A stretch of DNA of 64,000 nucleotides from Thermoplasmata archaeon. Its GTDB lineage: Archaea; Thermoplasmatota; Thermoplasmata; Thermoplasmatales; Thermoplasmataceae. The position numbers and the translations under genes are program-made. The stretch is taken from contig JAKAAY010000003.1 in NCBI GenBank assembly GCA_021802055.1, forward strand, positions 1 to 64,000, in the 5' to 3' direction. Under the pieces are notes generated by a model. It ran no database searches, was not told where the DNA came from, and saw nothing but the letters and a program-made list of their open reading frames with translations. The first letter of the stretch is position 1. Every line of letters starts with the position of its first letter. This document shows positions 1 through 64,000 of this stretch, one piece after another.

Positions 1-2
1 TC

Positions 3-95
3 GAAAATATAGATTTTCCAGCCATAATAGGAGTGGAAATACTTCAAATGATTGGATTGAAACTGGACTTCAGAACTGATACTATGCTGATCTGA
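3..95 (+). CDS. C-terminal end of an unknown protein (partial)
   Basis: An open frame enters from the left edge and ends at a TGA at 93-95, giving about 30 residues that finish in ...GLKLDFRTDTMLI. The composition (hydrophobic run, then 'GVEILQMIGLKLD') resembles the end of retropepsin-like aspartyl-protease-fold proteins, where a 'GVEILExLGLxVD' ending is common. That family suggestion is only inference from a short tail. Nothing else can be said without the upstream sequence. Confidence 0.45.
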   Translation, partial: ENIDFPAIIGVEILQMIGLKLDFRTDTMLI

Positions 96-205
96 ATATC
101 CAGTTATTCCTAAAAAACAAGAAGAAACCGATTTTCAGTTTCACTTTTTCAATTCTTTGTAAAAGTAAGGTTTGTCGTGAATAGAAATATAGGGTCATCG
201 GACTT

Positions 206-1042
206 TCATGTGGGTTCATGGATAAAGCTGTAGATTACCGCACCTGAAATATCGGCAGTCTTCAGGTGCTCCTTATTTCTGAATCCATACGCCATCTTTT
301 CTATGAGCGCTATCTTTGAATTGATCCCTTCTGCCCTTGCATTGGTGATCCTGTGAACGAGGTAGTTCATTATCTTTTCCAGATGGATCTTCATCATCCT
401 TGCAATATCCTTCATTGCATCATCCATGGATGGTGCTGTCCATAAATCCCGGATATTCTCCTTCATGGAACAGGCCTTTCCCGTCAGGAGATCGGATTTC
501 TTCAGTTCTTCATATTTCTCCCTGTATTTGTCAGGCAAATTCCCATATGAGTGGAGCCATATGTATCTGGTTCCCTTCAGATCAGACAGCCCTTTCTCCA
601 GAAACATGCGGTTCTCTTTCTTGCGCGTGGAATCAACCGCCAGGTTCACGTGCTTCATGACATGGAACCTGTCAAAGACAATCTTCCTTCCTGCATCTGG
701 AACATGTTCCATGGTGGATGACATGAACGGATCCCACATGTCCATTGAGACCGCGGTGATGGAGGAAAGCTGTTCATGGGACAGGGTATTGTAATATTCA
801 TCCAGTGATTTCTTCTTCCTGTGGAATGAAATGTATTCCACACCATTGTTGATCATGTCATAGACAAGTGTGATGTATTTGTGCCCCTTCCTGTATGATT
901 TCTCGTCAATGCCAATGATGGATGGGTGGCCGCTCTTCCTCTCCCTTCCCCTCTTCACCGCCCGATCAAGGATGTTCCATGCCTGGTTCCATGATAATTT
1001 CATGATGTCAGTGAAATTGTACGTGTCAATATTCTGGAGCAT
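206..1042 (-). pseudogene. ISL3-family transposase, N-terminally truncated
   Basis: The 278-residue frame carries the DDE catalytic region of ISL3-family transposases. The first acidic residue is in IGIDEKS near residue 44, the second in SMDMWDPF near residue 100, and the glutamate in NARAEGINSKI near residue 240, close to the end. Full-length members are about 400 residues and begin with a Cys-rich zinc-binding domain and a helix-turn-helix. Neither is found upstream (beyond 1042), where the reading frame gives way to an unrelated relic. The copy therefore looks truncated and probably inactive. I could not define terminal inverted repeats. Confidence 0.8.
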
Positions 1043-1112
1043 CCTTATGGATCTTGTTTCGAATCTAACCGTGAATCTGGATCACTTTTATTCCGGCGAA
1101 AATGCACAAAAA

Positions 1113-1480
1113 TCAACGGGCGATTACAAGGACCGTAACGATCCCGTAATCCACCAGTTCCTTTGAGAATGCGGAGAAGGTTGACACAGAAGGAATACTG
1201 CCTGGCACTGGCCTGTGATGCACTCGGCCGCAAGCATGACGATCTTCCTTGCAGGGCCACTGATCCTGGTCAGATCGTCTAAGGCGATGGAATAGCGGTC
1301 AATGAAGCCATTATCCTCAGCAACCCGGTAAAGGATGTATCCTGACGGCTCGAGGATCTTACTCACCGGGGTGCGGTTCTCCGGAGCCCTATGATCTTCT
1401 GACCGTCTATCTCTGTCTCAATGCCCAGATACTTGGGTTCCTGCTTTACCTTCCACTGATCGCGGTAAGATCTGAATAAG
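1113..1480 (-). pseudogene. frameshifted gene relic, family not recognised
   Basis: Three adjacent minus-strand frames read like one decayed protein. The first runs to about 1365 and includes 'KYLGIETEIDGQKIIGLRR'. The second (about 1365-1190) includes 'GYILYRVAEDNGFIDRY' and 'ISGPARKIVMLAAECITGQ'. The third ends at a stop at 1113-1115 and includes 'FSKELVDYGIVTVLVIAR'. Switching frame twice gives a continuous, protein-like stretch of about 120 residues. The family is not recognised. It lies directly behind the truncated ISL3 copy, so it may be the gene interrupted by it. Confidence 0.4.
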
Positions 1481-1499
1481 GTTATTGTGTGACGAGGCT

Positions 1500-1643
1500 A
1501 TGAATAATAAGGCATCAGAAATAGCAGACGCATTGATAAAGAAGGTCAGGATAAGATCATTTAGAAAAATTTATCACGGCAGGTACAACGCGTTCGGTGA
1601 TGGCGAGGATTACGCATTATTAAATACAAAGAAACAGTTTTAA
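1500..1643 (+). CDS. small 47-residue protein, unknown
   Basis: ATG at 1500 opens a 47-codon frame rich in Lys/Arg (NNKASEIADALIKKVRIRSF at the start). Its TAA stop overlaps the ATG of the next gene as TAATG, an arrangement typical of translationally coupled pairs. The amphipathic basic composition is compatible with a nucleic-acid-binding peptide, but no family is recognised. It is shorter than usual gene-calling limits; support comes from the stop/start overlap and plausible composition. Confidence 0.4.
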   Translation: MNNKASEIADALIKKVRIRSFRKIYHGRYNAFGDGEDYALLNTKKQF

Positions 1644-2023
1644 TGTACATGGAAAAAGGAGTTGAGATATCCTTCCAGTTGAAGGACGACAAGGAAGGAT
1701 TAAGAACAGTCGAGGCCCTTGCAGATCTTACTGGCTATGAAGTTTCAAATCAGCTTAAGGTGGAATGGAACGTATTTCTTGTGACTCTTGAAGACAAAAA
1801 ATTTTTCAAGGTGCTATACAGTGGAGGCAAAGTAACAAAGCTTCATCCTCATAACGAGAAACTGATCAGAGATACCTTCGACAGGCTTGCGCATCTAAAC
1901 TACAATCAACTTATGCAGAAATATGTCGAGGCAAAGAAGAGTCATGAATTCAAGCCGATTGAGATCAAGAAGGTGAAGGAGGAGTATGATTTGTGGCAGG
2001 ATAATTTCTGGGCATATTTCTGA
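1643..2023 (+). CDS. hypothetical 126-residue protein
   Basis: This is an acidic/basic mixed soluble protein beginning MYMEKGVEISFQLKDD and ending in an aromatic WQDNFWAYF tail. No membrane segment, signal peptide or known motif is visible. The start overlaps the stop of the upstream 47-codon frame (TAATG), so the two are probably co-translated. The pair sits alone between a decayed IS region and a stretch without genes, which suggests accessory or mobile origin. Function unknown. Confidence 0.55.
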   Translation: MYMEKGVEISFQLKDDKEGLRTVEALADLTGYEVSNQLKVEWNVFLVTLEDKKFFKVLYSGGKVTKLHPHNEKLIRDTFDRLAHLNYNQLMQKYVEAKKSHEFKPIEIKKVKEEYDLWQDNFWAYF

Positions 2024-2880
2024 TCCATTTTCCGTGGAAATGCAACGCGATCAAAAGTCAAGTCATTAAGGGCAAAACATCTCATTTACCTGAAGTGTAG
2101 TGGAATTATTCTGCATCCGTTTCAGCTCTAGTCAGAGGTTGCCTGTATCTTCCCATATGATTTTTCCCGTTTCCTGTCACAGTGAAACAGGTAGTGAAGC
2201 AGGTTCTGATCAAGCAAATCGTGGTATAATACAGCAGGTTGTTCGCAAACGCATCTTAGAACCTCCACGTTTTCATGCATTGACATTTTGTACAAAACAA
2301 CAGAACGACTATTTTCTGATGAACGAGGTTGTAGCAGCAATACACAACTTTACTGCTTCTATGTTGGAAAGGAGGGTTATGACGGGTTCGAACTCCACAT
2401 GTGGCAGAACTGGTTATTCGCTTAGAGTGAAAGAGGATTCCGAATCTAAAGCACAGACCTTGAAGTACTCGGTAAAGGAGAAACCTGATGATGAAAATTT
2501 AAAGAGGCTTAAAAAGTGTCGGTTTACGTACGCCCTTGCAGCAATGGATCCGAAGTAGAATCTATGCCATACATAGCCTTTGAATCACCTATGAAATGTG
2601 AACGAGAGGCACATGACATGGCGGACAAACTTATCCTATCTCTGGGGCTTAGAATGATTACGTCATTCTGTATCAGCGTTAGTCATTCACATCATATATG
2701 GATGAACCGGGATGGACGAAAGTATCTGTTATATCATAGAGGATTCTTGCAATGAACAGATTACGGAAATGTGGGGTGGGTACGATAACGGGATCTATGG
2801 AGAATGGAGGGTCATATCTGGAGCAATATAATCATAGAAGCCAATCATTCCCAGCTCATTGAAAGACATTTCTATTTTTA
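2024..2880. other. about 860 bp without a supportable gene
   Basis: Short open frames occur on both strands here (for example 2100-2558 plus and 2128-2340 minus), but none shows a recognisable motif, coherent composition or promoter. The stretch looks like decayed sequence between the IS-rich edge and the S66 peptidase gene. Confidence 0.5.
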
Positions 2881-2893
2881 CTCCAGGCTAAGG

Positions 2894-2899
2894 TTTATC
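2894..2899 (+). promoter_or_regulatory. TATA box of the S66 peptidase gene
   Basis: TTTATC centred about 27 bases before the GTG start at 2924, the spacing expected for an archaeal TATA box driving a leaderless mRNA. Confidence 0.5.
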
Positions 2900-2923
2900 C
2901 CCGACAAGTAAATCTATCCGGGC

Positions 2924-3952
2924 GTGAAAAAACCAGCAGTACTTAAAGAGGGAGACAGGGTGGCTATAGTCTCTCCCTCGACGTCTTTGCCCAGCATCTT
3001 TCCCGCAGTTGCAGATAGAGGCATCGAAAATTTGCGGAAATATTTCGGCCTTGTCCCTGTCATAGCAGAGCACGCATATTCGGATATCGAACATAATTAC
3101 CTGCATCCTGAAATGCGAGCAAGAGATCTGAACGAAGCATATGGTGACAGGAGCATAAAGGCCATCATAAGCACAATAGGCGGAGACGAGTCGGTGAGAA
3201 TCCTCAGGTATCTCGATGCAGCCACAATCTCTGAAAACCCGAAAATATTCACCGGATTCTCAGACTGCACAACAGTTACTTCTTATCTATTCAACCGTAA
3301 CATTGCATCCATATATGGAGGCGCCGTAATGGCAGGGTTCGCCCAGATGGAGCATTTTCCAAAGGAATTCAGAGATTACTGGTACAGGATAATGTTTGAG
3401 GATTCCAGGAACCTCAGGATGGAAGGATTCCATGAATTCAGCGAGGGATATCCAGACTGGAGAAGTTCAACCGAAGCAAGTGCAATCTCCAAGAAGCAGC
3501 ATGCCGAAGAATGGAAATGGATCAACGGCGACAGCATGAAAGGGAGGATATTTGCAGCCAATTTGGAAGTCCTGGACTCGCTCAGGGGTACTGATCACTT
3601 CCCTTTGAAGGAATATTTGAAAGGGCACATGCTCCTTCTGGAAACCTCTGAAGAGGTTCCGAAGCCACTTCAGGTTGCAAGAACAATAAGAAACTTCGCA
3701 GTTACTGGGATCTTGGACACTGTGACAGGAATAGGGTTAGGGAGATACAGAGGATATTCAGGAGATATGAAAATGGAGGTGAGAGCCAGAATTGCGGATG
3801 TTCTCAGGAAAGAGTTCGGATTGGAGGATCTGCCCTTTGTGGATGGCCTGGATTTCGGCCACACGGATCCTTATTTCCCGCTGCCGGTTGGTATTAAAGC
3901 CCATATTGAAGGTAACTCCATAACGTTTCTGGAGAGCTTTGCCACTCCGTAG
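2924..3952 (+). CDS. peptidase S66 family protein (LD-carboxypeptidase / MccF-like)
   Basis: At 342 residues this is the usual length for the S66 family of serine peptidases, which cleave amide bonds next to D-amino acids (LD-carboxypeptidase) or self-immunity substrates (MccF type). The expected triad is visible: nucleophile Ser113 in GFSDCT, Glu215 in AANLEVL and His313 in FGHTDP. No signal peptide is seen, so it is probably cytoplasmic. Thermoplasmatales lack murein, so an MccF-like detoxifying or amidase role is more likely than wall recycling (inference). The GTG start is chosen because a TATA box lies 27 bases upstream and the KKPAVLKEGDRVAIVSPS beginning matches the family N-terminus. 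Confidence 0.85.
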   Translation: MKKPAVLKEGDRVAIVSPSTSLPSIFPAVADRGIENLRKYFGLVPVIAEHAYSDIEHNYLHPEMRARDLNEAYGDRSIKAIISTIGGDESVRILRYLDAATISENPKIFTGFSDCTTVTSYLFNRNIASIYGGAVMAGFAQMEHFPKEFRDYWYRIMFEDSRNLRMEGFHEFSEGYPDWRSSTEASAISKKQHAEEWKWINGDSMKGRIFAANLEVLDSLRGTDHFPLKEYLKGHMLLLETSEEVPKPLQVARTIRNFAVTGILDTVTGIGLGRYRGYSGDMKMEVRARIADVLRKEFGLEDLPFVDGLDFGHTDPYFPLPVGIKAHIEGNSITFLESFATP

Positions 3953-3997
3953 GGAGTGAAATATTACAGCACATTCCCAGGATATTGTTGGGCATGG

Positions 3998-4135
3998 TCA
4001 TTGAGCATAATATCTCCCGCAGATGGTACATTTGACAATTTCAATCTTTTCTGTGACTTCCTTTTCCAACTCAACCTTCTGCGGCCTCGAATTACCAGCT
4101 TTGCGAGCATTTATCTCCCAGGAACTTTCCATCAT
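3998..4135 (-). CDS. possible 45-residue CxxC protein
   Basis: This small minus-strand frame starts at tandem ATGs (4133-4135 and 4130-4132) behind a purine-rich GGGAGAGG stretch. It encodes a charged peptide ending in VKCTICGRYYAQ. The single CxxC pair would need a partner (dimer) to bind zinc. No homologue is recognised and the frame can be extended upstream to 4180, so both its reality and its start are uncertain. Confidence 0.3.
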   Translation of the reverse strand: MMESSWEINARKAGNSRPQKVELEKEVTEKIEIVKCTICGRYYAQ

Positions 4136-4364
4136 CGCCTCTCCCTTCCCGGGTAAATCCTCCAGAAACGGTCTCACCATCCATTTGCTTTGTTCGATTC
4201 TCTTCTTTCATTAATCCCTCACCCCTTCAAATACAGTTTAAGTTCCGGCAAATCCATTGACGGCAGATATATTACCTGTGGAACCTATGTACTATTGCGT
4301 TCACGACCCTGCTGTTTTTGCCCACTCATAGGAACCTCATATTAGCGGTCTCATTACACATCAA

Positions 4365-4372
4365 ACTTATAA
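4365..4372 (+). promoter_or_regulatory. TATA box of the sulfurtransferase gene
   Basis: ACTTATAA centred about 28 bases before the ATG at 4397, consistent with a leaderless transcript. Confidence 0.5.
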
Positions 4373-4396
4373 GCAGCAGGAATTATGCAGTAAGGC

Positions 4397-5242
4397 ATGG
4401 GCAGAGAGGAGAGGAACGACGGGGTAATCGTTTCTGCGGAATGGCTTTTGGGTCATCTGGACTCGAGCGATGTTGTGATAATAGACTGCCGATACAGTCT
4501 TTCGGATTTTTCGCAGGGGAGGAGGTTATACAGTGTCAGTCACATCAAGGGGGCTTACTTTATGGATCTGGAAGACGATCTGTCAGGGCCGAAAGTGGAA
4601 CATGGCGGCAGACACCCCCTGCCTGATCCGGAGATATTTGCAAGGAAACTTTCATCCATGGGGGTGAGCGCAGACACCCGCGTGATTGCATACGACTCAG
4701 AGGGGTCAGCCTCATGCCGTTTATGCTGGCTGCTGAAATACTTTGGCCACGAAAAGGTCTCCATACTCCAGGGTGGGTTTGAGAGATGGGTCCTCTCGGG
4801 CTTACCGGTTACCGACGAGACTCCTCCTCCGAGGCAAGGGAATTTTGTACCGGTGGTACGGAAGGATTTGATCGTTGATCGGAACGAAATTCTCAACTCT
4901 GGCAATAACATGACCCTTATTGACTGCAGGGCTCCGGAGCGATACAGCGGGGAGGTAGAGCCTCTGGACAGGAGGGCTGGGCACATTCCAGGAGCGAAGA
5001 ACCTGTTCTACAGGGAGGTTTTCTCGGAAAACTCCACCTTTAAGGATCTGGGAGAGCTGGAAAAGGTGCTGGCGGATCTTGACAGCGAAACTGTGCTTTA
5101 CTGTGGATCTGGCGTGACAGCAACAGTTGTATGTGTGGCAATGGGACTGATAGGAAAAACTCCAAGAATCTACACAGGAAGCTGGAGCGACTGGGCTTCC
5201 TATGTGGATAGCCCAATCACGACAGGTGACAGTTCAAAGTAG
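4397..5242 (+). CDS. sseA: sulfurtransferase, two rhodanese domains (thiosulfate/3-mercaptopyruvate type)
   Basis: The protein has 281 residues with tandem rhodanese domains (about 12-140 inactive, 155-275 active). The catalytic cysteine is Cys236 in YCGSGVTA. The CGSGV loop is typical of 3-mercaptopyruvate sulfurtransferases, whereas thiosulfate rhodaneses usually carry CRKGV. Other family hallmarks are VSHIKGA, AYDSEG, ILQGGFERW and AGHIPGA. The enzyme moves sulfane sulfur to a thiophilic acceptor and would act in the cytoplasm. The ATG start is supported by a TATA box 28 bases upstream. The 3' end overlaps the convergent downstream gene by 9 bases. Substrate preference cannot be settled from sequence. 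Confidence 0.88.
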   Translation: MGREERNDGVIVSAEWLLGHLDSSDVVIIDCRYSLSDFSQGRRLYSVSHIKGAYFMDLEDDLSGPKVEHGGRHPLPDPEIFARKLSSMGVSADTRVIAYDSEGSASCRLCWLLKYFGHEKVSILQGGFERWVLSGLPVTDETPPPRQGNFVPVVRKDLIVDRNEILNSGNNMTLIDCRAPERYSGEVEPLDRRAGHIPGAKNLFYREVFSENSTFKDLGELEKVLADLDSETVLYCGSGVTATVVCVAMGLIGKTPRIYTGSWSDWASYVDSPITTGDSSK

Positions 5243-6499
5243 GTTGGCCTGTGCCTTAACCAGGTTTGTAAACTGCGTATTAGTTACACCGATCGTTCCA
5301 ACATACCCCAGTGCGTATATGTACCCTCCCGCATGGCCAAAAGCAAGATAGATCGTTTCCGTAAGTCCACTGGACACATTGACATATGAATAGTTGAAGT
5401 AGACATAACCGGACGTATTTACCCAGTGCAGGTGCGTGGTCAGACTCAAATTGATTGACCCCTCTGCTGCAGCGATCGATTTAGTTACATTGGTGTAAAG
5501 GTCCGAAGCCACAGTATTATTGCCGAATTTTACCACGGCGGCACCGAATAGGGATGTGTTTCCTTTGAAGTATATTGCACTCTGAAACATTTCAGGGCTC
5601 AAGGAAGCGTTCAGTGTGGTCTTGGTGGTTAAATTCAGTGTCCCAACTGTGCTGGACCCTGAAGAAAGATTACTGGTGAAATTGACCTGCTTTGAAAGGA
5701 GGAATGGTGAATTAACGTATGCCCCAATTTTGAAAGAGTTGTTGAGGCTCAGCCCGAGATCTGAATTGACGGTCGATCTGGAAACTATGAGAGGTGCACC
5801 ATTGGTTTTTGGGCCATAGGTCTTGAGAATGAAGAATTCCTTGGAAAGGAGGGACAACATGTTAGAGGTCGATATGGAAGATGACGAAATCTGGTAAATC
5901 ACAATGATTTCTCCTCCATAATTTGAAACGACCAGTTCACTGTATGTCTTCATGACCGAAGAACTCGATGTGCCGTTGAGAATGAAATAGGAGTATGAGG
6001 AAAGAGTTCCGGTGGTCACATTGTTCTTTAGCGATGCGTTGGTCGTGACGCCGAGCTGAATCAGTGAATAAAGTCCCTGAGCAGAGCTATTTGTTTTGAA
6101 GTGAGCATACCCCGCTGCAATCATGCCCGAATTGGAGTAAAAGTCAACGAGTTCAACGGACTGCACCTGCCCAACGGTCTGGTCAGCACCCAGACTAAAG
6201 CTGGAACTCGAGATCCCACCTGTTGTCGAAGACTGGGAAGAGAGATTCATAGCAGCATTCAGTAGAAGCGTGAAATTGGAAGTTGAGAATGACAGATTTG
6301 CCACCTGGTTCCAACTGCCCCCTATACTACTGTTAACGTCACTGGATGAAACAACGGACATATTCGGCGCCGTTGACGTGGTTGGTGTGGAGGAAGGAAA
6401 TTTCAGACCCGGAATATATCCAGCATAGGCCGCATAGCCAACGACTGCAACAATAACAATGACGACAACCAGGATGGCAACTTTTCCAGAACTGGCCAT
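5234..6499 (-). CDS. secreted or membrane-anchored Ser/Thr/Asn-rich protein, unknown
   Basis: The 421-residue protein has one N-terminal hydrophobic helix (about residues 6-26, KVAILVVVIVIVAVVGYAAY) followed by a Thr/Ser/Pro linker. A long extracellular region is dense in Ser, Thr, Asn and Gly with many NxS/T sequons, as in the glycosylated cell-surface proteins of wall-less Thermoplasmatales. No catalytic motif is visible. An upstream in-frame start at 6544 exists, but the ATG at 6499 is preferred because a strong TATA box sits 25 bases before it and it places the charged residue directly before the helix. Convergent with the sulfurtransferase gene. A surface lipoprotein-like or adhesion role is only a guess. 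Confidence 0.75.
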   Translation of the reverse strand: MASSGKVAILVVVIVIVAVVGYAAYAGYIPGLKFPSSTPTTSTAPNMSVVSSSDVNSSIGGSWNQVANLSFSTSNFTLLLNAAMNLSSQSSTTGGISSSSFSLGADQTVGQVQSVELVDFYSNSGMIAAGYAHFKTNSSAQGLYSLIQLGVTTNASLKNNVTTGTLSSYSYFILNGTSSSSVMKTYSELVVSNYGGEIIVIYQISSSSISTSNMLSLLSKEFFILKTYGPKTNGAPLIVSRSTVNSDLGLSLNNSFKIGAYVNSPFLLSKQVNFTSNLSSGSSTVGTLNLTTKTTLNASLSPEMFQSAIYFKGNTSLFGAAVVKFGNNTVASDLYTNVTKSIAAAEGSINLSLTTHLHWVNTSGYVYFNYSYVNVSSGLTETIYLAFGHAGGYIYALGYVGTIGVTNTQFTNLVKAQANLL

Positions 6500-6518
6500 G
6501 CAGAACCTATCCAAAAGA

Positions 6519-6528
6519 AATATATATA
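6519..6528 (-). promoter_or_regulatory. TATA box of the secreted-protein gene
   Basis: A run reading CTATATATTT on the minus strand lies about 25 bases before the ATG at 6499, indicating a leaderless transcript and fixing that start over the upstream in-frame codon. Confidence 0.6.
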
Positions 6529-6570
6529 GGTATTGTACATTCATTTAACCTATTTAACACGTAAAAGTTT

Positions 6571-7620
6571 TCACAGACCGCCGAATACTTTCTTTTTCAC
6601 GGCCATTGGCATGATCTTGGCAACTGTCATTATACGAGATATAGACTTTATGCCTTTCTTGTGCATCTTCTGGTGTAACCTGTGATGCTTGAGCAGCCAT
6701 GGGCTGATCTCTTCAGTCCATTCTTTCTGGTAAATCATGGGATCTCCCGCTACAACCGCCTCCGCTGCAGCAGTTCCTGTCCAGAAAGCACCCTGGAGGC
6801 CACCTGCGGTGGTGTTAAGGACAGCATTGACCATGTCTCCTGTGAACATGTGATTTCCGTCAACTACTTTTTCCAGTGGTGCAGAGAGAGGGATCTGGTG
6901 GGCCATACTGTGTACCATCTCACCCTTCAACTCAGGGAACTTCTCTGAGAACTTGTCAAGGACAGCCTTTGGCTGGGAAGCGCTTAGCGGATAGAAACAG
7001 ATCCCTATTTTTCTTGTGTTCGCACTGTCGGCAAAATCCCACACATAACCCCCCGGAGCCAGTTGTGAGTACCACAGAACCATCTGATAATCACTCCTGG
7101 CGGGCAGCTTCCTGGTTTCCTCATAGGCCACCAGTATGTTGTTCCTGTCAAGTTTCTCCCCGAATGCTGACTGTGGTCCCGAGGCAAAGATGACGTACCT
7201 GGCACTCATCTCTCCTGAGTCTGTAAAAACTGTATTTCCCTTAACTGAAGTGACTCTGGTTTTCAGTTTAATATTGAGAGGGCCAGCCATATTCTCGCTG
7301 AGGAATTTCTCATATCTGGTGAAATCGTATACAAGCCCAATGGGTCTTCCAAAATCCATAGAAATATCCTTTCCCGTATCTGTCCTTATACTCAAGGCGT
7401 TTATGTTGGAAGTTATTATGGAGGGATCCAGGGGCATTCCCAGCCGCTTGACCCACTCAAGAGAAACAGCGCCAGTGGATCTTACCGGTAGCCCAATCTC
7501 ATCCTTCTTATCAAGTATGAGGTACCTCCTGCCCGCTCTCTGTAGAGCGATGCCTGCAGACAGCCCAGCAGTTCCAGCACCTATAACTATCGCATCGTAA
7601 TCGAAATCATTAACATCCAT
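6571..7620 (-). CDS. FAD-dependent oxidoreductase, geranylgeranyl reductase family
   Basis: The protein begins with a Rossmann dinucleotide motif (IVIGAGTAGLSAGIAL, about residues 10-25) and shows the family's GLPVRSTGAVS segment and a second FAD-contact motif FTGDMVNAVLNTTAGG near residue 270. At 349 residues it is slightly shorter than typical archaeal digeranylgeranylglycerophospholipid reductases (about 390). Family members reduce isoprenoid double bonds of archaeal lipids or quinone tails. Whether this copy acts on membrane lipid is inference. The ATG at 7620 has a GGTG ribosome-binding-like sequence; an earlier in-frame start at 7638 is less likely. A basic C-terminal tail is consistent with membrane association. 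Confidence 0.8.
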   Translation of the reverse strand: MDVNDFDYDAIVIGAGTAGLSAGIALQRAGRRYLILDKKDEIGLPVRSTGAVSLEWVKRLGMPLDPSIITSNINALSIRTDTGKDISMDFGRPIGLVYDFTRYEKFLSENMAGPLNIKLKTRVTSVKGNTVFTDSGEMSARYVIFASGPQSAFGEKLDRNNILVAYEETRKLPARSDYQMVLWYSQLAPGGYVWDFADSANTRKIGICFYPLSASQPKAVLDKFSEKFPELKGEMVHSMAHQIPLSAPLEKVVDGNHMFTGDMVNAVLNTTAGGLQGAFWTGTAAAEAVVAGDPMIYQKEWTEEISPWLLKHHRLHQKMHKKGIKSISRIMTVAKIMPMAVKKKVFGGL

Positions 7621-7624
7621 ACTC

Positions 7625-8056
7625 TCACACCCCCACAAAGCCAGCCGTAATAGAGCTCCTATCCTTTACGATGGAGTGGGATTTCAACACCCTCATGTAA
7701 CGAATTAATATATCAATGCTGGGCCAACAACTCTCCATGTAGAGTTGCTCCCCGGCGATGAGCAGAGGGAAACATTCACTGATACTTTTGTTAACTTCGA
7801 CCATGCATGCAACTTTGTCTCCAGGAGAGAGTTTCAAAGGAAGCTTTACAGCAAAGTCCTCCTCCTGAAAATCGTCCAAGGGGACATCATGGGCTTGGTG
7901 AATGTGGCTGAAACATACATGGCAATAGAGGCACGCATACCCGCAAGCGCTGTGGACCACCGCATCGCAGGAAGGGAACGTCTCATAGCCCCCCTCAACA
8001 TCAGGAGCAGTGCTGCTGTCAGCCAGCCTATGGTAGCGCGTGTTATCTCTGAGCAT
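7625..8056 (-). pseudogene. probable relic of a SPL-type radical-SAM protein
   Basis: The 143-residue minus frame has a degenerate CxxxCxxC (ACGYACLYCHVCF) and, further on, a segment with the layout of spore-photoproduct-lyase-like radical-SAM proteins: DDFQEEDFAVK, then IDILIRYMRVLKSHSIVKD near the end (compare a 'TKSxLIxRD' motif in that family). The expected upstream and downstream thirds are missing, Gly/Asp positions are altered, and flanking frames (8043-8300) look shifted. I read it as a decayed fragment. Homology is inferred from motif order only. Confidence 0.35.
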
Positions 8057-8388
8057 ATTGATCCTCCGGTTGGAAGCCCAGACGCCTCAGCATGGAGTTG
8101 TTTACATCTGTATTTACTGAAACACATATTGAATCAAGGAAAAGAAAACAGGTAACGTCAAAGCTAGGGTTCATAGAATACGTCCTGTCCAATTTAACAC
8201 TGGCATTCATGCTTTTGTCATATGCCCTATGTCTGCTTAACTTTACCGTTGTAATTAAAAGATTGATGCCTTCGACAAAGCCGGTACGGGCAAACCCCAA
8301 GATCTATTTAAAGAACGTCAGGGGGACGATATGTCCAATCATTATGGTGGTAGTGCATTGGAAACCAACCGTTCGTCTTGTGCATATC

Positions 8389-8766
8389 TTAATATCGACG
8401 GCTTCTGCTTCTTGAGGCAAGGAACTGGGCAGCAATCGCAATGAGAGCCCCCTTAAGAAGCACTGGGCCATAGTCAAACACAAGGTGTTCCAACGGCCTC
8501 TTTGAAGGGTCGAACCTGTCTGTGTGCACCTCATACCTGTCAGCATACTCCACCACATGGATGCCTTTCCTTGAGCCGTCTATGGGGCTCCTCCAGTCAG
8601 CTTTTTGCCCCGAGAGACTTCCCACGGATCTGACAAGCAAACCGCTACTTTCAGGTCTTGTAACGGAGTTACCATTGAGATCTTCCTTTCCTATGAGTAC
8701 TCTGTTACCCATGACAGCAGACGCCAAAACCTGATTCCATAGATCGAAATCCCTAGACCTGACCAT
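8389..8766 (-). CDS. hypothetical protein with C-terminal hydrophobic segment
   Basis: About 125 residues. A soluble N-terminal part contains the coherent stretch HVVEYADRYEVHTDRFDPSK, followed by one hydrophobic segment (VLLKGALIAIAAQFLA) and a short Arg/Ser tail. No family is recognised. The ATG at 8766 is used; an upstream TTG at 8787 would suit a leaderless message from the TATA-like TTTATTAT at about 8812-8820. It diverges from the ABC transporter operon and shares its promoter region. Confidence 0.5.
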   Translation of the reverse strand: MVRSRDFDLWNQVLASAVMGNRVLIGKEDLNGNSVTRPESSGLLVRSVGSLSGQKADWRSPIDGSRKGIHVVEYADRYEVHTDRFDPSKRPLEHLVFDYGPVLLKGALIAIAAQFLASRSRSRRY

Positions 8767-8807
8767 GTACGAAAAAGAGTGCTGCAACCCTAATGAATAT
8801 TGCTTTG

Positions 8808-8828
8808 CTTCATAATAAACGCTATTAA
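8808..8828. promoter_or_regulatory. shared divergent promoter region
   Basis: This AT-rich stretch holds TTTATTAT on the minus strand and CTATTAA on the plus strand. They lie at roughly TATA-box distance from the 8389-8766 gene and from the ABC ATPase ATG at 8849 respectively. Confidence 0.35.
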
Positions 8829-8848
8829 GCCGATTCGAATCGACCCCA

Positions 8849-9802
8849 ATGGCCGACAGTTTCGATTACGCCATCGAAGTCGTAAACCTTGTAAAGTCAT
8901 ACGATGGGGTAAGGAATGCCGTCGACGACGTGTCTTTTCAGATAAGACCGGGGGAGATATATGGCCTTCTGGGAAAAAACGGTGCTGGGAAGTCGACCAC
9001 AATCAAGACTCTTACCACATTGGTCCCGCCGACATCGGGAACGGCCACCATATTGGGAATGGATCTGAGGAAAAAATCCAGTCAGATCAGGAAGATTATC
9101 GGGGTGGTTCAGCAGGAGGAAGCCTTTGACTTTGCCACTGTTGAAAGAAATTTTCGCATTTATGGCATGCTATGGGAGGTCCCAAGTGACAAAGTGGAAT
9201 CAAGGTCAGAGGAGTTGATGGAACTCTTCAATTTGAAGGAGATCAGGAAAAGGAGGGCATTTGAACTATCCGGAGGCCAGAAAAAGCGACTTCAGGTGGC
9301 CAGGGAGTTCATTCATGATATGCAGGTGCTGTTTCTGGACGAACCCACGGCAGGCATGGACCCCATAATGAGACGAAGCGTCCTTGATTTTGTTATGGAA
9401 AAAGCGAAGGACGGTCTGACTGTGCTGTTCACAACGCAGATTCTGGAGGAAGCTGACTATGTGTGTGACAGAATAGGCATAATGGACCTGGGAAGAAAGG
9501 TAGCTGAGGGCACCTCATCTCAACTGAAGGAGAGATTCGGGTCTCTGAAAAAACTTGTACTCACAACAACAGAGAGGATACCAGAAGAATCCATCCCAAG
9601 GGTAAAGGAAATGCTTGCCGCAGTCCCATCCGTTACCCAGCATGAGGTCAGCGAGAGAGAAATCACAGTGATAGGGAAAAACATGGGAAAGACAGTGTAT
9701 TCTATCCTGTCCTCACTCTCTTTGCTTTCCATAGAAATCGATCAGGTAAATCTGGATGCGCCATCTCTTGACGATGTCTTTCTGGAGGTAGTCAAGAAAT
9801 GA
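8849..9802 (+). CDS. ABC-2 type exporter, ATP-binding subunit
   Basis: A 317-residue ATPase with Walker A (LLGKNGAGKST, near residue 45), signature LSGGQKKR near 143, and Walker B VLFLDEPTAGMDP near 165. A C-terminal extension of about 100 residues is typical of the DrrA/NatA drug or polyketide exporter class. It energises export through the membrane partner encoded next, whose ATG overlaps this stop by 4 bases (ATGA), so the two are co-translated. The substrate cannot be predicted. Confidence 0.92.
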   Translation: MADSFDYAIEVVNLVKSYDGVRNAVDDVSFQIRPGEIYGLLGKNGAGKSTTIKTLTTLVPPTSGTATILGMDLRKKSSQIRKIIGVVQQEEAFDFATVERNFRIYGMLWEVPSDKVESRSEELMELFNLKEIRKRRAFELSGGQKKRLQVAREFIHDMQVLFLDEPTAGMDPIMRRSVLDFVMEKAKDGLTVLFTTQILEEADYVCDRIGIMDLGRKVAEGTSSQLKERFGSLKKLVLTTTERIPEESIPRVKEMLAAVPSVTQHEVSEREITVIGKNMGKTVYSILSSLSLLSIEIDQVNLDAPSLDDVFLEVVKK

Positions 9803-10572
9803 GATTACCTGCCATGTTCAGACTTACTATCAGAAACGTGCTTGTCAACACCGACCCAGGAACGATGTTCTTCATGCTTGGTATACCGGCATTTTACCTG
9901 CTGGTGCTGGGAACCATGTTCCAGGGCCTCATCCCTGCATTCACAATCAATGGGGTAAAGACCTCCTATACAACATTTCTAGCCCCGGGAATAGTCGGCA
10001 TGCAGGCGTTCACTGCCGGAAACATTGGGGGAGGGATGCTCTGGGCTGACAGAAGATGGGGTATGTTTGAGCAGCTTCTGGTAGGACCATTCAGGAGGGC
10101 TGACTACCTCCTCGGAATCATGCTTGTTGCAGTATTTTTCTCCCTGGCCGGAAGCGGGATAATGATGATACTTGCAGTTTTCCTGGACGGGGCATTCAAC
10201 ATCACCATTATTGGTGGGCTCATCCTCGTTTCCATGCTGGTTATTGGATCTATTTTCTTCACCTCACTATTCTTAATTATCTCCGTTCTTGTTCGCACAA
10301 TGAACGCATACCAGACCATCACATTCCTGCTGTTCTTCCTGCTGGATTTTGCCAGCACTGCATTCTACCCAATAACTCCTGAGACCCCTGCAGCTCTCAG
10401 GCTTTTATCAAACTTCAACCCTCTCAGCTACATTGTGAATGTGGTAAGAGACTGCATGCTATACGGAGTCACATATTCTACCTGGGCATCCGCGGGTATC
10501 ATTACGCTGCTCACGGCAGTTTTTTTCTATCTTTCACTTGTGCTGTATAACAACGTGCACACCGGCCTCTAG
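9799..10572 (+). CDS. ABC-2 type exporter, permease subunit
   Basis: A 257-residue integral membrane protein with six predicted hydrophobic segments. It has the ABC-2 family pattern around the fourth and fifth helices, with FYPITPETPAALRLLSNFNP close to the usual 'P...P..l..l...nPlsy' motif before the last helix. It forms the transmembrane pore for the ATPase encoded immediately upstream, with which it overlaps by 4 bases. The likely role is export of a drug, lipid or antimicrobial (inference from the DrrAB-type pairing). Confidence 0.88.
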   Translation: MRLPAMFRLTIRNVLVNTDPGTMFFMLGIPAFYLLVLGTMFQGLIPAFTINGVKTSYTTFLAPGIVGMQAFTAGNIGGGMLWADRRWGMFEQLLVGPFRRADYLLGIMLVAVFFSLAGSGIMMILAVFLDGAFNITIIGGLILVSMLVIGSIFFTSLFLIISVLVRTMNAYQTITFLLFFLLDFASTAFYPITPETPAALRLLSNFNPLSYIVNVVRDCMLYGVTYSTWASAGIITLLTAVFFYLSLVLYNNVHTGL

Positions 10573-10797
10573 AGCAAGCACTATATGCCAGCGGCACTAT
10601 ACAGTTTTCAGGGAAATGAAATGCAGCGCTTTTGTAATTTCTATGGACTGAGTCCGGACTAAAATTATGAAACGGTGGGAAACATGAAAACACCTTAAGA
10701 TGTGAAGAATCAAGAAATGTTCATGACGGGCGAGCTCCAGAGGAAGTGGCTTAGTTGCATTGAAAATGATAAAAGATGGAAAAAGTGTTGGAGAACA

Positions 10798-10992
10798 TCA
10801 CTCCACCATGACTCTAACTTCCTCAAGTCTGACACAGTCGATCACAATAGTTCCCTTATGCCCACATTTAAGGCATCGGTAAGAGATCTGGGCAATGTGA
10901 TCATAGCTGATTTCCTCAGCCTGGGTACAGCCAATCTGCGTAGAGTTGCATGCTCCACACTTTAGTAAGATCTCTTCATTCTGGGCCTCCAT
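10798..10992 (-). CDS. small zinc-ribbon protein
   Basis: A 64-residue protein with two CxxC knuckles, LKCGACN near residue 11 and YRCLKCGHKG near residue 41, forming a classic zinc ribbon. Start chosen at ATG 10992 because GGAGGTG lies 7 bases upstream, a clear Shine-Dalgarno; the open frame extends further upstream without support. It lies 40 bases downstream of the DUF981-like membrane gene on the same strand and is probably its operon partner. Zinc ribbons of this size often bind nucleic acid or act as adaptors; the specific role is unknown. Confidence 0.75.
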   Translation of the reverse strand: MEAQNEEILLKCGACNSTQIGCTQAEEISYDHIAQISYRCLKCGHKGTIVIDCVRLEEVRVMVE

Positions 10993-11032
10993 TTTCTTCA
11001 CCTCCAAAAAAAGGAGACTGAGGGGATTAGCC

Positions 11033-11713
11033 CTACAGTCCTGGGGTCGAGGCAAAGGCGTGCAGGTGTTCAACCACAGCTGAATATCCTGTATACAGTG
11101 CCACTATTGCGCCTATAACGGCTGCAACAATGAAGAGAATTGCAAATATCTGGCTGATGGTTATGCCATGCATTGCAATTGCTGCGGCATCCTTCCCTGG
11201 TTTCTGTGTGTTCCTGATGCCATGCGTGCTGAGTACGGAAAGCTCCCTTGTGAAGTATGCTATGGGCATCAGAATGCCGCTAACTCCGGCACCCATATAC
11301 ATGCCCAGAAGAGCAAGAGGGGCGGAGGTCATTCCATAATTATATCCAGCGACTCCTGATACCAGTGCATAGATACCTGCAAAGAAGGCAAATATGCTGA
11401 CGAATCCAAGTCCAAGGTTCTTGACAAGGGAAATACCCCCCATCAGTGACACAAAGCCCAGAACTGCCATGGAATCTCCGAACAGGATGTTATATGCTCC
11501 CGTCATCGGCGCAGGCCACAGGAGGCTGTCAAACAGCCCATAAACAGTAAAATAGCCGCCTATGGCAAGCAGGAAGTATCCAAACTCCCTGTCAAGATTC
11601 GCGTAATCCTTTCTCAACACATACTTCGTTCCAGCATAGAAGGCCAGCCCCATCAGCAAAACGCCAAGGAGGGTCAGGTTCGCTGCCAGTGGATCAGTCA
11701 TTAGAACTGCCAT
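11033..11713 (-). CDS. multi-pass membrane protein, DUF981-like
   Basis: The 226-residue protein has about six or seven hydrophobic helices, with hallmarks YAGTKYVLRKDY near the N-terminus and LLAIGGYFTVYGLFDSLLWP after helix 2. These match my recollection of the DUF981 family found in Thermoplasmatales and Sulfolobales. The function of that family is unknown. The short leader contains GGTG before the ATG, with TATA-like GTTATAC near 11750. It is followed by the zinc-ribbon gene. Downstream of, and in the same direction as, the ribbon-helix-helix regulator gene, which might control it. Confidence 0.65.
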   Translation of the reverse strand: MAVLMTDPLAANLTLLGVLLMGLAFYAGTKYVLRKDYANLDREFGYFLLAIGGYFTVYGLFDSLLWPAPMTGAYNILFGDSMAVLGFVSLMGGISLVKNLGLGFVSIFAFFAGIYALVSGVAGYNYGMTSAPLALLGMYMGAGVSGILMPIAYFTRELSVLSTHGIRNTQKPGKDAAAIAMHGITISQIFAILFIVAAVIGAIVALYTGYSAVVEHLHAFASTPGL

Positions 11714-11781
11714 GTTAATTCACCGTGTCTAGAATCACTCAGTCGCGTATAACTGATCGCGCGCCCGTGTGCGCATGAATG

Positions 11782-11803
11782 CGCAAACAGGCGTCTGTTT
11801 GCG
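11782..11803. promoter_or_regulatory. perfect 9-bp inverted repeat (operator or terminator hairpin)
   Basis: CGCAAACAG and CTGTTTGCG are separated by GCGT. The repeat lies just past the stop of the ribbon-helix-helix gene and about 30 bases upstream of the TATA-like element of the DUF981 gene, both read on the minus strand. An additional TGCGCATGAATGCGCA repeat abuts it (11770-11785). It could end the upstream transcript or bind a regulator of the downstream gene. Confidence 0.45.
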
Positions 11804-11806
11804 ATT

Positions 11807-12367
11807 TTACTCTATGATCGCCTTAACGAGTCCCTCAAGGACATCAATGGAACTTATCTTCATGCCATAGGCTTCAATTACTCCCCTCAAACCTTCTGCG
11901 AGGCACTCCGACGAGCTCTTTCCGTATCCGGCCCCTGAAATGGTGATTTCCCATCTTCCGCTATCACCAACTACATGGAAATCGTCCAGAGGAAGTCTCT
12001 TCTTGAACCTCGTTACAAGTTTGGAAGCAGTATCTATGTTTCTGGCATAACTTCTGATGGCACTGCCGAAGACCTTGCCTGACTCATAGAAAAGCTTCAT
12101 TGTTTTCTCTCTGGAGTCCCTGACGGCCAGGGAAAGGATGCTGTCAAGCAATCTGAACGGTACCGGAACTGACCTCGCCGAAGCCATCAGTTCTGTGAAC
12201 ATTAGGAGATCTTCAACCTCGTCAATGTCCAGGCCTCTCTCGTGCATCTCGATGAACTGGTTGGTGGCTTCTGTAATCAACGAGCTTATGGTCTTCCCTC
12301 TCTTGTCAGCTTCGTCTGTTATGCGCTTAGCCATATCATTTGTCAGGGATATGTTCAGTCTGGCCAC
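11807..12367 (-). CDS. ribbon-helix-helix (CopG-type) transcriptional regulator
   Basis: The first 45 residues form a ribbon-helix-helix: MARLNISLTNDMAKRITDEA gives the beta strand and first helix, and GKTISSLITEATNQFI the second. The remaining 140 residues are an alpha/beta domain of unknown ligand, reading like a small sensor domain (SGRWEITISGAGYGKSSSEC). It probably binds DNA as a dimer. The GTG start at 12367 follows a TATA box by 24 bases, and a 7-bp perfect palindrome lies between the two, suggesting autoregulation. Many archaeal family members have NikR-like or unknown effectors; a metal site is not obvious here. Confidence 0.75.
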   Translation of the reverse strand: MARLNISLTNDMAKRITDEADKRGKTISSLITEATNQFIEMHERGLDIDEVEDLLMFTELMASARSVPVPFRLLDSILSLAVRDSREKTMKLFYESGKVFGSAIRSYARNIDTASKLVTRFKKRLPLDDFHVVGDSGRWEITISGAGYGKSSSECLAEGLRGVIEAYGMKISSIDVLEGLVKAIIE

Positions 12368-12387
12368 GTTTTCACAATCATGAAAAC
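12368..12387. promoter_or_regulatory. palindromic operator candidate at the RHH promoter
   Basis: GTTTTCA and TGAAAAC are separated by 6 bases and sit exactly between the TATA box and the GTG start of the ribbon-helix-helix gene, where a bound repressor would block initiation. Palindromes with about 13-bp half-site spacing suit a dimeric RHH protein. Confidence 0.5.
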
Positions 12388-12395
12388 ATATAAGA
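12388..12395 (-). promoter_or_regulatory. TATA box of the RHH regulator gene
   Basis: CTTATATG on the minus strand, about 24 bases before the GTG at 12367; supports a leaderless GTG start. Confidence 0.55.
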
Positions 12396-12482
12396 GTTTT
12401 TTACGGAAACGCGAGATGAAACGCATGAAGCTAAGGAATAATTTGGAATCTTAGGAAGCATCAGAAGAGGATCGGTGAAAGA

Positions 12483-12488
12483 TTTATA
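12483..12488 (+). promoter_or_regulatory. TATA box of the DUF998 gene
   Basis: TTTATA centred about 27 bases upstream of the ATG at 12513; leaderless arrangement. Confidence 0.55.
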
Positions 12489-12512
12489 CGCAAATCATAG
12501 TATTGTTCCATA

Positions 12513-13076
12513 ATGAACCGAGATGAGCTGGCTGGCAGCCTCCTATTTATAGGAACTTTCGTTTTTTCAATGGGTATTTTGGTCGCAGAGGCACTGTATT
12601 CCGGATATTCAATCTCAGGAAACTATATCAGCGACCTTGGAGTTGGATCCACTGCATACATATTCAACGGAACCATAATTCTGCTCGGCATATTGGTAAT
12701 CCTGTCTGCATACATTCTGCACCTTGAGCATAGAAAGGAATATTATCCGTATACACTCGTATTCCTTGGCATTGGCTCTCTTGCGGTTGGCCTGTTTCCT
12801 GAGACGACAGGTGCTGCACATCTTATCGCGGCACTTATTGCCTTCCTGTTCTCTGGAATCACGGATATCCTTGTGTTCAGGAGCGTCAGAGGGTTCTTCA
12901 AGCTCGCATCACCTGCGATCGGGATAATCGTCCTCGCGGCTCTGGTTCTCTACGTTGCAAAGGATTTCCTGGGGCTGGGAGTTGGAGGAATGGAGCGCAT
13001 GATCGTCTACCCCACCTTGCTTTGGGGGATGGCATTTTCCGGTTATCTTCTGAGCCAGGGGCAAGTTAAAAAATAG
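12513..13076 (+). CDS. DUF998-family membrane protein
   Basis: The 187-residue protein has six hydrophobic helices. The family signature after helix 1 is visible: SGNYISDLGVGSTAYIFNG, followed by ILLGILVILSAY. DUF998 proteins are found across archaea and bacteria and have no established biochemical role. The leaderless start is fixed by the TATA box 27 bases upstream. It stands alone between the divergent regulator gene and the symporter operon. Confidence 0.75.
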   Translation: MNRDELAGSLLFIGTFVFSMGILVAEALYSGYSISGNYISDLGVGSTAYIFNGTIILLGILVILSAYILHLEHRKEYYPYTLVFLGIGSLAVGLFPETTGAAHLIAALIAFLFSGITDILVFRSVRGFFKLASPAIGIIVLAALVLYVAKDFLGLGVGGMERMIVYPTLLWGMAFSGYLLSQGQVKK

Positions 13077-13216
13077 TCCCTGGCATCAATGCGCTCTTTC
13101 AAATAATACGAAATTGATTCGACATTTTATATTAATAAATTACCACTTTTTTGAAGCATATAAAAATACTATATCGATAATAGATGAACCTGGATAAAAA
13201 TCTAAATCATGATAAG

Positions 13217-13224
13217 TTTAAATA
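13217..13224 (+). promoter_or_regulatory. TATA box of the symporter operon
   Basis: TTTAAATA centred about 29 bases before the ATG at 13249. Confidence 0.5.
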
Positions 13225-13248
13225 TCGGAACCCAGTATATATTTTTCA

Positions 13249-13506
13249 ATGACCGAAACAAATAAAGTTTCCAACGAGTCAAAGAAGGGAGCCGACGTTT
13301 TTAGGGATAAGGTCATCGCAGCGCTGCTATTGCTGATACCCATGGTGGTATTTGCAGTGACTCCAATTTACAATTTTAGCAGCCCTGGCCTTTCTTTACT
13401 GGGCCTGACCTTCTTTTACTGGTTCCCGATACTGTGGCTTGCGATAACGGCAGTAATGTATTTTTTTGCCGCGATGCTGATCAATAGGATGGAAGGGGAG
13501 CATTAA
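13249..13506 (+). CDS. small membrane subunit of a solute:sodium symporter (DUF3311-like)
   Basis: The 85-residue protein has two hydrophobic helices (about 22-42 and 50-76) and a charged N-terminus. Its position directly before a sodium:solute symporter, with the stop and next ATG overlapping as TAATG, is the classic arrangement of DUF3311/YhdT-type small subunits with their SSS permease. It is probably required for assembly or activity of the transporter. Confidence 0.72.
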   Translation: MTETNKVSNESKKGADVFRDKVIAALLLLIPMVVFAVTPIYNFSSPGLSLLGLTFFYWFPILWLAITAVMYFFAAMLINRMEGEH

Positions 13507-15065
13507 TGGATAATGCTGTAGTGCTTGGAGTATTCCTGGCTCTCTTCGCAGTGTTCGTGATACTGGGGTTCTGGGCATCGCGATTCAGGCGCGGAGATCT
13601 GAGCGATCTTGGAGAATGGAGTCTTGCCGGAAGAAAGCTTGGGGTTTACCTTGCCTGGTTCCTGGTGGGCGCAGATCTGTATACAGCATATACCTTCATT
13701 GCAATACCTGAGTCGGTATACCTCCACGGCGCCATATACTATTTCGCCGTGCCATATGTGGGAATCGCATTTGGCGTGGCAATGATCACCATGCCGAGGA
13801 TGTGGAAGATAGCCAAGGACAAGAATTATGTTACTGCAGTTGACATGATCCATGATAAATTCAACAGCAGAACACTGGCACTGCTCATAGCTCTCACCGG
13901 CATAGTTGCTGAACTTCCGTACATTGCGCTTCAGATATACGGAATGCAGGCCGTCCTAATTGTTATGGTTGGTCAGTTGACGTCCTATGACGTTACACTA
14001 ATAACTGAGCTTTCACTGGTTCTTGCATTCATCATCCTTGCAGCCTTCACCTTCACTAGCGGACTCAGGGGAGCGACGATCACCGCAGTCATGAAGGATG
14101 CCATAATCCTTGGCACCGTAATTGTCGCGATCATCGCTATTCCCATTGCCCTGGGAGGGTTTGGTAAGGCCATATCGGCGTTCGCTAACGGGTCAAGCTA
14201 TCAGGTACCTCCATTCACGGGTTCCGGCTCACTTGCCCCTCTGTTGATGAATGCATTCATAAGTCTCTCAATAATGAGTGCACTGGCACTGTATCTGTAT
14301 CCCCACGCAATAAACGGGGTGCTGAGCATTGATTCCACCAAGAAAATAAGGCTGAGCACCGCTCTGCTACCTCTCTACGGAATAGGCCTCGCATTCCTCG
14401 CACTCTTCGGCGTCCTCATATATTCATCGCAGCCTGCACTGGCAATGGTAAAACTGTATGGACCGACCACGGTTGTACCCGCTTTAATCTATGTTGAATT
14501 TCCAGACTGGTTTGTTGGAATAGCTTTTCTGGGCATTTTCATAGGAGGTCTGGTTCCAGCTTCCATCATGGCGATTTCCCAGGCTAATCTGGCTGTAAGA
14601 AACGTTATCAAACCCTACTGGCCGAACATAGATCCGAAGATGGAGGCAAGGCTTGCGAAGTGGCTATCAGTCATATTCAAGTTCATTGCATTGGGATTCA
14701 TCTTTCTCATCTCTCCTACCTTCGCTCTCGGCCTGCAGCTCGTTGGTGGAATAATAATCCTTCAGACACTGCCTGCAATATTCCTGCCACTTTATACCGA
14801 CAGGCTCGAAAAGGTGCCGGTTGGAGTTGGCTGGGCAGCGGGACTTATTCTGGGAGTATACATGCTGTATGGGGCAAACTTTGTCCAGCACACCTATACA
14901 ACGATTTCAACTGTGCTGTTTGATTTCTCCACAGTATCATGGGTAGGCTTCCTCTACATTGCATTCGTTGCATTACTGCTGAACCTGCTTATAAGTGTTG
15001 GCGGATCATACCTCATGGGGATGATACATGGGTCAGCCAAGGGGGCTGCTGGGAAGTCAGACTGA
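13506..15065 (+). CDS. solute:sodium symporter (SSS family)
   Basis: At 519 residues with about 13 hydrophobic helices this is the normal size for SSS permeases, which couple organic solute uptake to Na+ (or H+ in acidophiles). Family features include FLVGADLYTAYTFIAIPE in helix 2, the TAVDMIHDKF loop and IFIGGLVPASIMAISQANL in the region near helix 8-9. The closest functional group, judging by the small upstream subunit, is the monocarboxylate/pantothenate type, but the substrate is unknown. Translationally coupled to the small subunit by TAATG. A T-rich terminator region follows. Confidence 0.85.
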   Translation: MDNAVVLGVFLALFAVFVILGFWASRFRRGDLSDLGEWSLAGRKLGVYLAWFLVGADLYTAYTFIAIPESVYLHGAIYYFAVPYVGIAFGVAMITMPRMWKIAKDKNYVTAVDMIHDKFNSRTLALLIALTGIVAELPYIALQIYGMQAVLIVMVGQLTSYDVTLITELSLVLAFIILAAFTFTSGLRGATITAVMKDAIILGTVIVAIIAIPIALGGFGKAISAFANGSSYQVPPFTGSGSLAPLLMNAFISLSIMSALALYLYPHAINGVLSIDSTKKIRLSTALLPLYGIGLAFLALFGVLIYSSQPALAMVKLYGPTTVVPALIYVEFPDWFVGIAFLGIFIGGLVPASIMAISQANLAVRNVIKPYWPNIDPKMEARLAKWLSVIFKFIALGFIFLISPTFALGLQLVGGIIILQTLPAIFLPLYTDRLEKVPVGVGWAAGLILGVYMLYGANFVQHTYTTISTVLFDFSTVSWVGFLYIAFVALLLNLLISVGGSYLMGMIHGSAKGAAGKSD

Positions 15066-15080
15066 GCCACTGGTTACCCT

Positions 15081-15116
15081 TATTTTTAATTTTTATTTTC
15101 TTTTTTTTTCTTTATT
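15081..15116 (+). terminator. T-rich transcription terminator
   Basis: Several runs of T (the longest 9 bases) begin about 15 bases after the symporter stop. T-tracts without a strong hairpin are typical archaeal terminators. Confidence 0.55.
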
Positions 15117-15467
15117 CCCAAGCAGAATGGATAATCATTATTTTTCACCACGAGCACCTCTAGGCAATTCCTTACTGAGGTTTTCTCGAAAATTTGCCGG
15201 TACTCTCTGGCATAGCCCCGTCTAGGCCAAACAGCAACCTCTGTAAGGCAGGCAAAACTTGGAATGGGTTTCATCGGTCCTGGATAAAGGCCGGATGGAG
15301 GGTTGTTATTTACCCTTTCATGAAGTTCTTGTCCACGCTCAAGCTTCCAGACAAGCACCTTTCTGGGTTTTGAGGCTTATTTTCAACAAGGCATATACGC
15401 CCTTAAGGAAGGCTTTATCAATCTCTCTGCAAAAAAGATTATTGGCAAAGATGTACATTGAGTTAGA
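15117..15467. other. intergenic stretch, no gene seen
   Basis: Only short unsupported frames are present between the symporter terminator and the SpoIIM-like gene. I see no repeat, RNA gene or clear promoter other than AT-rich sequence before 15468. Confidence 0.5.
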
Positions 15468-16175
15468 ATGAGTCATTCAACCTGGATGTCTAAAAACCTC
15501 AGTAATGCTATTCTCATTGCATTTGTAATTGAACTCTCCATATATGCCATTGTCTCGTCCATTTCACTCAGCAATCCTGTACTCCTCAACTCATTCAAGA
15601 GTCAACAAAATTCCATAGTTTCACAGACACCGCCCCTGATGTTTCTGAGCATCTTCTCCCACAACCTTCTGGTGGCCTCGCTTGAATTTATCCCGGTATT
15701 CGGGGCATTTCTATTTGTGGAATCTGCGGTGTCCACGGCAACCATAATATCTATCCAGGGGACTGCGACTGGTGTCCCCGGACTTGCACTCTTTTTGAGC
15801 CTGCTGCTCCTGCCTCATTCCTGGCTGGAACTTCCGGTCTATGCCATCGCCCTGATTGGAGGCATCTACCTGATATATTCTCTGCTGAAGGGGAAGAAGC
15901 ACTTCAGGGAAAACTTCACCAGGGCTTTGCTGTTATATATTTTTGCGTCCGCACAGCTAGCGGTGGCCGGTGCATTTGAGACTGCGGAAATCTACTTTGA
16001 GTTATCCTTCAACTATCCATACGATGTGCTATATCCCTTAATGATGTGGCTTCCTGCAATACCCGCGTTCTACCTTCTGATAAGATTATTCAGATATCTC
16101 ATGGCACTTCCATCTGAAATAGCACCGCAGATGCCCGGGGAAATGGAAGCACTCCAAAACGGCAGCCTGCCCTGA
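15468..16175 (+). CDS. SpoIIM / DUF95-family membrane protein
   Basis: The 235-residue protein has about five hydrophobic helices. The family hallmark after the first extracytoplasmic loop is present: FSHNLLVASLEFIPVFGAFL, and later LPHSWLELPVYAIALIGG. Archaeal members are not involved in sporulation; they are often linked to membrane remodelling or transport and their biochemical role is unknown. It is followed at a short distance by an acyl-CoA dehydrogenase gene that has its own promoter, so co-transcription is not required. Confidence 0.75.
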   Translation: MSHSTWMSKNLSNAILIAFVIELSIYAIVSSISLSNPVLLNSFKSQQNSIVSQTPPLMFLSIFSHNLLVASLEFIPVFGAFLFVESAVSTATIISIQGTATGVPGLALFLSLLLLPHSWLELPVYAIALIGGIYLIYSLLKGKKHFRENFTRALLLYIFASAQLAVAGAFETAEIYFELSFNYPYDVLYPLMMWLPAIPAFYLLIRLFRYLMALPSEIAPQMPGEMEALQNGSLP

Positions 16176-16211
16176 AAAGGTGAAAGCAAATAGTTGTGCC
16201 TGCATGAAGGC

Positions 16212-16222
16212 ATAAAATATAT
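16212..16222 (+). promoter_or_regulatory. TATA box of the acyl-CoA dehydrogenase gene
   Basis: ATAAAATATAT lies about 30 bases before the ATG at 16248, arguing for that start rather than an upstream in-frame ATG at 16194. Confidence 0.5.
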
Positions 16223-16247
16223 GGCATTCAGATGTGTCACTCAGCTA

Positions 16248-17888
16248 ATGTCGTCATCACCCTTTTCATTTCTATCAAGCATATATGGTAAAAACATTCT
16301 GGAACTGGACAGGCCTTTTAAAATGTTTTCCGCGTACTTCGGCCAGGATATAGAACAGCTCACTCCTCTGGGAAAGTATGCCGGCAGGGAACTGTATGAA
16401 CTTGCAGAGCACGTGGACAAGAGAGCAAGGCCGGAACTCATCATGTGGGGCATTGATGGCACAAGGGTAGATCGGGCATGGCTCGATCCGTCTGAGAAGT
16501 CTTCCCTCGAGAGACTTGTAGTCGATTTCGGGGTGAACCGCTACCCGTATGGCCAAAACAACTGGTTCCTGCATTTTGCCTCCATATACCTTATCTCAGA
16601 TCCAGGCATTGCCTGTGTTCTCACGGTAACGAATCAGACTGCATACGCGATCCATAAGTATGGGAACGCAGAACAGAAGAAGCTTATCCCGTCACTTACT
16701 GGAACTTCAGAAGACATTCGCTGGGGTGCAACCTGGTTCACTGAACTTCAGGGAGGCAGCGATCTGGGTTCCAACTCGGTTGGTGCGGAATTTCGCAATG
16801 GTACCTGGTATATCAGCGGCACAACGAAATATTTCTCAAGCGATGCGGGGCTTGCAGACTATGCTCTTGTTTCTGCAAGGCGTACTGGAGGAGGTGCTGG
16901 GGCCAAAGGACTATCGCTGTTTCTGGTACCTGAGTTTGATAGCAGTGGAAGCAGGAATTTCACCGTGAGAAGGCTGAAGGACAAGAGCGGGACAGCAAGC
17001 GTCCCCACAGGGGAAGTAGAATTTCACAACTCATCAGCCACGGCCATAGGCGAACCTGACAAGGGAATTTATTATATAATGGAGGATCTGATGGTATCCA
17101 GGCTTTCCAACGCATTCGGAGCTCTGGGAACCGCAAGAAAAGCCTATCTTGAGGCTTATTTCTATTCTATGAAGAGGGAAGCCTTCGGCAGGAAACTGAT
17201 TGATCATCCCCTGGTCAGAAGGGATCTCATGGAAATGGAGATCTATCTGGAAGGCACGCTTTTGCTGACGCTGCTTTCTGTAGATGCTTTCCAGAAGTCA
17301 TGGCAGGACACACCGCCCTATACGGAAAAATATCACATGGCAAGACTTCTTACCCATGTTTCGAAAAACCTCACGGCAGACATGGCATCATTTGTCACTC
17401 AGATGGCTATGGAGCTCCATGGAGGGGTTGGCTTTCTGAGGGAGTTCCCCATTGAGAGGCTTCACAGAGAGGCCCTTATAACTCCAATATGGGAAGGGCC
17501 AAGCAATATCCAGGCCCTGGACATGCTGGAATCAATGCAGAAGAAAGGCTCTCATCTTCCCCTTCTCAAGACGCTAGACAAAATGGGGAAAGACATTTCG
17601 GAAAACAGTGACACCTACCAGAAGGCAGTCTCTTCCATTAAGTCGGCAATAAGCAGGACAGAGAGGATGTCAAGCGAAGACGCTCAGTTTTTTGCCAAGG
17701 ACCTCCTTAATGCCATTGGACACGGAACAGTGGTTGTCCTGTTGCTGCATGCAGGTAACTTAAGGAAGGATGCGAGGCTGGTTTCGATGGCGGCATTGTA
17801 TTATACGAAGTTTGTAGAGAGAAAAACCTATGGTCTCATAGACCCCAAGGTTTGTGATTCTATAATTCGGATCGATGGAGTTGAATGA
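16248..17888 (+). CDS. acyl-CoA dehydrogenase family protein (AidB-like long form)
   Basis: The flavoprotein has 546 residues, longer than classical acyl-CoA dehydrogenases (about 380) and close to the AidB/long-chain subgroup. The FAD-binding central motif WFTELQGGSDLGSNSV lies near residue 162, MELHGGVGFLREFPIERLHR near 388, and the AidB-type ITPIWEGPSNIQALDML near 410. It would oxidise an acyl-CoA or act as an AidB-like flavoprotein; no ETF genes are nearby. Start chosen from the TATA box spacing. The downstream Lys/Ser-rich gene begins after its stop with its own promoter-like sequence. Confidence 0.85.
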   Translation: MSSSPFSFLSSIYGKNILELDRPFKMFSAYFGQDIEQLTPLGKYAGRELYELAEHVDKRARPELIMWGIDGTRVDRAWLDPSEKSSLERLVVDFGVNRYPYGQNNWFLHFASIYLISDPGIACVLTVTNQTAYAIHKYGNAEQKKLIPSLTGTSEDIRWGATWFTELQGGSDLGSNSVGAEFRNGTWYISGTTKYFSSDAGLADYALVSARRTGGGAGAKGLSLFLVPEFDSSGSRNFTVRRLKDKSGTASVPTGEVEFHNSSATAIGEPDKGIYYIMEDLMVSRLSNAFGALGTARKAYLEAYFYSMKREAFGRKLIDHPLVRRDLMEMEIYLEGTLLLTLLSVDAFQKSWQDTPPYTEKYHMARLLTHVSKNLTADMASFVTQMAMELHGGVGFLREFPIERLHREALITPIWEGPSNIQALDMLESMQKKGSHLPLLKTLDKMGKDISENSDTYQKAVSSIKSAISRTERMSSEDAQFFAKDLLNAIGHGTVVVLLLHAGNLRKDARLVSMAALYYTKFVERKTYGLIDPKVCDSIIRIDGVE

Positions 17889-17964
17889 TGTTATACCCGT
17901 GATCAGGATCAATGTCTATTTTTTCTCAGCAAGGTTTTTTAATCCCAGAACAGTTAAGCCAATT

Positions 17965-18240
17965 ATGTGGCCGTTCAACAAAAAGAAAAAAGCAGGCACG
18001 GAATCAAAAACTACTGCGAAGGAACCCTCACAGCAACCAAAGAGCGCGGAACCGGCGGCGGAGTCACAGTCAACAAGCCCCCTGCCAGGAGCACCCAAAA
18101 CCAAGAGTGCTGAGGGAAAGACATCCGGCACAGGAAAGTCCAAGAAAACTAAATCATCAGACTCAGGTGCAAAGAAGGAGAGTGCCGGAAAATCCGCCTC
18201 TGAAGGAACCAAAGCTAAAAAGACGACAAAGAAAGAGTAG
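17965..18240 (+). CDS. lysine/serine-rich low-complexity small protein
   Basis: The 91-residue protein opens MWPFNKKKKAGTESK and is otherwise a disordered mix of Lys, Ser, Thr, Ala, Glu and Pro, ending KAKKTTKKE. It has no hydrophobic core and resembles histone-H1-type tails in composition. TTTTTTAATC about 26 bases upstream of the ATG suits a leaderless message; the frame extends upstream inside the acyl-CoA dehydrogenase gene but the promoter favours 17965. A role in nucleic-acid binding or as a disordered linker is inference only. Composition could reflect charge rather than homology. Confidence 0.55.
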   Translation: MWPFNKKKKAGTESKTTAKEPSQQPKSAEPAAESQSTSPLPGAPKTKSAEGKTSGTGKSKKTKSSDSGAKKESAGKSASEGTKAKKTTKKE

Positions 18241-18430
18241 GGACACCCTACTCATTTTTCCTTATAAATCAATGTTATAGATAAGATTCCTGAAGACAAT
18301 TTTAATGCAACTTATTGGTACCTGGTGAGCTTACTGGACCTCTTATCTTACTGCAGCCCAGTAACTGTAGGTTTCAAGCAATAAAAAATGGGACTTGGTA
18401 ATTTTCTTGGAATCGATAGCGTGGAAGAAG

Positions 18431-18478
18431 ATAAGCCACTGGAGGGATTTGAACCCCCGACCTGCTGATTACGAATCA
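18431..18478 (-). repeat. 48-bp direct repeat: 3' fragment of tRNA-Thr (att-like)
   Basis: Identical to 19484-19531 over 48 bases. It covers the 3' part of the tRNA-Thr gene (anticodon loop to acceptor 3' end) plus 4 trailing bases. The 5' half of the tRNA is missing, so it is not functional. This is the signature of the distal attachment site left when an element integrates into a tRNA gene. Confidence 0.85.
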
Positions 18479-18617
18479 CAATTACATGCTTGATTTAACA
18501 GGGAAAACCATTCACCAGAAAATCATTACTTTCCAGATGTCATGTTTTTACCCTACATTTCAAAACAAAGTTGTTTAATGAGGCTTAAATAATGAATTTA
18601 GATTTCTAAGAATACGT

Positions 18618-19241
18618 ATGAAAACACCAAAAGAGTTTTACACAGAGATGGGGGCAGATTGGCTCTCAAGGATGAAAGATAATGCCATCACTGAAAGTGA
18701 ATTATCCTATCTCACAAAAATTCTAAAAAATGGTTCAACAATTTTGGACCTAGCGTGTGGATATGGCAGATTATCCATACCTCTTGCAGAACATGGGTAT
18801 ACCGTTTATGGGGTGGATATTACTCCGGTCTTCATTGAAAAAGCCACGCAGGAAGCAAAGAAACGGAACCTGAACGTTGAATTCAAGATCGGGGACATGA
18901 GAAACATACCATACCCGGATGCCTCATTTGACTATGTCATTTGTATGTGGAATGCATTCAGTGAACTTTCCACTGAACAAGTGCAAATCACAGTGATTAA
19001 CGAAATATATAGAGTACTTAAAAAAACAGGATTGGCAATTATTGAAATGAGGAATCACAGGTCAAGTGGACTTGTGGAAAAAAACTTTATTGAAAGGTTT
19101 GAAGCAATGCCAAGCTTCAACCATACTAGGGGAAGTATCAAGCGATTGATGCGTCTGTCTAGGGTGACGAATTTCAAGGTATTTATTGATGATTTCGGAG
19201 GGCGGAAAAGACTAATCTTGGAAATACTAAAGACTGAATGA
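18618..19241 (+). CDS. class I SAM-dependent methyltransferase
   Basis: At 207 residues it has the class I motif I (ILDLACGYGRLSIPLAEHGY, near residue 43), an acidic ribose-binding position (VYGVDITPVFIEKA) and motif IV-like FDYVICMWNAFSEL. The substrate is not recognisable; related short enzymes act on small molecules or proteins. Base composition is visibly more AT-rich than neighbouring genes. It is the only gene inside the tRNA-Thr-bounded segment, which suggests acquisition with the element. Confidence 0.8.
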   Translation: MKTPKEFYTEMGADWLSRMKDNAITESELSYLTKILKNGSTILDLACGYGRLSIPLAEHGYTVYGVDITPVFIEKATQEAKKRNLNVEFKIGDMRNIPYPDASFDYVICMWNAFSELSTEQVQITVINEIYRVLKKTGLAIIEMRNHRSSGLVEKNFIERFEAMPSFNHTRGSIKRLMRLSRVTNFKVFIDDFGGRKRLILEILKTE

Positions 19242-19483
19242 TGCCACAAGATCTAAAGGGCTTGAAATTCATTGAGTGGAATGGAAAAATTTGCATGGAG
19301 TGTTATACTGAAGATTCAGTATAATTAGGTAGACAGAAAATTGCATTGCTGGATATGGGAAAAGTTATTGAAAATAAACATAAAATGTATTATTCACTCA
19401 GTGAAAACTTACAGGAAAGTGAAAATCAGTAGACTATGAAAATAAACGTTTTGAAATATGTTAAAACCCCAATATTTTGTAAT

Positions 19484-19531
19484 ATAAGCCACTGGAGGGA
19501 TTTGAACCCCCGACCTGCTGATTACGAATCA
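19484..19531 (-). repeat. 48-bp direct repeat within intact tRNA-Thr (att-like)
   Basis: Second copy of the repeat at 18431-18478, here forming the 3' portion of the complete tRNA-Thr gene plus four trailing bases. Confidence 0.85.
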
Positions 19532-19559
19532 GCTGCTCAACCAGCTAAGCTACAGTGGC
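19488..19559 (-). tRNA. tRNA-Thr (anticodon CGT)
   Basis: 72 bases on the minus strand fold into a complete cloverleaf: acceptor GCCACTG/CAGTGGC, D stem GCTT/GAGC, anticodon stem GCTGA/TCAGC with loop TTCGTAA (anticodon CGT, reads ACG), and T arm with loop TTCAAAT. No intron; CCA is not encoded. Discriminator U is usual for archaeal tRNA-Thr. It hosts the putative integration. Confidence 0.93.
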
Positions 19560-19650
19560 AACTGGACTGTGCTGTGAAGGGAAATGAGAATAAAAATACT
19601 CGCCAGAGCATTACGCGGATCAATGCATGTATTGTCATAACCCGCTTATT

Positions 19651-20367
19651 TCAAAAAGATTCAGCAAGCGAAAGAATGCTGGCAGCGGTTTCTACAGGTT
19701 TTGTGATCATGGGCCAGTGCCCGGATTCGATTACCTTATAAGGGCCGTGGAGTCCGGACTTTATCACATCCTCCGGGTTGTCGCCTCCTGAAGTGCAGAG
19801 GATATGGGCTTTCTTTATCCCTGGATACTTGGGACTCAGTATAATGGAGTCGGAAATATATCGATAGGGAAGAGGCGTTATTCTTGAAAGGAAATCAGCC
19901 CTCAATTCCTGAGAAAAATCTCCACCAATTTGGGAAAACACTTCGTTAGTGAGTAAGTAGTAGCCTCCCCATTTCTTATGGACGTCTTCCAGGAATTCAT
20001 TACGGTCTTTAGCGTTCCACTGATCTATGCCGCACTGGCTTTCTTCAGTGTTTTGGGGGATTATGGAATCCAGAAATATCAAACCTGAAACCGAATCATG
20101 ATTCAGATCTGCAACTTTGGCAGCCAGTTTACCAGCAAAGCTGTGTCCTACGATGACTGGGTTTCTGGGCCTGTCGTACTTAAGCACATTCTGTACGTCA
20201 TTTACTGCATCTTGAATCGAAAGATCGCGGCTCGCAAGATGCACCCTGTCGCCCATTCCCGTTAGAGTGATGCAGAAAGTCCTGTGTCCACTTCTATTCA
20301 GAATACCGGCAACATTTTCCCAGCACCAGCCCCCAAGCCAGGCACCCGGTATGAGCAAAAAATCCAT
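19651..20367 (-). CDS. alpha/beta hydrolase (esterase-like)
   Basis: The 238-residue protein fits the plant-esterase/EstA-like group of alpha/beta hydrolases: oxyanion-side LIPGAWLGGWCWENV at the N-terminus, nucleophile Ser in VGHSFAGK near residue 75, and catalytic His in VIESGHWPM near 217. An Asp in the LDSIIP or CTSGGDNPED region would complete the triad. Cytoplasmic, with no signal peptide. Substrate unknown; small esters are likely for this group. It lies just downstream of the tRNA-Thr and may belong to the accessory stretch. Confidence 0.8.
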   Translation of the reverse strand: MDFLLIPGAWLGGWCWENVAGILNRSGHRTFCITLTGMGDRVHLASRDLSIQDAVNDVQNVLKYDRPRNPVIVGHSFAGKLAAKVADLNHDSVSGLIFLDSIIPQNTEESQCGIDQWNAKDRNEFLEDVHKKWGGYYLLTNEVFSQIGGDFSQELRADFLSRITPLPYRYISDSIILSPKYPGIKKAHILCTSGGDNPEDVIKSGLHGPYKVIESGHWPMITKPVETAASILSLAESF

Positions 20368-21051
20368 GAATACTCATTCCACCCTCTTATCTATACTTGA
20401 CTTTTCGAAGTAAATTCTTGTCTGATGTGAGTGGGAATATTCCCTGGCCTGGCAGTGGAATGAAATAGAACAACGATAACCAGATGGCACTGGAACAGTC
20501 CATACTGTCCATACCTGGAAGGTTAAGACACTCTTCCGGAGAGCAAGACAATTAGGACGGACGGTTTCACAGGAAACATGGGCTCTGGACGCATATCCCT
20601 CATGGGGGGGAGATACAACCCCAAGATATCTCCTCGAACCAGGCCGTGGAACCATGCTGGGGAAGGATCACGAACAGCCTTCTGCCGCGCCGGCAAGGAA
20701 AAGTCAACAAGTCAACTGTTTTGTCCCGATCCACAGATCCTTGACAGCAATAATCTCCAAGCGTTAGCCCCGGGAGTAATTGTCTCTGTTGTGACTCTTT
20801 GCCGGGCGAAGAGATGTTGGGAAGTGGGGGAGGAAAGCCAAACGTTGTTTCCTGTAAGGCTGACATTGGTATCACTGGACTTCAGACCAGAAAATATGCA
20901 TTTCAGATATTAACCACCTATGCTAGCTGATCCTCAAAACGGTTTTCATGGACACAGTGAAATCATTGTTACTGCTCTTTGGAATGACTGATGCCTATAA
21001 TGACTAATATTCTATAATAATCGTTATATCCAATTCGCGTTTACAGATATT
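20368..21051. other. about 680 bp without a supportable gene
   Basis: Overlapping short frames on both strands show no motif or coherent composition. The middle part (20600-20850) is relatively GC-rich and could be a decayed gene or structured RNA, but I cannot support either. AT-rich sequence with possible IS630 terminal repeat begins near 21005. Confidence 0.45.
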
Positions 21052-22093
21052 ATGGCCGCCGGGAAGCCCGGACACGGATCCAGTGATAAATCAGAAAGCC
21101 GGGAATGGAAAAGGGAACGGGGTTTTGAAATGCTGAAGAAAGGCAAGAAGCAGTCCGTTATATCAAAAAGACTCGAGGTGAACCGAAAGACAGTATACAA
21201 CTGGTCAGTCAAACTGGAACAGAGCGGAGACTGGCATGACAGGAAGCAGCCCGGTTCCAAGAGTAAGCTGACAAAGGATCAGAAAGAGAAGCTGAAGAAA
21301 ATAATAGACTGTGGTCCAAGGTCATACGGCTATGATACTGATCTGTGGACACTGAAGAGAATATCTGAAGTCATATCAAGGGAATTCGACGTAAGTTACA
21401 ACACGACACACATCTGGAGAGTGCTGAAAAACCTGGGTTATTCAGCACAGATCCCGGTTGCGGTGGCCATGGAGAAGAATTCCGAATACGTGAAGGAATG
21501 GCTTGAAAAGAACTATCCGGAATATATGAAGGAGGCCATGGAGAAGAGTGCGACCATTCTCTTCCAGGATGAATCGGGAGTGCAGAGCAGACCCAACGTG
21601 AGGAGGACATGGTCTCCCAGGGGCAGGAGACCAGCCATAAGGGTGAGAGAGAAGAGGGATAAGATATCCATATCCTCTGCCGTATCTGCGGATGGCGATC
21701 TGTATTTCGCCATAAAGGAGGGGGAGCATGAACGAGGATGACATCATCTCATTTCTGGATCAGCTTTTCTCATAAATACATGGATTTCTCTACATATTCC
21801 GGGACAACATCATGATACACAGGAACGGTAAAGTCAGGGAATATCTCGGCACGCATAATGATCGGCTCATTACAAGGCGCATATCCGCATATTCTCCCGA
21901 GCTGAATCCCGATGAACTGGTATGGAATGCCCTGAAATATCAGGAGCTACCAAATTTCTGCCCTGAAATCATGGATGATCTGAAGAATGCTGTCACATCT
22001 ACCATGAATAAACTTAAGAGCAACCCGGAAAGGCTTAGAAACATAATCAGAGGCTCAAGCCTTCCCTTACCACCCTTAACAGGAAAAAATTAA
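21052..22093 (+). pseudogene. IS630-family transposase, frameshifted and with an in-frame stop
   Basis: The N-terminal part (21052-21741) carries two helix-turn-helix regions (SVISKRLEVNRKTVYNWSVK; YNTTHIWRVLKNLGYS) and the first catalytic Asp in LFQDESGVQS. After a frameshift near 21725 the second frame continues MNEDDIISFLDQLFS, meets a TAA at 21773-21775, then continues FRDNIMIHRN (second Asp) and AYSPELNPDELVWN (catalytic Glu). Two independent lesions argue for a dead copy rather than programmed frameshifting. Imperfect terminal repeats sharing TATTCTA may lie near 21012 and 22100. Confidence 0.85.
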
Positions 22094-22150
22094 ACGAAAG
22101 TAGAATAACTGTCCATGTTAAAAAGCCAGAGAGACTTTCCGTCTGGGAAA

Positions 22151-22158
22151 TATTTTAA
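22151..22158 (+). promoter_or_regulatory. TATA box of the acetyl-CoA synthetase gene
   Basis: TATTTTAA centred about 28 bases before the ATG at 22183. Confidence 0.5.
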
Positions 22159-22182
22159 GGTTGGAAACGGTTAATCCGTGTT

Positions 22183-24129
22183 ATGAAAGCTCAGGACGAG
22201 AACAGAGAAGTGCTTCCCACTGGGGAGAGATACCATCATGGGATTGCGCTTTATGAGTCGGTTTATCGTGAGTCTCTCGAAAACCCGAATGGCTTTTGGA
22301 GCAAAGCTGCGTCTATTCTGGACTGGGACAGGAAATGGGACAAGATCCTCGATGACACCAATGCACCTTTTTACAGATGGTTTTTGAACGGTAAGCTCAA
22401 TGTTTGCTACAATGCAGTTGACAGGCACGCGAAGTCCGGGAACCGGAACAAGGCTGCTTATATCTGGGTAGGGGAGGGGGGAGAAGAGAAGATAATCACC
22501 TTCGAGGGTCTATACAGAAGGGTCAATAATCTCTCAAATGCGCTGATCAATCTGGGCATAGAGAAGGGTGACAAGATACTCATATATCTGCCCATGATCC
22601 TTGAAGCTCCAGTAGCAATGCTCGCTGCAGCAAGAATTGGTGCTGTTTTTTCATTTGTCTTTGCAGGATTCGGAGCGAGTGCTATTTCTGAAAGAATCAA
22701 TGATGCGAAGGCCAAAATCGTGATCACTGCCGATGGGGGGTACAGAAATGGAAAGATCCTCGACCTGAAGAGGACAATAGATGAGGCACTGGTAAGCACC
22801 TCCTCGGTGCAAAACGTGATAGTTGTAAGAAGGAGTGGTCACCAGGTTGAGATGGAAGATGGCCGGGACATATGGTATCATGACCTTGTAAGAGACGGAT
22901 CCAAGTATGTGGCTCCAGTGGAACTGGAGTCCAACGACCCTCTTTTTATACTATACACATCCGGCACAACAGGAAAACCAAAGGGGGTTGTGCATGGAAA
23001 TGGGGGTTATGCGGTATGGGTTGCCAACACCATGAAGTGGGCATTCAACCCAAACGATACCGATCGCTGGTGGTGCGCTGCCGATATAGGATGGATCACA
23101 GGGCACAGCTATATCGTATTCGCGCCATTGATACTGGGCCTTACTTCTATTATGTATGAGGGGTCCATAACGTATCCCTCACCGGACCGTCTCTGGGATA
23201 TAGCCGAAAAATACGGGGTAAACATCCTCTACACCTCACCGACCGCAATAAGAACCCTCATGCGATACGGAGAAAAGTATGTAAAGATGCACGATCTTTC
23301 AACCATACGAGTCCTGGGGACCGTGGGTGAACCCATTAATCCTCCGGCCTGGAGATGGTACCATGAAAATATTGGGTCTTCAAAGGCGCCTATTATAGAC
23401 ACATACTGGCAGACTGAAACTGGAGGATTTGTCATATCGCCATCTCTTGGGCTCGGGCTTCCTCCGCTTAAACCAGGCTCCGCAACATTTCCAATGCCAG
23501 GGATCGATCCCGTAATACTGGATGAGGAAGGAAATGAGGCTAGGATAGGGGAAAAAGGCCTTATCGCTTATAGGAGACCATGGCCTGGAATGCTCCTCAC
23601 CCTACACAATGATCCTGAAAGGTTTGTCAAGACTTACTTTGACAGGTTCAAGGGTAAGTATTATTGCGGGGACTATGCAGTGAAAGATTCTGATGGTTAC
23701 TACTGGCTTCTGGGCAGGGCAGACGAGGTTCTGAAGGTTGCCGGACACCGTTTGGGGACCATAGAGATTGAAGATGCACTGCTTTCGTCCAGGGAGGTCG
23801 CCGAAGCAGCAGTATTTGGCAAACCCGATGAGGTGAAGGGAGAAGTCATAGTGGCATTTATCGTAGTTAAAAATGAATTCAGGGGAATCAGTGACATTGC
23901 CTCCGGGCTAAGAAAGCAGATAAAAAGTGAACTTGGGCCCATTTACGTGCCAGAGGAGATTCACATTGCGGAAACTCTTCCAAAGACAAGAAGCGGTAAG
24001 ATCATGCGGAGGGTGATCAAAGCTGTATTCCTTGATGAAGTGCCAGGGGATGTCAGCACGCTTGAAAGTTCAGCTTCCGTCGATGAGATCAGGGCAGCCA
24101 TAGAAAGCTTCAGGAAGCAGGCTCAGTAG
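22183..24129 (+). CDS. acs: acetyl-CoA synthetase (AMP-forming) family
   Basis: The 648-residue enzyme has the acyl-adenylate core motif YTSGTTGKPKGVVHG near residue 264, the acetate/propionate-type DIGWITGHSYIVFAPL and DTYWQTETGG, the hinge aspartate region GRADEVLKVAGHRLGT, and the C-terminal catalytic lysine in PKTRSGKIMRR. It activates acetate or a related short acid with ATP and CoA to give acyl-CoA, AMP and PPi. Length matches bacterial and archaeal Acs. It stands alone with its own TATA box, upstream of the respiratory cluster. Propionate preference cannot be excluded. Confidence 0.9.
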   Translation: MKAQDENREVLPTGERYHHGIALYESVYRESLENPNGFWSKAASILDWDRKWDKILDDTNAPFYRWFLNGKLNVCYNAVDRHAKSGNRNKAAYIWVGEGGEEKIITFEGLYRRVNNLSNALINLGIEKGDKILIYLPMILEAPVAMLAAARIGAVFSFVFAGFGASAISERINDAKAKIVITADGGYRNGKILDLKRTIDEALVSTSSVQNVIVVRRSGHQVEMEDGRDIWYHDLVRDGSKYVAPVELESNDPLFILYTSGTTGKPKGVVHGNGGYAVWVANTMKWAFNPNDTDRWWCAADIGWITGHSYIVFAPLILGLTSIMYEGSITYPSPDRLWDIAEKYGVNILYTSPTAIRTLMRYGEKYVKMHDLSTIRVLGTVGEPINPPAWRWYHENIGSSKAPIIDTYWQTETGGFVISPSLGLGLPPLKPGSATFPMPGIDPVILDEEGNEARIGEKGLIAYRRPWPGMLLTLHNDPERFVKTYFDRFKGKYYCGDYAVKDSDGYYWLLGRADEVLKVAGHRLGTIEIEDALLSSREVAEAAVFGKPDEVKGEVIVAFIVVKNEFRGISDIASGLRKQIKSELGPIYVPEEIHIAETLPKTRSGKIMRRVIKAVFLDEVPGDVSTLESSASVDEIRAAIESFRKQAQ

Positions 24130-24261
24130 GGCCGGGGCAACGTATTAACGAAGTTCAAAACCCAAGGAAGCATTGTGAACATTACGCGTCGCCCGGACAC
24201 TGAATTTACCGGGCCCCGTACATTGTAGTAGCCTCACAAGAACTAAGATGTTAGGTAAGTA

Positions 24262-24272
24262 TTTATTATTAT
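24262..24272 (+). promoter_or_regulatory. TATA box of the cupredoxin-Rieske-cytochrome b operon
   Basis: TTTATTATTAT lies about 27 bases before the ATG at 24293, fixing a leaderless start inside a longer open frame that begins at 24248. Confidence 0.6.
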
Positions 24273-24292
24273 ACTGCATTTTCGGAGTTGCA

Positions 24293-25009
24293 ATGAACAC
24301 AGAAAGGTTGTTCTACGCAATAATCTTGGCAATCGTCGTAGTCGGTGGCATTTCTGTCGGAGCTGCATATTATGGTTCTACAACTTCACAGCCTGCATCC
24401 ACTACTCCTGTCTCCACATCACTGACACTGGTCATAGTCCCCAGTGGCTGGTACTCAAACAGCACAATCCACCACGATCAGCCCGCATTTCTTGTACTTG
24501 AGCCGAATGGAACCCTTGTATCATCCGCTTACATACACCTGCCCGCTCACCAGCTCATAACCCTGAAAATAATTGATTACGACTCATACGGTCTCACGCC
24601 TGTCATTGGAATAAACGGAACGGCCAACCAGAGTGAATATGCGAAGTTCACCGGGACCGTGGGGAACATGGGGTATGTTTACAATTCGACAAATGTCAAT
24701 GTTACACTTCCACCATCCTCAACAGGCAACGTATCCATTCCAGGCGGACTCCAAGTATCATCGTTCCCATGGCAGGGGAACAGCAGCGGCGGGTATGATG
24801 TGGCCCACACCTTCACCATACTCAGCGGTTCCAATATTGTTGTTAACGCACCTTCGCCAGGCATGTCGGTGGTAACGACCCAGTTTTATCTCAACAACAC
24901 TGGCACATACGTATGGCAGTGCTTTGTCCCTTGCGGGTACGAACTTGACGGCTGGGGCGGGGCAATGGCCACGAGCGGATGGATGACCGGGACGATAGAC
25001 GTATCCTGA
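24293..25009 (+). CDS. membrane-anchored cupredoxin-like protein (oxidase subunit II-like)
   Basis: At 238 residues it has an N-terminal membrane helix (LFYAIILAIVVVGGISVGAA), a Thr/Ser/Pro linker and a cupredoxin-like domain facing outside. Possible copper ligands are His in VAHTFTI, the cysteines of WQCFVPCGYE (C-x3-C) and Met in GGAM or SGWM. The C-x3-C spacing recalls CuA of cytochrome oxidase subunit II, but the histidine normally found four residues after the second cysteine is missing. It is first in an operon with Rieske protein and cytochrome b, so it probably passes electrons in a bc-like quinol-oxidising chain. Related to the protein encoded at 27447-28064. Confidence 0.78.
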   Translation: MNTERLFYAIILAIVVVGGISVGAAYYGSTTSQPASTTPVSTSLTLVIVPSGWYSNSTIHHDQPAFLVLEPNGTLVSSAYIHLPAHQLITLKIIDYDSYGLTPVIGINGTANQSEYAKFTGTVGNMGYVYNSTNVNVTLPPSSTGNVSIPGGLQVSSFPWQGNSSGGYDVAHTFTILSGSNIVVNAPSPGMSVVTTQFYLNNTGTYVWQCFVPCGYELDGWGGAMATSGWMTGTIDVS

Positions 25010-25024
25010 GGACAGTTGACCGAG

Positions 25025-25744
25025 ATGACAGAAAACAAGAGCAACGATCCGGCAAATGACAGTTCCAGAAGAACATTCCTGAAGTATATGACAATGCTGG
25101 GAGCTGCGGCAGTCTCCGTTGGCGTCCTGAGAGGAGCGCTGCAGAACATTGCTCCTGCGATTTCAGGAATCACCGGTGGATTTCCCACAATGCAGTTGGT
25201 CGACTCCAGCGGCAACCCCATAAAGACTACCAGTCTTGTGGTGAATAACCCGCAGATCGTTACCTTCAACTATCCGCTTCAGTCTGATCCCAGCTTTCTT
25301 CTGAGACTGGGGGACTCGTCGAACAATGATAAGGTCATCAATCCTGTGAGTGTACCTGCTTCGCCGGGATTTCCGGCTTTCACTTCGCCGGGTGGAACTG
25401 GCCCATACAAGTCTGTGGTGGCGTCAAGCGCAATATGCCAGCACCTCGGGTGTAAGCCGCCTGCGATTAGATTTCACCCGCCATCCGCATCTTCTTACCC
25501 CGGGAAGATACACTGTGGCTGCCACGGAAGCACTTACGATCCGTACAACGGTTTCTCGATCATCACGGGACCAACGGTTCACCCTCTGCCAAACATCACT
25601 CTCAACTGGGATTCCACCAGTGATACTTATTCGGTCACGGGGATGCTGGGACCAACCATCTATGGACAGCCATCAGACCTGAGTGGAGGAACTCCCTTCC
25701 CGTCAGGCACGACCAAGACAACAGTTACGAGTGAGGTGCCATAG
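25025..25744 (+). CDS. Rieske iron-sulfur protein
   Basis: The protein of about 239 residues begins with a Tat-type signal (SSRRTFLKYMTMLG) followed by a hydrophobic anchor. The Rieske [2Fe-2S] motifs are CQHLGC and CGCHGSTYDPYNG, with both pairs of Cys/His ligands and the additional disulfide cysteines. It accepts electrons from quinol at the outer face of the membrane in a cytochrome bc-type complex. The ATG at 25025 is used; a TTG at 25016, closer to a GAGGA sequence, is an alternative. It is 2 bases upstream of the cytochrome b gene. Confidence 0.92.
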   Translation: MTENKSNDPANDSSRRTFLKYMTMLGAAAVSVGVLRGALQNIAPAISGITGGFPTMQLVDSSGNPIKTTSLVVNNPQIVTFNYPLQSDPSFLLRLGDSSNNDKVINPVSVPASPGFPAFTSPGGTGPYKSVVASSAICQHLGCKPPAIRFHPPSASSYPGKIHCGCHGSTYDPYNGFSIITGPTVHPLPNITLNWDSTSDTYSVTGMLGPTIYGQPSDLSGGTPFPSGTTKTTVTSEVP

Positions 25745-25746
25745 AA

Positions 25747-27414
25747 ATGAGTGACAAGAAAACATCATCAACATCCCTGAGAATGCCCTCCCTAATAGGA
25801 GAAAGTACGACCCTTATTAAGAATATATTTAACGACCCTCAGCCCCTGCCGAGAAAGGTCCCGGACTACATGAGGGGAAAGGGTGGCTTCTGGTACTGGA
25901 CTGGAGCCATGGTAATGACGGCATTCCTGTACGAAGCGTTAACAGGACTTGTGCTCCTGTTCTACTACCAGCCTTCCAACGCTTATGTCAGCACAATGGC
26001 TTTTCTCAACAACACTCCTTATGGCGTTGTGATATTGACTTCGCACCTTTACGGTGCATATGCCATGATAGTCCTCATGTATCTCCATCTCCTGAGGAAC
26101 CTGTTCGTGGGTGCGTACAAGAAACCACGTGAGATACAGTGGCTCACCGGCATAATACTTCTGCTTCTCACCATTGGTGTTGGCTATTTCGGCTATTCAA
26201 TGAGCGGAGATGTCCTGTCGCAGGACGCAGTAGATGTGGGAAAAGGTATATTACAGGCTTTTCCAATTTCAAGCATAGGATTGTGGCTCAGCCTTGTCTT
26301 CTATGGTGGAGGATCAACTATCTCCCTCTTCAGCAGGTTGCTGGGATGGCATATTGTGCTGGCTGCTTCCATTGGCGTTATTTTCGCCCTGCACTTCTTC
26401 ATTGCAGAGTACAACACCATTATGCCAAAGGTGGAGAAAGGAGCAGACAAGGCACCCCTGGTTGATAAGGAGAGTAAGGAATACAAGCCCTGGTTCCCCT
26501 ACAATATGGTTTATATGTCGCAGATCTCGTTCCTTGTAATGGGACTCATTATACTGATCCCCTCAATTCTGGCAGTTACACCAAACGTTCCCGAACTGTT
26601 TTCGCCTTTCCCCCAGGCTGCGCCTGGGACTGCAGCGGCAGCAACGGCCATCCTCTATCCTCCATGGTTCCTCCTCTTCATATACAAGGAAATGGATTTT
26701 CAGCTGTCGATAGCAGTTGGACCATTCTGGGCAACCGTTATCTATGCGGGAATTCCTCTTATATATCTTTTCCTGCTTCCAGTGCTTGACAGAAGCGAAA
26801 ATTTGAAGATGCAGGATCGGACCGTGCATGTTGCACTGGGGATATCCGGTATTGCTTATCTGATTGGACTTTCCGTCTGGGGAGCCGTAGATTATGGAAT
26901 TGAGGTGGCATACTGGGCCTTCATTTTGTTCTTTGCAGGCATAGCTATTCCAGTCTATCTCGTTACGAGATACATCACAGACGCCGTAAAATCAGGTAAG
27001 TTCAAGGAAGCCTCGCTTCCAGCGATGATAGTCCTTATGACACTCATTGCGGTATTCTCGTTTGTATCGGGGATTGGCATAACATCTTACCTCGCTTCTC
27101 CAGACACTGGTAATGCCGCAATCATGATCGTGTTGCTGGTGATTACAGTCCTACTCGTTGTTTCCGCGATAGCAATGATCCTTGGGATCCTTCCGGAGAT
27201 TACCTGGAAGAGCGATAAAAGGATGTCCGGGAGCAGCTACACTTTCCTGGGCGCAGGATACGCCTTCTGTGCGATTGCGCTCGTATCCGTAATGATGGTG
27301 ATTTCCCCATACGGCGTATACAACGGGTCGCTTTACGGAATTGGACTGGGTCTGCTGTTCATAATAATGGCTGCAATGCTGAGGCTATACAGGTCATACG
27401 TCTACCACGAGTAA
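25747..27414 (+). CDS. cytochrome b of a Rieske/cytochrome b complex
   Basis: The 555-residue protein has about 12 hydrophobic helices: an N-terminal cytochrome b core and a long C-terminal membrane extension beyond subunit-IV-like helices. Haem-ligand histidine pairs are visible in helix B (SHLYGAYAMIVLMYLHLLRN, with two His 14 apart) and helix D (LGWHIVLAASIGVIFALHFF, 14 apart). PPW-like quinol-site sequence appears as YPPWFL near residue 300. It oxidises quinol together with the upstream Rieske protein. It is larger than mitochondrial cytochrome b (about 380), as seen in Thermoplasmatales and Sulfolobales homologues. Confidence 0.92.
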   Translation: MSDKKTSSTSLRMPSLIGESTTLIKNIFNDPQPLPRKVPDYMRGKGGFWYWTGAMVMTAFLYEALTGLVLLFYYQPSNAYVSTMAFLNNTPYGVVILTSHLYGAYAMIVLMYLHLLRNLFVGAYKKPREIQWLTGIILLLLTIGVGYFGYSMSGDVLSQDAVDVGKGILQAFPISSIGLWLSLVFYGGGSTISLFSRLLGWHIVLAASIGVIFALHFFIAEYNTIMPKVEKGADKAPLVDKESKEYKPWFPYNMVYMSQISFLVMGLIILIPSILAVTPNVPELFSPFPQAAPGTAAAATAILYPPWFLLFIYKEMDFQLSIAVGPFWATVIYAGIPLIYLFLLPVLDRSENLKMQDRTVHVALGISGIAYLIGLSVWGAVDYGIEVAYWAFILFFAGIAIPVYLVTRYITDAVKSGKFKEASLPAMIVLMTLIAVFSFVSGIGITSYLASPDTGNAAIMIVLLVITVLLVVSAIAMILGILPEITWKSDKRMSGSSYTFLGAGYAFCAIALVSVMMVISPYGVYNGSLYGIGLGLLFIIMAAMLRLYRSYVYHE

Positions 27415-27446
27415 GGTGCAGCGGAAGACCTGGAATGGGCCTTAGC

Positions 27447-28064
27447 TCAGTAGGCCTCAATAGACCCCATCATCCAGCCCGGAGTTTCCATTGGGCCAGC
27501 ACCACAAGGGCACATGCATCCCCAGCTGTATACACCTGCCTGCCCTATCTCGAAGAAAGCGGTAACGTTGTATCCAATCTCCACGGGTATGTTTACCGTA
27601 CTCTCAGGGAGCCCAATTGTGAAGGTGTGCGAGATGTCAGCATAGGGAACCGATGTTACTGTCTCCCCGCGTGAAAGTGCACTTGGCGAGGCGAGGGTGG
27701 AATTGTCCTTCAGGAGTATGGCCTGGTTTCCCAGGGTGCCAGTTACCTGAGAGTATGATGTAGCAAAGGGCGGACTCACCATGCTGTCGTAGGAGACGAT
27801 GTTGATCCGTATGATCTCGCCAACGGGGAGACGTATCACTGACGAACTCCTCATTGTCCCATTCTGCAGCACGTAAAAGGCCGGCTGCATCCCAAGTGTG
27901 GAGTTAAAATAGCTGTCTTTTACCACCAGATTTATGGTGAATACATTGCTTTGCGGGAAGGATAATTGAGTCGACTGTGAAGGAGCATATGACGAGCCCG
28001 CAGCAACACCTACCAGCATTCCGGCGGTAGCTACGGCCATAACCAGGTACGCAATTTTATCCAT
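27447..28064 (-). CDS. second cupredoxin-like protein, paralogue of the 24293 gene
   Basis: A 205-residue protein with an N-terminal signal or anchor helix (AYLVMAVATAGMLVGVAAGS) and a cupredoxin domain. Candidate ligands are His in ISHTFTIG, cysteines in WGCMCPCGAG and Met in GPMETPGWMM. As in the paralogue, the domain ends within a dozen residues of the PGWMMGSI segment, and the CuA histidine is absent. It converges on the cytochrome b gene, with 32 bases between the two stops, and has its own upstream promoter region. It may be an alternative electron carrier expressed under different conditions (inference). Confidence 0.75.
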   Translation of the reverse strand: MDKIAYLVMAVATAGMLVGVAAGSSYAPSQSTQLSFPQSNVFTINLVVKDSYFNSTLGMQPAFYVLQNGTMRSSSVIRLPVGEIIRINIVSYDSMVSPPFATSYSQVTGTLGNQAILLKDNSTLASPSALSRGETVTSVPYADISHTFTIGLPESTVNIPVEIGYNVTAFFEIGQAGVYSWGCMCPCGAGPMETPGWMMGSIEAY

Positions 28065-28152
28065 ATTATATCACAAGATACATTTAATGAGTCAAATGAT
28101 AAGAAGTGATGACCTCACAGGTGAGAACGGTTTATATCCACAGAGTAATGAG

Positions 28153-29343
28153 TCAATGATCCATGCAATTAATGGCAATCCCTGAAGGTATTTTAGGGTA
28201 GAAGTATGTTGATTTCTGAGGCAGGATCTGATTCTTAAGCACCACTTTTATGAAATTCTCCTTTTCCCACGGAGGCATTATTAGGGAAATTGCAGCGGTC
28301 CTACCATCCACGCTCCTGATGGCTTCCGCCAGGTCATTTGTGTAAAGAACGTTTCTTTCAATTTCTACTTCTGACAACCCCAGACATCTTGTTAATATTA
28401 TCTCATTTACTATTGCAGTGAGGGGGACCTCAGTGTCAGGAGCATATGCAGGTAAAAGTGGTGAAACAACATCTTTTCTGATCTTCAGGCAGCGGTACTG
28501 TCCGTCATATAGAATCAGTCCCGGTGATTTCGTAAAGTCACTCCTCGTCTCCACTTCGAAGTATTCCTGAATTCTGGTGGCCCAGTCCTTATTGGGGATA
28601 TCTGTCTTTACAATCCTGTGGATCCCGGCAATGAGGAGGCCAGGATCATGCACGGAGGTTATGTATGCCATGGAATAACTCCAGAATTCCCTGGCATTTC
28701 CATCGCTCATGTCAGCGAGAGCCTGTGTGGCTGCAAGTCTGTGATGGCCGTCAGCCACTATTGAGTTCTCGCTATCGAGTGAACTCCTGATTTCCTCAAT
28801 CACTGCCTGATCCTCAATCAAATATACCTTGTTTACGACGTTGAGTGGCTCCTCAAAAGAGAATAGCCTGGCAGAGGTCTGAAGTGCAGACCTGAGGAGC
28901 TTCTCAAATTTTGAGCTGGACACCAATAGGAAAATGGGCTCCGGTTGGCATCCCAGCGTTGACATCAGCTGCATTCTCCCCTTCCTGGGCCCGTCAAAGG
29001 TTTTCTCATGGGGCTTCACAGTTCCGTCTATGGGGTAAATACCGGCCAGTGCAATGATCCCAAGGCGCTGCAGGTTCTGGTTTGCATAGGAGAATTCCTG
29101 AGAGACCAGAAGCACAACATCCCTGTCGGGACGCTTGATTCTCCCTTCAGAAATCCAGCGGTCGATGATTTGCCTAGGAGTGCCCATTCCATCGCTTTCG
29201 GCTGGCAGGGTCAGATGCACTATGTTCTCGCGATTCTTCTTCAGATCATCTTCCTGAGGCTTGAGGATTGTGTCAAAGGGGGGAGCTATGAATGTGGAAA
29301 TGTTTCCCTGATATATCAGCGGTTTGAAGGGCTTGATTCTCAT
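28153..29343 (-). CDS. DUF1015-family protein
   Basis: The 396-residue soluble protein has the family start (IKPFKPLIYQ, with APPFDTI following) and the diagnostic VADGHHRLAATQAL near residue 197. DUF1015 proteins occur widely in anaerobes and archaea; their enzymatic role is not settled, and the ADGHHR motif looks like a nucleotide- or metal-binding site. It is co-transcribed with and overlaps by 4 bases the upstream endonuclease IV gene, an association whose meaning is unclear. Confidence 0.82.
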   Translation of the reverse strand: MRIKPFKPLIYQGNISTFIAPPFDTILKPQEDDLKKNRENIVHLTLPAESDGMGTPRQIIDRWISEGRIKRPDRDVVLLVSQEFSYANQNLQRLGIIALAGIYPIDGTVKPHEKTFDGPRKGRMQLMSTLGCQPEPIFLLVSSSKFEKLLRSALQTSARLFSFEEPLNVVNKVYLIEDQAVIEEIRSSLDSENSIVADGHHRLAATQALADMSDGNAREFWSYSMAYITSVHDPGLLIAGIHRIVKTDIPNKDWATRIQEYFEVETRSDFTKSPGLILYDGQYRCLKIRKDVVSPLLPAYAPDTEVPLTAIVNEIILTRCLGLSEVEIERNVLYTNDLAEAIRSVDGRTAAISLIMPPWEKENFIKVVLKNQILPQKSTYFYPKIPSGIAINCMDH

Positions 29344-30203
29344 ATCCTCTCCATCCTGAATACAGATTCCAGCGCCTTGATATCAGACGGATAACCGGGT
29401 TCGCCGCTGGGAGTTTCCAGGATCATGGGGAGTTCCCTGAGTCTCTCATCATTGATGAAGTTTGAGACGCCATCTAATCCAAGCTGGCCTTTTCCTATCT
29501 GCTCATGCCTGTCAACTCTGCTCCCCATTTCCTTCTTGGAATCATTGAGATGGAATCCCTTCAGATATTTTCTCCCTATAACAGAATCGAACTGATCAAA
29601 CGTTTCAGCATATCCATTTGGCGACTTTATATCGTATCCTGAGGCAAATACATGACACGTATCAAAGCATATTCCCACGCTCTTCTTTTCTGTTACCCCA
29701 TCTATCATTGAAGCGAGTTGCTCAAAGCGGTAACCAACCGTGCTTCCCTGTCCTGCGGCTGTCTCCAGAAGCAGAGTCACTCTCATTCCATCGTAGAAAG
29801 TGGAATTGATCATATTCGAGATGCTTCTTAAGGCAGAATTTTCCCCAGTTCCTGCTGCAGAACCGGGGTGAACCACGAGGTAATCAATCTGGAGCTGATC
29901 GGCTCTACGGAGTTCTTCTGTCAACCCATTTTTCACCTTCGCGGAAAGCTCCTCATCCTTTGTGCCCATATTGAGAAGATATGATGCATGGACCATAAGT
30001 TTGCTGAATCCTCCATTTCTAGTACCGGCCACAAACTTATCTGCGTCCTCCGGGGGGATGGGTTTGGCCTTCCACTGCATCTGGTTCTTTGAAAAGATCT
30101 GGAAAGAACTGAATCCAAACACTGCGGCTCTTTCGGGCGAAAGATAAATGCCACCTGATGTAGAAATGTGGCCGCCAAGGATCACTTCATCCAGCATTCC
30201 CAT
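29340..30203 (-). CDS. nfo: endonuclease IV (AP endonuclease)
   Basis: A 287-residue TIM-barrel enzyme of base-excision repair that cuts the DNA backbone 5' to abasic sites. Zinc-ligand motifs of the family are clear: GGHIST near the N-terminus, VHPGS near residue 110, LLLETAAGQG near 145, GICFDTCHVFASGYD near 178, GFHLNDSKKEMGSRVDRHE near 218 and ILETPS near 262. Length matches bacterial Nfo. Start at the first ATG preceded by AAGGAGAA; a second ATG two codons later is possible. Confidence 0.93.
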   Translation of the reverse strand: MGMLDEVILGGHISTSGGIYLSPERAAVFGFSSFQIFSKNQMQWKAKPIPPEDADKFVAGTRNGGFSKLMVHASYLLNMGTKDEELSAKVKNGLTEELRRADQLQIDYLVVHPGSAAGTGENSALRSISNMINSTFYDGMRVTLLLETAAGQGSTVGYRFEQLASMIDGVTEKKSVGICFDTCHVFASGYDIKSPNGYAETFDQFDSVIGRKYLKGFHLNDSKKEMGSRVDRHEQIGKGQLGLDGVSNFINDERLRELPMILETPSGEPGYPSDIKALESVFRMERI

Positions 30204-30282
30204 TTCTCCTTCATATGGAAACGAATATAATTAATTTCCATGCTTATCAACTACCGACCTGGAAGTCAGCACCATAGAATAC

Positions 30283-30984
30283 CTAGCGCTGGATGAGCAT
30301 ATTGATGAACTGGTAGACATGCATCGCAAGCGCGGGGTTATCAGTATATCCGCATTCATCAAGATCGGGGCCGGCAATCATTGCCCTGACCTTGTCGCTT
30401 GCGACATCCGTTGCTACGATGCCCTCTTTCTTAAAAGCTTCGGCATTTTCCGGGACGCGCTTGTTGGGAGGCGTGACGAACACCACTCTCACACCTCTTT
30501 TTATGGCATTTTCTATGGGTTTTTTGAGATCACTCCTTATCTCGCTGATTCTGGGCGTTGCAATGAAGAGTTCCTGTTCGGTGAGATTGATCACCTCCAC
30601 AAGCTTGTCCATGACTTTCTGATGCCCGTAAATGGTGTAGATAAGTTGCGGTTCACCCTTTGATGGCAGCTGATCCTGCAGTTCCTTGAGGTCACTGAAG
30701 AGGTTCTGAATCTTGAGGTCCATGTTCCTTCTTATTGTAGAGAGATCCTCCGGCTTGAACATCTTTGGCCTGCCTTCTGTCTCCTTGGCAAAACCCTGCT
30801 CCACAAGGGATTCCATCACCTTGTATGCAGAGGTCCTGGGGATCTGGGCGGTGTCAGCAATGGTATCAGCATTTGCCACACCATGATACACAAGGGCTGC
30901 AAATCCCTGTGCCTCATAGGAAGAAAGACCGAGCATCTTGAGCATGCCTACTATTCTTTCAAACCTTTCAGAATTTACGACCAC
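30283..30984 (-). CDS. TrmB-family transcriptional regulator
   Basis: About 233 residues. The N-terminal winged helix (MLKMLGLSSYEAQGFAALVY, then PRTSAYKVMESLVEQGF) matches TrmB-type archaeal regulators. It is followed by a helical coiled linker (FSDLKELQDQL) and a phospholipase-D-like C-terminal domain (LFIATPRISEIRSDLKKPIE) as in TrmB effector regions without the sugar-binding extension. A GTG at 30984 is chosen: TATTAAT lies about 24 bases upstream, and the frame beyond it encodes an unlikely Cys-rich peptide. Targets unknown; TrmB proteins usually sense sugars or metabolites. Confidence 0.78.
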   Translation of the reverse strand: MVVNSERFERIVGMLKMLGLSSYEAQGFAALVYHGVANADTIADTAQIPRTSAYKVMESLVEQGFAKETEGRPKMFKPEDLSTIRRNMDLKIQNLFSDLKELQDQLPSKGEPQLIYTIYGHQKVMDKLVEVINLTEQELFIATPRISEIRSDLKKPIENAIKRGVRVVFVTPPNKRVPENAEAFKKEGIVATDVASDKVRAMIAGPDLDECGYTDNPALAMHVYQFINMLIQR

Positions 30985-31171
30985 AACTACAAATGATATC
31001 ACTATTAATATTGATTTGCAGCACTGGCAGCATGATTGGCACCCGCGCCCAAGCAAAGAGCCTTCAAAAGCAGTGGACCAGGGCTGAACGGCACTAGGTT
31101 CCTGTCGGATGAAGAAATAGTCCAGACCGGATGCCTACTGAAAAATATTTCATACCGGGATCATATGGTAA

Positions 31172-31606
31172 GTGATGATACTCGGCGCTGACGAACTCAG
31201 GATCCTTCTCAAGGAAGATGGATTCCTCCGGAACCTTGACATTGAAGTAATTGAAGCATCTCAGGGTAGGATGGAGGTGTCTGTCCCTTTCGACGATAAG
31301 ATCATGCGTATGGGAGGCATAGTGAATGGAGGCGCGATAATGTCACTTTGTGACCTTGTTGGCGGGCTTTGCATAATGACCCGCGATCCAGAGGTCATGA
31401 ATCAGGTAACGGTCGACATGCAGGTAAACTTCCTGAAAGCCATATCAAACGGGCCGGTCAGGGCGGTTGGAAAGAGCGTCAAGATAGGGAAGACCATTGC
31501 TTACTCCGAGATGATTATCTACGACGGGCAGGGAAACGAGTGTGCCAGGGGATCAGGCAACTGGTACCTGTACAGGGGTGAAGGAAACTGGACGAATTCC
31601 CGATAA
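31172..31606 (+). CDS. hotdog-fold thioesterase (PaaI family)
   Basis: The 144-residue protein has the hotdog core with catalytic-loop motif GGIVNGGAIMSLCDLVGGL near residue 50 (HGG in classical PaaI, here NGG) and QVTVDMQVNFLKAI in the central strand. It would hydrolyse an acyl-CoA thioester. The His of the usual 'xHGG' motif is Asn here, which also occurs in some family members. Its stop overlaps the probable start of coaBC as ATAA, indicating tight coupling. Confidence 0.82.
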   Translation: MMILGADELRILLKEDGFLRNLDIEVIEASQGRMEVSVPFDDKIMRMGGIVNGGAIMSLCDLVGGLCIMTRDPEVMNQVTVDMQVNFLKAISNGPVRAVGKSVKIGKTIAYSEMIIYDGQGNECARGSGNWYLYRGEGNWTNSR

Positions 31607-31659
31607 ACAGAGAAGGCAGCCTTTACGGCAAAAGAGTTATTTTCGCAGTAACGGGAAGT

Positions 31660-32799
31660 GTGTCGGTGTACCGCATGCTGGACATCATGCGGGACTTCCG
31701 GAGGCAGGGGGCCGAAGTACATGTGGTTGCAAGCAGGGACGCAACAGAGATGGTCTCAGTGGAACTCTTCGCGTGGGCATCAGGAAATGAGGTTATCACG
31801 GAGATCGGCGGCAGGCTTGAACACATCTCTCTTCTTGAGGAGAACAGGGAGAACACCGTTCTTATTATGGCGCCCTCAACCTTCAACACGTTGGGCAAAA
31901 TGGCCTCGGGCATATCCGATACACCTCCAACGGTGTTTTTTGCAAATGCGCTTGGCCTGAATCTTCCTGTGGTGGCGTCACCTGTGATGCACATGGGCAT
32001 GATGCAGAATCCATTCAACCTTGAAAATATCCAGAGGCTTAGGGAATACGGAGTCATAATAATGGAACCAAAGGTTGAAGAGGGCAAGGCAAAGATACAG
32101 GGAAGCATGGAATTCATCGATTATGCCTGCAGGGCACTCTCATCCAAGCCGCTGAAGGAGAAGAGGATTCTGATTCTCTCTGGAAGAAGCGAAGAGGGAA
32201 TTGATCCTGTGAGGCTGCTCACAAACAGGTCAACCGGGATCACGGGATTCTGGCTTTCCAGGAGCGCTTTCAGGATGGGTGCATATGTCACCTATATAGG
32301 AAACTGCACAAGAATTCTGCCCTCATACGTAGATTTCAGGGAATGTTACGACACGGACAGGTTTGAAGCATTTGCCATGGAGGAAATCGGGGCAAAGCAC
32401 TATGATGCGATAATTGTTTGCGCTGCCCTGTCTGACTTCAAACTTGACCGGGTACAGGCGCAAAAAATTCCAAGCGAAAGCCCAATCTCATTAAGCCTTG
32501 TGACCAGAGGCAAGGTGATTCAGGAAATCAGGAAACATTATGACGGTACGTTGGTCGCATTCCGTCTCTCTTCAGGCGAGTCTGTGAAATCTGTTCAGGG
32601 GAAAATGGACGAAACCGGCGCCGACCTGATTGTTTACAATGATTACGAGATGCCAGGTGGCCCCTTTGGAGAGATCCATTCCGGCTACACCATCATTGGC
32701 AAGGAGGGAAGCAGAAACCTGCCACAGAACACCAAGGAAAGGAACATGATGGAGATCGTCCGGCACATCTCAGAGATCATCAGGCAGGTGCGTAAATGA
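31660..32799 (+). CDS. coaBC: bifunctional phosphopantothenoylcysteine decarboxylase/synthetase
   Basis: CoaC domain first (flavin-dependent decarboxylase; PSTFNTLGKMASG, then ASPVMHMGMMQNPF), CoaB domain second (LILSGRSEEGIDPVRLLTNR, then CAALSDFKLD). Together they make 4'-phosphopantetheine for coenzyme A. 31660 is the first canonical start (GTG), but the conserved first strand and FMN loop (GKRVIFAVTGS) are encoded just upstream in the same open frame, which begins at 31582 and has no ATG, GTG or TTG. A likely real start is ATA at 31603, whose last two bases begin the TAA stop of the thioesterase gene. Overlaps the next gene by 4 bases. Confidence 0.88.
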   Translation: MSVYRMLDIMRDFRRQGAEVHVVASRDATEMVSVELFAWASGNEVITEIGGRLEHISLLEENRENTVLIMAPSTFNTLGKMASGISDTPPTVFFANALGLNLPVVASPVMHMGMMQNPFNLENIQRLREYGVIIMEPKVEEGKAKIQGSMEFIDYACRALSSKPLKEKRILILSGRSEEGIDPVRLLTNRSTGITGFWLSRSAFRMGAYVTYIGNCTRILPSYVDFRECYDTDRFEAFAMEEIGAKHYDAIIVCAALSDFKLDRVQAQKIPSESPISLSLVTRGKVIQEIRKHYDGTLVAFRLSSGESVKSVQGKMDETGADLIVYNDYEMPGGPFGEIHSGYTIIGKEGSRNLPQNTKERNMMEIVRHISEIIRQVRK

Positions 32800-33560
32800 T
32801 GATCCGGGTTGTGGGGCTTGAGCTTGACCGCATCTCACTCAAGGAGTTTGAAGCTCAGGGAGGCCGGAACATTGAATCCCAACTTAAAAGTGAAAATTAT
32901 GATGTCCTGCTCCTGCCTGAGAAGTGGATCACGGATCCTTTGGAAGCAGAAAATCCAGTGGTGGACTTCTTCCTCGACCTGTCTAGGGATTCAGGAAGCA
33001 TAATCGTACCCGGCAGCCTCTCCCTGAAAAACGGGGAAGGCTTTTCCAACTCTTCACCCGTGATTATTGATGGACGCCTCGTTTCCTGGCAGCATAAGAT
33101 GAACCCGTACAGGATCGAGAGAGAATCCATGGCCAGGGGGAACGCATTGAACATCTATAACACAAAATTTGGCAGGATTTCAGTCGCAATCTGCTATGAT
33201 ATAGATTTTCCGTACTTTGCCAAGATCTCTGCCCTGAACGGCGTGGTATTGATCCTTAATCCCTCCCTCATACCTGCACAGTTCCACAGGGAATGGCATA
33301 TGTATGTTGAATCCCGAGCCCTGGAGAACCGCATCTCAATGTTCTCTGTGAATTCATCCGAGGAGATCTTTGGCGGCAATTCTATCGCTGTATGGCCCTA
33401 CTCAGACTGGATAGGGGTGAGGATACAGACCATCCATTCTGATGGAAAGATCCTAAGGGCGGAGATTGATCCGGACAGTTTCGCCTCCATACGTAAATCA
33501 AGGGCAGAGGAAGATCCTGGCAGCTATTCACTCAAAGAAGGCTCGGTTAATTATTTCTGA
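32796..33560 (+). CDS. carbon-nitrogen hydrolase (nitrilase superfamily)
   Basis: The 254-residue protein has the superfamily's catalytic triad: Glu in LLPEKWI near residue 42, Lys in WQHKMNPY near 104 and Cys in AICYDIDFP near 132. It would hydrolyse an amide or nitrile, releasing ammonia or an amine; substrate unknown. Translation is coupled to CoaBC through a 4-base overlap, so a role in pantetheine or other amide metabolism is possible (inference). It ends with a 33-base convergent overlap with the next gene. Confidence 0.85.
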   Translation: MMIRVVGLELDRISLKEFEAQGGRNIESQLKSENYDVLLLPEKWITDPLEAENPVVDFFLDLSRDSGSIIVPGSLSLKNGEGFSNSSPVIIDGRLVSWQHKMNPYRIERESMARGNALNIYNTKFGRISVAICYDIDFPYFAKISALNGVVLILNPSLIPAQFHREWHMYVESRALENRISMFSVNSSEEIFGGNSIAVWPYSDWIGVRIQTIHSDGKILRAEIDPDSFASIRKSRAEEDPGSYSLKEGSVNYF

Positions 33561-34229
33561 CACTTCCTCTGAATTTGTGAGGTGTGGTAGATGTCCTGCA
33601 CCCTCAATGATATGCACCGCACTGGATGGTATGAACTCTGCAAATTTTCTCGAGTATGATACCGGTATCATTTCATCCATCGACCCCCATATGATGTGAG
33701 TCTTGGAGCGTATGGACAAGAGCTCTTCCGGCTTGAGCCTCTGCGATTCCAGCGAGTTGTTCCTCACGATGTTCTCTATCACTGTCCTGTTGTTGTACTT
33801 GCTCATTGCCATTGCAGCCTCTATGAATTCCTGCCCTTTTCCCAACTGGGCCACAGAGGGATTCAGCCCGGCACTGTCCAGAAGGAAAAGGTACCGAGGC
33901 CTGAGCATGGATGAAGCCAGCTTTGCAGCAAGCCACCCTCCATACGAACTCCCAGCTATGGCAACCGGAGAAACGCTGTTTTCCCGCAGGAACTCATCTA
34001 TGATGCTGCACTGAAGATCTACCGTATATTCGACGTTCGGCTTGGCAGATCTCCCATGTCCCGGCAGATCCAGGAAATATACTTCCAGGTCAGTTCTGAG
34101 GTGCCTGTGAAGTCTGAGCCAGGAATTCCCAGTCCCTCCAAGGCCATGAAGAAAAATTACCGGGATATCGCCGTCGTTGTGTAGATAGGAAATGTCTCCG
34201 AACGAGGTGCGGGTGATCTGTCTGTCCAT
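33528..34229 (-). CDS. alpha/beta hydrolase
   Basis: A 233-residue hydrolase with oxyanion motif LHGLGGTGNSW near residue 28, nucleophile Ser in AGSSYGGW near 95, Asp in GSMDEMIP near 183 and His in GAGHLPHL near 212. It resembles the menH/bioH-like small-molecule esterase and lyase group, but substrate is not determinable. It overlaps the convergent nitrilase-family gene by 33 bases at the 3' end. Confidence 0.85.
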   Translation of the reverse strand: MDRQITRTSFGDISYLHNDGDIPVIFLHGLGGTGNSWLRLHRHLRTDLEVYFLDLPGHGRSAKPNVEYTVDLQCSIIDEFLRENSVSPVAIAGSSYGGWLAAKLASSMLRPRYLFLLDSAGLNPSVAQLGKGQEFIEAAMAMSKYNNRTVIENIVRNNSLESQRLKPEELLSIRSKTHIIWGSMDEMIPVSYSRKFAEFIPSSAVHIIEGAGHLPHLTNSEEVSEIINRAFFE

Positions 34230-34329
34230 AATAAACCTTCACAGTGAAACGGCGTTGGGATAAGAAATTTGAGGATATTTGTGCATCTCTGCACAAGAGT
34301 CCCGGAGGTCAGGATCTTTGCTATTTAAG

Positions 34330-34337
34330 TTTATAGA
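34330..34337 (+). promoter_or_regulatory. TATA box of ppdK
   Basis: TTTATA within an AT-rich run about 30 bases before the ATG at 34364. Confidence 0.5.
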
Positions 34338-34363
34338 AATTTAGTTTTATTGTGTCGTAATAA

Positions 34364-37036
34364 ATGAATGTGAACAAGAAATACGTCTATCTTTACGAGG
34401 AAGGAAGCAGGGAAATGGTAGAACTCCTGGGTGGAAAGGGAGCAGGTCTGGCTGAAATGCACAATCTGGGCCTCAACGTTCCCGAAGGCTTCACAATAAT
34501 AACGGAAGCGTGCAGGGATTTCCTTAAGAACGGAAAATTTCCGGAGGGAATGCTGGAGCAGGTGATGGAAACCCTCCACAAGGTCGAGGAAAGATCTGGG
34601 AAGAAGTTCGGAGACGCCTCCAACCCCCTCCTGGTCTCAGTACGTTCAGGCGCTCCCGTAAGCATGCCAGGGATGATGGACACGATCCTTAATGTAGGCC
34701 TCAATGACAACACGGTTCGTGGCCTCGCTTCAAAGACTTCAGACGAAAGGTTTGCCCTGGATTCATACAGGCGACTGATACAGATGTTCGGGAGTGTAGT
34801 CATGGCACTTCCAAAGGCTGAATTCGAGCACACGCTTGAGGAGATCAAGAGGAAAAATTCACTCAGGTATGACAGCGAACTGAATCCTGAGCGGTTGAGA
34901 GAACTCATTGGACTTTATCATGGGGTTTACAGCAAGCACGGGAAGGTATTCCCGCAGGATCCGGTTAAGCAGCTCACTCTTTCCATGGAAGCAGTTTTCC
35001 GGTCATGGAATTCTGACAGAGCCGTAGCATACAGGGAGATCAGCAATATACCTGACACCATGGGAACTGCAATCAGCGTAGTTTCAATGGTATTTGGAAA
35101 CATGGGCAACGATTCTGCCACCGGGGTGGCGTTCACAAGAGACCCTAACACTGGAGACCGCCGCCTCTTTGCTGAATATCTCACCAATGCCCAGGGAGAA
35201 GATGTGGTATCCGGGTCCAGGACGCCAAGATCCATAGCAGACATGGAAAAGGAGCTCCCTGATGCGTACCGTACCCTCGTGGATTATGTGGGGAAGCTTG
35301 AGGATCATTACAGGGACATGATGGACATAGAATTCACAGTGGAGAAGGGGAGGCTGTACCTGCTGCAGACCAGAGTAGGAAAGAGGACCGCAAGAGCCTC
35401 AGTGAAGATTGCGGTGGACCTGGTCAACGAGGGAAAGATCGATCGCAGGGAGGCGGTTCTGAGGATCACTCCTGAAACACTCAACATCACGCTCCACCCT
35501 CAGCTCAGAAAGGACCCAAAAAACGTTCCGGCAGGAAAAGGTCTGGCCGCCTCACCTGGGGCTGCAATCGGTGAGATTGTTTTCTCCTCAGACCGGGCTG
35601 TCGAACTCTCAAAGCAGAAGAGGAAGCTCATACTCGTTAGGCCGGAAACCACTGCAGACGATGTCAGGGGTATGTCCTGTTCAGAAGGTTTTCTCACACA
35701 GAAAGGTGGAATGACCTCACACGCAGCGGTGGTGGCAAGGGCCATGGGAAAACCAGCAGTTGTAGGTGCCGAGATGATAAGGGTGGATGCAAGTGCAAAG
35801 ACCATGAAGGTCAACGGCCTGGAGTTCCGCGAGGGTGACATCATAACGGTTGACGGCACTGCTGGAGAATTTTATAAGGGTAAGCTGGAACTGGAATCCT
35901 CGTCAAACTCTCCAGAAGTTTCCAAACTGCTTGAGTTTGCGGATGACTTCAGGAGGCTAGGAGTCAGGGCAAACGCCAACACGCCTGAGGAAGCGGTCAT
36001 GGCCAGGTTACATGGTGCTGAGGGGATAGGACTTGCTAGAACGGAACGGATGTTTCTGGGAAACGATCGCATCCAGATCATGAGAAATATGATCATGAGC
36101 AGGTCGCAGAAAGAGAGGAAAGAGCATCTGGACAGGCTGCTCCCTATGCAGGTCTCTGATTTTACCGAGTTTTTCAGGTCCATGGCGGGCTTCCCCGTCA
36201 TCATCAGGCTCCTTGATCCTCCTCTCCACGAATTCCTGCCGGAAAAGGAGCAGATAATGACAGAAATCTTCGACATAAGACTGAGGACTGCAGACAGGCC
36301 GGAAGGCAAAGACAGGGAACGTCTGGCAGAACTCACGGATCTCCTAAAGACTGTAAGGATCCTCGAGGAGTTCAACCCTATGCTTGGTTTCAGGGGGTGC
36401 AGGGTCGGGATAGTATTCCCTGAAATTTATGATATGCAGACAAAGGCAATACTGCAGGCGGCACTCAAGGTGGTGGAGGAGGGTAAGGATATTCTCCCGG
36501 AGATCATGATACCGCTGGTGGGGCACAGCAATGAACTGAAGAAGATCAGGAGCAGGCTTGAGGATGTTGCCAGGCAGTTCCTTGGAAGCAGGAAGCTCAA
36601 GTATAAGTTCGGCACCATGGTGGAAATACCCAGGGCCTGTGTTACAGCAGACGAAATAGCAAAGCATGCAGACTTCTTCTCCTTCGGGACCAACGATCTT
36701 ACGCAGATGACGTTCGGATATAGCAGGGACGATGCCGAAGGCAAATTCCTTGCAAACTATGTAGAGGAGGGAATCCTGCCTGAGGATCCTTTCAGCAGCG
36801 TTGACCAGGAAGGCGTAGGGGAGCTGATGAAGATGGCGGTAAGCAGAGGGAGGTCCACCAACAGGGATCTTGAAATAGGCATATGCGGAGAACAGGGAGG
36901 CGATCCAAAGACCATCGAGTTCTGCCACAGGATCGGCCTTGATTACGTATCAGCCTCGCCGTTCCGGATACCCATTGCAAGGCTCGCCGCTGCAAGGGCT
37001 GCTTTGGAGAATGCGCCGCTGGCAAGGTCAAAATAG
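34364..37036 (+). CDS. ppdK: pyruvate, phosphate dikinase
   Basis: At 890 residues it has the usual length for PPDK, which interconverts pyruvate + ATP + Pi with PEP + AMP + PPi. Domain order is an N-terminal ATP-grasp (LLGGKGAGLAEM, later SVRSGAPVSMPGMMDTILN), the swivelling phosphohistidine domain (His about residue 452 in GGMTSHAAVVARAMG) and a C-terminal PEP/pyruvate TIM barrel (EGIGLARTERMF; active-site Cys in IGICGEQGGD near residue 841). It can make PEP for gluconeogenesis or, reversed, pyruvate and ATP. The PPi it produces can feed the membrane pyrophosphatase at 48144-50231. Confidence 0.95.
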   Translation: MNVNKKYVYLYEEGSREMVELLGGKGAGLAEMHNLGLNVPEGFTIITEACRDFLKNGKFPEGMLEQVMETLHKVEERSGKKFGDASNPLLVSVRSGAPVSMPGMMDTILNVGLNDNTVRGLASKTSDERFALDSYRRLIQMFGSVVMALPKAEFEHTLEEIKRKNSLRYDSELNPERLRELIGLYHGVYSKHGKVFPQDPVKQLTLSMEAVFRSWNSDRAVAYREISNIPDTMGTAISVVSMVFGNMGNDSATGVAFTRDPNTGDRRLFAEYLTNAQGEDVVSGSRTPRSIADMEKELPDAYRTLVDYVGKLEDHYRDMMDIEFTVEKGRLYLLQTRVGKRTARASVKIAVDLVNEGKIDRREAVLRITPETLNITLHPQLRKDPKNVPAGKGLAASPGAAIGEIVFSSDRAVELSKQKRKLILVRPETTADDVRGMSCSEGFLTQKGGMTSHAAVVARAMGKPAVVGAEMIRVDASAKTMKVNGLEFREGDIITVDGTAGEFYKGKLELESSSNSPEVSKLLEFADDFRRLGVRANANTPEEAVMARLHGAEGIGLARTERMFLGNDRIQIMRNMIMSRSQKERKEHLDRLLPMQVSDFTEFFRSMAGFPVIIRLLDPPLHEFLPEKEQIMTEIFDIRLRTADRPEGKDRERLAELTDLLKTVRILEEFNPMLGFRGCRVGIVFPEIYDMQTKAILQAALKVVEEGKDILPEIMIPLVGHSNELKKIRSRLEDVARQFLGSRKLKYKFGTMVEIPRACVTADEIAKHADFFSFGTNDLTQMTFGYSRDDAEGKFLANYVEEGILPEDPFSSVDQEGVGELMKMAVSRGRSTNRDLEIGICGEQGGDPKTIEFCHRIGLDYVSASPFRIPIARLAAARAALENAPLARSK

Positions 37037-37048
37037 GGGTTTTTCGTG

Positions 37049-37076
37049 GGCATGGTATTCCAGGTTAATCCATGCC
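37049..37076 (+). terminator. hairpin after ppdK (possible terminator)
   Basis: GGCATGG and CCATGCC pair across a 14-base loop beginning 12 bases after the ppdK stop, following a GTTTTTC run. It could protect the 3' end or mark termination. Confidence 0.3.
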
Positions 37077-37258
37077 ATAATTCTGTAAGTCAAGTCCACT
37101 TACTTCGGTCGGAAGTTATGGTCTGACAGCTCCATGTAACCTGAGATTTCTTACGATTCGCGGATAGCCCTCCGGTTGTTCGGCAAAATATTTCAAATCA
37201 ACGTTTATTTGCCAGGGGCAATTCCAGATTGAACCCGTCAACGAAGGTTCAGTCAGGC

Positions 37259-38497
37259 ATGAATGTAAACGACCTTAGAAAAGCGCTTCTGTTCAATGTT
37301 GGAGAACTATGGGCAGTATCATCAGCATCCATGATACGCTCAATCGGAATGGGCATGAGCTGGCCTTTTCTTGCAATATTCCTTCACAATGAGGAACATA
37401 TCCCCATATACTACGTTGGTCTGCTGTTCACTCTTTCCACCGTTGTTTCAATTACCTTCAGCATGGTTGGAGGAGGGCTTTCAGACAGGTTCGGGAGGAA
37501 GGGCATGCTGTTGACGGGAAGCATGCTGGGAGCCGGCCTCTACATGGTTCTCGCTTCCCTTGTTTTCCAGGGTTCGCCCGTCTTCTACATTGAACTGCTA
37601 TTCGTATTGTCAAACATCTCCGGAGCCTTCGTTTTTCCCGCGGCATCGGCTCTCGTATCCGATGTGACCTCAGAGTCCCAGAGAACCATGGCATACAGCC
37701 TTTACAGGATCATGTCAAACGTGGGATGGGCCGTTGGGCCACTTGTGGGCGGCTTTATCTACGATTCCGGAATGTACTATATATTCGCGCTGCTCTCGCT
37801 CACGAGTATTGCGCAGTTCAGCATTGTGCTGCTTTACGTGAAGAAACGGGAGGGAACCAGCAGAAACCTTGGAAGGCTTGACAGTTTTCTCGTGGTTGAC
37901 AAATACCTTATTGCCTTTGCTTCAGGGACATTCTTCGTGACACTGATCGCTTCCCAGTTTTCTGTAACCCTGCCTATATTCGCAACCAATGTTGTCAGCA
38001 TACCCACAAACCAGATAGGTTACATATACGCTGTAAACGGCTTCATAGTGGTCGCAGGCCAGTACCCCATGTCTTGGCTTCTCCGGCACATGAACGACAT
38101 AAACGTTATGGTCCTGGGCTCTGCATTCTATGCCCTAGGTTACTTCCTCATAGGCTTTTCTCATGATCTGCTGGGCATCATGCTGGACATGGTTATCATA
38201 ACGGTTGGAGAGAATCTTACTTCCCCCGGAATGAACTCAGTGGTCTCAAAGATAGCACCGAAGGACAAGGTGGGCCGTTACATGGGGTTCCTCAGCATGA
38301 TGAACTCATCGGGGCGTGCAATCGGCCCTTCCATAGGAACTGTGCTCATGTTTATCTTCGCTTACCAGGGATTCGAGGTATGGACGTCCCTGAGTATGCT
38401 GGGAGTCGCAGCGGTATTTATCCTGCTTGCGGTAAAAACGCCAGTCACTAGAAGGGCAGATGAACTCCGTAATCCAGAGACAGCTGTCTCACAGTGA
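37259..38497 (+). CDS. major facilitator superfamily transporter
   Basis: About 412 residues and 12 hydrophobic helices, with the MFS loop 2-3 motif GGGLSDRFGRKGMLLTG near residue 78 and VGPLVGGFIYD in helix 5. Substrate unknown; it resembles drug or sugar-efflux type permeases. The start is uncertain: ATG 37259 is used, but a TTG at 37229 sits about 22 bases after TTTATTT and would be leaderless. It lies between PPDK and the quinone-pathway genes without apparent coupling. Confidence 0.85.
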   Translation: MNVNDLRKALLFNVGELWAVSSASMIRSIGMGMSWPFLAIFLHNEEHIPIYYVGLLFTLSTVVSITFSMVGGGLSDRFGRKGMLLTGSMLGAGLYMVLASLVFQGSPVFYIELLFVLSNISGAFVFPAASALVSDVTSESQRTMAYSLYRIMSNVGWAVGPLVGGFIYDSGMYYIFALLSLTSIAQFSIVLLYVKKREGTSRNLGRLDSFLVVDKYLIAFASGTFFVTLIASQFSVTLPIFATNVVSIPTNQIGYIYAVNGFIVVAGQYPMSWLLRHMNDINVMVLGSAFYALGYFLIGFSHDLLGIMLDMVIITVGENLTSPGMNSVVSKIAPKDKVGRYMGFLSMMNSSGRAIGPSIGTVLMFIFAYQGFEVWTSLSMLGVAAVFILLAVKTPVTRRADELRNPETAVSQ

Positions 38498-38586
38498 ATA
38501 GACACGGACTGATCTGCTAATGGCATCTGTACAGTTCCCTGCATATGCAGATACCTCGCTTCACTCCTCGACAGGTGGAAAGGGGA

Positions 38587-39453
38587 CTACAGATAATACA
38601 GGATGAGCGCAATCAGGAACAGGAACCCGATGAACGCATTTGCACCGAGAAACGACATCCTGATGCTCCTCTCGTCCCCTGGTTTGACGATGACATGCTG
38701 AAACAGTATCAGCCCAATGATGGGAACGAGCATAAGGTAATACCAGATGGATCTGATGTACAGGGCAAGGACAAGGAATGCCAGTGCAGTGACTGCATGA
38801 ACTACTGCGGAGATTGCGAGTCCTTTTTTTACGCCATATCGGGTCATCACGGTCTTGAGACCATTGATCCTGTCGAATTCTATGTCAGGGATGACATAGA
38901 TCATATCGAATCCACCGATCCAGAGGGAAGATGCAAGGAATACGAGGTAAATCTCAGGGCTGGTTGGAATCACCGGCATAATCGCCAAGTATCCGCCTAA
39001 TACGCCCACACCAATGGTGAATCCCATGTAAAGGTGTCTCCACGGTGTGTACTTCTTGAGGAGTGGATCCGTGAGGAAGAGGAGGAGAACAATGGGGGAC
39101 AGGAGAAACACCAGCCTGTTGAGAAGATACGCCGAAACCTCAAAGATCACTGCAAATACAATGGTGAGCTGGACGGCAGTTGAACCTTTTATGACACCGG
39201 TTACAAGCGGCCAGGTCTTCTTCCGGGGGTTGATCACATCATATTTCTTTCCCAGTATCCTGTTGACGGACATTGCGGTGGCCCTAGCACTGACAGCCGC
39301 CACCGTGATGATAAGGAAACTAAGAAGGTTGTATTCTCCCTGTGACGCGATCACAGCCCCAGACCAGACAAACGGCAGATCAAAGACGGTGTGCTCGAAT
39401 TTGACATACTCCAGGAATTTCCTCAGCGAGATCAAAGGCCAAACCTTTTCCAC
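38587..39453 (-). CDS. UbiA-family prenyltransferase
   Basis: A 288-residue polytopic membrane protein with the two polyprenyl-diphosphate binding regions of the UbiA family: NRILGKKYDVINPRKKTWPL near residue 65 and DMIYVIPDIEFDRINGLKTV near 185. It joins an isoprenoid chain to an aromatic acid head group in quinone synthesis. It overlaps the upstream UbiD-family decarboxylase gene by 22 bases, as expected for a prenylation-decarboxylation pair. Thermoplasmatales make menaquinone-type quinones, probably by the futalosine route; MqnP is a reasonable but unproven assignment. Confidence 0.88.
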   Translation of the reverse strand: MEKVWPLISLRKFLEYVKFEHTVFDLPFVWSGAVIASQGEYNLLSFLIITVAAVSARATAMSVNRILGKKYDVINPRKKTWPLVTGVIKGSTAVQLTIVFAVIFEVSAYLLNRLVFLLSPIVLLLFLTDPLLKKYTPWRHLYMGFTIGVGVLGGYLAIMPVIPTSPEIYLVFLASSLWIGGFDMIYVIPDIEFDRINGLKTVMTRYGVKKGLAISAVVHAVTALAFLVLALYIRSIWYYLMLVPIIGLILFQHVIVKPGDERSIRMSFLGANAFIGFLFLIALILYYL

Positions 39454-40871
39454 TTCTCTTTGACCATCTTGTCCACGTCTTCTGACATCTGGAGCACGTC
39501 AGGCCATACTCTCTCGTATCCCTCAGCCTTCACTTTCTTTGTGGCATCTATGCCCATTTTGGAGCCATAGTTGATCTTTGGGGAGGCGTGATCCAGGGTG
39601 TCTGTGATGGTACCTGGAACTATGAGAATGTCCCTGTCGGGGTCAATCCTCGTGGACATTGCCCAGAGAAGCTCCTTTCTATCATGTATGTTCACGTCAC
39701 TGTCGACCACCACTATGATCTTGGAGAACATCAGCTGTCCCATTCCCCACAGGGAGAACATTACTTTCTTGGCGTGGCCGGGATAACGCTTTCTGATGGA
39801 CACTGCCAGGATGTTGTGGAAGACCCCTTCCTCCATTGTATTCATGTCAACTATTTCCGGGATCTGGGTCTGTACAAGCGGCAGGAACATCCTCTCAACA
39901 GCCTTGCCTATTATGACGTCCTCATGCCATAGCTTCCCCACAATGGTGGTCGGATATACCCTGTTCTTCTTCTCTACCATGCGCTTGACATGGAATACCG
40001 GAAATTCATCCTGAAGGGAGTAATATCCGGTGTGGTCTCCAAATGGCCCTTCAACCCTGGTCTCGGACGGATCAACATATCCCTCCAGGACGACTTCAAA
40101 GTTCTCAGGATATTCCAGGTCAACGCTCTGGCCCTTGACCAGATCAAGCCTTTTCCTCCCCACGATCCCTCTGAACGAGAATTCATCTATTCCATCAGGA
40201 ACTGGGGCAACAGCAGAAAACATGGTCAGCGGATCGGTGCCTATGACCACTGCGACATCCATGGTTCCTTTCTTGCCCCCCTGCTTTGCAAAGTGGCCCG
40301 CACCGCCCTTGTGAATGTGCCAGTGCATGCCAGCAGTCTCCTGGTCATACACCTGCATCCTGTACATCCCAACGTTCCTGGTACCGGTCTCAGGGTCCTT
40401 GGTTACAACCAATGGAAGGGTGATAAACCGGCCTGCATCCTGTGGCCATGTTTTTGTTATGGGATACCTGCCAAGATCAACCCTGTCAAGAACCTCGTGC
40501 CCGGAACCCACGCTGCCAGAGACCTTGGGCCTGACCCCGCTGAGTTCCCTGAACATCTCGATACCTCTCGATATTATGGATTCATTGCTTTCCGGGGCCC
40601 TGACCAGGTTGCTCAAGCGCTGCCCAATGCTGAACGGGTCATCGCCCAGGATTGCATTCATCTTTTCCTTTGTGGAAAAAAGGTTTCCCACTGCCGGGAC
40701 AAAACTCCCCTTGACCCTGTTGAACAAAAGGCTTCTCCCTTTGCCAATCCTTTCCTCCTCACTGAGAATATGGGTCAGTTCAAGCTCAGGATCGACCTCG
40801 TCATTGATAAGAACCAGATCATTGTTTTTGGACAGATATTTCAGGTAATCCTGGAGGCTGTCGAAAGTCAT
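39432..40871 (-). CDS. UbiD-family decarboxylase
   Basis: At 479 residues it is the usual UbiD length. These enzymes use prenylated FMN to decarboxylate aromatic or unsaturated acids. Recognisable segments are PAVGNLFSTKEK, TKTWPQDAGRFITLPLV near residue 145 and AGMHWHIHKGGAGH near 185, and the active-site Glu region EGPFGDHTGYYS near 283. Paired with the UbiA-like gene it likely removes the carboxylate of the prenylated quinone precursor. A TATA-like GATAAAAT lies about 28 bases before the ATG. Confidence 0.9.
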   Translation of the reverse strand: MTFDSLQDYLKYLSKNNDLVLINDEVDPELELTHILSEEERIGKGRSLLFNRVKGSFVPAVGNLFSTKEKMNAILGDDPFSIGQRLSNLVRAPESNESIISRGIEMFRELSGVRPKVSGSVGSGHEVLDRVDLGRYPITKTWPQDAGRFITLPLVVTKDPETGTRNVGMYRMQVYDQETAGMHWHIHKGGAGHFAKQGGKKGTMDVAVVIGTDPLTMFSAVAPVPDGIDEFSFRGIVGRKRLDLVKGQSVDLEYPENFEVVLEGYVDPSETRVEGPFGDHTGYYSLQDEFPVFHVKRMVEKKNRVYPTTIVGKLWHEDVIIGKAVERMFLPLVQTQIPEIVDMNTMEEGVFHNILAVSIRKRYPGHAKKVMFSLWGMGQLMFSKIIVVVDSDVNIHDRKELLWAMSTRIDPDRDILIVPGTITDTLDHASPKINYGSKMGIDATKKVKAEGYERVWPDVLQMSEDVDKMVKEKWKRFGL

Positions 40872-40905
40872 GGAGTGATATAGCCATCCTGCATTTTATC
40901 TTTAA

Positions 40906-41772
40906 TCAGGAGGAAGGGGTTATAAACCCATCTATTGCCAGCATCACTGACTGGTCAGGCTCAGACATTGGAGTCCTGTATCCTCCGGAAATTCCAGTGG
41001 CACGGTATGTTCCATAATAGTAACCCGACGGGAAAGTGGAGAGATTAAGTGCATGCATCAGTGGCACAACCTTTTTGTTATGGATCGCAGATGATTCCAG
41101 AAAATTGCCTCTGTCAAACAGATCCCTCAGGTTTTGTGCGTCCGATGTCAGGTTGGTTGTACCACACACACCCCCATCTGCACCCATGGCCAGTGAGGCA
41201 AGCAGCATATCGTCCTGTCCCTGAAGAAGCTTGAACTTCTTTGTCCGCGATGCATTCAGGTCGGAGAAATAACGCATGTCGGCCGAACTTTCCTTCATGC
41301 CAAGAACGCCGTCGAACTCGTCCTTCAATTCGAGAGCCAGATCAATGGGTATCTGGGTCCCGGCCAGCTGAGGTATGTTGTATAGGTAAAATCTGAACTC
41401 CGTGGAAGAAAAGACTGAGCGGAAAAAATCCCGCATTTCAGTCCTGCCCGGCCTGATGTAGTACGGGGGCATGATAACGCCGCAGTAAGCCCCGCAATCT
41501 TCAGCATGCCGGGAAAGAAGAATGGCTTCTTCCGCATTGGGAGAGCCAACGCCAACGTACACAGGAAGTCTTGTATGCTGCACCACAAACTCAGTAAATT
41601 TCTTCCTCTCCTCCACAGAAAGCCATGGAAACAGGCCAGTGGAGCCAAGAGGAAACAGAGCATCCACCCGGGACGATTCCAGTCTCCTTATGAGCAGTCC
41701 GGCCGCGTCGTAATCAATGTTCCCCCTGCTGTCGAATGGCGTGATCATCGGTGTGATGAGAAGCGAAGTCAT
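40906..41772 (-). CDS. kdgA: 2-keto-3-deoxygluconate aldolase, DHDPS/NAL superfamily
   Basis: About 288 residues in the dihydrodipicolinate synthase/N-acetylneuraminate lyase fold. Schiff-base Lys is in LGMKESSADM near residue 157 and the partner Tyr in YLYNIPQ near 130; the N-terminal GSTGLFPWLS loop fits KDG aldolases. It would cleave 2-keto-3-deoxygluconate to pyruvate and glyceraldehyde. The function is supported by divergence from gluconate dehydratase. Start at ATG 41772 rather than 41838 because TTATGTA lies about 27 bases upstream. A related DapA role is less likely in this context. Confidence 0.85.
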   Translation of the reverse strand: MTSLLITPMITPFDSRGNIDYDAAGLLIRRLESSRVDALFPLGSTGLFPWLSVEERKKFTEFVVQHTRLPVYVGVGSPNAEEAILLSRHAEDCGAYCGVIMPPYYIRPGRTEMRDFFRSVFSSTEFRFYLYNIPQLAGTQIPIDLALELKDEFDGVLGMKESSADMRYFSDLNASRTKKFKLLQGQDDMLLASLAMGADGGVCGTTNLTSDAQNLRDLFDRGNFLESSAIHNKKVVPLMHALNLSTFPSGYYYGTYRATGISGGYRTPMSEPDQSVMLAIDGFITPSS

Positions 41773-41938
41773 AATTCTCAATCTTGGGATCATACATAAG
41801 CGTTGGTCAGCAAGCGGAGGAAACCGTTGATGACCCATTGGGCAGCTCTAATGCGCTGGTTTCCGGCAAGCCAAGGGAATACGCAACATAGATATCAGAT
41901 TACCCCAACCCTTCAATAAGATAGCGGGATGATCACCC

Positions 41939-43138
41939 ATGTCAGGAAAGATAAATCAGGTAGAGGTGATAGAACTCGGAGACAGAAGCAAGGAAAGCTC
42001 ATCGCCTTGGAGTTCCACGATGCTACTGGTCAGGCTCACAACGGACGATGGCCTAGTAGGATACGGAGAGGCGCCGACCACATTCTCAACACTCTCCGTC
42101 TTGGGAAGCATGAAAGAGGTGGAGAGAATATTCAATGGTGCAGACTTTTTCAACATCGAACACAATATGGATGAATTTTACAGGAACTCATTCTATCTTA
42201 CAAAATCTTTTCAGGATACCGCTGCATTAAGCGCATTCGAAATTGCGAGCTGGGACCTCATCGGCAAGTCACTGGGGTCGCCTGTATATAACCTGCTGGG
42301 AGGGAAAATGCGGGAGAGTCTACGTGCGTATGCTAACGGCTGGTATTCAGACTGCATCACCCCTGAGGACTTCGTAAACGCGGGCAGGAAGGTTGTTTCA
42401 TCCGGATTCACAGCGATGAAATTCGATCCTTTCGGGTCAAGCTTTGATCACCTCCCGGAAGAAGGCCTGAAAACCGCAAAGGCCATAGTGTCTTCGCTGA
42501 GGAGCGAGCTCGGTGAAAAGGTGGATCTTCTCATAGAGTGCCATGGGAGATTCTCGCCGCGGTATGCTATGAAGGTGGCGGAAGCAATGAAGGAATTCGG
42601 CGTATTCTTTATTGAGGAACCTGTCCACCCGGAAATGGAACATGCACTGCCGGAGATCCGGAGCATGAATGTGCCAGTGGCTCTAGGAGAGCGCCTGCTG
42701 AACAAGGAAGACTTTTCAAGGGTCATATCGCAGGGCATGGTCGATGTCATACAGCCCGACATAACAAACTGCAGGGGGATACTGGAGGGAAAGAAGATTG
42801 CGGCCATTGCAGACTCATTCGGGGTGCAGGTTGCATTCCACAACGCATTTGGGCCTGTCCAGACGGCAGCGACACTGAACCTTGACTACTCAATCAGAAA
42901 TTTCCTCATACAGGAGAGCTTCGACTACTTCTGGCCAGAATGGAAGAAGAACCTTGTAAGGTCAGGCTATTCATTGGATCGGGGCTTTTTGAAACTTGAC
43001 GGCAAGCCCGGCATAGGTGTGGAGATCGACGAAAAAATACTGGATGAGCACATTGTTGACGGAATAGAGCCCTTTGATCCGGCTGAGCCGCCTTGGGTTG
43101 TGTCCAACACGTTTTCCAGGGCACCACGATTTCAGTGA
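41939..43138 (+). CDS. D-gluconate (or related aldonate) dehydratase, enolase superfamily
   Basis: The 399-residue enzyme has an N-terminal capping domain (TTDDGLVGYGEAPT) and a beta-barrel with metal ligands in LLIECHGRFSP (Glu), FFIEEPVHPE (Glu) and ALGERLL (Glu), and the general acid/base His in QVAFHNAFGP near residue 300. This pattern matches archaeal gluconate/galactonate dehydratase, which forms 2-keto-3-deoxygluconate, the first step of the non-phosphorylative Entner-Doudoroff pathway. It is divergent from KDG aldolase and is followed 6 bases later by glycerate kinase. Confidence 0.9.
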   Translation: MSGKINQVEVIELGDRSKESSSPWSSTMLLVRLTTDDGLVGYGEAPTTFSTLSVLGSMKEVERIFNGADFFNIEHNMDEFYRNSFYLTKSFQDTAALSAFEIASWDLIGKSLGSPVYNLLGGKMRESLRAYANGWYSDCITPEDFVNAGRKVVSSGFTAMKFDPFGSSFDHLPEEGLKTAKAIVSSLRSELGEKVDLLIECHGRFSPRYAMKVAEAMKEFGVFFIEEPVHPEMEHALPEIRSMNVPVALGERLLNKEDFSRVISQGMVDVIQPDITNCRGILEGKKIAAIADSFGVQVAFHNAFGPVQTAATLNLDYSIRNFLIQESFDYFWPEWKKNLVRSGYSLDRGFLKLDGKPGIGVEIDEKILDEHIVDGIEPFDPAEPPWVVSNTFSRAPRFQ

Positions 43139-43144
43139 TATATA

Positions 43145-44470
43145 ATGGGAACGCCTGCCTTCAAAATCATCAGAAACGGGAATGAGATAAGAACCGGAAG
43201 GAGAGGGATGCTCATGCTTGAGGTGCTCGACGCTGCTATGTCAGAAAACACAGCCTCTTCCGCCGCAGCCAGATACGCGTCCACCATCATGCCCAGAATG
43301 GGAAGGGGAAGAACCCTTGTCATCGGATTTGGGAAAGCCTCAGCCGGGATGTACAGAGGAGTCAGTGAGGTAATGAAAGATTCGATTGATATGGCTTCAA
43401 TCATCGTGCCTGTGGGTTCCCGGAGCGATATTCAAGATGGCAGAATACAGGTTTTTCTTGCACCACACCCGTTCCCGGATAAAAGGACAGTGGATGCGTC
43501 CCATCGCCTCATTTCAATGTGTTCCGGTCTCACGCAGGAAGACAATGTCATTGTGCTGGTTTCAGGTGGGGGGTCTTCACTTTTCGAGATCCCTGCACAA
43601 GGAATCAGCATCGAAGATGAGACGGATCTGACAAGGTGTCTCATGGATGCAGGGGCTGATATATTCCAACTCAACCGGATCAGGCAAGCGATGTCAACGG
43701 TCAAGGGAGGAAAGCTCGCTCGCTTTCTTCAGCCCGCAAAAGTGTTCGGGCTGATGATATCCGACGTCCCCGGTGACCGAATGGAATTCATAGCATCAGG
43801 CCCTCTTTCCCCCTCAAGCATTTCCATTGATGACATCAGAAATATTGAGGATGCATTTACAGGCTGCAAGGCCATGATTGAAAGTATGCTGATTCACTTG
43901 ATCCTGGAACCGCCAGAGGAAAGTTTATTCAGGAACGTCACCAACAATCTGGTGCTTAAGAACAGTGATATTGTATCTTCAGCAGTTTCAAAGCTGAGGG
44001 AGTCAGGGATCGAGGTGGTCAATCTGGGTTCAGGCCTTACCGGTGAAGTCCAGTCATTTGCAGAAAACCTTCACGCGGTGCTTGCTGCCATCTATTCATT
44101 GCGTGGTTACGGATTCTGGTTCACGGCAGGCGGAGAGACTACATCAAGGGTCGTGGGGAATGGGAGAGGCGGGAGAAATCAGGAACTCGCACTGCGTTTC
44201 GGTCTTCTGGAAAAATCCAAGGGAACCGATTTTGCGTTCCTGTCTGCAGGCTCAGATGGAATAGACGGCAACAGTGACTGCATGGGGGGTATCATAGACA
44301 GTGAAACAGTGAATACGATAGATGCAGCAGAGGCAAGAAATGCAATTGAGTCAAGCGATTCAAGCACATTCCTGAAGAGGCACGGGCTTGCAATTTACTC
44401 CGGACCAACGGGTAACAATGTCTCGGATATCATTTTGGGTTACTATGGCGGAGGGTATTGGGTTGATTAA
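43145..44470 (+). CDS. glycerate 2-kinase (MOFRL family)
   Basis: The 441-residue protein of the DUF4147/MOFRL glycerate kinase type has GFGKASAGMYRGV near the N-terminus, VLVSGGGSSLFEIP near residue 140, and the C-terminal MOFRL-type TAGGETTSRVVGNGRGGRNQ near 325. It phosphorylates glycerate to 2-phosphoglycerate, the entry of glyceraldehyde-derived carbon to lower glycolysis in the non-phosphorylative Entner-Doudoroff route. It is between gluconate dehydratase and pyruvate kinase, overlapping the latter. Confidence 0.9.
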   Translation: MGTPAFKIIRNGNEIRTGRRGMLMLEVLDAAMSENTASSAAARYASTIMPRMGRGRTLVIGFGKASAGMYRGVSEVMKDSIDMASIIVPVGSRSDIQDGRIQVFLAPHPFPDKRTVDASHRLISMCSGLTQEDNVIVLVSGGGSSLFEIPAQGISIEDETDLTRCLMDAGADIFQLNRIRQAMSTVKGGKLARFLQPAKVFGLMISDVPGDRMEFIASGPLSPSSISIDDIRNIEDAFTGCKAMIESMLIHLILEPPEESLFRNVTNNLVLKNSDIVSSAVSKLRESGIEVVNLGSGLTGEVQSFAENLHAVLAAIYSLRGYGFWFTAGGETTSRVVGNGRGGRNQELALRFGLLEKSKGTDFAFLSAGSDGIDGNSDCMGGIIDSETVNTIDAAEARNAIESSDSSTFLKRHGLAIYSGPTGNNVSDIILGYYGGGYWVD

Positions 44471-46163
44471 ACCTCACGGCACAAAGATCATTGCGACTAT
44501 AGGTCCTTCCTCGGACAGCAGGGAGAAGATTGATCTCATTCGCCAACGGGGTGCCACCTCCCTCAGGATCAATACGGCGCACATTGAACCAGGTTACATC
44601 TCTAAAATCGCCGGCACTGTCAACAGGATAAATAATCAGAGAGGGAGCTTTCTATCCATCCTGGTTGACTTGAAGGGCCCGGAACTGAGGACGGGAGACT
44701 TTCCAGGGAACGGTCTGGAGATCAATCGCGGGAGGACTTATGTTCTGGGAGGTCAGAGCCACGACTGTGACATATCGGTGAACCATCCCGAGATCATAGG
44801 AAAACTCCACAAAGGGAACAGACTTTTGCTGAGCGACGGCAGGGTATCACTGAAGGTGAAGGAAGCGGGTGGAAACACTGCAAAAGCCGAAGCCATGGAT
44901 AACGGTAGCCTCAGAAACAGGAGCAGGATCAACATCCCAGGCCTTGAACTCGACCTTGGGGTCATCACCAATAGGGACCGAAAATACATCTCTGAGTCCG
45001 TCGATTCAGGCGTGGATTTTTTCGCTCTCTCATTTGTGCAGAACCAATCCAACGTAACGGCACTGCGCGAGGTTCTTGATGAGGCTGGGAGTGACGGACA
45101 GATAGTATCGAAAATAGAAACCAAGACCGGGCTTTCCAATATCTCTTCCATCGCAAAGGTATCCGACTGGATAATGGTCGCCAGGGGCGATCTTGGTGTG
45201 GAACTGAAGCTGCACGAGGTTGCCCTTGCTCAGAAGCACATCATAAGAGAGGCCCACAGGTACGGGGTCCCTACCATTGTCGCAACGCAGATGCTCGAGT
45301 CGATGGTGCAGAACCCCGTACCCACAAGGGCAGAAGTTTCAGACGTAACAAACGCAATAATAGATAATGCCGATGCATTGATGCTCTCTGAAGAGACGGC
45401 AATAGGGAGATACCCCGAAGAAGCGGTCTCTTCACTGAGGGATATCTCAGGTTACGTGGAGGAGCATGTGGGTAATTTTGCCGAACCGGAAGGATTCCAG
45501 GGGAATCAGGTAGCATATTCAATAGCGAAAGCGTCCAAGGTGGTTGCAAGCAGCATAGATGCAGATGGAATAGTCTGCTTTACACTGACCGGTTCTACGG
45601 CAAGGATGATCTCTGCAGTCAGGCCTGGTACCTCAATATATGCGGCAGTCACAAACGAGAGGCTGGCAAGGAGACTGAGCCTGCTCAGGAATGTGACTGC
45701 GTTCATGGTGCCAGCGGAATTTGGTGAACTCAGAACACTCGGTGAAGCGATCGACTATTTTCATGAAGAGGGTATTTTCAGGTTCGGGCAACGCCTTGTG
45801 GTAACCTCAGGCTCGCCATATTTCCTGTTTGGGGGGACAAACGATCTCAGGGCAGTGGTCGTGGGAAACTTTGTAGGGCGTGGTTACGCCTTCGGCAGGA
45901 AAGTTCAGGGACCGTGCATGGAGAAGGATGGGGACATAGTCATCACCGGGCCTCAGGAAGAGACCGGCAGGAAAAATGGCATAAGGGCCATTATAACAAG
46001 GAACCGATTGGAATACGACATTATCGAACGCCTGGCCGGGGAAAGGACCACGGTAGTTCACAGAACAAGATTCTTCAGGACTCCACAAAACGGTGAGACC
46101 CTTCTCATTGATCCTGGCACAGGCGTTATCGTATCAAGTTCGGTCAAGAAAGTCTCAAAATAG
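44445..46163 (+). CDS. pyk: pyruvate kinase with a C-terminal extension
   Basis: The 572-residue enzyme has the canonical N-terminus (TKIIATIGPSSDSREKI), a catalytic TIM barrel (VARGDLGVELKLHEVALAQK; ATQMLESMVQNPVPTRAEVS) and the usual C domain. About 100 further residues (from about 470) look like a PEP-utilising-enzyme mobile domain (GDIVITGPQ, GIRAIITRN, LLIDPGTGVIVSS) but lack the phospho-histidine motif. Bacilli carry a similar tail. The start overlaps the glycerate kinase stop by 26 bases; an in-frame TTG at 44463, after GGAGGG, is an alternative. It completes the lower pathway from PEP to pyruvate. Confidence 0.9.
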   Translation: MAEGIGLIKPHGTKIIATIGPSSDSREKIDLIRQRGATSLRINTAHIEPGYISKIAGTVNRINNQRGSFLSILVDLKGPELRTGDFPGNGLEINRGRTYVLGGQSHDCDISVNHPEIIGKLHKGNRLLLSDGRVSLKVKEAGGNTAKAEAMDNGSLRNRSRINIPGLELDLGVITNRDRKYISESVDSGVDFFALSFVQNQSNVTALREVLDEAGSDGQIVSKIETKTGLSNISSIAKVSDWIMVARGDLGVELKLHEVALAQKHIIREAHRYGVPTIVATQMLESMVQNPVPTRAEVSDVTNAIIDNADALMLSEETAIGRYPEEAVSSLRDISGYVEEHVGNFAEPEGFQGNQVAYSIAKASKVVASSIDADGIVCFTLTGSTARMISAVRPGTSIYAAVTNERLARRLSLLRNVTAFMVPAEFGELRTLGEAIDYFHEEGIFRFGQRLVVTSGSPYFLFGGTNDLRAVVVGNFVGRGYAFGRKVQGPCMEKDGDIVITGPQEETGRKNGIRAIITRNRLEYDIIERLAGERTTVVHRTRFFRTPQNGETLLIDPGTGVIVSSSVKKVSK

Positions 46164-46251
46164 AGTAAGGTTCATGTGACCTATTGTCAGTAGGAGCCTT
46201 TACTCTGATTCCGCAAAAGGATCTGCCCGGAACCCGTTGACCCAGAACCAT

Positions 46252-46848
46252 TCACATCTCTTTCTCGAAGTCGAGGATCGTGGCAAATACCACGGCGTGA
46301 AGATTATGCTGACCACTGTGCACCTCAAGATTCCAGGTATCTCTTATGGCCGCGATCTTGTGTCTGACGCTAGCAACTTCGGCTCCCGTCGGATCAATCA
46401 TCCTGTATTTACGCCTGATAACGTTGCCCTGTGTGGAAAGCTCCACCTGGTTCGAAGCTGGGTTGACCCACTGTGCCTTCATCCCACCCACCAAAAAACT
46501 GCGCTTTAACTGGATCAGGCCAACCATTTGCTGCTGCTCAGGTTCAACGACATTGAAATTAGAGCTCCAGGTACCATTCCCTTTCACTATTTTTAGTGCC
46601 TCCTGATCATCAGCATCATGAACTGTGTATGTGTAATTCATCCCTCTGGCCATCCATTTGCCCATATAATCTGAGACTAATTTGCCAGCGATATTGGATC
46701 CTGCCTTGAGCCTGACAAAACAGAGCACATTGCCCTCCTTATCTGACACTGTATAGTTCTTGCCAAGCGACATTATTTTCTTTTTCATCAGGAGTTCAGT
46801 CTTACCATTAAGGGCAGCCATGACTCTGTCCAGAGCCTGATTCGACAT
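46252..46848 (-). CDS. LURP-one/scramblase-like (Tubby C-terminal fold) protein
   Basis: A 198-residue protein with the repeated beta-strand layout of LURP-one/scramblase-like domains, for example LMKKKIMSLGKNYTVSDKEG and IRRKYRMIDPTGAEVASVRHK. Members are soluble or membrane-associated beta-barrels with no established enzymatic role. ATG 46848 is preferred to the upstream frame start at 46917 because TTTTAAA lies about 25 bases before it. It is convergent with pyruvate kinase. Confidence 0.6.
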   Translation of the reverse strand: MSNQALDRVMAALNGKTELLMKKKIMSLGKNYTVSDKEGNVLCFVRLKAGSNIAGKLVSDYMGKWMARGMNYTYTVHDADDQEALKIVKGNGTWSSNFNVVEPEQQQMVGLIQLKRSFLVGGMKAQWVNPASNQVELSTQGNVIRRKYRMIDPTGAEVASVRHKIAAIRDTWNLEVHSGQHNLHAVVFATILDFEKEM

Positions 46849-47124
46849 GCATGTGCTAAGGCGTCCGGTTTTAAAATACTTCTTATACCCAAGATATAAC
46901 ACTATGCCTGATGGCAATCACTGGTCAGATTTTTAAGCCCTCAGGATTCCAGTCAAAAAAGAGAATCCATGATTGCGCACAGTGGAACCCTCATGTAAAT
47001 GCCATACTTTGCAGATCAAAAAGCAGCTGAACGCTCAACAGAAGCGGTCGTAAAGACCATGTTCCCCGAACATGGCCATGGAATAGTTAAATAGGCAAGG
47101 GCAGAATTTGGTATCAAATTACCG

Positions 47125-48120
47125 ATGTGGAACATTACTTCCTTTGCACCGCTCAGGGTGAGTTTTGCCGGAGGCGGTACCGACATTCCGCCATTTGTTG
47201 ATAAGGTAGGCGGTGCCGTGATAAACACCACCATAGACAGGAGGGTGACCGTCAGGTATGCGTTTGACTCCAATCCACTGGAGTTGTCCACCAGGGATTT
47301 GGTCAAGAGCTTTATGCTGACTTCCAGACACAGGAAGGAAAACTCATTTGTTGAGCGGCTAACTGGGCTCTTTAAAGACAAAGGAATAGACAGAGGCAGG
47401 GTGGCGATCAACAGTGATGTCCCTCCAGGCTCAGGTCTAGGCTCCTCAAGTGCACTGGTGGTTGCCATGACAAGACTGCTCAGTGAGGCGAGCGGATTTA
47501 CAATCACGGACAGCGAAGCTGGAAGGATTGCATACGAGACAGAAAGGGACAGGCTCAACATTCTTCTGGGAAAGCAGGATCCATATGCAATTGCCATCGG
47601 CGGTTTCAAATTCATGGAATTTGACACCAGCGGATCCATAAGGTATGAATTTCTCAAGGACGGCAGGATAGCAGATCACATTGCCGAAAACTCCCTCCTT
47701 CTCTACACTGGAGGTACCAGGGAAAGTTCCAGGGTGCTCGAGGAACAGGTCAGGAAATCAAGGGCGGGAGACAGCAAAATAATGTCGAAAATGGAATCCT
47801 TGAAGCGACTGAGTATGGAGATGTGGGACAGCCTTAAGCAGGGCAGTATCGACAGCTTCTACGCTGGTATCAACAGAGGATGGGAAATCAAAAAGACACT
47901 GGGATCGCGAGTTTCCAATCCAGCAGTGGATGACATCATTTCTTATGCCCTTAAAAACGGGGCATGTGCGGCAAAACTTCTTGGGGGTGGAAGCAAGGGA
48001 TTTATCCTGATGATTTCTGAGGATGGAAAACTACCACAACTTCAGCGTTCAATGTCCAGGTTTTCAGATTTTATAATACGGGTATCCTTCGGTGATACGT
48101 GCACCATATACAGAAAATAA
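47125..48120 (+). CDS. GHMP-family sugar kinase (heptose-7-phosphate kinase type)
   Basis: The 331-residue protein has an opening characteristic of D,D-heptose 7-phosphate/fucokinase-like GHMP kinases (APLRVSFAGGGTDIPPFVD), the GHMP ATP loop PPGSGLGSSSALVVAM near residue 94, and a C-terminal GHMP motif AKLLGGGSKGFI near 285. It probably phosphorylates a sugar or sugar phosphate used for cell-surface glycans (inference). TATA-like TTAAATAG lies about 36 bases upstream. It is convergent with the pyrophosphatase gene. Confidence 0.82.
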   Translation: MWNITSFAPLRVSFAGGGTDIPPFVDKVGGAVINTTIDRRVTVRYAFDSNPLELSTRDLVKSFMLTSRHRKENSFVERLTGLFKDKGIDRGRVAINSDVPPGSGLGSSSALVVAMTRLLSEASGFTITDSEAGRIAYETERDRLNILLGKQDPYAIAIGGFKFMEFDTSGSIRYEFLKDGRIADHIAENSLLLYTGGTRESSRVLEEQVRKSRAGDSKIMSKMESLKRLSMEMWDSLKQGSIDSFYAGINRGWEIKKTLGSRVSNPAVDDIISYALKNGACAAKLLGGGSKGFILMISEDGKLPQLQRSMSRFSDFIIRVSFGDTCTIYRK

Positions 48121-48143
48121 GGAAAAAATAGTTTTTGGTCTCC

Positions 48144-50231
48144 TCAGAGGTAATAAATCAATGAGGAAACCACGTAGTGGTTCAGCATAAGGGTAACGAA
48201 CAGTATGGAAATAGTGTTCACCACCTTGACCAGTGGGTTGATTGCAGGTCCTGCAGTATCTTTTGTTGCATCTCCCACGGTGTCACCCACTACCGCTGCC
48301 TTGTGTGGCTCAGATCCCTTCCCACCGTAGTTGCCCTGTTCAATGTACTTCTTTGCATTGTCCCAGGCGCCTCCTCCCACGGTCATCAGTATTGCAAGTG
48401 GGAATCCTCCAAGTATGACTCCCAGCAGAAGACCGGCAACTGCCAGCGGGCCCAGGATAAAGCCGACCAGTATAGGTGTGAGGATGCCGATCAAGGCAGG
48501 AACTGCAAGCTGGTGAAGCGCCTCTCTCGTGACTATATCCACAGCCTTGCCGTAGTCAGGTTTTGAGGTACCCTCAAGTATCCCCTTGTTCTTCGAGAAC
48601 TGGGACCTAACCTCCTCCACGATGGCATAAGCCGCGACCCCCACAGCGTTCATGAGATAAGAGGTGAAGAAGAATGGTAGTACCGCACCTATGATGAGCC
48701 CCGACAGAACCAACGGGTTGTCAATCTCAATGGCAGGAAAGGCAGACGCTATATCCGTCTTGAAAGCCGCAAACAATGTCAGGGCAGCAAGCAGCGCGCT
48801 CCCTATGGCATATCCCTTTGTTACTGCCTTTGTGGTGTTTCCGACAGCATCCAGCGGATCTGTCACCTCATTCCTAGTCTTCTCATCAAATCCGGACATT
48901 TCTGCTATACCGCCTGCATTGTCGGTAATGGGTCCGTATGAGTCTATTGAAATGATTATCCCGGTTCCAGAAAGCAGAGATGCAGCGGCAACTGAAACTC
49001 CATAAAGCCCGTAGGCAGATCCCACAAGGTAGGAAGTTAGGCCATAGGCTATCACAATGCCTGCCACTATCACCAGTGCTGGTATGATAACGGCCTGGAG
49101 ACCATATCCAAGGCCGGTTATGATGTTCGTGCCTGTTCCCGTTGTTGATGCCTTTGCAATCTTGGCGACCGGGGAGAATCTCTCAGAGGTGTAGTATTCA
49201 GTCACGTAGACCATTACCAGCATGATGAGGGTTCCGACAACAGTGTCAAGGAATATTGCAGCGTTGCCATTCATCATCAGGTAATTTGCAATATAGAACC
49301 CGATCTCAGACAACAACACTGTGACAATGAGCCCCTTATAGAGGGCAGTCATTATGCGCTGTTTTTCGCCTTTCTTTACAAAGAACGTGCCGGCTATGGT
49401 GGACAGGATTGCAATACCTCCCAGAACCAGCGGGAATAGAACTCCGGCAGTGCCAACATCAACGCCATTGCCGATGCCACCAACAAGGTATGCAAGAAGC
49501 ATAGAAGCTAGTGCGGTGACAGCATAGGTCTCAAAAAGATCGGCACCCATTCCTGCGCAGTCGCCCACGTTATCTCCCACATTGTCCGCAATTGTTGCTG
49601 GGTTTCTGGGGTCGTCTTCAGGGATTCCCGCCTCAATCTTGCCCACGAGGTCCGCACCAACGTCCGCTCCCTTGGTGTATATGCCTCCGCCCACCCTGGC
49701 GAAGAGGCTAACAAGAGATGCGCCGAAAATGTAACCAACCATTGCAGATGGGTCCTTGAAAAGAATGTAGAACACAATCAGGCCCAAGAGAGCCAGTGAG
49801 ATAACGCTGAGTCCCGTCACGCTTCCGCCCCTGAATGCCAGCTTGAGGGCAGGATTAAGCCCCTTCTTTGCCATTATTGCAGTTCTGACATTGGCCCTTA
49901 TTGAGATATTCATTCCTATAAGACCAGCAACCGCAGATCCTATGGAGCCGACTAGAAATCCTACGGCCAGTTCCCATGCGTCAGGGTTTCCGCCTGCGTA
50001 GAAAGCAACAAAAATCACGATGGCCAGAACTATGGCGAATGAGAAGACTGCCGTGTACTGCCTTTTCATGAAGGCATTTGAACCATCTTTTATGTAGTTT
50101 GAAATCTCGAGCGGCAGTTGCTCATCGACTTTTATCTTCAGGAGCAGATAACTCTGTAATCCTGCGTACAGAAGGCCGATAAGTGCTGCAACGAGCACGA
50201 AGATTTCCCAGCCGAATATGGTACCGTACAT
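48144..50231 (-). CDS. hppA: proton-translocating membrane pyrophosphatase (K+-independent type)
   Basis: A 695-residue, 15-16 helix membrane enzyme that couples PPi hydrolysis to H+ export, or PPi synthesis in reverse. Catalytic loops are clear: DVGADLVGKIEAGIPEDDPR near residue 187 and IADNVGDNVGDCAGMGADLF near 215, and GDTVGDATKDTAGPAINPLV near the C-terminus. Lysine in the GNTTKAVTKGYAIGSA segment, rather than alanine, is the marker of the K+-independent subfamily. It recycles PPi made by PPDK and biosynthetic reactions. Confidence 0.95.
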   Translation of the reverse strand: MYGTIFGWEIFVLVAALIGLLYAGLQSYLLLKIKVDEQLPLEISNYIKDGSNAFMKRQYTAVFSFAIVLAIVIFVAFYAGGNPDAWELAVGFLVGSIGSAVAGLIGMNISIRANVRTAIMAKKGLNPALKLAFRGGSVTGLSVISLALLGLIVFYILFKDPSAMVGYIFGASLVSLFARVGGGIYTKGADVGADLVGKIEAGIPEDDPRNPATIADNVGDNVGDCAGMGADLFETYAVTALASMLLAYLVGGIGNGVDVGTAGVLFPLVLGGIAILSTIAGTFFVKKGEKQRIMTALYKGLIVTVLLSEIGFYIANYLMMNGNAAIFLDTVVGTLIMLVMVYVTEYYTSERFSPVAKIAKASTTGTGTNIITGLGYGLQAVIIPALVIVAGIVIAYGLTSYLVGSAYGLYGVSVAAASLLSGTGIIISIDSYGPITDNAGGIAEMSGFDEKTRNEVTDPLDAVGNTTKAVTKGYAIGSALLAALTLFAAFKTDIASAFPAIEIDNPLVLSGLIIGAVLPFFFTSYLMNAVGVAAYAIVEEVRSQFSKNKGILEGTSKPDYGKAVDIVTREALHQLAVPALIGILTPILVGFILGPLAVAGLLLGVILGGFPLAILMTVGGGAWDNAKKYIEQGNYGGKGSEPHKAAVVGDTVGDATKDTAGPAINPLVKVVNTISILFVTLMLNHYVVSSLIYYL

Positions 50232-50315
50232 GTTGGCAGGGGATGATTATATAGTATTAATTTTTTTATCGGTTTTGCCTATGGAAATCCAAAAAAGGCA
50301 GGCTTCCGCAAAAAA

Positions 50316-50603
50316 TCAGATTAGATGAAGTATGCTGGACACGGTATCTCCTTCCTTTATTCCTGAGGAACGCGCCCTTGAGGTCAACTGGGCTACCTTG
50401 GCATCCAGCAGAGACTTCAGGTCGTTTACTCCAGTCACCCTTACAGCAAGGTCTCCAAGCTTTTCAGCAGTCTCAATATTCAGGTAACCACACATGACAA
50501 AACCCACTTTTCCGCGTATCATCACCAGCGGGGCTTTCTCAAAAGGAATCCTGATGAATTCAAAGGATTTCCCGTCTCTCTCGAAACTCTGGAATTCCAT
50601 CAT
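50316..50603 (-). CDS. DUF1805 (YunC-like) protein
   Basis: A 95-residue protein with the family core APLVMIRGKVGFVMCGYLNI, LGDLAVRVTGVND and a short tail. YunC-like proteins form small alpha/beta homo-oligomers of unknown function and are conserved in methanogens and Thermoplasmatales. It lies between the pyrophosphatase and the PorGDAB operon on the same strand but with gaps on both sides, so its transcription unit is not clear. Confidence 0.75.
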   Translation of the reverse strand: MMEFQSFERDGKSFEFIRIPFEKAPLVMIRGKVGFVMCGYLNIETAEKLGDLAVRVTGVNDLKSLLDAKVAQLTSRARSSGIKEGDTVSSILHLI

Positions 50604-50663
50604 GACCTGTCAGCATATCTCGGTTAAAAAAGGAAACGGCACCTTAGTAGGTAATACCTCAGG

Positions 50664-51557
50664 CTAGGCACCAGAGGTCTCACGTTCCCTGTCGAGAAGA
50701 TTCTTCATACGCTGGTCCACAGCCGACTGGAGGTTACTGACGTCCTCCTCATCCAGATGCATGAACCGGTCCTGCACTGAAACGTAGTCCCTTATGCTTA
50801 TTGTTTTTGAGGGCTTTGTAACCCTCAGCTTGCCGTTTGAGTATTCATAGAGTGGAAACATCCCAGACTGCACTGCCATCCTTGAGATCTCTATGGTTTT
50901 CTCCGTGGGGAAATACCAACCAGTTGGGCAGGGGCTAAGAATCTGAATGAATTTTGGCCCGGCTATTTTCTTTGCATTCACTATTTTCCTTATGAGGTCC
51001 TCAGGGTAAGCTACCGTTGCAGTCGCAACATATGGAACCCCCTGGGCCATCATCAGGTCGGCGACGACTTTTTTCTGCTGGTGCTTGAAATTTCTTTCTG
51101 CCCTCACGGGGGTTGTTGTGGTCTCTGCGCCGTATGGCGTGCTGCCAGATCGCTGTACCCCAGTGTTCATATATCCTTCATTGTCATACATTATGTAAAA
51201 TACATTGTGTCCACGCTCCATTGCGCCGGATAGAGACTGAAGTCCAATGTCAGCTGTACCACCGTCACCTGCAAAGCCTACGACGTTGCAGTCCTCTTTG
51301 CCCAGTATATCCATGGCTACCCGCAGCCCCGTGATTGAAGCACCTGTGGCTGCAAATGGCGTATACACCATCGGTACATTCAGTGTTCTGTTAGGCATGG
51401 CGCCAGGAATCACGGCCCAGCAGGATGCCGGTACAGAGACAACGGTGTCCTTTCCCAGGGCCTTGAGAACATACCTCATAGCCAGGGTAGCGCCGCAACC
51501 GTGACAAGCAGTATGCCCCGGCTCCATGAATTCCTCCCTCGGTATTGAAAATGGCAT
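50664..51557 (-). CDS. porB: 2-oxoacid:ferredoxin oxidoreductase beta subunit (PorB)
   Basis: The 297-residue thiamine diphosphate subunit has [4Fe-4S] and TPP features: GHTACHGCGATLAMR near the start, GFAGDGGTADIGLQSLSGA near residue 93 and IMYDNEGYMNTGVQ near 119. With PorA, PorD and PorG it oxidatively decarboxylates pyruvate (or a similar 2-oxoacid) to acetyl-CoA with reduction of ferredoxin. ATG 51557 is preceded by GGAGGTGA and follows the PorA stop by a single base; an in-frame extension to 51611 lies inside porA. Confidence 0.93.
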   Translation of the reverse strand: MPFSIPREEFMEPGHTACHGCGATLAMRYVLKALGKDTVVSVPASCWAVIPGAMPNRTLNVPMVYTPFAATGASITGLRVAMDILGKEDCNVVGFAGDGGTADIGLQSLSGAMERGHNVFYIMYDNEGYMNTGVQRSGSTPYGAETTTTPVRAERNFKHQQKKVVADLMMAQGVPYVATATVAYPEDLIRKIVNAKKIAGPKFIQILSPCPTGWYFPTEKTIEISRMAVQSGMFPLYEYSNGKLRVTKPSKTISIRDYVSVQDRFMHLDEEDVSNLQSAVDQRMKNLLDRERETSGA

Positions 51558-51558
51558 A

Positions 51559-52707
51559 TCATTCACCTCCTCTGGCATTGATGTAGGTTGACCCGGAGAA
51601 CCCGTCAGCAATCATGCTGTACATCTTGCGAAAGTCCTCAATTCTCACGTCCCTGCCACCAAGTCCGGCGATAAAGCCTGCCACAGGGATATCCGCCTTT
51701 CCATAGAGCGCAGCCCTGACTTCATTTGTCATGGATCCTGCCGTGCCGAACGAAACCGACCTGTCAAGAACCCCCACGCCTTTTAGTCCTGAAACTGCCT
51801 CAATCAGTTCCCTATCAGGAAACGGACGGAAAAATCTTATCCTCAACAGTCCCACCTTCAACCCCTTTTCTCTCAGGTTCTTCACAACGTACTTGCCCGT
51901 TGATGCCAGAGTCCCCGAGGCAATGAGAGCATAGTCTGCATCAGACATCATGTACTCCTCCAAGAGCCCGGAATAGTCCCTCCCAAACGTATCAGCAAAC
52001 TCCCGGGTAACCTTCTTTATTGCCTGTCTGGAATTTTTCATGGATTCCATCATGTCCTTTTTCAGCTCCATGAAGGGGCCATCCGGGGTGGAGTAAGACC
52101 CATATCCCAGCGGATTCCCGGTATCTATCCTGAAAGGTAGATCCAGACGGGGGAGGAAACTGTCCGCCTCTTCCTGCGAAGGCAGTTCCACGGGCTCTGA
52201 TGTATGGGAAAGAATAAACGCATCCTCCATGCTCATCAGTGGAAGCATGACATCTTTTGATTCAGCGATCTTGTAGCCCATTAGGATTGTGTCAAGTGCC
52301 TCTTGGTTCGACTCGCAGTAAACCTGCATCCAGCCCGTATCCCTCTGGTTCATGCTGTCAGTTTGCTCAGACCATATATTCCAAGGTGGGCCGATGGACC
52401 GGTTTACCACGCTCATGACCACGGGAAGCCTCTGACCGGCAGTCCAGTGGAGCATCTCGTGCATGTACAGGAGCCCGTGAGAACTGGTGGCGGTATATGA
52501 CCTCACTCCTGCCAGCTCGCTTGCAAACACTGCACCCATTGCACTGTGCTCACTCTCGACTTCGACGTACCTGGCTCCAATTTCCCGGTTCGCGACCATC
52601 TCTGCCAGTTTTTCCACTATTGTTGTCTGCGGGGTGATGGGGTATGCCGATATGAACCCCACATTGGCCAGCTTTACTCCCATTGCAACTGCTTCATTGC
52701 CAGTCAT
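51559..52707 (-). CDS. porA: 2-oxoacid:ferredoxin oxidoreductase alpha subunit (PorA)
   Basis: The 382-residue subunit carries the conserved start MTGNEAVAMGVKLANVGFIS, substrate-pocket YPITPQTT, EVESEHSAMGAVFASELAGV and TSSHGLLYMHEMLH. The C-terminal LGGRDVRI segment is also typical. These enzymes contact CoA and the 2-oxoacid, and the set of four separate genes (gamma, delta, alpha, beta) is the archaeal POR arrangement. Pyruvate is the most likely substrate given the preceding pyruvate kinase and PPDK, though VOR-type acceptance cannot be ruled out. Confidence 0.93.
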   Translation of the reverse strand: MTGNEAVAMGVKLANVGFISAYPITPQTTIVEKLAEMVANREIGARYVEVESEHSAMGAVFASELAGVRSYTATSSHGLLYMHEMLHWTAGQRLPVVMSVVNRSIGPPWNIWSEQTDSMNQRDTGWMQVYCESNQEALDTILMGYKIAESKDVMLPLMSMEDAFILSHTSEPVELPSQEEADSFLPRLDLPFRIDTGNPLGYGSYSTPDGPFMELKKDMMESMKNSRQAIKKVTREFADTFGRDYSGLLEEYMMSDADYALIASGTLASTGKYVVKNLREKGLKVGLLRIRFFRPFPDRELIEAVSGLKGVGVLDRSVSFGTAGSMTNEVRAALYGKADIPVAGFIAGLGGRDVRIEDFRKMYSMIADGFSGSTYINARGGE

Positions 52708-52738
52708 TATGGCGTTATATTTCTGAACCCTCTGCGTA

Positions 52739-53038
52739 TTAGTTCACCCCCCTCGACTCATATACCATCTCTACACAATCTTCCGGGCACTCGTTTGCAC
52801 ATATGCCGCAACCCTTGCAGTAGTCCAGGTCGATGACAGGGGCTTCGAGTCTGGCAACCCTCTCGTTCGGAGACTTTATGTCTTCAGATTCAGAGACAGT
52901 AATGGCATTATCAGGGCAGAATTTCCAGCATATCATGCATCTTATGCACTTCCCATAATCGATCTCAGGTCTCAGTATGCGCCAGGAATCCGTGTGGTTT
53001 ACCCTGGAACTGACATCTGCAAGGGGAACGCGCATCAT
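52739..53038 (-). CDS. porD: 2-oxoacid:ferredoxin oxidoreductase delta subunit (two [4Fe-4S])
   Basis: The 99-residue ferredoxin-type subunit has two [4Fe-4S] motifs, CIRCMICWKFCPDN and CKGCGICANECPED. It moves electrons from the catalytic subunits to ferredoxin. ATG 53038 overlaps the PorG stop as ATGATG; the longer GTG start at 53047 is possible. It is second in the PorGDAB operon. Confidence 0.93.
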   Translation of the reverse strand: MMRVPLADVSSRVNHTDSWRILRPEIDYGKCIRCMICWKFCPDNAITVSESEDIKSPNERVARLEAPVIDLDYCKGCGICANECPEDCVEMVYESRGVN

Positions 53039-53589
53039 TCCGCCCACCCAATTTTCACAAGGTCATAGGCCTGGTCTGCAGCAGACGCGTTTTCATCCTT
53101 CTTTCTGGGGGATAGTTCTCGGACCGCACTAAGTGCAGCATTTCGGCTTATGATACCAGTTACCTTAGACAAAGCGCCGATCATTGCCGTGTTGATGATT
53201 GGATTTGTCCTGTTTCCCAGCCCGTGGTCTACTGCAATGGCGGTGGCGTCCACGGTGGCCACTCTGAAACTCCTGCTGATTTTCTCAGGATCTGCAGACG
53301 TATTTACGATCAGAAATCCTTCGCTGTCCAGGCCGTTCATGACGTCCGCAGAGTTCATGACATAGGAATCAAGGACGATCACGGCATCTGGGGTGTAAAC
53401 CTGTGTTTTTAAAAGTATTGGATCCGGATCGATTCTCGTGAATGCAGTGACTGGCGCACCTCTTCTCTCAGTGCCGAAGAAAGGGAACGAAACTGCATAT
53501 TTTCCCTCTTTAAACGCCGCCAGGGCCAGAATTTTAGACGCGGTTACTGCCCCCTGACCACCCCGGCCATGGAACCTTATTTCGAACAT
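53035..53589 (-). CDS. porG: 2-oxoacid:ferredoxin oxidoreductase gamma subunit (PorG)
   Basis: The 184-residue subunit begins MFEIRFHGRGGQGAVTASKI, the family signature, followed by VSFPFFGTERRGAPVTAFTR. It is first in the PorGDAB operon. GGTGAG precedes the ATG and a TATA-like AGATATAAA lies about 40 bases upstream, leaving a short leader. Confidence 0.93.
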   Translation of the reverse strand: MFEIRFHGRGGQGAVTASKILALAAFKEGKYAVSFPFFGTERRGAPVTAFTRIDPDPILLKTQVYTPDAVIVLDSYVMNSADVMNGLDSEGFLIVNTSADPEKISRSFRVATVDATAIAVDHGLGNRTNPIINTAMIGALSKVTGIISRNAALSAVRELSPRKKDENASAADQAYDLVKIGWAE

Positions 53590-53666
53590 TTGCTCACCGG
53601 GCTAAAAAGTTGCGCTGGGTTTATATCTCTTTTACCTAACATTCACAGCACGGAATGTGCCCAAAC

Positions 53667-53674
53667 CTTATATA
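53667..53674 (+). promoter_or_regulatory. TATA box of the thermosome gene
   Basis: CTTATATA preceded by CCAAAC (BRE-like) about 32 bases before ATG 53703. The match to the archaeal consensus is strong, as expected for a highly expressed chaperonin. Confidence 0.6.
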
Positions 53675-53702
53675 GAAGTTTATTTTTACTTTGCCGATTG
53701 AT

Positions 53703-55334
53703 ATGATCGGTGGACAGCCAATATTCATATTAAAGGAAGGAACGAAGCGGGAGACCGGCAAGGATGCCATCCAGGGCAACATAGAGGCAGCCAAAGCCAT
53801 CTCGGCTTCAGTCAGAACAACACTGGGCCCGCGCGGAATGGACAAGATGCTCGTAGACTCCCTTGGGGACATTGTCATAACCAATGATGGTGTGACGATT
53901 CTGAAGGAGATGGACGTCGAGCACCCTGCAGCAAAGATGATGGTGGAGGTTTCCAAGACTCAGGATAGTTTTGTCGGGGACGGAACAACAACAGCAGTTG
54001 TCATTGCGGGGGGACTCCTGTCAGAGGCAGAGACGCTCATAAAGCAGAACGTTCACCCAACCGTGATATCGGAAGGATACAGGATGGCCGCAGCACAGGC
54101 CAAGAAAGTCCTGAACGATATTGCCAAGCCCGTCAAACTTGAGGACAAGGAACTTCTCAAGAAAATGTCAATGACTGCACTCAGCAGCAAGTCTGCATCG
54201 GGCAGCAAGGAAAAGCTGGCAGAAATTTCCTATGAAGCGGTAAAGAACGTCGTGGAGAAAGTGGACAACAGGTACCAGGTGGACTTCGACAACATCCAGA
54301 TCGTCAAGAAGAAGGGCGGAGACATAGACGACACTGAACTCATATATGGTATAATCGTGGACAAGGAAAAGGTTCACCCCGGTATGCCGGACTATGTGAA
54401 GAAGGCCAAAATAGCACTCCTCAACGCAGCTCTTGAGATCAAGAAGCCCGAATTCGACACCAACATACGGATAGACGACCCGTCCATGATCCAGAAGTTC
54501 CTTTCACAGGAAGAGGGGATACTGAAGGAAATGGTTCAGAAGGTCAAGAAGTCTGGCGCCAACGTGCTCATCACGCAGAAAGGCATTGATGATCTTGCCC
54601 AGCACTACCTTGCAAAGGAAGGCATATACTCCGTCAGGAGAGTCAAGAAGAGCGACATTGAGAAACTGGCGAAGGCCACCGGAGCATCCATCGCTTCATC
54701 CCTTGAGGAGCTCACATCGTCTGACTTGGGAGAGGCAGAACTCGTGGAGCAGAGAAAGATCGACGATGACTACATGACATTCGTCACCGGGTGCAAGAAT
54801 CCCAAGGCTCTAAGCATTTTCGTCAGGGGCGGAACGGAGCATGTTGTTGACGAGATCGAGAGGTCAATCATAGACTCCATACACGTAGTCGTGGCCGCCG
54901 TAGAGGACGGGAAATATACCAGTGGAGGGGGCTCATCAGCATCTGAGATCGCCACAAAACTCCAGGAGTATGCAAGAAAGGTTGGGGGAAGACAGCAGCT
55001 CGCCATCGAGAAGTTCGCAAATGCGCTCGAGGAGATCCCCAGGGCACTGTCCGAGAATGCAGGACTTGATCCCATCGACATACTCATAAAGATAAGAAGC
55101 AAGCATGCCGAGGGACACAAGTATCATGGGATAAATGTCTACAATGGCGAAGTCGAGGACATGATCAAAGCAGGAGTCATAGAGCCTATCAGGGTAGGCG
55201 AACAGGCAATCGAGTCTGCAACTGAAGCCTCCGTAATGATCCTGAGGATCGACGACGTAATTGCAACAAAAGCCTCCAAGACTCCCAGCCCGCCTGGCGG
55301 CGGAGCTGGTGACATGGGCGGATCTGAGGATTAA
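53703..55334 (+). CDS. ths: thermosome subunit (group II chaperonin)
   Basis: The 543-residue chaperonin has the type II signature: [20 protein letters not shown] at the start, [17 protein letters not shown] near 42, [13 protein letters not shown] near 87, and a Gly-rich C-terminus ([13 protein letters not shown]). It forms a closed double ring that folds proteins with ATP. The start at ATG 53703 gives a short leader relative to the TATA box; the TTG at 53691 is a weaker alternative. A hairpin and T-run terminator follow. Confidence 0.95.
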
Positions 55335-55363
55335 ACATCCTCGGATTTTTTCTAGTTTTTTCT
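55324..55363 (+). terminator. hairpin and T-run terminator of the thermosome gene
   Basis: GAGGA (55326-55330) pairs with TCCTC (55338-55342) across TTAAACA, and two runs of T follow (55346-55363). The stem includes the stop codon area. Confidence 0.6.
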
Positions 55364-55488
55364 CTTAATCCGCAATTGTATCAATTTCTATTGCTGCACC
55401 GTATCACCGATGTGCTTATCTCAGGGCGGAACGTAGTTTACGGTATGCAAGTCAATAACGGTTAAATAGCGATTACTTTTGTCGTGCT

Positions 55489-56436
55489 GTGGAACAGGCA
55501 GCCCAGAACAAGTACTCAAAAGTTTACAGAAAACAGCACTACGGAATGGTGGGAAAGCATTCCGCGGTTAAGGTCTGTCACTGGACAAAAAGTGAAATGA
55601 CCGGCGGCGAGGGATGCTACAAGAGTACGTTCTACGGCATTGAGTCGCACAGATGTATACAGATGACTCCCGCTGTCAATGCCTGCACCGAAAACTGCTC
55701 ATTCTGCTGGCGCTTTCAGGGATTTGACGGTATGAGGATCTCCGACGAGGACGATCCTGAATTCATCCTTGAGGAGAGCATCCGGCAGCACAAAAAACTC
55801 CTTTCTGGATTCAAGGGAAACCCCAAGGTATCCAGGGAAAAGTGGGAGGAATCCCAGAACCCGAAACATATTGCCATCTCCCTCACAGGTGAGCCAACCC
55901 TTTACACAAGGCTCGGTGAATTTATTGACCTTGCGACCAGAAGAGGTTTCTCAACATTCCTTGTTACCAATGGAACATTACCCATGGTTCTTGAAAGACT
56001 CAACCCCCTCCCCACTCAGCTGTATGTGACTGTGGCAGGTCCCACCAAGGCGATATTCAATCACGTGCTGAACCCTGCACTGGGAAATGCATGGGAAAAC
56101 TTCAACCGGACTCTGGAGCTGCTGCCGAGTCTGGATACCCGCATTGTACTCAGGCATACACTGGTTAAGGACGTCAATATGCCATTCATTGAAGAATACG
56201 AATATCTGGACAGGAAGGCTGATGCTGATTATATAGAGTGCAAGGGTTATGTGCATGTGGGGCAATCCATTGACAGGCTCAGCCGCGAAAATATGCCTTC
56301 ATATCAGGAGATCATGGAGTTCTCCAGTGCGCTTTCCTCAAGAATGGGATATGAGCTCGTAGCTGACAGGAAAGAGAGCAAAGTTGCCCTCCTGGCAAAG
56401 GACCCTTCATTGCGTCTTATTAATTTTCAGTCCTGA
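55489..56436 (+). CDS. taw1: tRNA wybutosine-synthesis radical SAM enzyme (Taw1)
   Basis: A 315-residue TYW1-type radical SAM protein. The radical SAM cluster motif CTENCSFC near residue 65 is preceded by CYKSTFYGIESHRCIQMTPA, the Taw1 family segment that contributes a second cluster. It condenses N1-methylguanosine at position 37 of tRNA-Phe with pyruvate to make the tricyclic base. The GTG start is preceded by TTAAATAG at about 26 bases, leaderless. A tRNA-Phe gene occurs in the same window at 59058-59129. Confidence 0.9.
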   Translation: MEQAAQNKYSKVYRKQHYGMVGKHSAVKVCHWTKSEMTGGEGCYKSTFYGIESHRCIQMTPAVNACTENCSFCWRFQGFDGMRISDEDDPEFILEESIRQHKKLLSGFKGNPKVSREKWEESQNPKHIAISLTGEPTLYTRLGEFIDLATRRGFSTFLVTNGTLPMVLERLNPLPTQLYVTVAGPTKAIFNHVLNPALGNAWENFNRTLELLPSLDTRIVLRHTLVKDVNMPFIEEYEYLDRKADADYIECKGYVHVGQSIDRLSRENMPSYQEIMEFSSALSSRMGYELVADRKESKVALLAKDPSLRLINFQS

Positions 56437-56571
56437 GCAGCGAATATTATTCGATCAACGCAGTACTCCTGAAACCCTTTGATCGCTCATTGTGCGTATG
56501 AGTCACATCGGTAAACACATTCTTCATGAAGGCTATTAATTATACTCCCAGTGGATACCTGGACGGTTATA

Positions 56572-57765
56572 ATGCTGGATTATACATTTTCACAGGATCA
56601 GGAAATACTCAGAGCCTCGGTAAGGGAATTTGCGCAGAGGGAGATTGCCCCAAAAATCAGACAGATGATAAAGGAACGAAGGATTCCCGAATCTGTCTTT
56701 CAGGGCCTTGCAAGGATGAAACTGCTTGGCATGACCATCCCGGAAAAATATGGAGGCAGTGGGGCGGATGCTGTTATGACTGGCATAGTGGCAGAAGAGA
56801 TCGCCCGTGCAGATCCAACCGCGTCCATCCCGGTACTTTTCCTCGTGGACAACGCGTGGTCGTACCTGGTTAGCAAGTACGGGACCGAGGAGTTAAAGGA
56901 GTCTGTTCTTCCCGCGGTGGCAAGCGGAAAATCCTTAATGGGCATAGCTTCAACTGAGCCTAATTTTGGATCCGACATAGGGTCCATGACATCCTATGCC
57001 GAGGAAAGCGGAAAAAACCTCATTGCAACTGGAGAGAAAGCCTTCATAAGCCTTGTGCGTGACATAAAGGAAAGGTCCGGGGGCTTTGTAACGGTGCTCA
57101 AGACCGCAAGGGACAAAGGAACGAGAGGGGTAACGCTGGCCTACCTTCCCTATGACGAGAAGAAATTTGAGGTCACATATACCGAGGAGATGGGGAGGGA
57201 AGGCTCGTCATGGGGTTCGTTCAGGTTTAGTGGCATAGAAATACCCAAATCAAACATTCTGGGAAAGCTCAACGGAGGGTTCCACATAATCCACGAAGGG
57301 TTTGAGTTTGCTCGCGGCCTCATATCGGTCATCAGCGCCGGGGCCGCTATAAAGGCCCTGGAAAATGGAATTGAATATATGAAGAGCAGGAAAGCCTTTG
57401 GTATGCCCATAGGTAAATACCAGGGATTGCAGTTCAACCTTGCAGATCACGTAGCCAGGATGGAGGCAGCCAGGACAATGGGGTACAAGGCACTGTGGAC
57501 GTATGACCAGGAGCAGAAAAATGGTACGTTCTCCAGATTTGAAGTAAGCAGGGAGATCGCCATAGCCAAACTGATATCCACCACATGGGCATTCGACGCA
57601 ATAAATGATGCACTGCAGTGGCAGGGAGCCTACGGTTATTCCAAGGATTGCCCCGAAGAATGGGCCCTCAGGGGAATAAGATCGTTCCAGCTTGCAGAAG
57701 GTTCAAGGGAGATAATGAAACTCATAATTGCGAGAGAAAGCCTTGGCAAGGAGTTCATAAGGTGA
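56572..57765 (+). CDS. acyl-CoA dehydrogenase
   Basis: At 397 residues this is a standard-length acyl-CoA dehydrogenase. FAD and substrate motifs are GIASTEPNFGSDIGSM near residue 125, EEMGREGSSWGSFRF near 205 and LQWQGAYGYSKDCPEE near 348. It would dehydrogenate a short-chain or branched acyl-CoA with electrons passed to ETF. ATG 56572 is placed about 32 bases after TTAATTATA; a GTG at 56551 is in frame but less supported. It overlaps the convergent dihydropteroate synthase gene by 11 bases. Confidence 0.88.
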   Translation: MLDYTFSQDQEILRASVREFAQREIAPKIRQMIKERRIPESVFQGLARMKLLGMTIPEKYGGSGADAVMTGIVAEEIARADPTASIPVLFLVDNAWSYLVSKYGTEELKESVLPAVASGKSLMGIASTEPNFGSDIGSMTSYAEESGKNLIATGEKAFISLVRDIKERSGGFVTVLKTARDKGTRGVTLAYLPYDEKKFEVTYTEEMGREGSSWGSFRFSGIEIPKSNILGKLNGGFHIIHEGFEFARGLISVISAGAAIKALENGIEYMKSRKAFGMPIGKYQGLQFNLADHVARMEAARTMGYKALWTYDQEQKNGTFSRFEVSREIAIAKLISTTWAFDAINDALQWQGAYGYSKDCPEEWALRGIRSFQLAEGSREIMKLIIARESLGKEFIR

Positions 57766-58837
57766 ATTGACCTCCGCCAAGCAGACCTAGATAGACTTTC
57801 ATTGCGTCCCGGTTTTCCTGGACATCGTGAAGCCTCAGGATACCTGTATTTTTCAACATGAGGTACATGGAAGATGCCAGAGTCCCGGAAAGCCTGCTCT
57901 CCACACTTCGACCAGTCAGTGTTCCAATAAAACTCTTCCTGGAAGCTCCAACCAGCGTTTCAAAGCCCAGGGAGAAAGCGTGAAAATTGGAGATGATTTC
58001 AATATTCTGATATGAAGTCTTTCCGAACCCAATGCCGGGGTCAACGATTATATCTAAAGGCTTCACACCAGCTTCCATTAGACTATGTGCCCTGCTTGCA
58101 AGAAAATGGTTGATCTCAAAATAGATGTCATCATAGTGTGTGTCAGACTGCATTGTGGCTGGCTCTCCTTTCATGTGCATGACTACAGACTTCAGCGAAT
58201 GATCGGCAGCTATTCCGATCATTTGGGGATTCCGGAAACCAGATACGTCGTTCAGGTAAGCAATCCGGTAGCGCAAGGCATAGTTAGCCGTCTCCGGGTT
58301 TCTTGTATCCACAGAAACGGGTATGGAGGAGGTTTCCGAGATATACTGAATAACCGGCCGGATCCTGCCTATTTCCTCATCCGGGGTTATTCTACCACTT
58401 CCAGGTCTTGTACTCTCCCCCCCGATATCGATTATGTCAGGTTTCTGATCTAGGATCGCATCAATTGCGGAGAAAGAACTTCCTTCAATCCTGGACCCGG
58501 GATAGAAAGAATCTGGTGTAACGTTGACAATGCCCATTATCTGCGGCAATTTTGGTTGGGAATGGAGTTTCCCGAAAATAGATGATGAGAACGACTTTCC
58601 AAGTGAGCCGCATGAATCAAGCTCTGATAGATAAGTCCCCAGTTCTTTCTCGTTCATGACTACCCTGTATCTTTTCCACAGGCTACCTCTCACTTCCAGG
58701 ATCTCGGGTTCTTGCATCCCAAAGGATTGAGGTCTGCGGGAGTATACCAGGAACTCCGATTCTCCAGTAGTGTTCATTATCTTCGGCTGTGGAGAGGGAA
58801 ATACCAGGGTATCAACTTCAGTCAATCCAGACGACAT
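57755..58837 (-). CDS. folP: dihydropteroate synthase, with N-terminal extension
   Basis: At 360 residues it is longer than bacterial FolP (about 280). The core starts near residue 100 with PQIMGIVNVTPDSFYPGSR, then DIIDIGGESTRPGS, VSVDTRNPE, DVSGF, MHMKGEPATMQ, VDPGIGFGKT and GASRKSFIG, all pterin/pABA-binding. The 100-residue leader has an N-terminal alpha/beta portion. The enzyme joins pterin and a para-aminobenzoate-like acid for folate or methanopterin-type cofactors; archaeal homologues may use different aromatic partners. Start chosen at ATG; an upstream TTG adds two residues. Confidence 0.88.
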   Translation of the reverse strand: MSSGLTEVDTLVFPSPQPKIMNTTGESEFLVYSRRPQSFGMQEPEILEVRGSLWKRYRVVMNEKELGTYLSELDSCGSLGKSFSSSIFGKLHSQPKLPQIMGIVNVTPDSFYPGSRIEGSSFSAIDAILDQKPDIIDIGGESTRPGSGRITPDEEIGRIRPVIQYISETSSIPVSVDTRNPETANYALRYRIAYLNDVSGFRNPQMIGIAADHSLKSVVMHMKGEPATMQSDTHYDDIYFEINHFLASRAHSLMEAGVKPLDIIVDPGIGFGKTSYQNIEIISNFHAFSLGFETLVGASRKSFIGTLTGRSVESRLSGTLASSMYLMLKNTGILRLHDVQENRDAMKVYLGLLGGGQFTL

Positions 58838-59057
58838 TTTCAAAGGCAGAATGACTTGGATCCTAACGTGTTTTGCGATTATCGACGTGCCAATTAATGA
58901 TGGTAGCTTGACTTATAGGCAGTTAAGGGACCTGAGGAGACGAAGCTATCCGTAACGAACTCATGAAACGCAACTCTCTCAACGATTCACCCTTATGGAC
59001 TGGTGAAACTCTGCGGTATTGGAAGAAGCGGTAAAAACATTAAATTTTGAAGGGTAT

Positions 59058-59129
59058 GCCGTGAGCCGGAATTGAACCAGCGACCCCCAGATCTTCAGTC
59101 TGGTGCTCTCCCTACTGAGCTATCACGGC
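59058..59129 (-). tRNA. tRNA-Phe (anticodon GAA)
   Basis: 72 bases with acceptor GCCGTGA/TCACGGC, D stem GCTC/GAGC, anticodon stem CCAGA/TCTGG with loop CTGAAGA, and T arm GCTGG TTCAATT CCGGC. Discriminator A; no intron; CCA not encoded. Confidence 0.95.
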
Positions 59130-59420
59130 TGGCCAGGCGTTATCGCTTCGCTCTCTTAATAATTTAGCGCTGTCGTCTCTAGACTATGGATCACTCAGCT
59201 TGCCCGTCATTCATCATTACTCAGTCATCTAAGTGTTTTTCATCACAGTGACCCGTAGCAATTTAGGCTGAATGTAAAACGTGGAAATTAAACTATTCAC
59301 AACTTCATTTGAAAACTCCAAGGCGCTGGTCAGGAGCGATTGCCAAACAGAGAGGATCTTGTGTAGGTAAACGAAGAAAAACAATATGATATACCTTTGA
59401 CTATTCCCCACACGTGAAAT

Positions 59421-59492
59421 GGGGCTGTGGGGTAGCTTGGTATCCTACGGGCTTTGGGAGCCTGAGACCCCGGTCCAAATCCGGGCAGCCCC
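59421..59492 (+). tRNA. tRNA-Pro (anticodon TGG)
   Basis: 72 bases with acceptor GGGGCTG/CAGCCCC, anticodon stem CGGGC/GCCTG with loop TTTGGGA, and T stem CCCGG/CCGGG with loop TCCAAAT. Discriminator A; CCA not encoded. Preceded by intergenic sequence with nothing else recognisable. Confidence 0.93.
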
Positions 59493-59566
59493 ATGTAATT
59501 ATGTCTGGACTCTTTCCGGTCACTGGATAGAGGTTAAAATAATAACCAAGAAGCAATGATCTTAAT

Positions 59567-60157
59567 GTGCCTTTAATCCCGCTATTTGTTCTTGCGCAGT
59601 CCGCCTCTAACCAGGGATCTCAGGGAGGGCCTTTTACGATCTTTCTATTAATTTTCCTCGCTTATTTCGTAGTCCGGAGGATTAGCAGAGGTTTAAGCGG
59701 AAGGCGATTCTCATACCGCAGGATTATTTACAGCCCTGTGCTTCTCATATTACTGTCCGTACTGTTTCTATTCTATCCCCAGTTCTATCTGGTTGACGTT
59801 TATGTTCTGCTTGGTTTCATGGCAGTAGGAATCCTCGTATCCTCCCGACTCAGACATCTGTCTTCTGTGTTCACAATGAACGGGAATGTGATGTACAGGA
59901 GTTCTCCGGTGTTCGTTGGAATTTGGGCATTTTCTTACATAGGCAGGTTGTCCATAGAGTTCATATTCGGGATTTCCTCATTTCTCATAGACGCTATATT
60001 CCTTGCTTTGCTTTCACTTTCCGCAGGAATGTATCTAGGTGAAGGCGTGAACATTCTGAACAAATACGCAGAGTTCAAGAAGGGAAATGGTGGAACAGGC
60101 ACTGATTCTGTAGTTACCCCTGCCACAATGGAGATAAGCCAGGATGATTTCAGATAG
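59567..60157 (+). CDS. four- to six-helix membrane protein, DUF1453/CcdC-like
   Basis: A 196-residue membrane protein with hydrophobic helices near 22-38, 54-68, 74-90, 110-130 and 135-155. Arg-rich loop SRGLSGRRFSYRRIIYSP follows helix 1. The arrangement with FTMNGNVMYRSSPVFVGIWA recalls CcdC/DUF1453 proteins, but the assignment is tentative. The GTG start is placed by a TATA-like TTAAAATAATA about 26 bases upstream. The following acetyltransferase gene starts 1-14 bases from this stop and is probably co-transcribed. Confidence 0.65.
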   Translation: MPLIPLFVLAQSASNQGSQGGPFTIFLLIFLAYFVVRRISRGLSGRRFSYRRIIYSPVLLILLSVLFLFYPQFYLVDVYVLLGFMAVGILVSSRLRHLSSVFTMNGNVMYRSSPVFVGIWAFSYIGRLSIEFIFGISSFLIDAIFLALLSLSAGMYLGEGVNILNKYAEFKKGNGGTGTDSVVTPATMEISQDDFR

Positions 60158-60158
60158 G

Positions 60159-60953
60159 ATGTCCTTCCTGAAGGCCAGAATTGATGACCGGGAGGAAATA
60201 CTTTCATTCTGTCAAGACACATGGCAGTCCGGAATATACAGTCAACTACCGCATGAGCCAGATGAAATTACAAGGGAGACCATGCATGAATACATAGATT
60301 CGGCAATAGACCAGTGGATAAACCAGGGGACTCTTTACAAGACCGTTGTCAACGAGGAAATTGCCGGCATTTTGAATGTTGAGGTCTTGGATGACGATAC
60401 TGTGTGGATGGGTGGACTCAGGGTTAAAGAATCGTTCAGGAGACTGGGTATTGCTTCGGCTACGACCCTCTCTGCAGTGAACCTTTACAGATCACACAAG
60501 CGATTCCGCATATCCATATTCAGCTGGAATGAACCATCGCTGGGTCTTGCCAGAAAGATGAGATTCAAGGAGATCGCTGAGATCTGCTTTCTTAAACCGG
60601 AATATGCCAAAGAGACATACGATTCAAACATTCTTTGCACCGTAAACACTCCCAGTGCATTTTTCATTGATTGGAAATATTTTGTTCCGTCAAAGCACAC
60701 ACTTTCAAGGCTTAAGGAAGAAGGACGGATCCTGGAGAATGATGCCGGCGCAGCATACCTGGATATCAACGCATCTCCTGCAGGCCTTTCATATGCGTCG
60801 GTTCTAAAGGCTAATAATTTTGCCGGAATAGTTGAGAAGATATGCAAAAGGGTCAGGAACGGCCGAGTTCTCTTCATGCAGGAATGCAGGCGGAATTGGA
60901 CTCCAGCACAGTTCCCAAATGTGAAGCTTGTGGTAATGGAACTGGTGCCCTAG
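60159..60953 (+). CDS. GNAT-family N-acetyltransferase
   Basis: About 264 residues with the acetyl-CoA-binding GNAT core: MGGLRVKESFRRLGIASATT near residue 90 carries the R-x-x-G-I-A loop, and ISIFSWNEPSLGLARKMRFK near 118 the following helix and strand. The remaining C-terminal 130 residues form a second domain of unknown role. It would transfer an acetyl group to an amine; target unknown. ATG 60159, one base after the upstream stop, is used, and ATG 60144 is an alternative that would overlap by 14 bases. Confidence 0.8.
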   Translation: MSFLKARIDDREEILSFCQDTWQSGIYSQLPHEPDEITRETMHEYIDSAIDQWINQGTLYKTVVNEEIAGILNVEVLDDDTVWMGGLRVKESFRRLGIASATTLSAVNLYRSHKRFRISIFSWNEPSLGLARKMRFKEIAEICFLKPEYAKETYDSNILCTVNTPSAFFIDWKYFVPSKHTLSRLKEEGRILENDAGAAYLDINASPAGLSYASVLKANNFAGIVEKICKRVRNGRVLFMQECRRNWTPAQFPNVKLVVMELVP

Positions 60954-61337
60954 GAGACATATTGCTTTTCACAAACTGTTTAACCCTTAAAATCACCTGT
61001 AACAAGGGAATATCAAAGTTTGTGAACCATAACTGCATGTATACAGTTCATTTAGAAGGGAGTATTGCATCTCCCTCGGCGACTAATGTTTCAGCACCAC
61101 ATTCTTAGTGGTAGCATATGACCAAGACAGTGGTCAATGGGGTGCATGCATTTCCAGCCGCTTTCAGGTAATTTGGCAGTGTTCCACAGGCACATGCGGC
61201 AGAGGCGTGCACCGTTGGCGCAGATCTGGATCAGCATCTTATTTGGTTAAGAGGGACTGGAAACCTTCAGGAATATGGGATCAGAGATGTTGCATCATGA
61301 TAAGCTTCAGGACAGGAAAAAGGAAGGTTGATGAAAA
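60954..61337. other. about 380 bp without a supported gene
   Basis: Frames at 60842-61108 and 61108-61350 lack motif or composition support. A GGGAG...CTCCC hairpin lies around 61059-61076. No RNA gene recognised. The carA promoter is not obvious. Confidence 0.4.
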
Positions 61338-61460
61338 ATGTCTCATTTGAAGACAGAATATCTGTCCCAGATTAATGGGCTCAGATCAGCCATTAGGAAA
61401 AACGAAATAGAGGGACAGCCATACAGTAGTCTTAATGGAAAGAAGGCTAATACTCGCTGA
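61338..61460 (+). CDS. possible 40-residue upstream ORF overlapping carA
   Basis: ATG after AGGAAGG encodes a peptide starting MSHLKTEYLSQINGLRSAIR and ends 26 bases inside carA in another frame. It may be a leader peptide or chance; no homologue is recognised. The overlap with carA makes a regulatory rather than enzymatic role the more likely option if real. Confidence 0.22.
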   Translation: MSHLKTEYLSQINGLRSAIRKNEIEGQPYSSLNGKKANTR

Positions 61461-62484
61461 CGGCACCGTTGTCAGCGGAGACGCCTTCGGTTCGAAGCAA
61501 ACAGCCACTGGTGAACTGGTATTTACCACTTCAATGACCGGTTATATGGAAACACTCTCGGACCCTTCATACAGGGGGCAGATTATTATTTTCACCACCC
61601 CTACGATCGGAAATTATTCCCCGGATAAGAGTAAGCTGCAATCAGATCGACTCCATGCATCTGCCATGGTTACAAGGGATGCGCATGTGACGCTCCCCAG
61701 AGGAGGGGACTGGGAGAGGTTCAACAGATTACTAGAACAGAACGGTGTTCCCGGGATAGATGGCATAGACACAAGGATGCTTGTGCGAAAGATACGGGAA
61801 CAGGGCGTTTTGGAAGCCGTCATTGCAGATGAAGGCAACAGTACTGGTCAACTTGGAGATAGCATGAAGCAGAATCTTGTGGGGCAGGTATCCACAAGGG
61901 AACCGAAGGAGTTCATAGGCTCAGGAAGGAGAAGATATCTTCTCGTCGATCTGGGCGTGAAGAGATCCATAGTGGAGCATCTGCTGGAAAGTGGAAATGT
62001 TACAGTGGTTCCCTATGATTATGATATCGAATCTGAGGCTAAAAGATACGATTCAGTCATTCTCTCTAACGGACCGGGCGATCCAGATCATCCGGCGCTT
62101 AAACCACTGAGGAAGGCAATTAAAGGCCTTGCCGGAGTTGTTCCGCTGGTGGGAATCTGCCTGGGAATTCAGCTCATTGCACTATCGATGGGGGGAAGCA
62201 CGAGCAAGATGAAGTATGGGCACAGAGGCAGCAACCATGCCGTGACTGATGGCAGGAGAATCATGATCACCTCACACAATCATGGCTATGCGGTTGAACG
62301 GGACTCCCTGGAAAACACGGGGCTTGAAGTCACTGAATGGGACATCAACGATGGCACGGTTGAGAGGATTGAGTCAAAAAAGGAGGGCATTATTGCTGTG
62401 CAGTACCACCCGGAGGGAATGCCCGGCCCGGATGATGCAAGAGGATTCTTTGCGGAAGTTGCAAGAATTTCAGGAGCTGCCTGA
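61435..62484 (+). CDS. carA: carbamoyl-phosphate synthase small subunit
   Basis: A 349-residue glutamine amidotransferase subunit. N-terminal half: LILADGTVVSGDAFG, TGELVFTTSMTGYMETLSDP. C-terminal GATase: ILSNGPGDPDHP, catalytic Cys in VGICLGIQLIALSMGG (the usual GHQ is GIQ here) and His/Glu in VQYHPEGMPGPDD. It supplies ammonia to CarB for pyrimidines and arginine. The stop and the ATG of carB overlap as TGATG, so the subunits are co-translated. Confidence 0.93.
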   Translation: MERRLILADGTVVSGDAFGSKQTATGELVFTTSMTGYMETLSDPSYRGQIIIFTTPTIGNYSPDKSKLQSDRLHASAMVTRDAHVTLPRGGDWERFNRLLEQNGVPGIDGIDTRMLVRKIREQGVLEAVIADEGNSTGQLGDSMKQNLVGQVSTREPKEFIGSGRRRYLLVDLGVKRSIVEHLLESGNVTVVPYDYDIESEAKRYDSVILSNGPGDPDHPALKPLRKAIKGLAGVVPLVGICLGIQLIALSMGGSTSKMKYGHRGSNHAVTDGRRIMITSHNHGYAVERDSLENTGLEVTEWDINDGTVERIESKKEGIIAVQYHPEGMPGPDDARGFFAEVARISGAA

Positions 62485-64000
62485 TGCCTCTGGACCCAGA
62501 TGTCAGGAAGGTCCTGGTAATAGGTTCCGGACCAGTGGTGATTGGTCAGGCCGCAGAGTTCGACTATGCCGGTTCACAGGCGTGTCTGTCACTCAGGGAG
62601 GAAGGGATAATGGTCGTACTGCTGAACTCCAATCCAGCTACAATACAGTCGGACAAAAGGATAGCCGACAGGGTCTACATCGAGCCTATGACTGTTCCTG
62701 TGTTGGAGGAAATAATCGTCAAAGAGAATATTGACGCAGTGCTACCAACAATGGGTGGTCAGACTGCCCTCAACCTGTGCCTAAGGCTATTTGACGAAGG
62801 GATTCTGGATAAACATGGAGTCAAGGTCATCGGGACCCAGGTGCAGGGCATCAGGATGGCAGAAGACAGGGTTCTGTTCAGCAGGTTTGTGAAGAGCCTT
62901 GGCGAACCAGTAGCCGAATCCGTGGAAATGAGAAGGAAAGACCTCTGGAAGGATGAGTATTCCGCATTTGCCCCGGGCGTAATGAGGACAAGTTTCAGTC
63001 TTGGCGGCTCGGGGGGAAGGATCTACCGCACCTTTGAGGAACTGATGCATCTTGCGGAAGAATTTTTTCAGGAGGTCCCAGACGGCAGGATAGAGGTTGA
63101 GAAATCGCTCCAGGGCCTCAAGGAGCTTGAATATGAAATGATCAGGGACAGCCAGGGCAACTGTATCTGCATCTGCAATATGGAGAACATTGACCCTATG
63201 GGGGTCCACACAGGAGAAAGCATAGTGGTAACGCCATCACAGACGTTGAGCGACCAGGAATACCATATGCTGAGGTCTTCTGCAATACGCATAGTAAGTG
63301 GTCTTGGAATCGTGGGCGCATGCAATATACAGTTCGCCCTGGACCAATCTTCAAGCCGGTACTATGTGGTCGAGGTGAACCCCAGGACATCCAGGTCTTC
63401 CGCACTGGCATCAAAGGCCAGCGGATATCCCATTGCCAGGATCGCTTCAAAGCTTGCAGTCGGATACTCACTTGCCGAGCTTCGAAATCCCGTCACAGGA
63501 GACACTTATGCTGCATATGAACCCTCTCTGGATTACATTACGGTCAAGATACCGAGGTGGCCATTTGACAAGTTTGGAGGCGACAGGAAAACCGGCGTTC
63601 AGATGAAGTCAGTTGGTGAGGTTATGGGCATAGGCAGGACTTTTGAGGAGGCATTCATGAAGGCATTATCCTCCATCGACACTTACGAATCAGCAAGGTT
63701 CAGGCTCCACTTTCCAGCATCCTCTCTTGAAGGTCTCATCAGGGAGCCCAGCGACCTCAGGATATTTGCAGTTATAGAGGCTCTATTCCAGGGGCATGAT
63801 CCGGATTCTGTGGCCGGGCTGGCAGGATTTGATCCATATTTCGTCCATAAGATGAAGACCATCACTGCTGCCTTACTGGAAATCCAGCCCGGCTCGATAC
63901 CGCGGAACCTGCCGGCACTGAAGAGGCTGGGGATACCTGACAGTCTCATCTCCAGGTTTGCCTCTCTGGATGAACTTACCCTGGTGAGGCACAGGATAGA
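62484..64000 (+). CDS. carB: carbamoyl-phosphate synthase large subunit (runs off the window)
   Basis: This open frame begins ATGCCTCTGGACCCAG at the carA stop and continues to the end of the window without a stop: about 505 of roughly 1,050 residues. Conserved first-half sites are VLVIGSGPVVIGQAAEFDYA, LNSNPATIQSD, PTMGGQTALNL, the ATP-grasp loop SLGGSGGRIYRT, and IDPMGVHTGESI and VVEVNPRTSRSSALASKASG. It makes carbamoyl phosphate from bicarbonate, ammonia and 2 ATP. It is partial at the 3' end only because of the window boundary. Confidence 0.92.
   Translation, partial: MPLDPDVRKVLVIGSGPVVIGQAAEFDYAGSQACLSLREEGIMVVLLNSNPATIQSDKRIADRVYIEPMTVPVLEEIIVKENIDAVLPTMGGQTALNLCLRLFDEGILDKHGVKVIGTQVQGIRMAEDRVLFSRFVKSLGEPVAESVEMRRKDLWKDEYSAFAPGVMRTSFSLGGSGGRIYRTFEELMHLAEEFFQEVPDGRIEVEKSLQGLKELEYEMIRDSQGNCICICNMENIDPMGVHTGESIVVTPSQTLSDQEYHMLRSSAIRIVSGLGIVGACNIQFALDQSSSRYYVVEVNPRTSRSSALASKASGYPIARIASKLAVGYSLAELRNPVTGDTYAAYEPSLDYITVKIPRWPFDKFGGDRKTGVQMKSVGEVMGIGRTFEEAFMKALSSIDTYESARFRLHFPASSLEGLIREPSDLRIFAVIEALFQGHDPDSVAGLAGFDPYFVHKMKTITAALLEIQPGSIPRNLPALKRLGIPDSLISRFASLDELTLVRHRI

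Follow-up and report, generated by a model that had tools for sequence, protein, structure and literature searches.

Tycheposons of Prochlorococcus are cargo elements at tRNA genes, some of them small, and the full elements have been described with tyrosine recombinases of their own. Acidophilic archaea have been reported to contain islands of 4-92 kb (PMC12302457), and other archaea to contain elements with an integrase (PMC6563490, PMC3718332). Elements of the SSV1 and pNOB8 types target a tRNA gene and form a direct repeat of its 3′ part (PMC8371274, PMC6563490), and for IntSSV1 strand exchange in the anticodon loop (the overlap region) has been shown experimentally (PMC8371274). Integron cassettes and CALINs, which are clusters of attC sites without IntI and also occur in archaea, are compact and promiscuous, form tandem arrays, can be served by a recombinase acting in trans, and have cargo of the toxin-antitoxin, acetyltransferase and glyoxalase type (PMC9668308). 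The dif (pdif) modules of Acinetobacter are ~1-3 kb long with one or two genes, often toxin-antitoxin, and no recombinase of their own, and their mobility has been attributed to host XerC/XerD (PMC6449649, PMC13141974).

The locus reported here resembles the last three systems in the traits just named. It lies in a 64,000-nucleotide stretch of an archaeal contig, hereafter the window, and we consider, with a probability of about 0.8, that a 1053-bp segment of it is a non-autonomous, integron-like mobile cassette, site-specific at tRNA-Thr and moved by a tyrosine recombinase in trans. No earlier description of this tRNA-Thr cassette arrangement was found in literature on cassettes based on a tRNA, tRNA elements without integrase and toxin-antitoxin modules of these archaea, where coverage of subscription journals was limited, and this absence is not proof.

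The duplicated tRNA-Thr 3′ half and its methyltransferase gene

The features of the locus are as follows.

19487-19559, minus strand: intact tRNA-Thr (CGT), the integration target (ARAGORN; acceptor stem fully paired; 3′ half shared with the displaced copy)
18431-18478, minus strand: displaced tRNA-Thr 3′ half, a distal att-like site, TGTGATTCGTAATCAGCAGG... (repeat comparison and 20-nt signature scan)
19522-19528, minus strand: anticodon loop of the intact tRNA, TTCGTAA, where crossover is presumed (sequence; homology switch point in relatives; IntSSV1 overlap region, PMC8371274)
18476-19528, minus strand: proposed cassette unit, 1053 bp (repeat spacing; three pairs of relatives whose homology switches at the anticodon loop)
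18618-19241, plus strand: cargo gene, class I SAM-dependent methyltransferase, 207 aa (Pfam; orthologue beside a tRNA-Thr 3′ half in G014, locus L075; dN/dS ~0.12)
17875-18240, plus strand: flanking Lys-rich protein gene (syntenic in G002 of the same genus, along with the acyl-CoA dehydrogenase gene at 16194-17888)
19651-20367, minus strand: flanking alpha/beta hydrolase gene 5′ of the tRNA (likewise 5′ of tRNA-Thr in G008)

A direct repeat of 51 nt (18428-18478 and 19481-19531) is 98% identical between its copies, exact over 48 nt, and spaced by 1053 bp. Both copies are the 3′ part of tRNA-Thr(CGT) on the same strand, and a single intact class I methyltransferase gene stands between them. Because the tRNA is on the minus strand, the element is positioned on the 3′ side of the intact tRNA, and the anticodon loop is where the displaced copy begins. 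We take the two anticodon loops, that of the intact tRNA and that of the displaced copy, as the limits of the unit. A 20-nt site signature matched the window twice at ≤2 mismatches, once perfectly, and did not match any of 100 shuffles; the repeat is not a product of chance. Among the ~45 tRNA genes of the window's genome only tRNA-Thr(CGT) has a displaced 3′ copy, several of the other tRNAs lying so close to contig ends that little 3′ sequence could be inspected. The GC-content is 0.355 in the cassette DNA and 0.48 in the whole window. The preliminary description had recognized the exact 48-bp repeat in one orientation, the AT-rich methyltransferase gene as the only gene between its copies, and an architecture of tRNA-targeted integration without integrase, and all of these are borne out: the intact tRNA stands at one end of the direct repeat and no integrase is encoded.

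Two further features were seen in this region. A palindrome, ATACTGAAGATTCAGTAT, lies at 19305-19322 between the methyltransferase gene and the tRNA and is perhaps a terminator. An IS630-like transposase (HTH_33/DDE_3) at 21052-22093 is in two frames (21052-21741 and 21812-22093) and is probably a broken copy.

The only gene-sized ORF between the repeats (18618-19241, plus strand, 207 aa) matches Methyltransf_25/11 of Pfam (E 6.5e-25) and has the SAM motif ILDLACGYG. Its closest relative, 79-80% identical, is in G014, where 203 bp separate it from a tRNA-Thr 3′ half and its orientation matches that in the window, in a unit whose distal end is not recognised. Comparison of these two genes (dN 0.11, dS 0.92, dN/dS ~0.12) indicates purifying selection on the methyltransferase. 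No tRNA-Thr site was found near seven other orthologues (G030, G015, G016, G022, G017, G006 and G004). An anti-defence or modification function had been suggested for this cargo. Its library matches are generic methyltransferases, and the 207-aa protein has neither a [DNS]PP[YFW] (NPPY-type) DNA-methyltransferase catalytic motif nor a PC; the anti-defence role is unsupported, and the substrate is probably not DNA, a small molecule or RNA being our most likely guess. An assignment to PADLOC mad2 was rejected, as that match spans only the generic methyltransferase domain. Origin as a phage or plasmid gene was likewise rejected, with just distant class I relatives of <40% identity among the matches listed.

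Recurrence and conserved ends of the cassettes

When 61 genomes of the family were searched with the tRNA, partial matches covering only the 3′ half were found 1-6 kb 3′ of intact tRNA-Thr in many genera. Sites were mapped on the retrieved loci with profiles, and a distal-end model was then run on all 77 species genomes of the family and on the order, with one genome per species and hence no strain-level polymorphism. Combining both searches, the same layout, in which tRNA-Thr is followed by a body of 0.8-6 kb and by a copy of the tRNA 3′ half that begins at the anticodon loop, recurs in at least 23 of the 77 genomes and in 12 of 19 genera. Both tRNA-Thr(CGT) and tRNA-Thr(TGT) are targets, and four genomes (G010, G018, G069 and G021) have tandem arrays of two or more sites. 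Clear full-length matches of the distal-end model were limited to the family in the order-wide search. The methyltransferase element, whose gene had been described as a lone one, belongs to a widespread family, and elements of the same kind do occur at other tRNA-Thr genes.

Several matches outside this pattern were also recorded. The distal-end model gave a weak match (35.9 bits) at G043:C14:35780-35872, in another family of the order. In G010 (L073, 9902-9997) tandem tRNA-Thr 3′ halves are just 51 bp apart and resemble an empty cassette. The tRNA-Thr sites and flanks of L250 (G073:C138) and L241 (G014) look alike in different genera, and contamination of the G073 assembly is possible. The exact 20-nt signature occurs at loci L134-L168 in several bacteria (Bacteroidota, Bacillota and Nitrospirae), possibly as displaced tRNA-Thr ends of bacterial islands. 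No viral contig had the 20-nt signature or the proximal arm, and two viral matches to the distal arm had no score with the distal-end model.

The two ends of the window's cassette carry non-coding arms.

18476-18540, minus strand: distal non-coding arm, with TTTCCCTGTTAA on the minus strand at 18495-18506 and ACTTTCCAGA on the plus strand at 18528-18537 (leave-one-out profile)
19286-19486, minus strand: proximal non-coding arm 3′ of the tRNA, TATATTACAAAATATTGGGGTTTT..., with the arm motif ACTTTCCTGTAAGTT on the minus strand at 19406-19420

Left of the anticodon loop, displaced copies read TGTRATTCG where the tRNA reads CTGATTCG, and they have a further 60-70 nt in common with the consensus ..CAGGAAA....ATTTTC....TTTTTCCTGTtAAAnnAAGCAnnTAAnTGTRATTCG. 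Leave-one-out profiles, made without the tRNA-derived part, ranked 10 of 13 sites, that of the window (20.6 bits) among them, ahead of all controls (500 random windows and 300 shuffles per site), and the distal arm was unrecognisable in the other three. Model R1 matches 18445-18540 with 82.8 bits, the window sequence being part of its training set; sites outside model building (G091, G100, G014 and G030) scored 57-73 bits. On the other side, the proximal arm is ~80% identical over +1 to +201 to tRNA-Thr loci of several other genera, and this second arm right of the tRNA (TATATTACAAAATAnTGnGTTTTT ... ACTTTCCTGTAAGTTTTC) is common to many occupied loci. Judged from these profiles and alignments, cassettes that are otherwise unrelated have non-coding ends in common, conserved beyond the tRNA-derived part. 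The motif TTTCCTGTnAA, repeated on both sides, may be compared with the arm sites of lambda-type attP.

Cargo of the family consists mostly of VapBC-type toxin-antitoxin pairs. A PIN-domain toxin gene, usually with an antitoxin, is present in 16 of 27 bodies, whose median length is ~1.65 kb, and other cargo includes GNAT acetyltransferase, glyoxalase-like protein, Fic, MFS, regulators, methyltransferase, and type I restriction-modification, the last assigned by reading of the sequence rather than by Pfam. In L089 (G033:C55, 9811-11235 in tRNA orientation) a gene with RRXRR and HNH (IscB-like) stands between the vapC and vapB of the cassette, as if inserted. When tyrosine recombinases, IntI among them, were looked for, no PF00589 match overlapped any array; the nearest integrase is in G010, ~13 kb past the last site and not bounded by a site. 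In the window's genome one intact tyrosine recombinase, XerA, was found together with a 69-aa remnant, and in G016 XerA is the only intact one detected. The remnant (L210, G000:C36:12377-12541) contains a stop and lies ~100 bp from tRNA-Ser(TGA).

These data bear on whether the cassettes are decayed remnants of ordinary integrase-bearing islands or proviruses at tRNA-Thr that have lost their integrase by deletion, an alternative already raised for the window as a relic of one island. Archaea commonly have tRNA-targeted islands and integrase remnants (PMC3718332, PMC8371274), some bodies reach 4-6 kb, and an integrase remnant is present elsewhere in the window's genome. However, remnants of this origin hardly account for unrelated cargo in similarly compact bodies with both ends intact and conserved, for open genes under purifying selection, and for the failure to detect an integrase fragment in any array, and we regard this origin as unlikely. 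The larger bodies of 4-6 kb may instead be several merged, decayed cassettes.

Polymorphism between relatives and the switch at the anticodon loop

Species of the same genus keep both flanks of the site and differ in what lies between them, as in G004/G062 (90-93%) and G013/G066 (84-91%). In G002, of the window's genus, glyoxalase-like and repeat-protein genes stand between the same flanks where the window has the methyltransferase, the G002 locus having been assembled from two contigs that overlap by 127 identical bases. Within genus g2 the number of cassettes is none in G003, one (771 bp) in G100 and two in G021. G003 and G100 are 95% identical upstream and only ~70-77% alike in the flank next to the tRNA, and despite this divergence they come close to an empty and filled pair, so that G003 may be taken as a near-empty site. 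The methyltransferase gene is not fixed at this position in all relatives. If the tRNA 3′ end had simply been duplicated locally, on either side of a resident methyltransferase gene, two near-identical 48-bp copies in one genome would result, as are found here, but such a duplication explains neither the same flanks without the methyltransferase in G002 nor the distal arm common to unrelated cassettes, and is disfavoured as very improbable. The suggestion of a very small element moved in trans is, in contrast, well supported by this synteny, the near-empty site, the att-like ends and the many relatives.

Loci from different genera or slots were alike in three pairs rightwards from the anticodon loop and unrelated leftwards of it, with identity of ~30% immediately left of the switch point. 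The third site of G018 corresponds to the tRNA site of G016 (93% over 701 bp), the second site of G004 to that of G068, and the second site of G013 to that of G029. Such a homology switch at the anticodon loop is the outcome expected of strand exchange there. Cassettes have also been transferred across genera: a block of two cassettes is 90% identical between G013 and G021, which belong to different genera, whereas chromosomal flanks common to different genera are mostly 64-75% alike.

The tRNA genes themselves have traces of such exchange. In G023 and G029 the 5′ end of tRNA-Thr is GCCACTG and the 3′ end CAGCGGC, which gives an A-C mismatch in the acceptor stem, the 3′ end being of a type seen in other genera. 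G014 and G023 have one array in common (85-91%), and the tRNA of G014 pairs properly. As far as can be read from sequence, the mismatched tRNA-Thr fits replacement of its 3′ half by an incoming cassette. G076 is the opposite case, with foreign acceptor sequence on the displaced copy and not on the tRNA, a sign that correction at a later time, or homologous exchange, may take place as well. Homologous recombination might even suffice by itself, if circular or linear DNA with a tRNA-Thr 3′ half crossed over within the 42-48 bp of homology and no dedicated recombinase took part. A single crossover in the common 3′ half gives the same product, and G076 is in line with it, but both the conservation of arms outside the homology and the use of tRNA-Thr alone among ~45 tRNAs are left unexplained, and we rate this explanation as improbable, slightly more so than the decay of islands.

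Proposed mechanism and comparison with known systems

According to the cassette model, the mobile form would be a circle, whose att site would consist of the distal arm and the anticodon-loop core with the tRNA-Thr 3′ half and the proximal arm. Strands would be exchanged in the anticodon loop of tRNA-Thr by a tyrosine recombinase acting in trans, for which the resident XerA or a virus or plasmid integrase are candidates. The incoming 3′ half would restore a functional tRNA and displace the old one to the far end. Repeated insertions would then produce tandem arrays, recombination between 3′ halves would remove or reorder cassettes, and the process may be active at present. More tentatively, and with odds that we put below even, tRNA-Thr may be an integron-like platform of gene capture, in which a single recombinase encoded elsewhere, perhaps the chromosome-dimer resolvase XerA, takes up cassettes with double-arm att sites, reshuffles them and exchanges them between archaeal genera.

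Through such cassettes uncultured acidophilic archaea would exchange genes by a route that gene-centred searches for integrases would overlook, and the cassettes would be mobile DNA that swaps half a tRNA gene between genera. The defined att site could be used as bait for the recombinase.

The cassettes differ from each of the known systems. Elements of the SSV1 and pNOB8 types have an integrase and replication or virion genes, and the cassettes have neither. Tycheposons have different hosts and sites, and are set apart by description only. The dif modules use Xer sites on plasmids, whereas the site here is a chromosomal tRNA-Thr 3′ half; the Thermococcus-type dif pattern (11-6-11 Xer/dif) singled out no dif site in these genomes, and the cassette core is tRNA-derived and by eye not dif-like. 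Unlike integrons and CALINs, the cassettes use a tRNA gene as platform and a double-armed tRNA-Thr 3′ half as site, and their units begin at the anticodon loop of this 3′ half rather than at an attC site with R′/R″ boxes and hairpin. The piece in the window is probably one of many tiny mobile cassettes behind tRNA-Thr in acid-loving archaea, which would dock through a copied tRNA half without a recombinase of their own, like bacterial integron cassettes but built from a tRNA.
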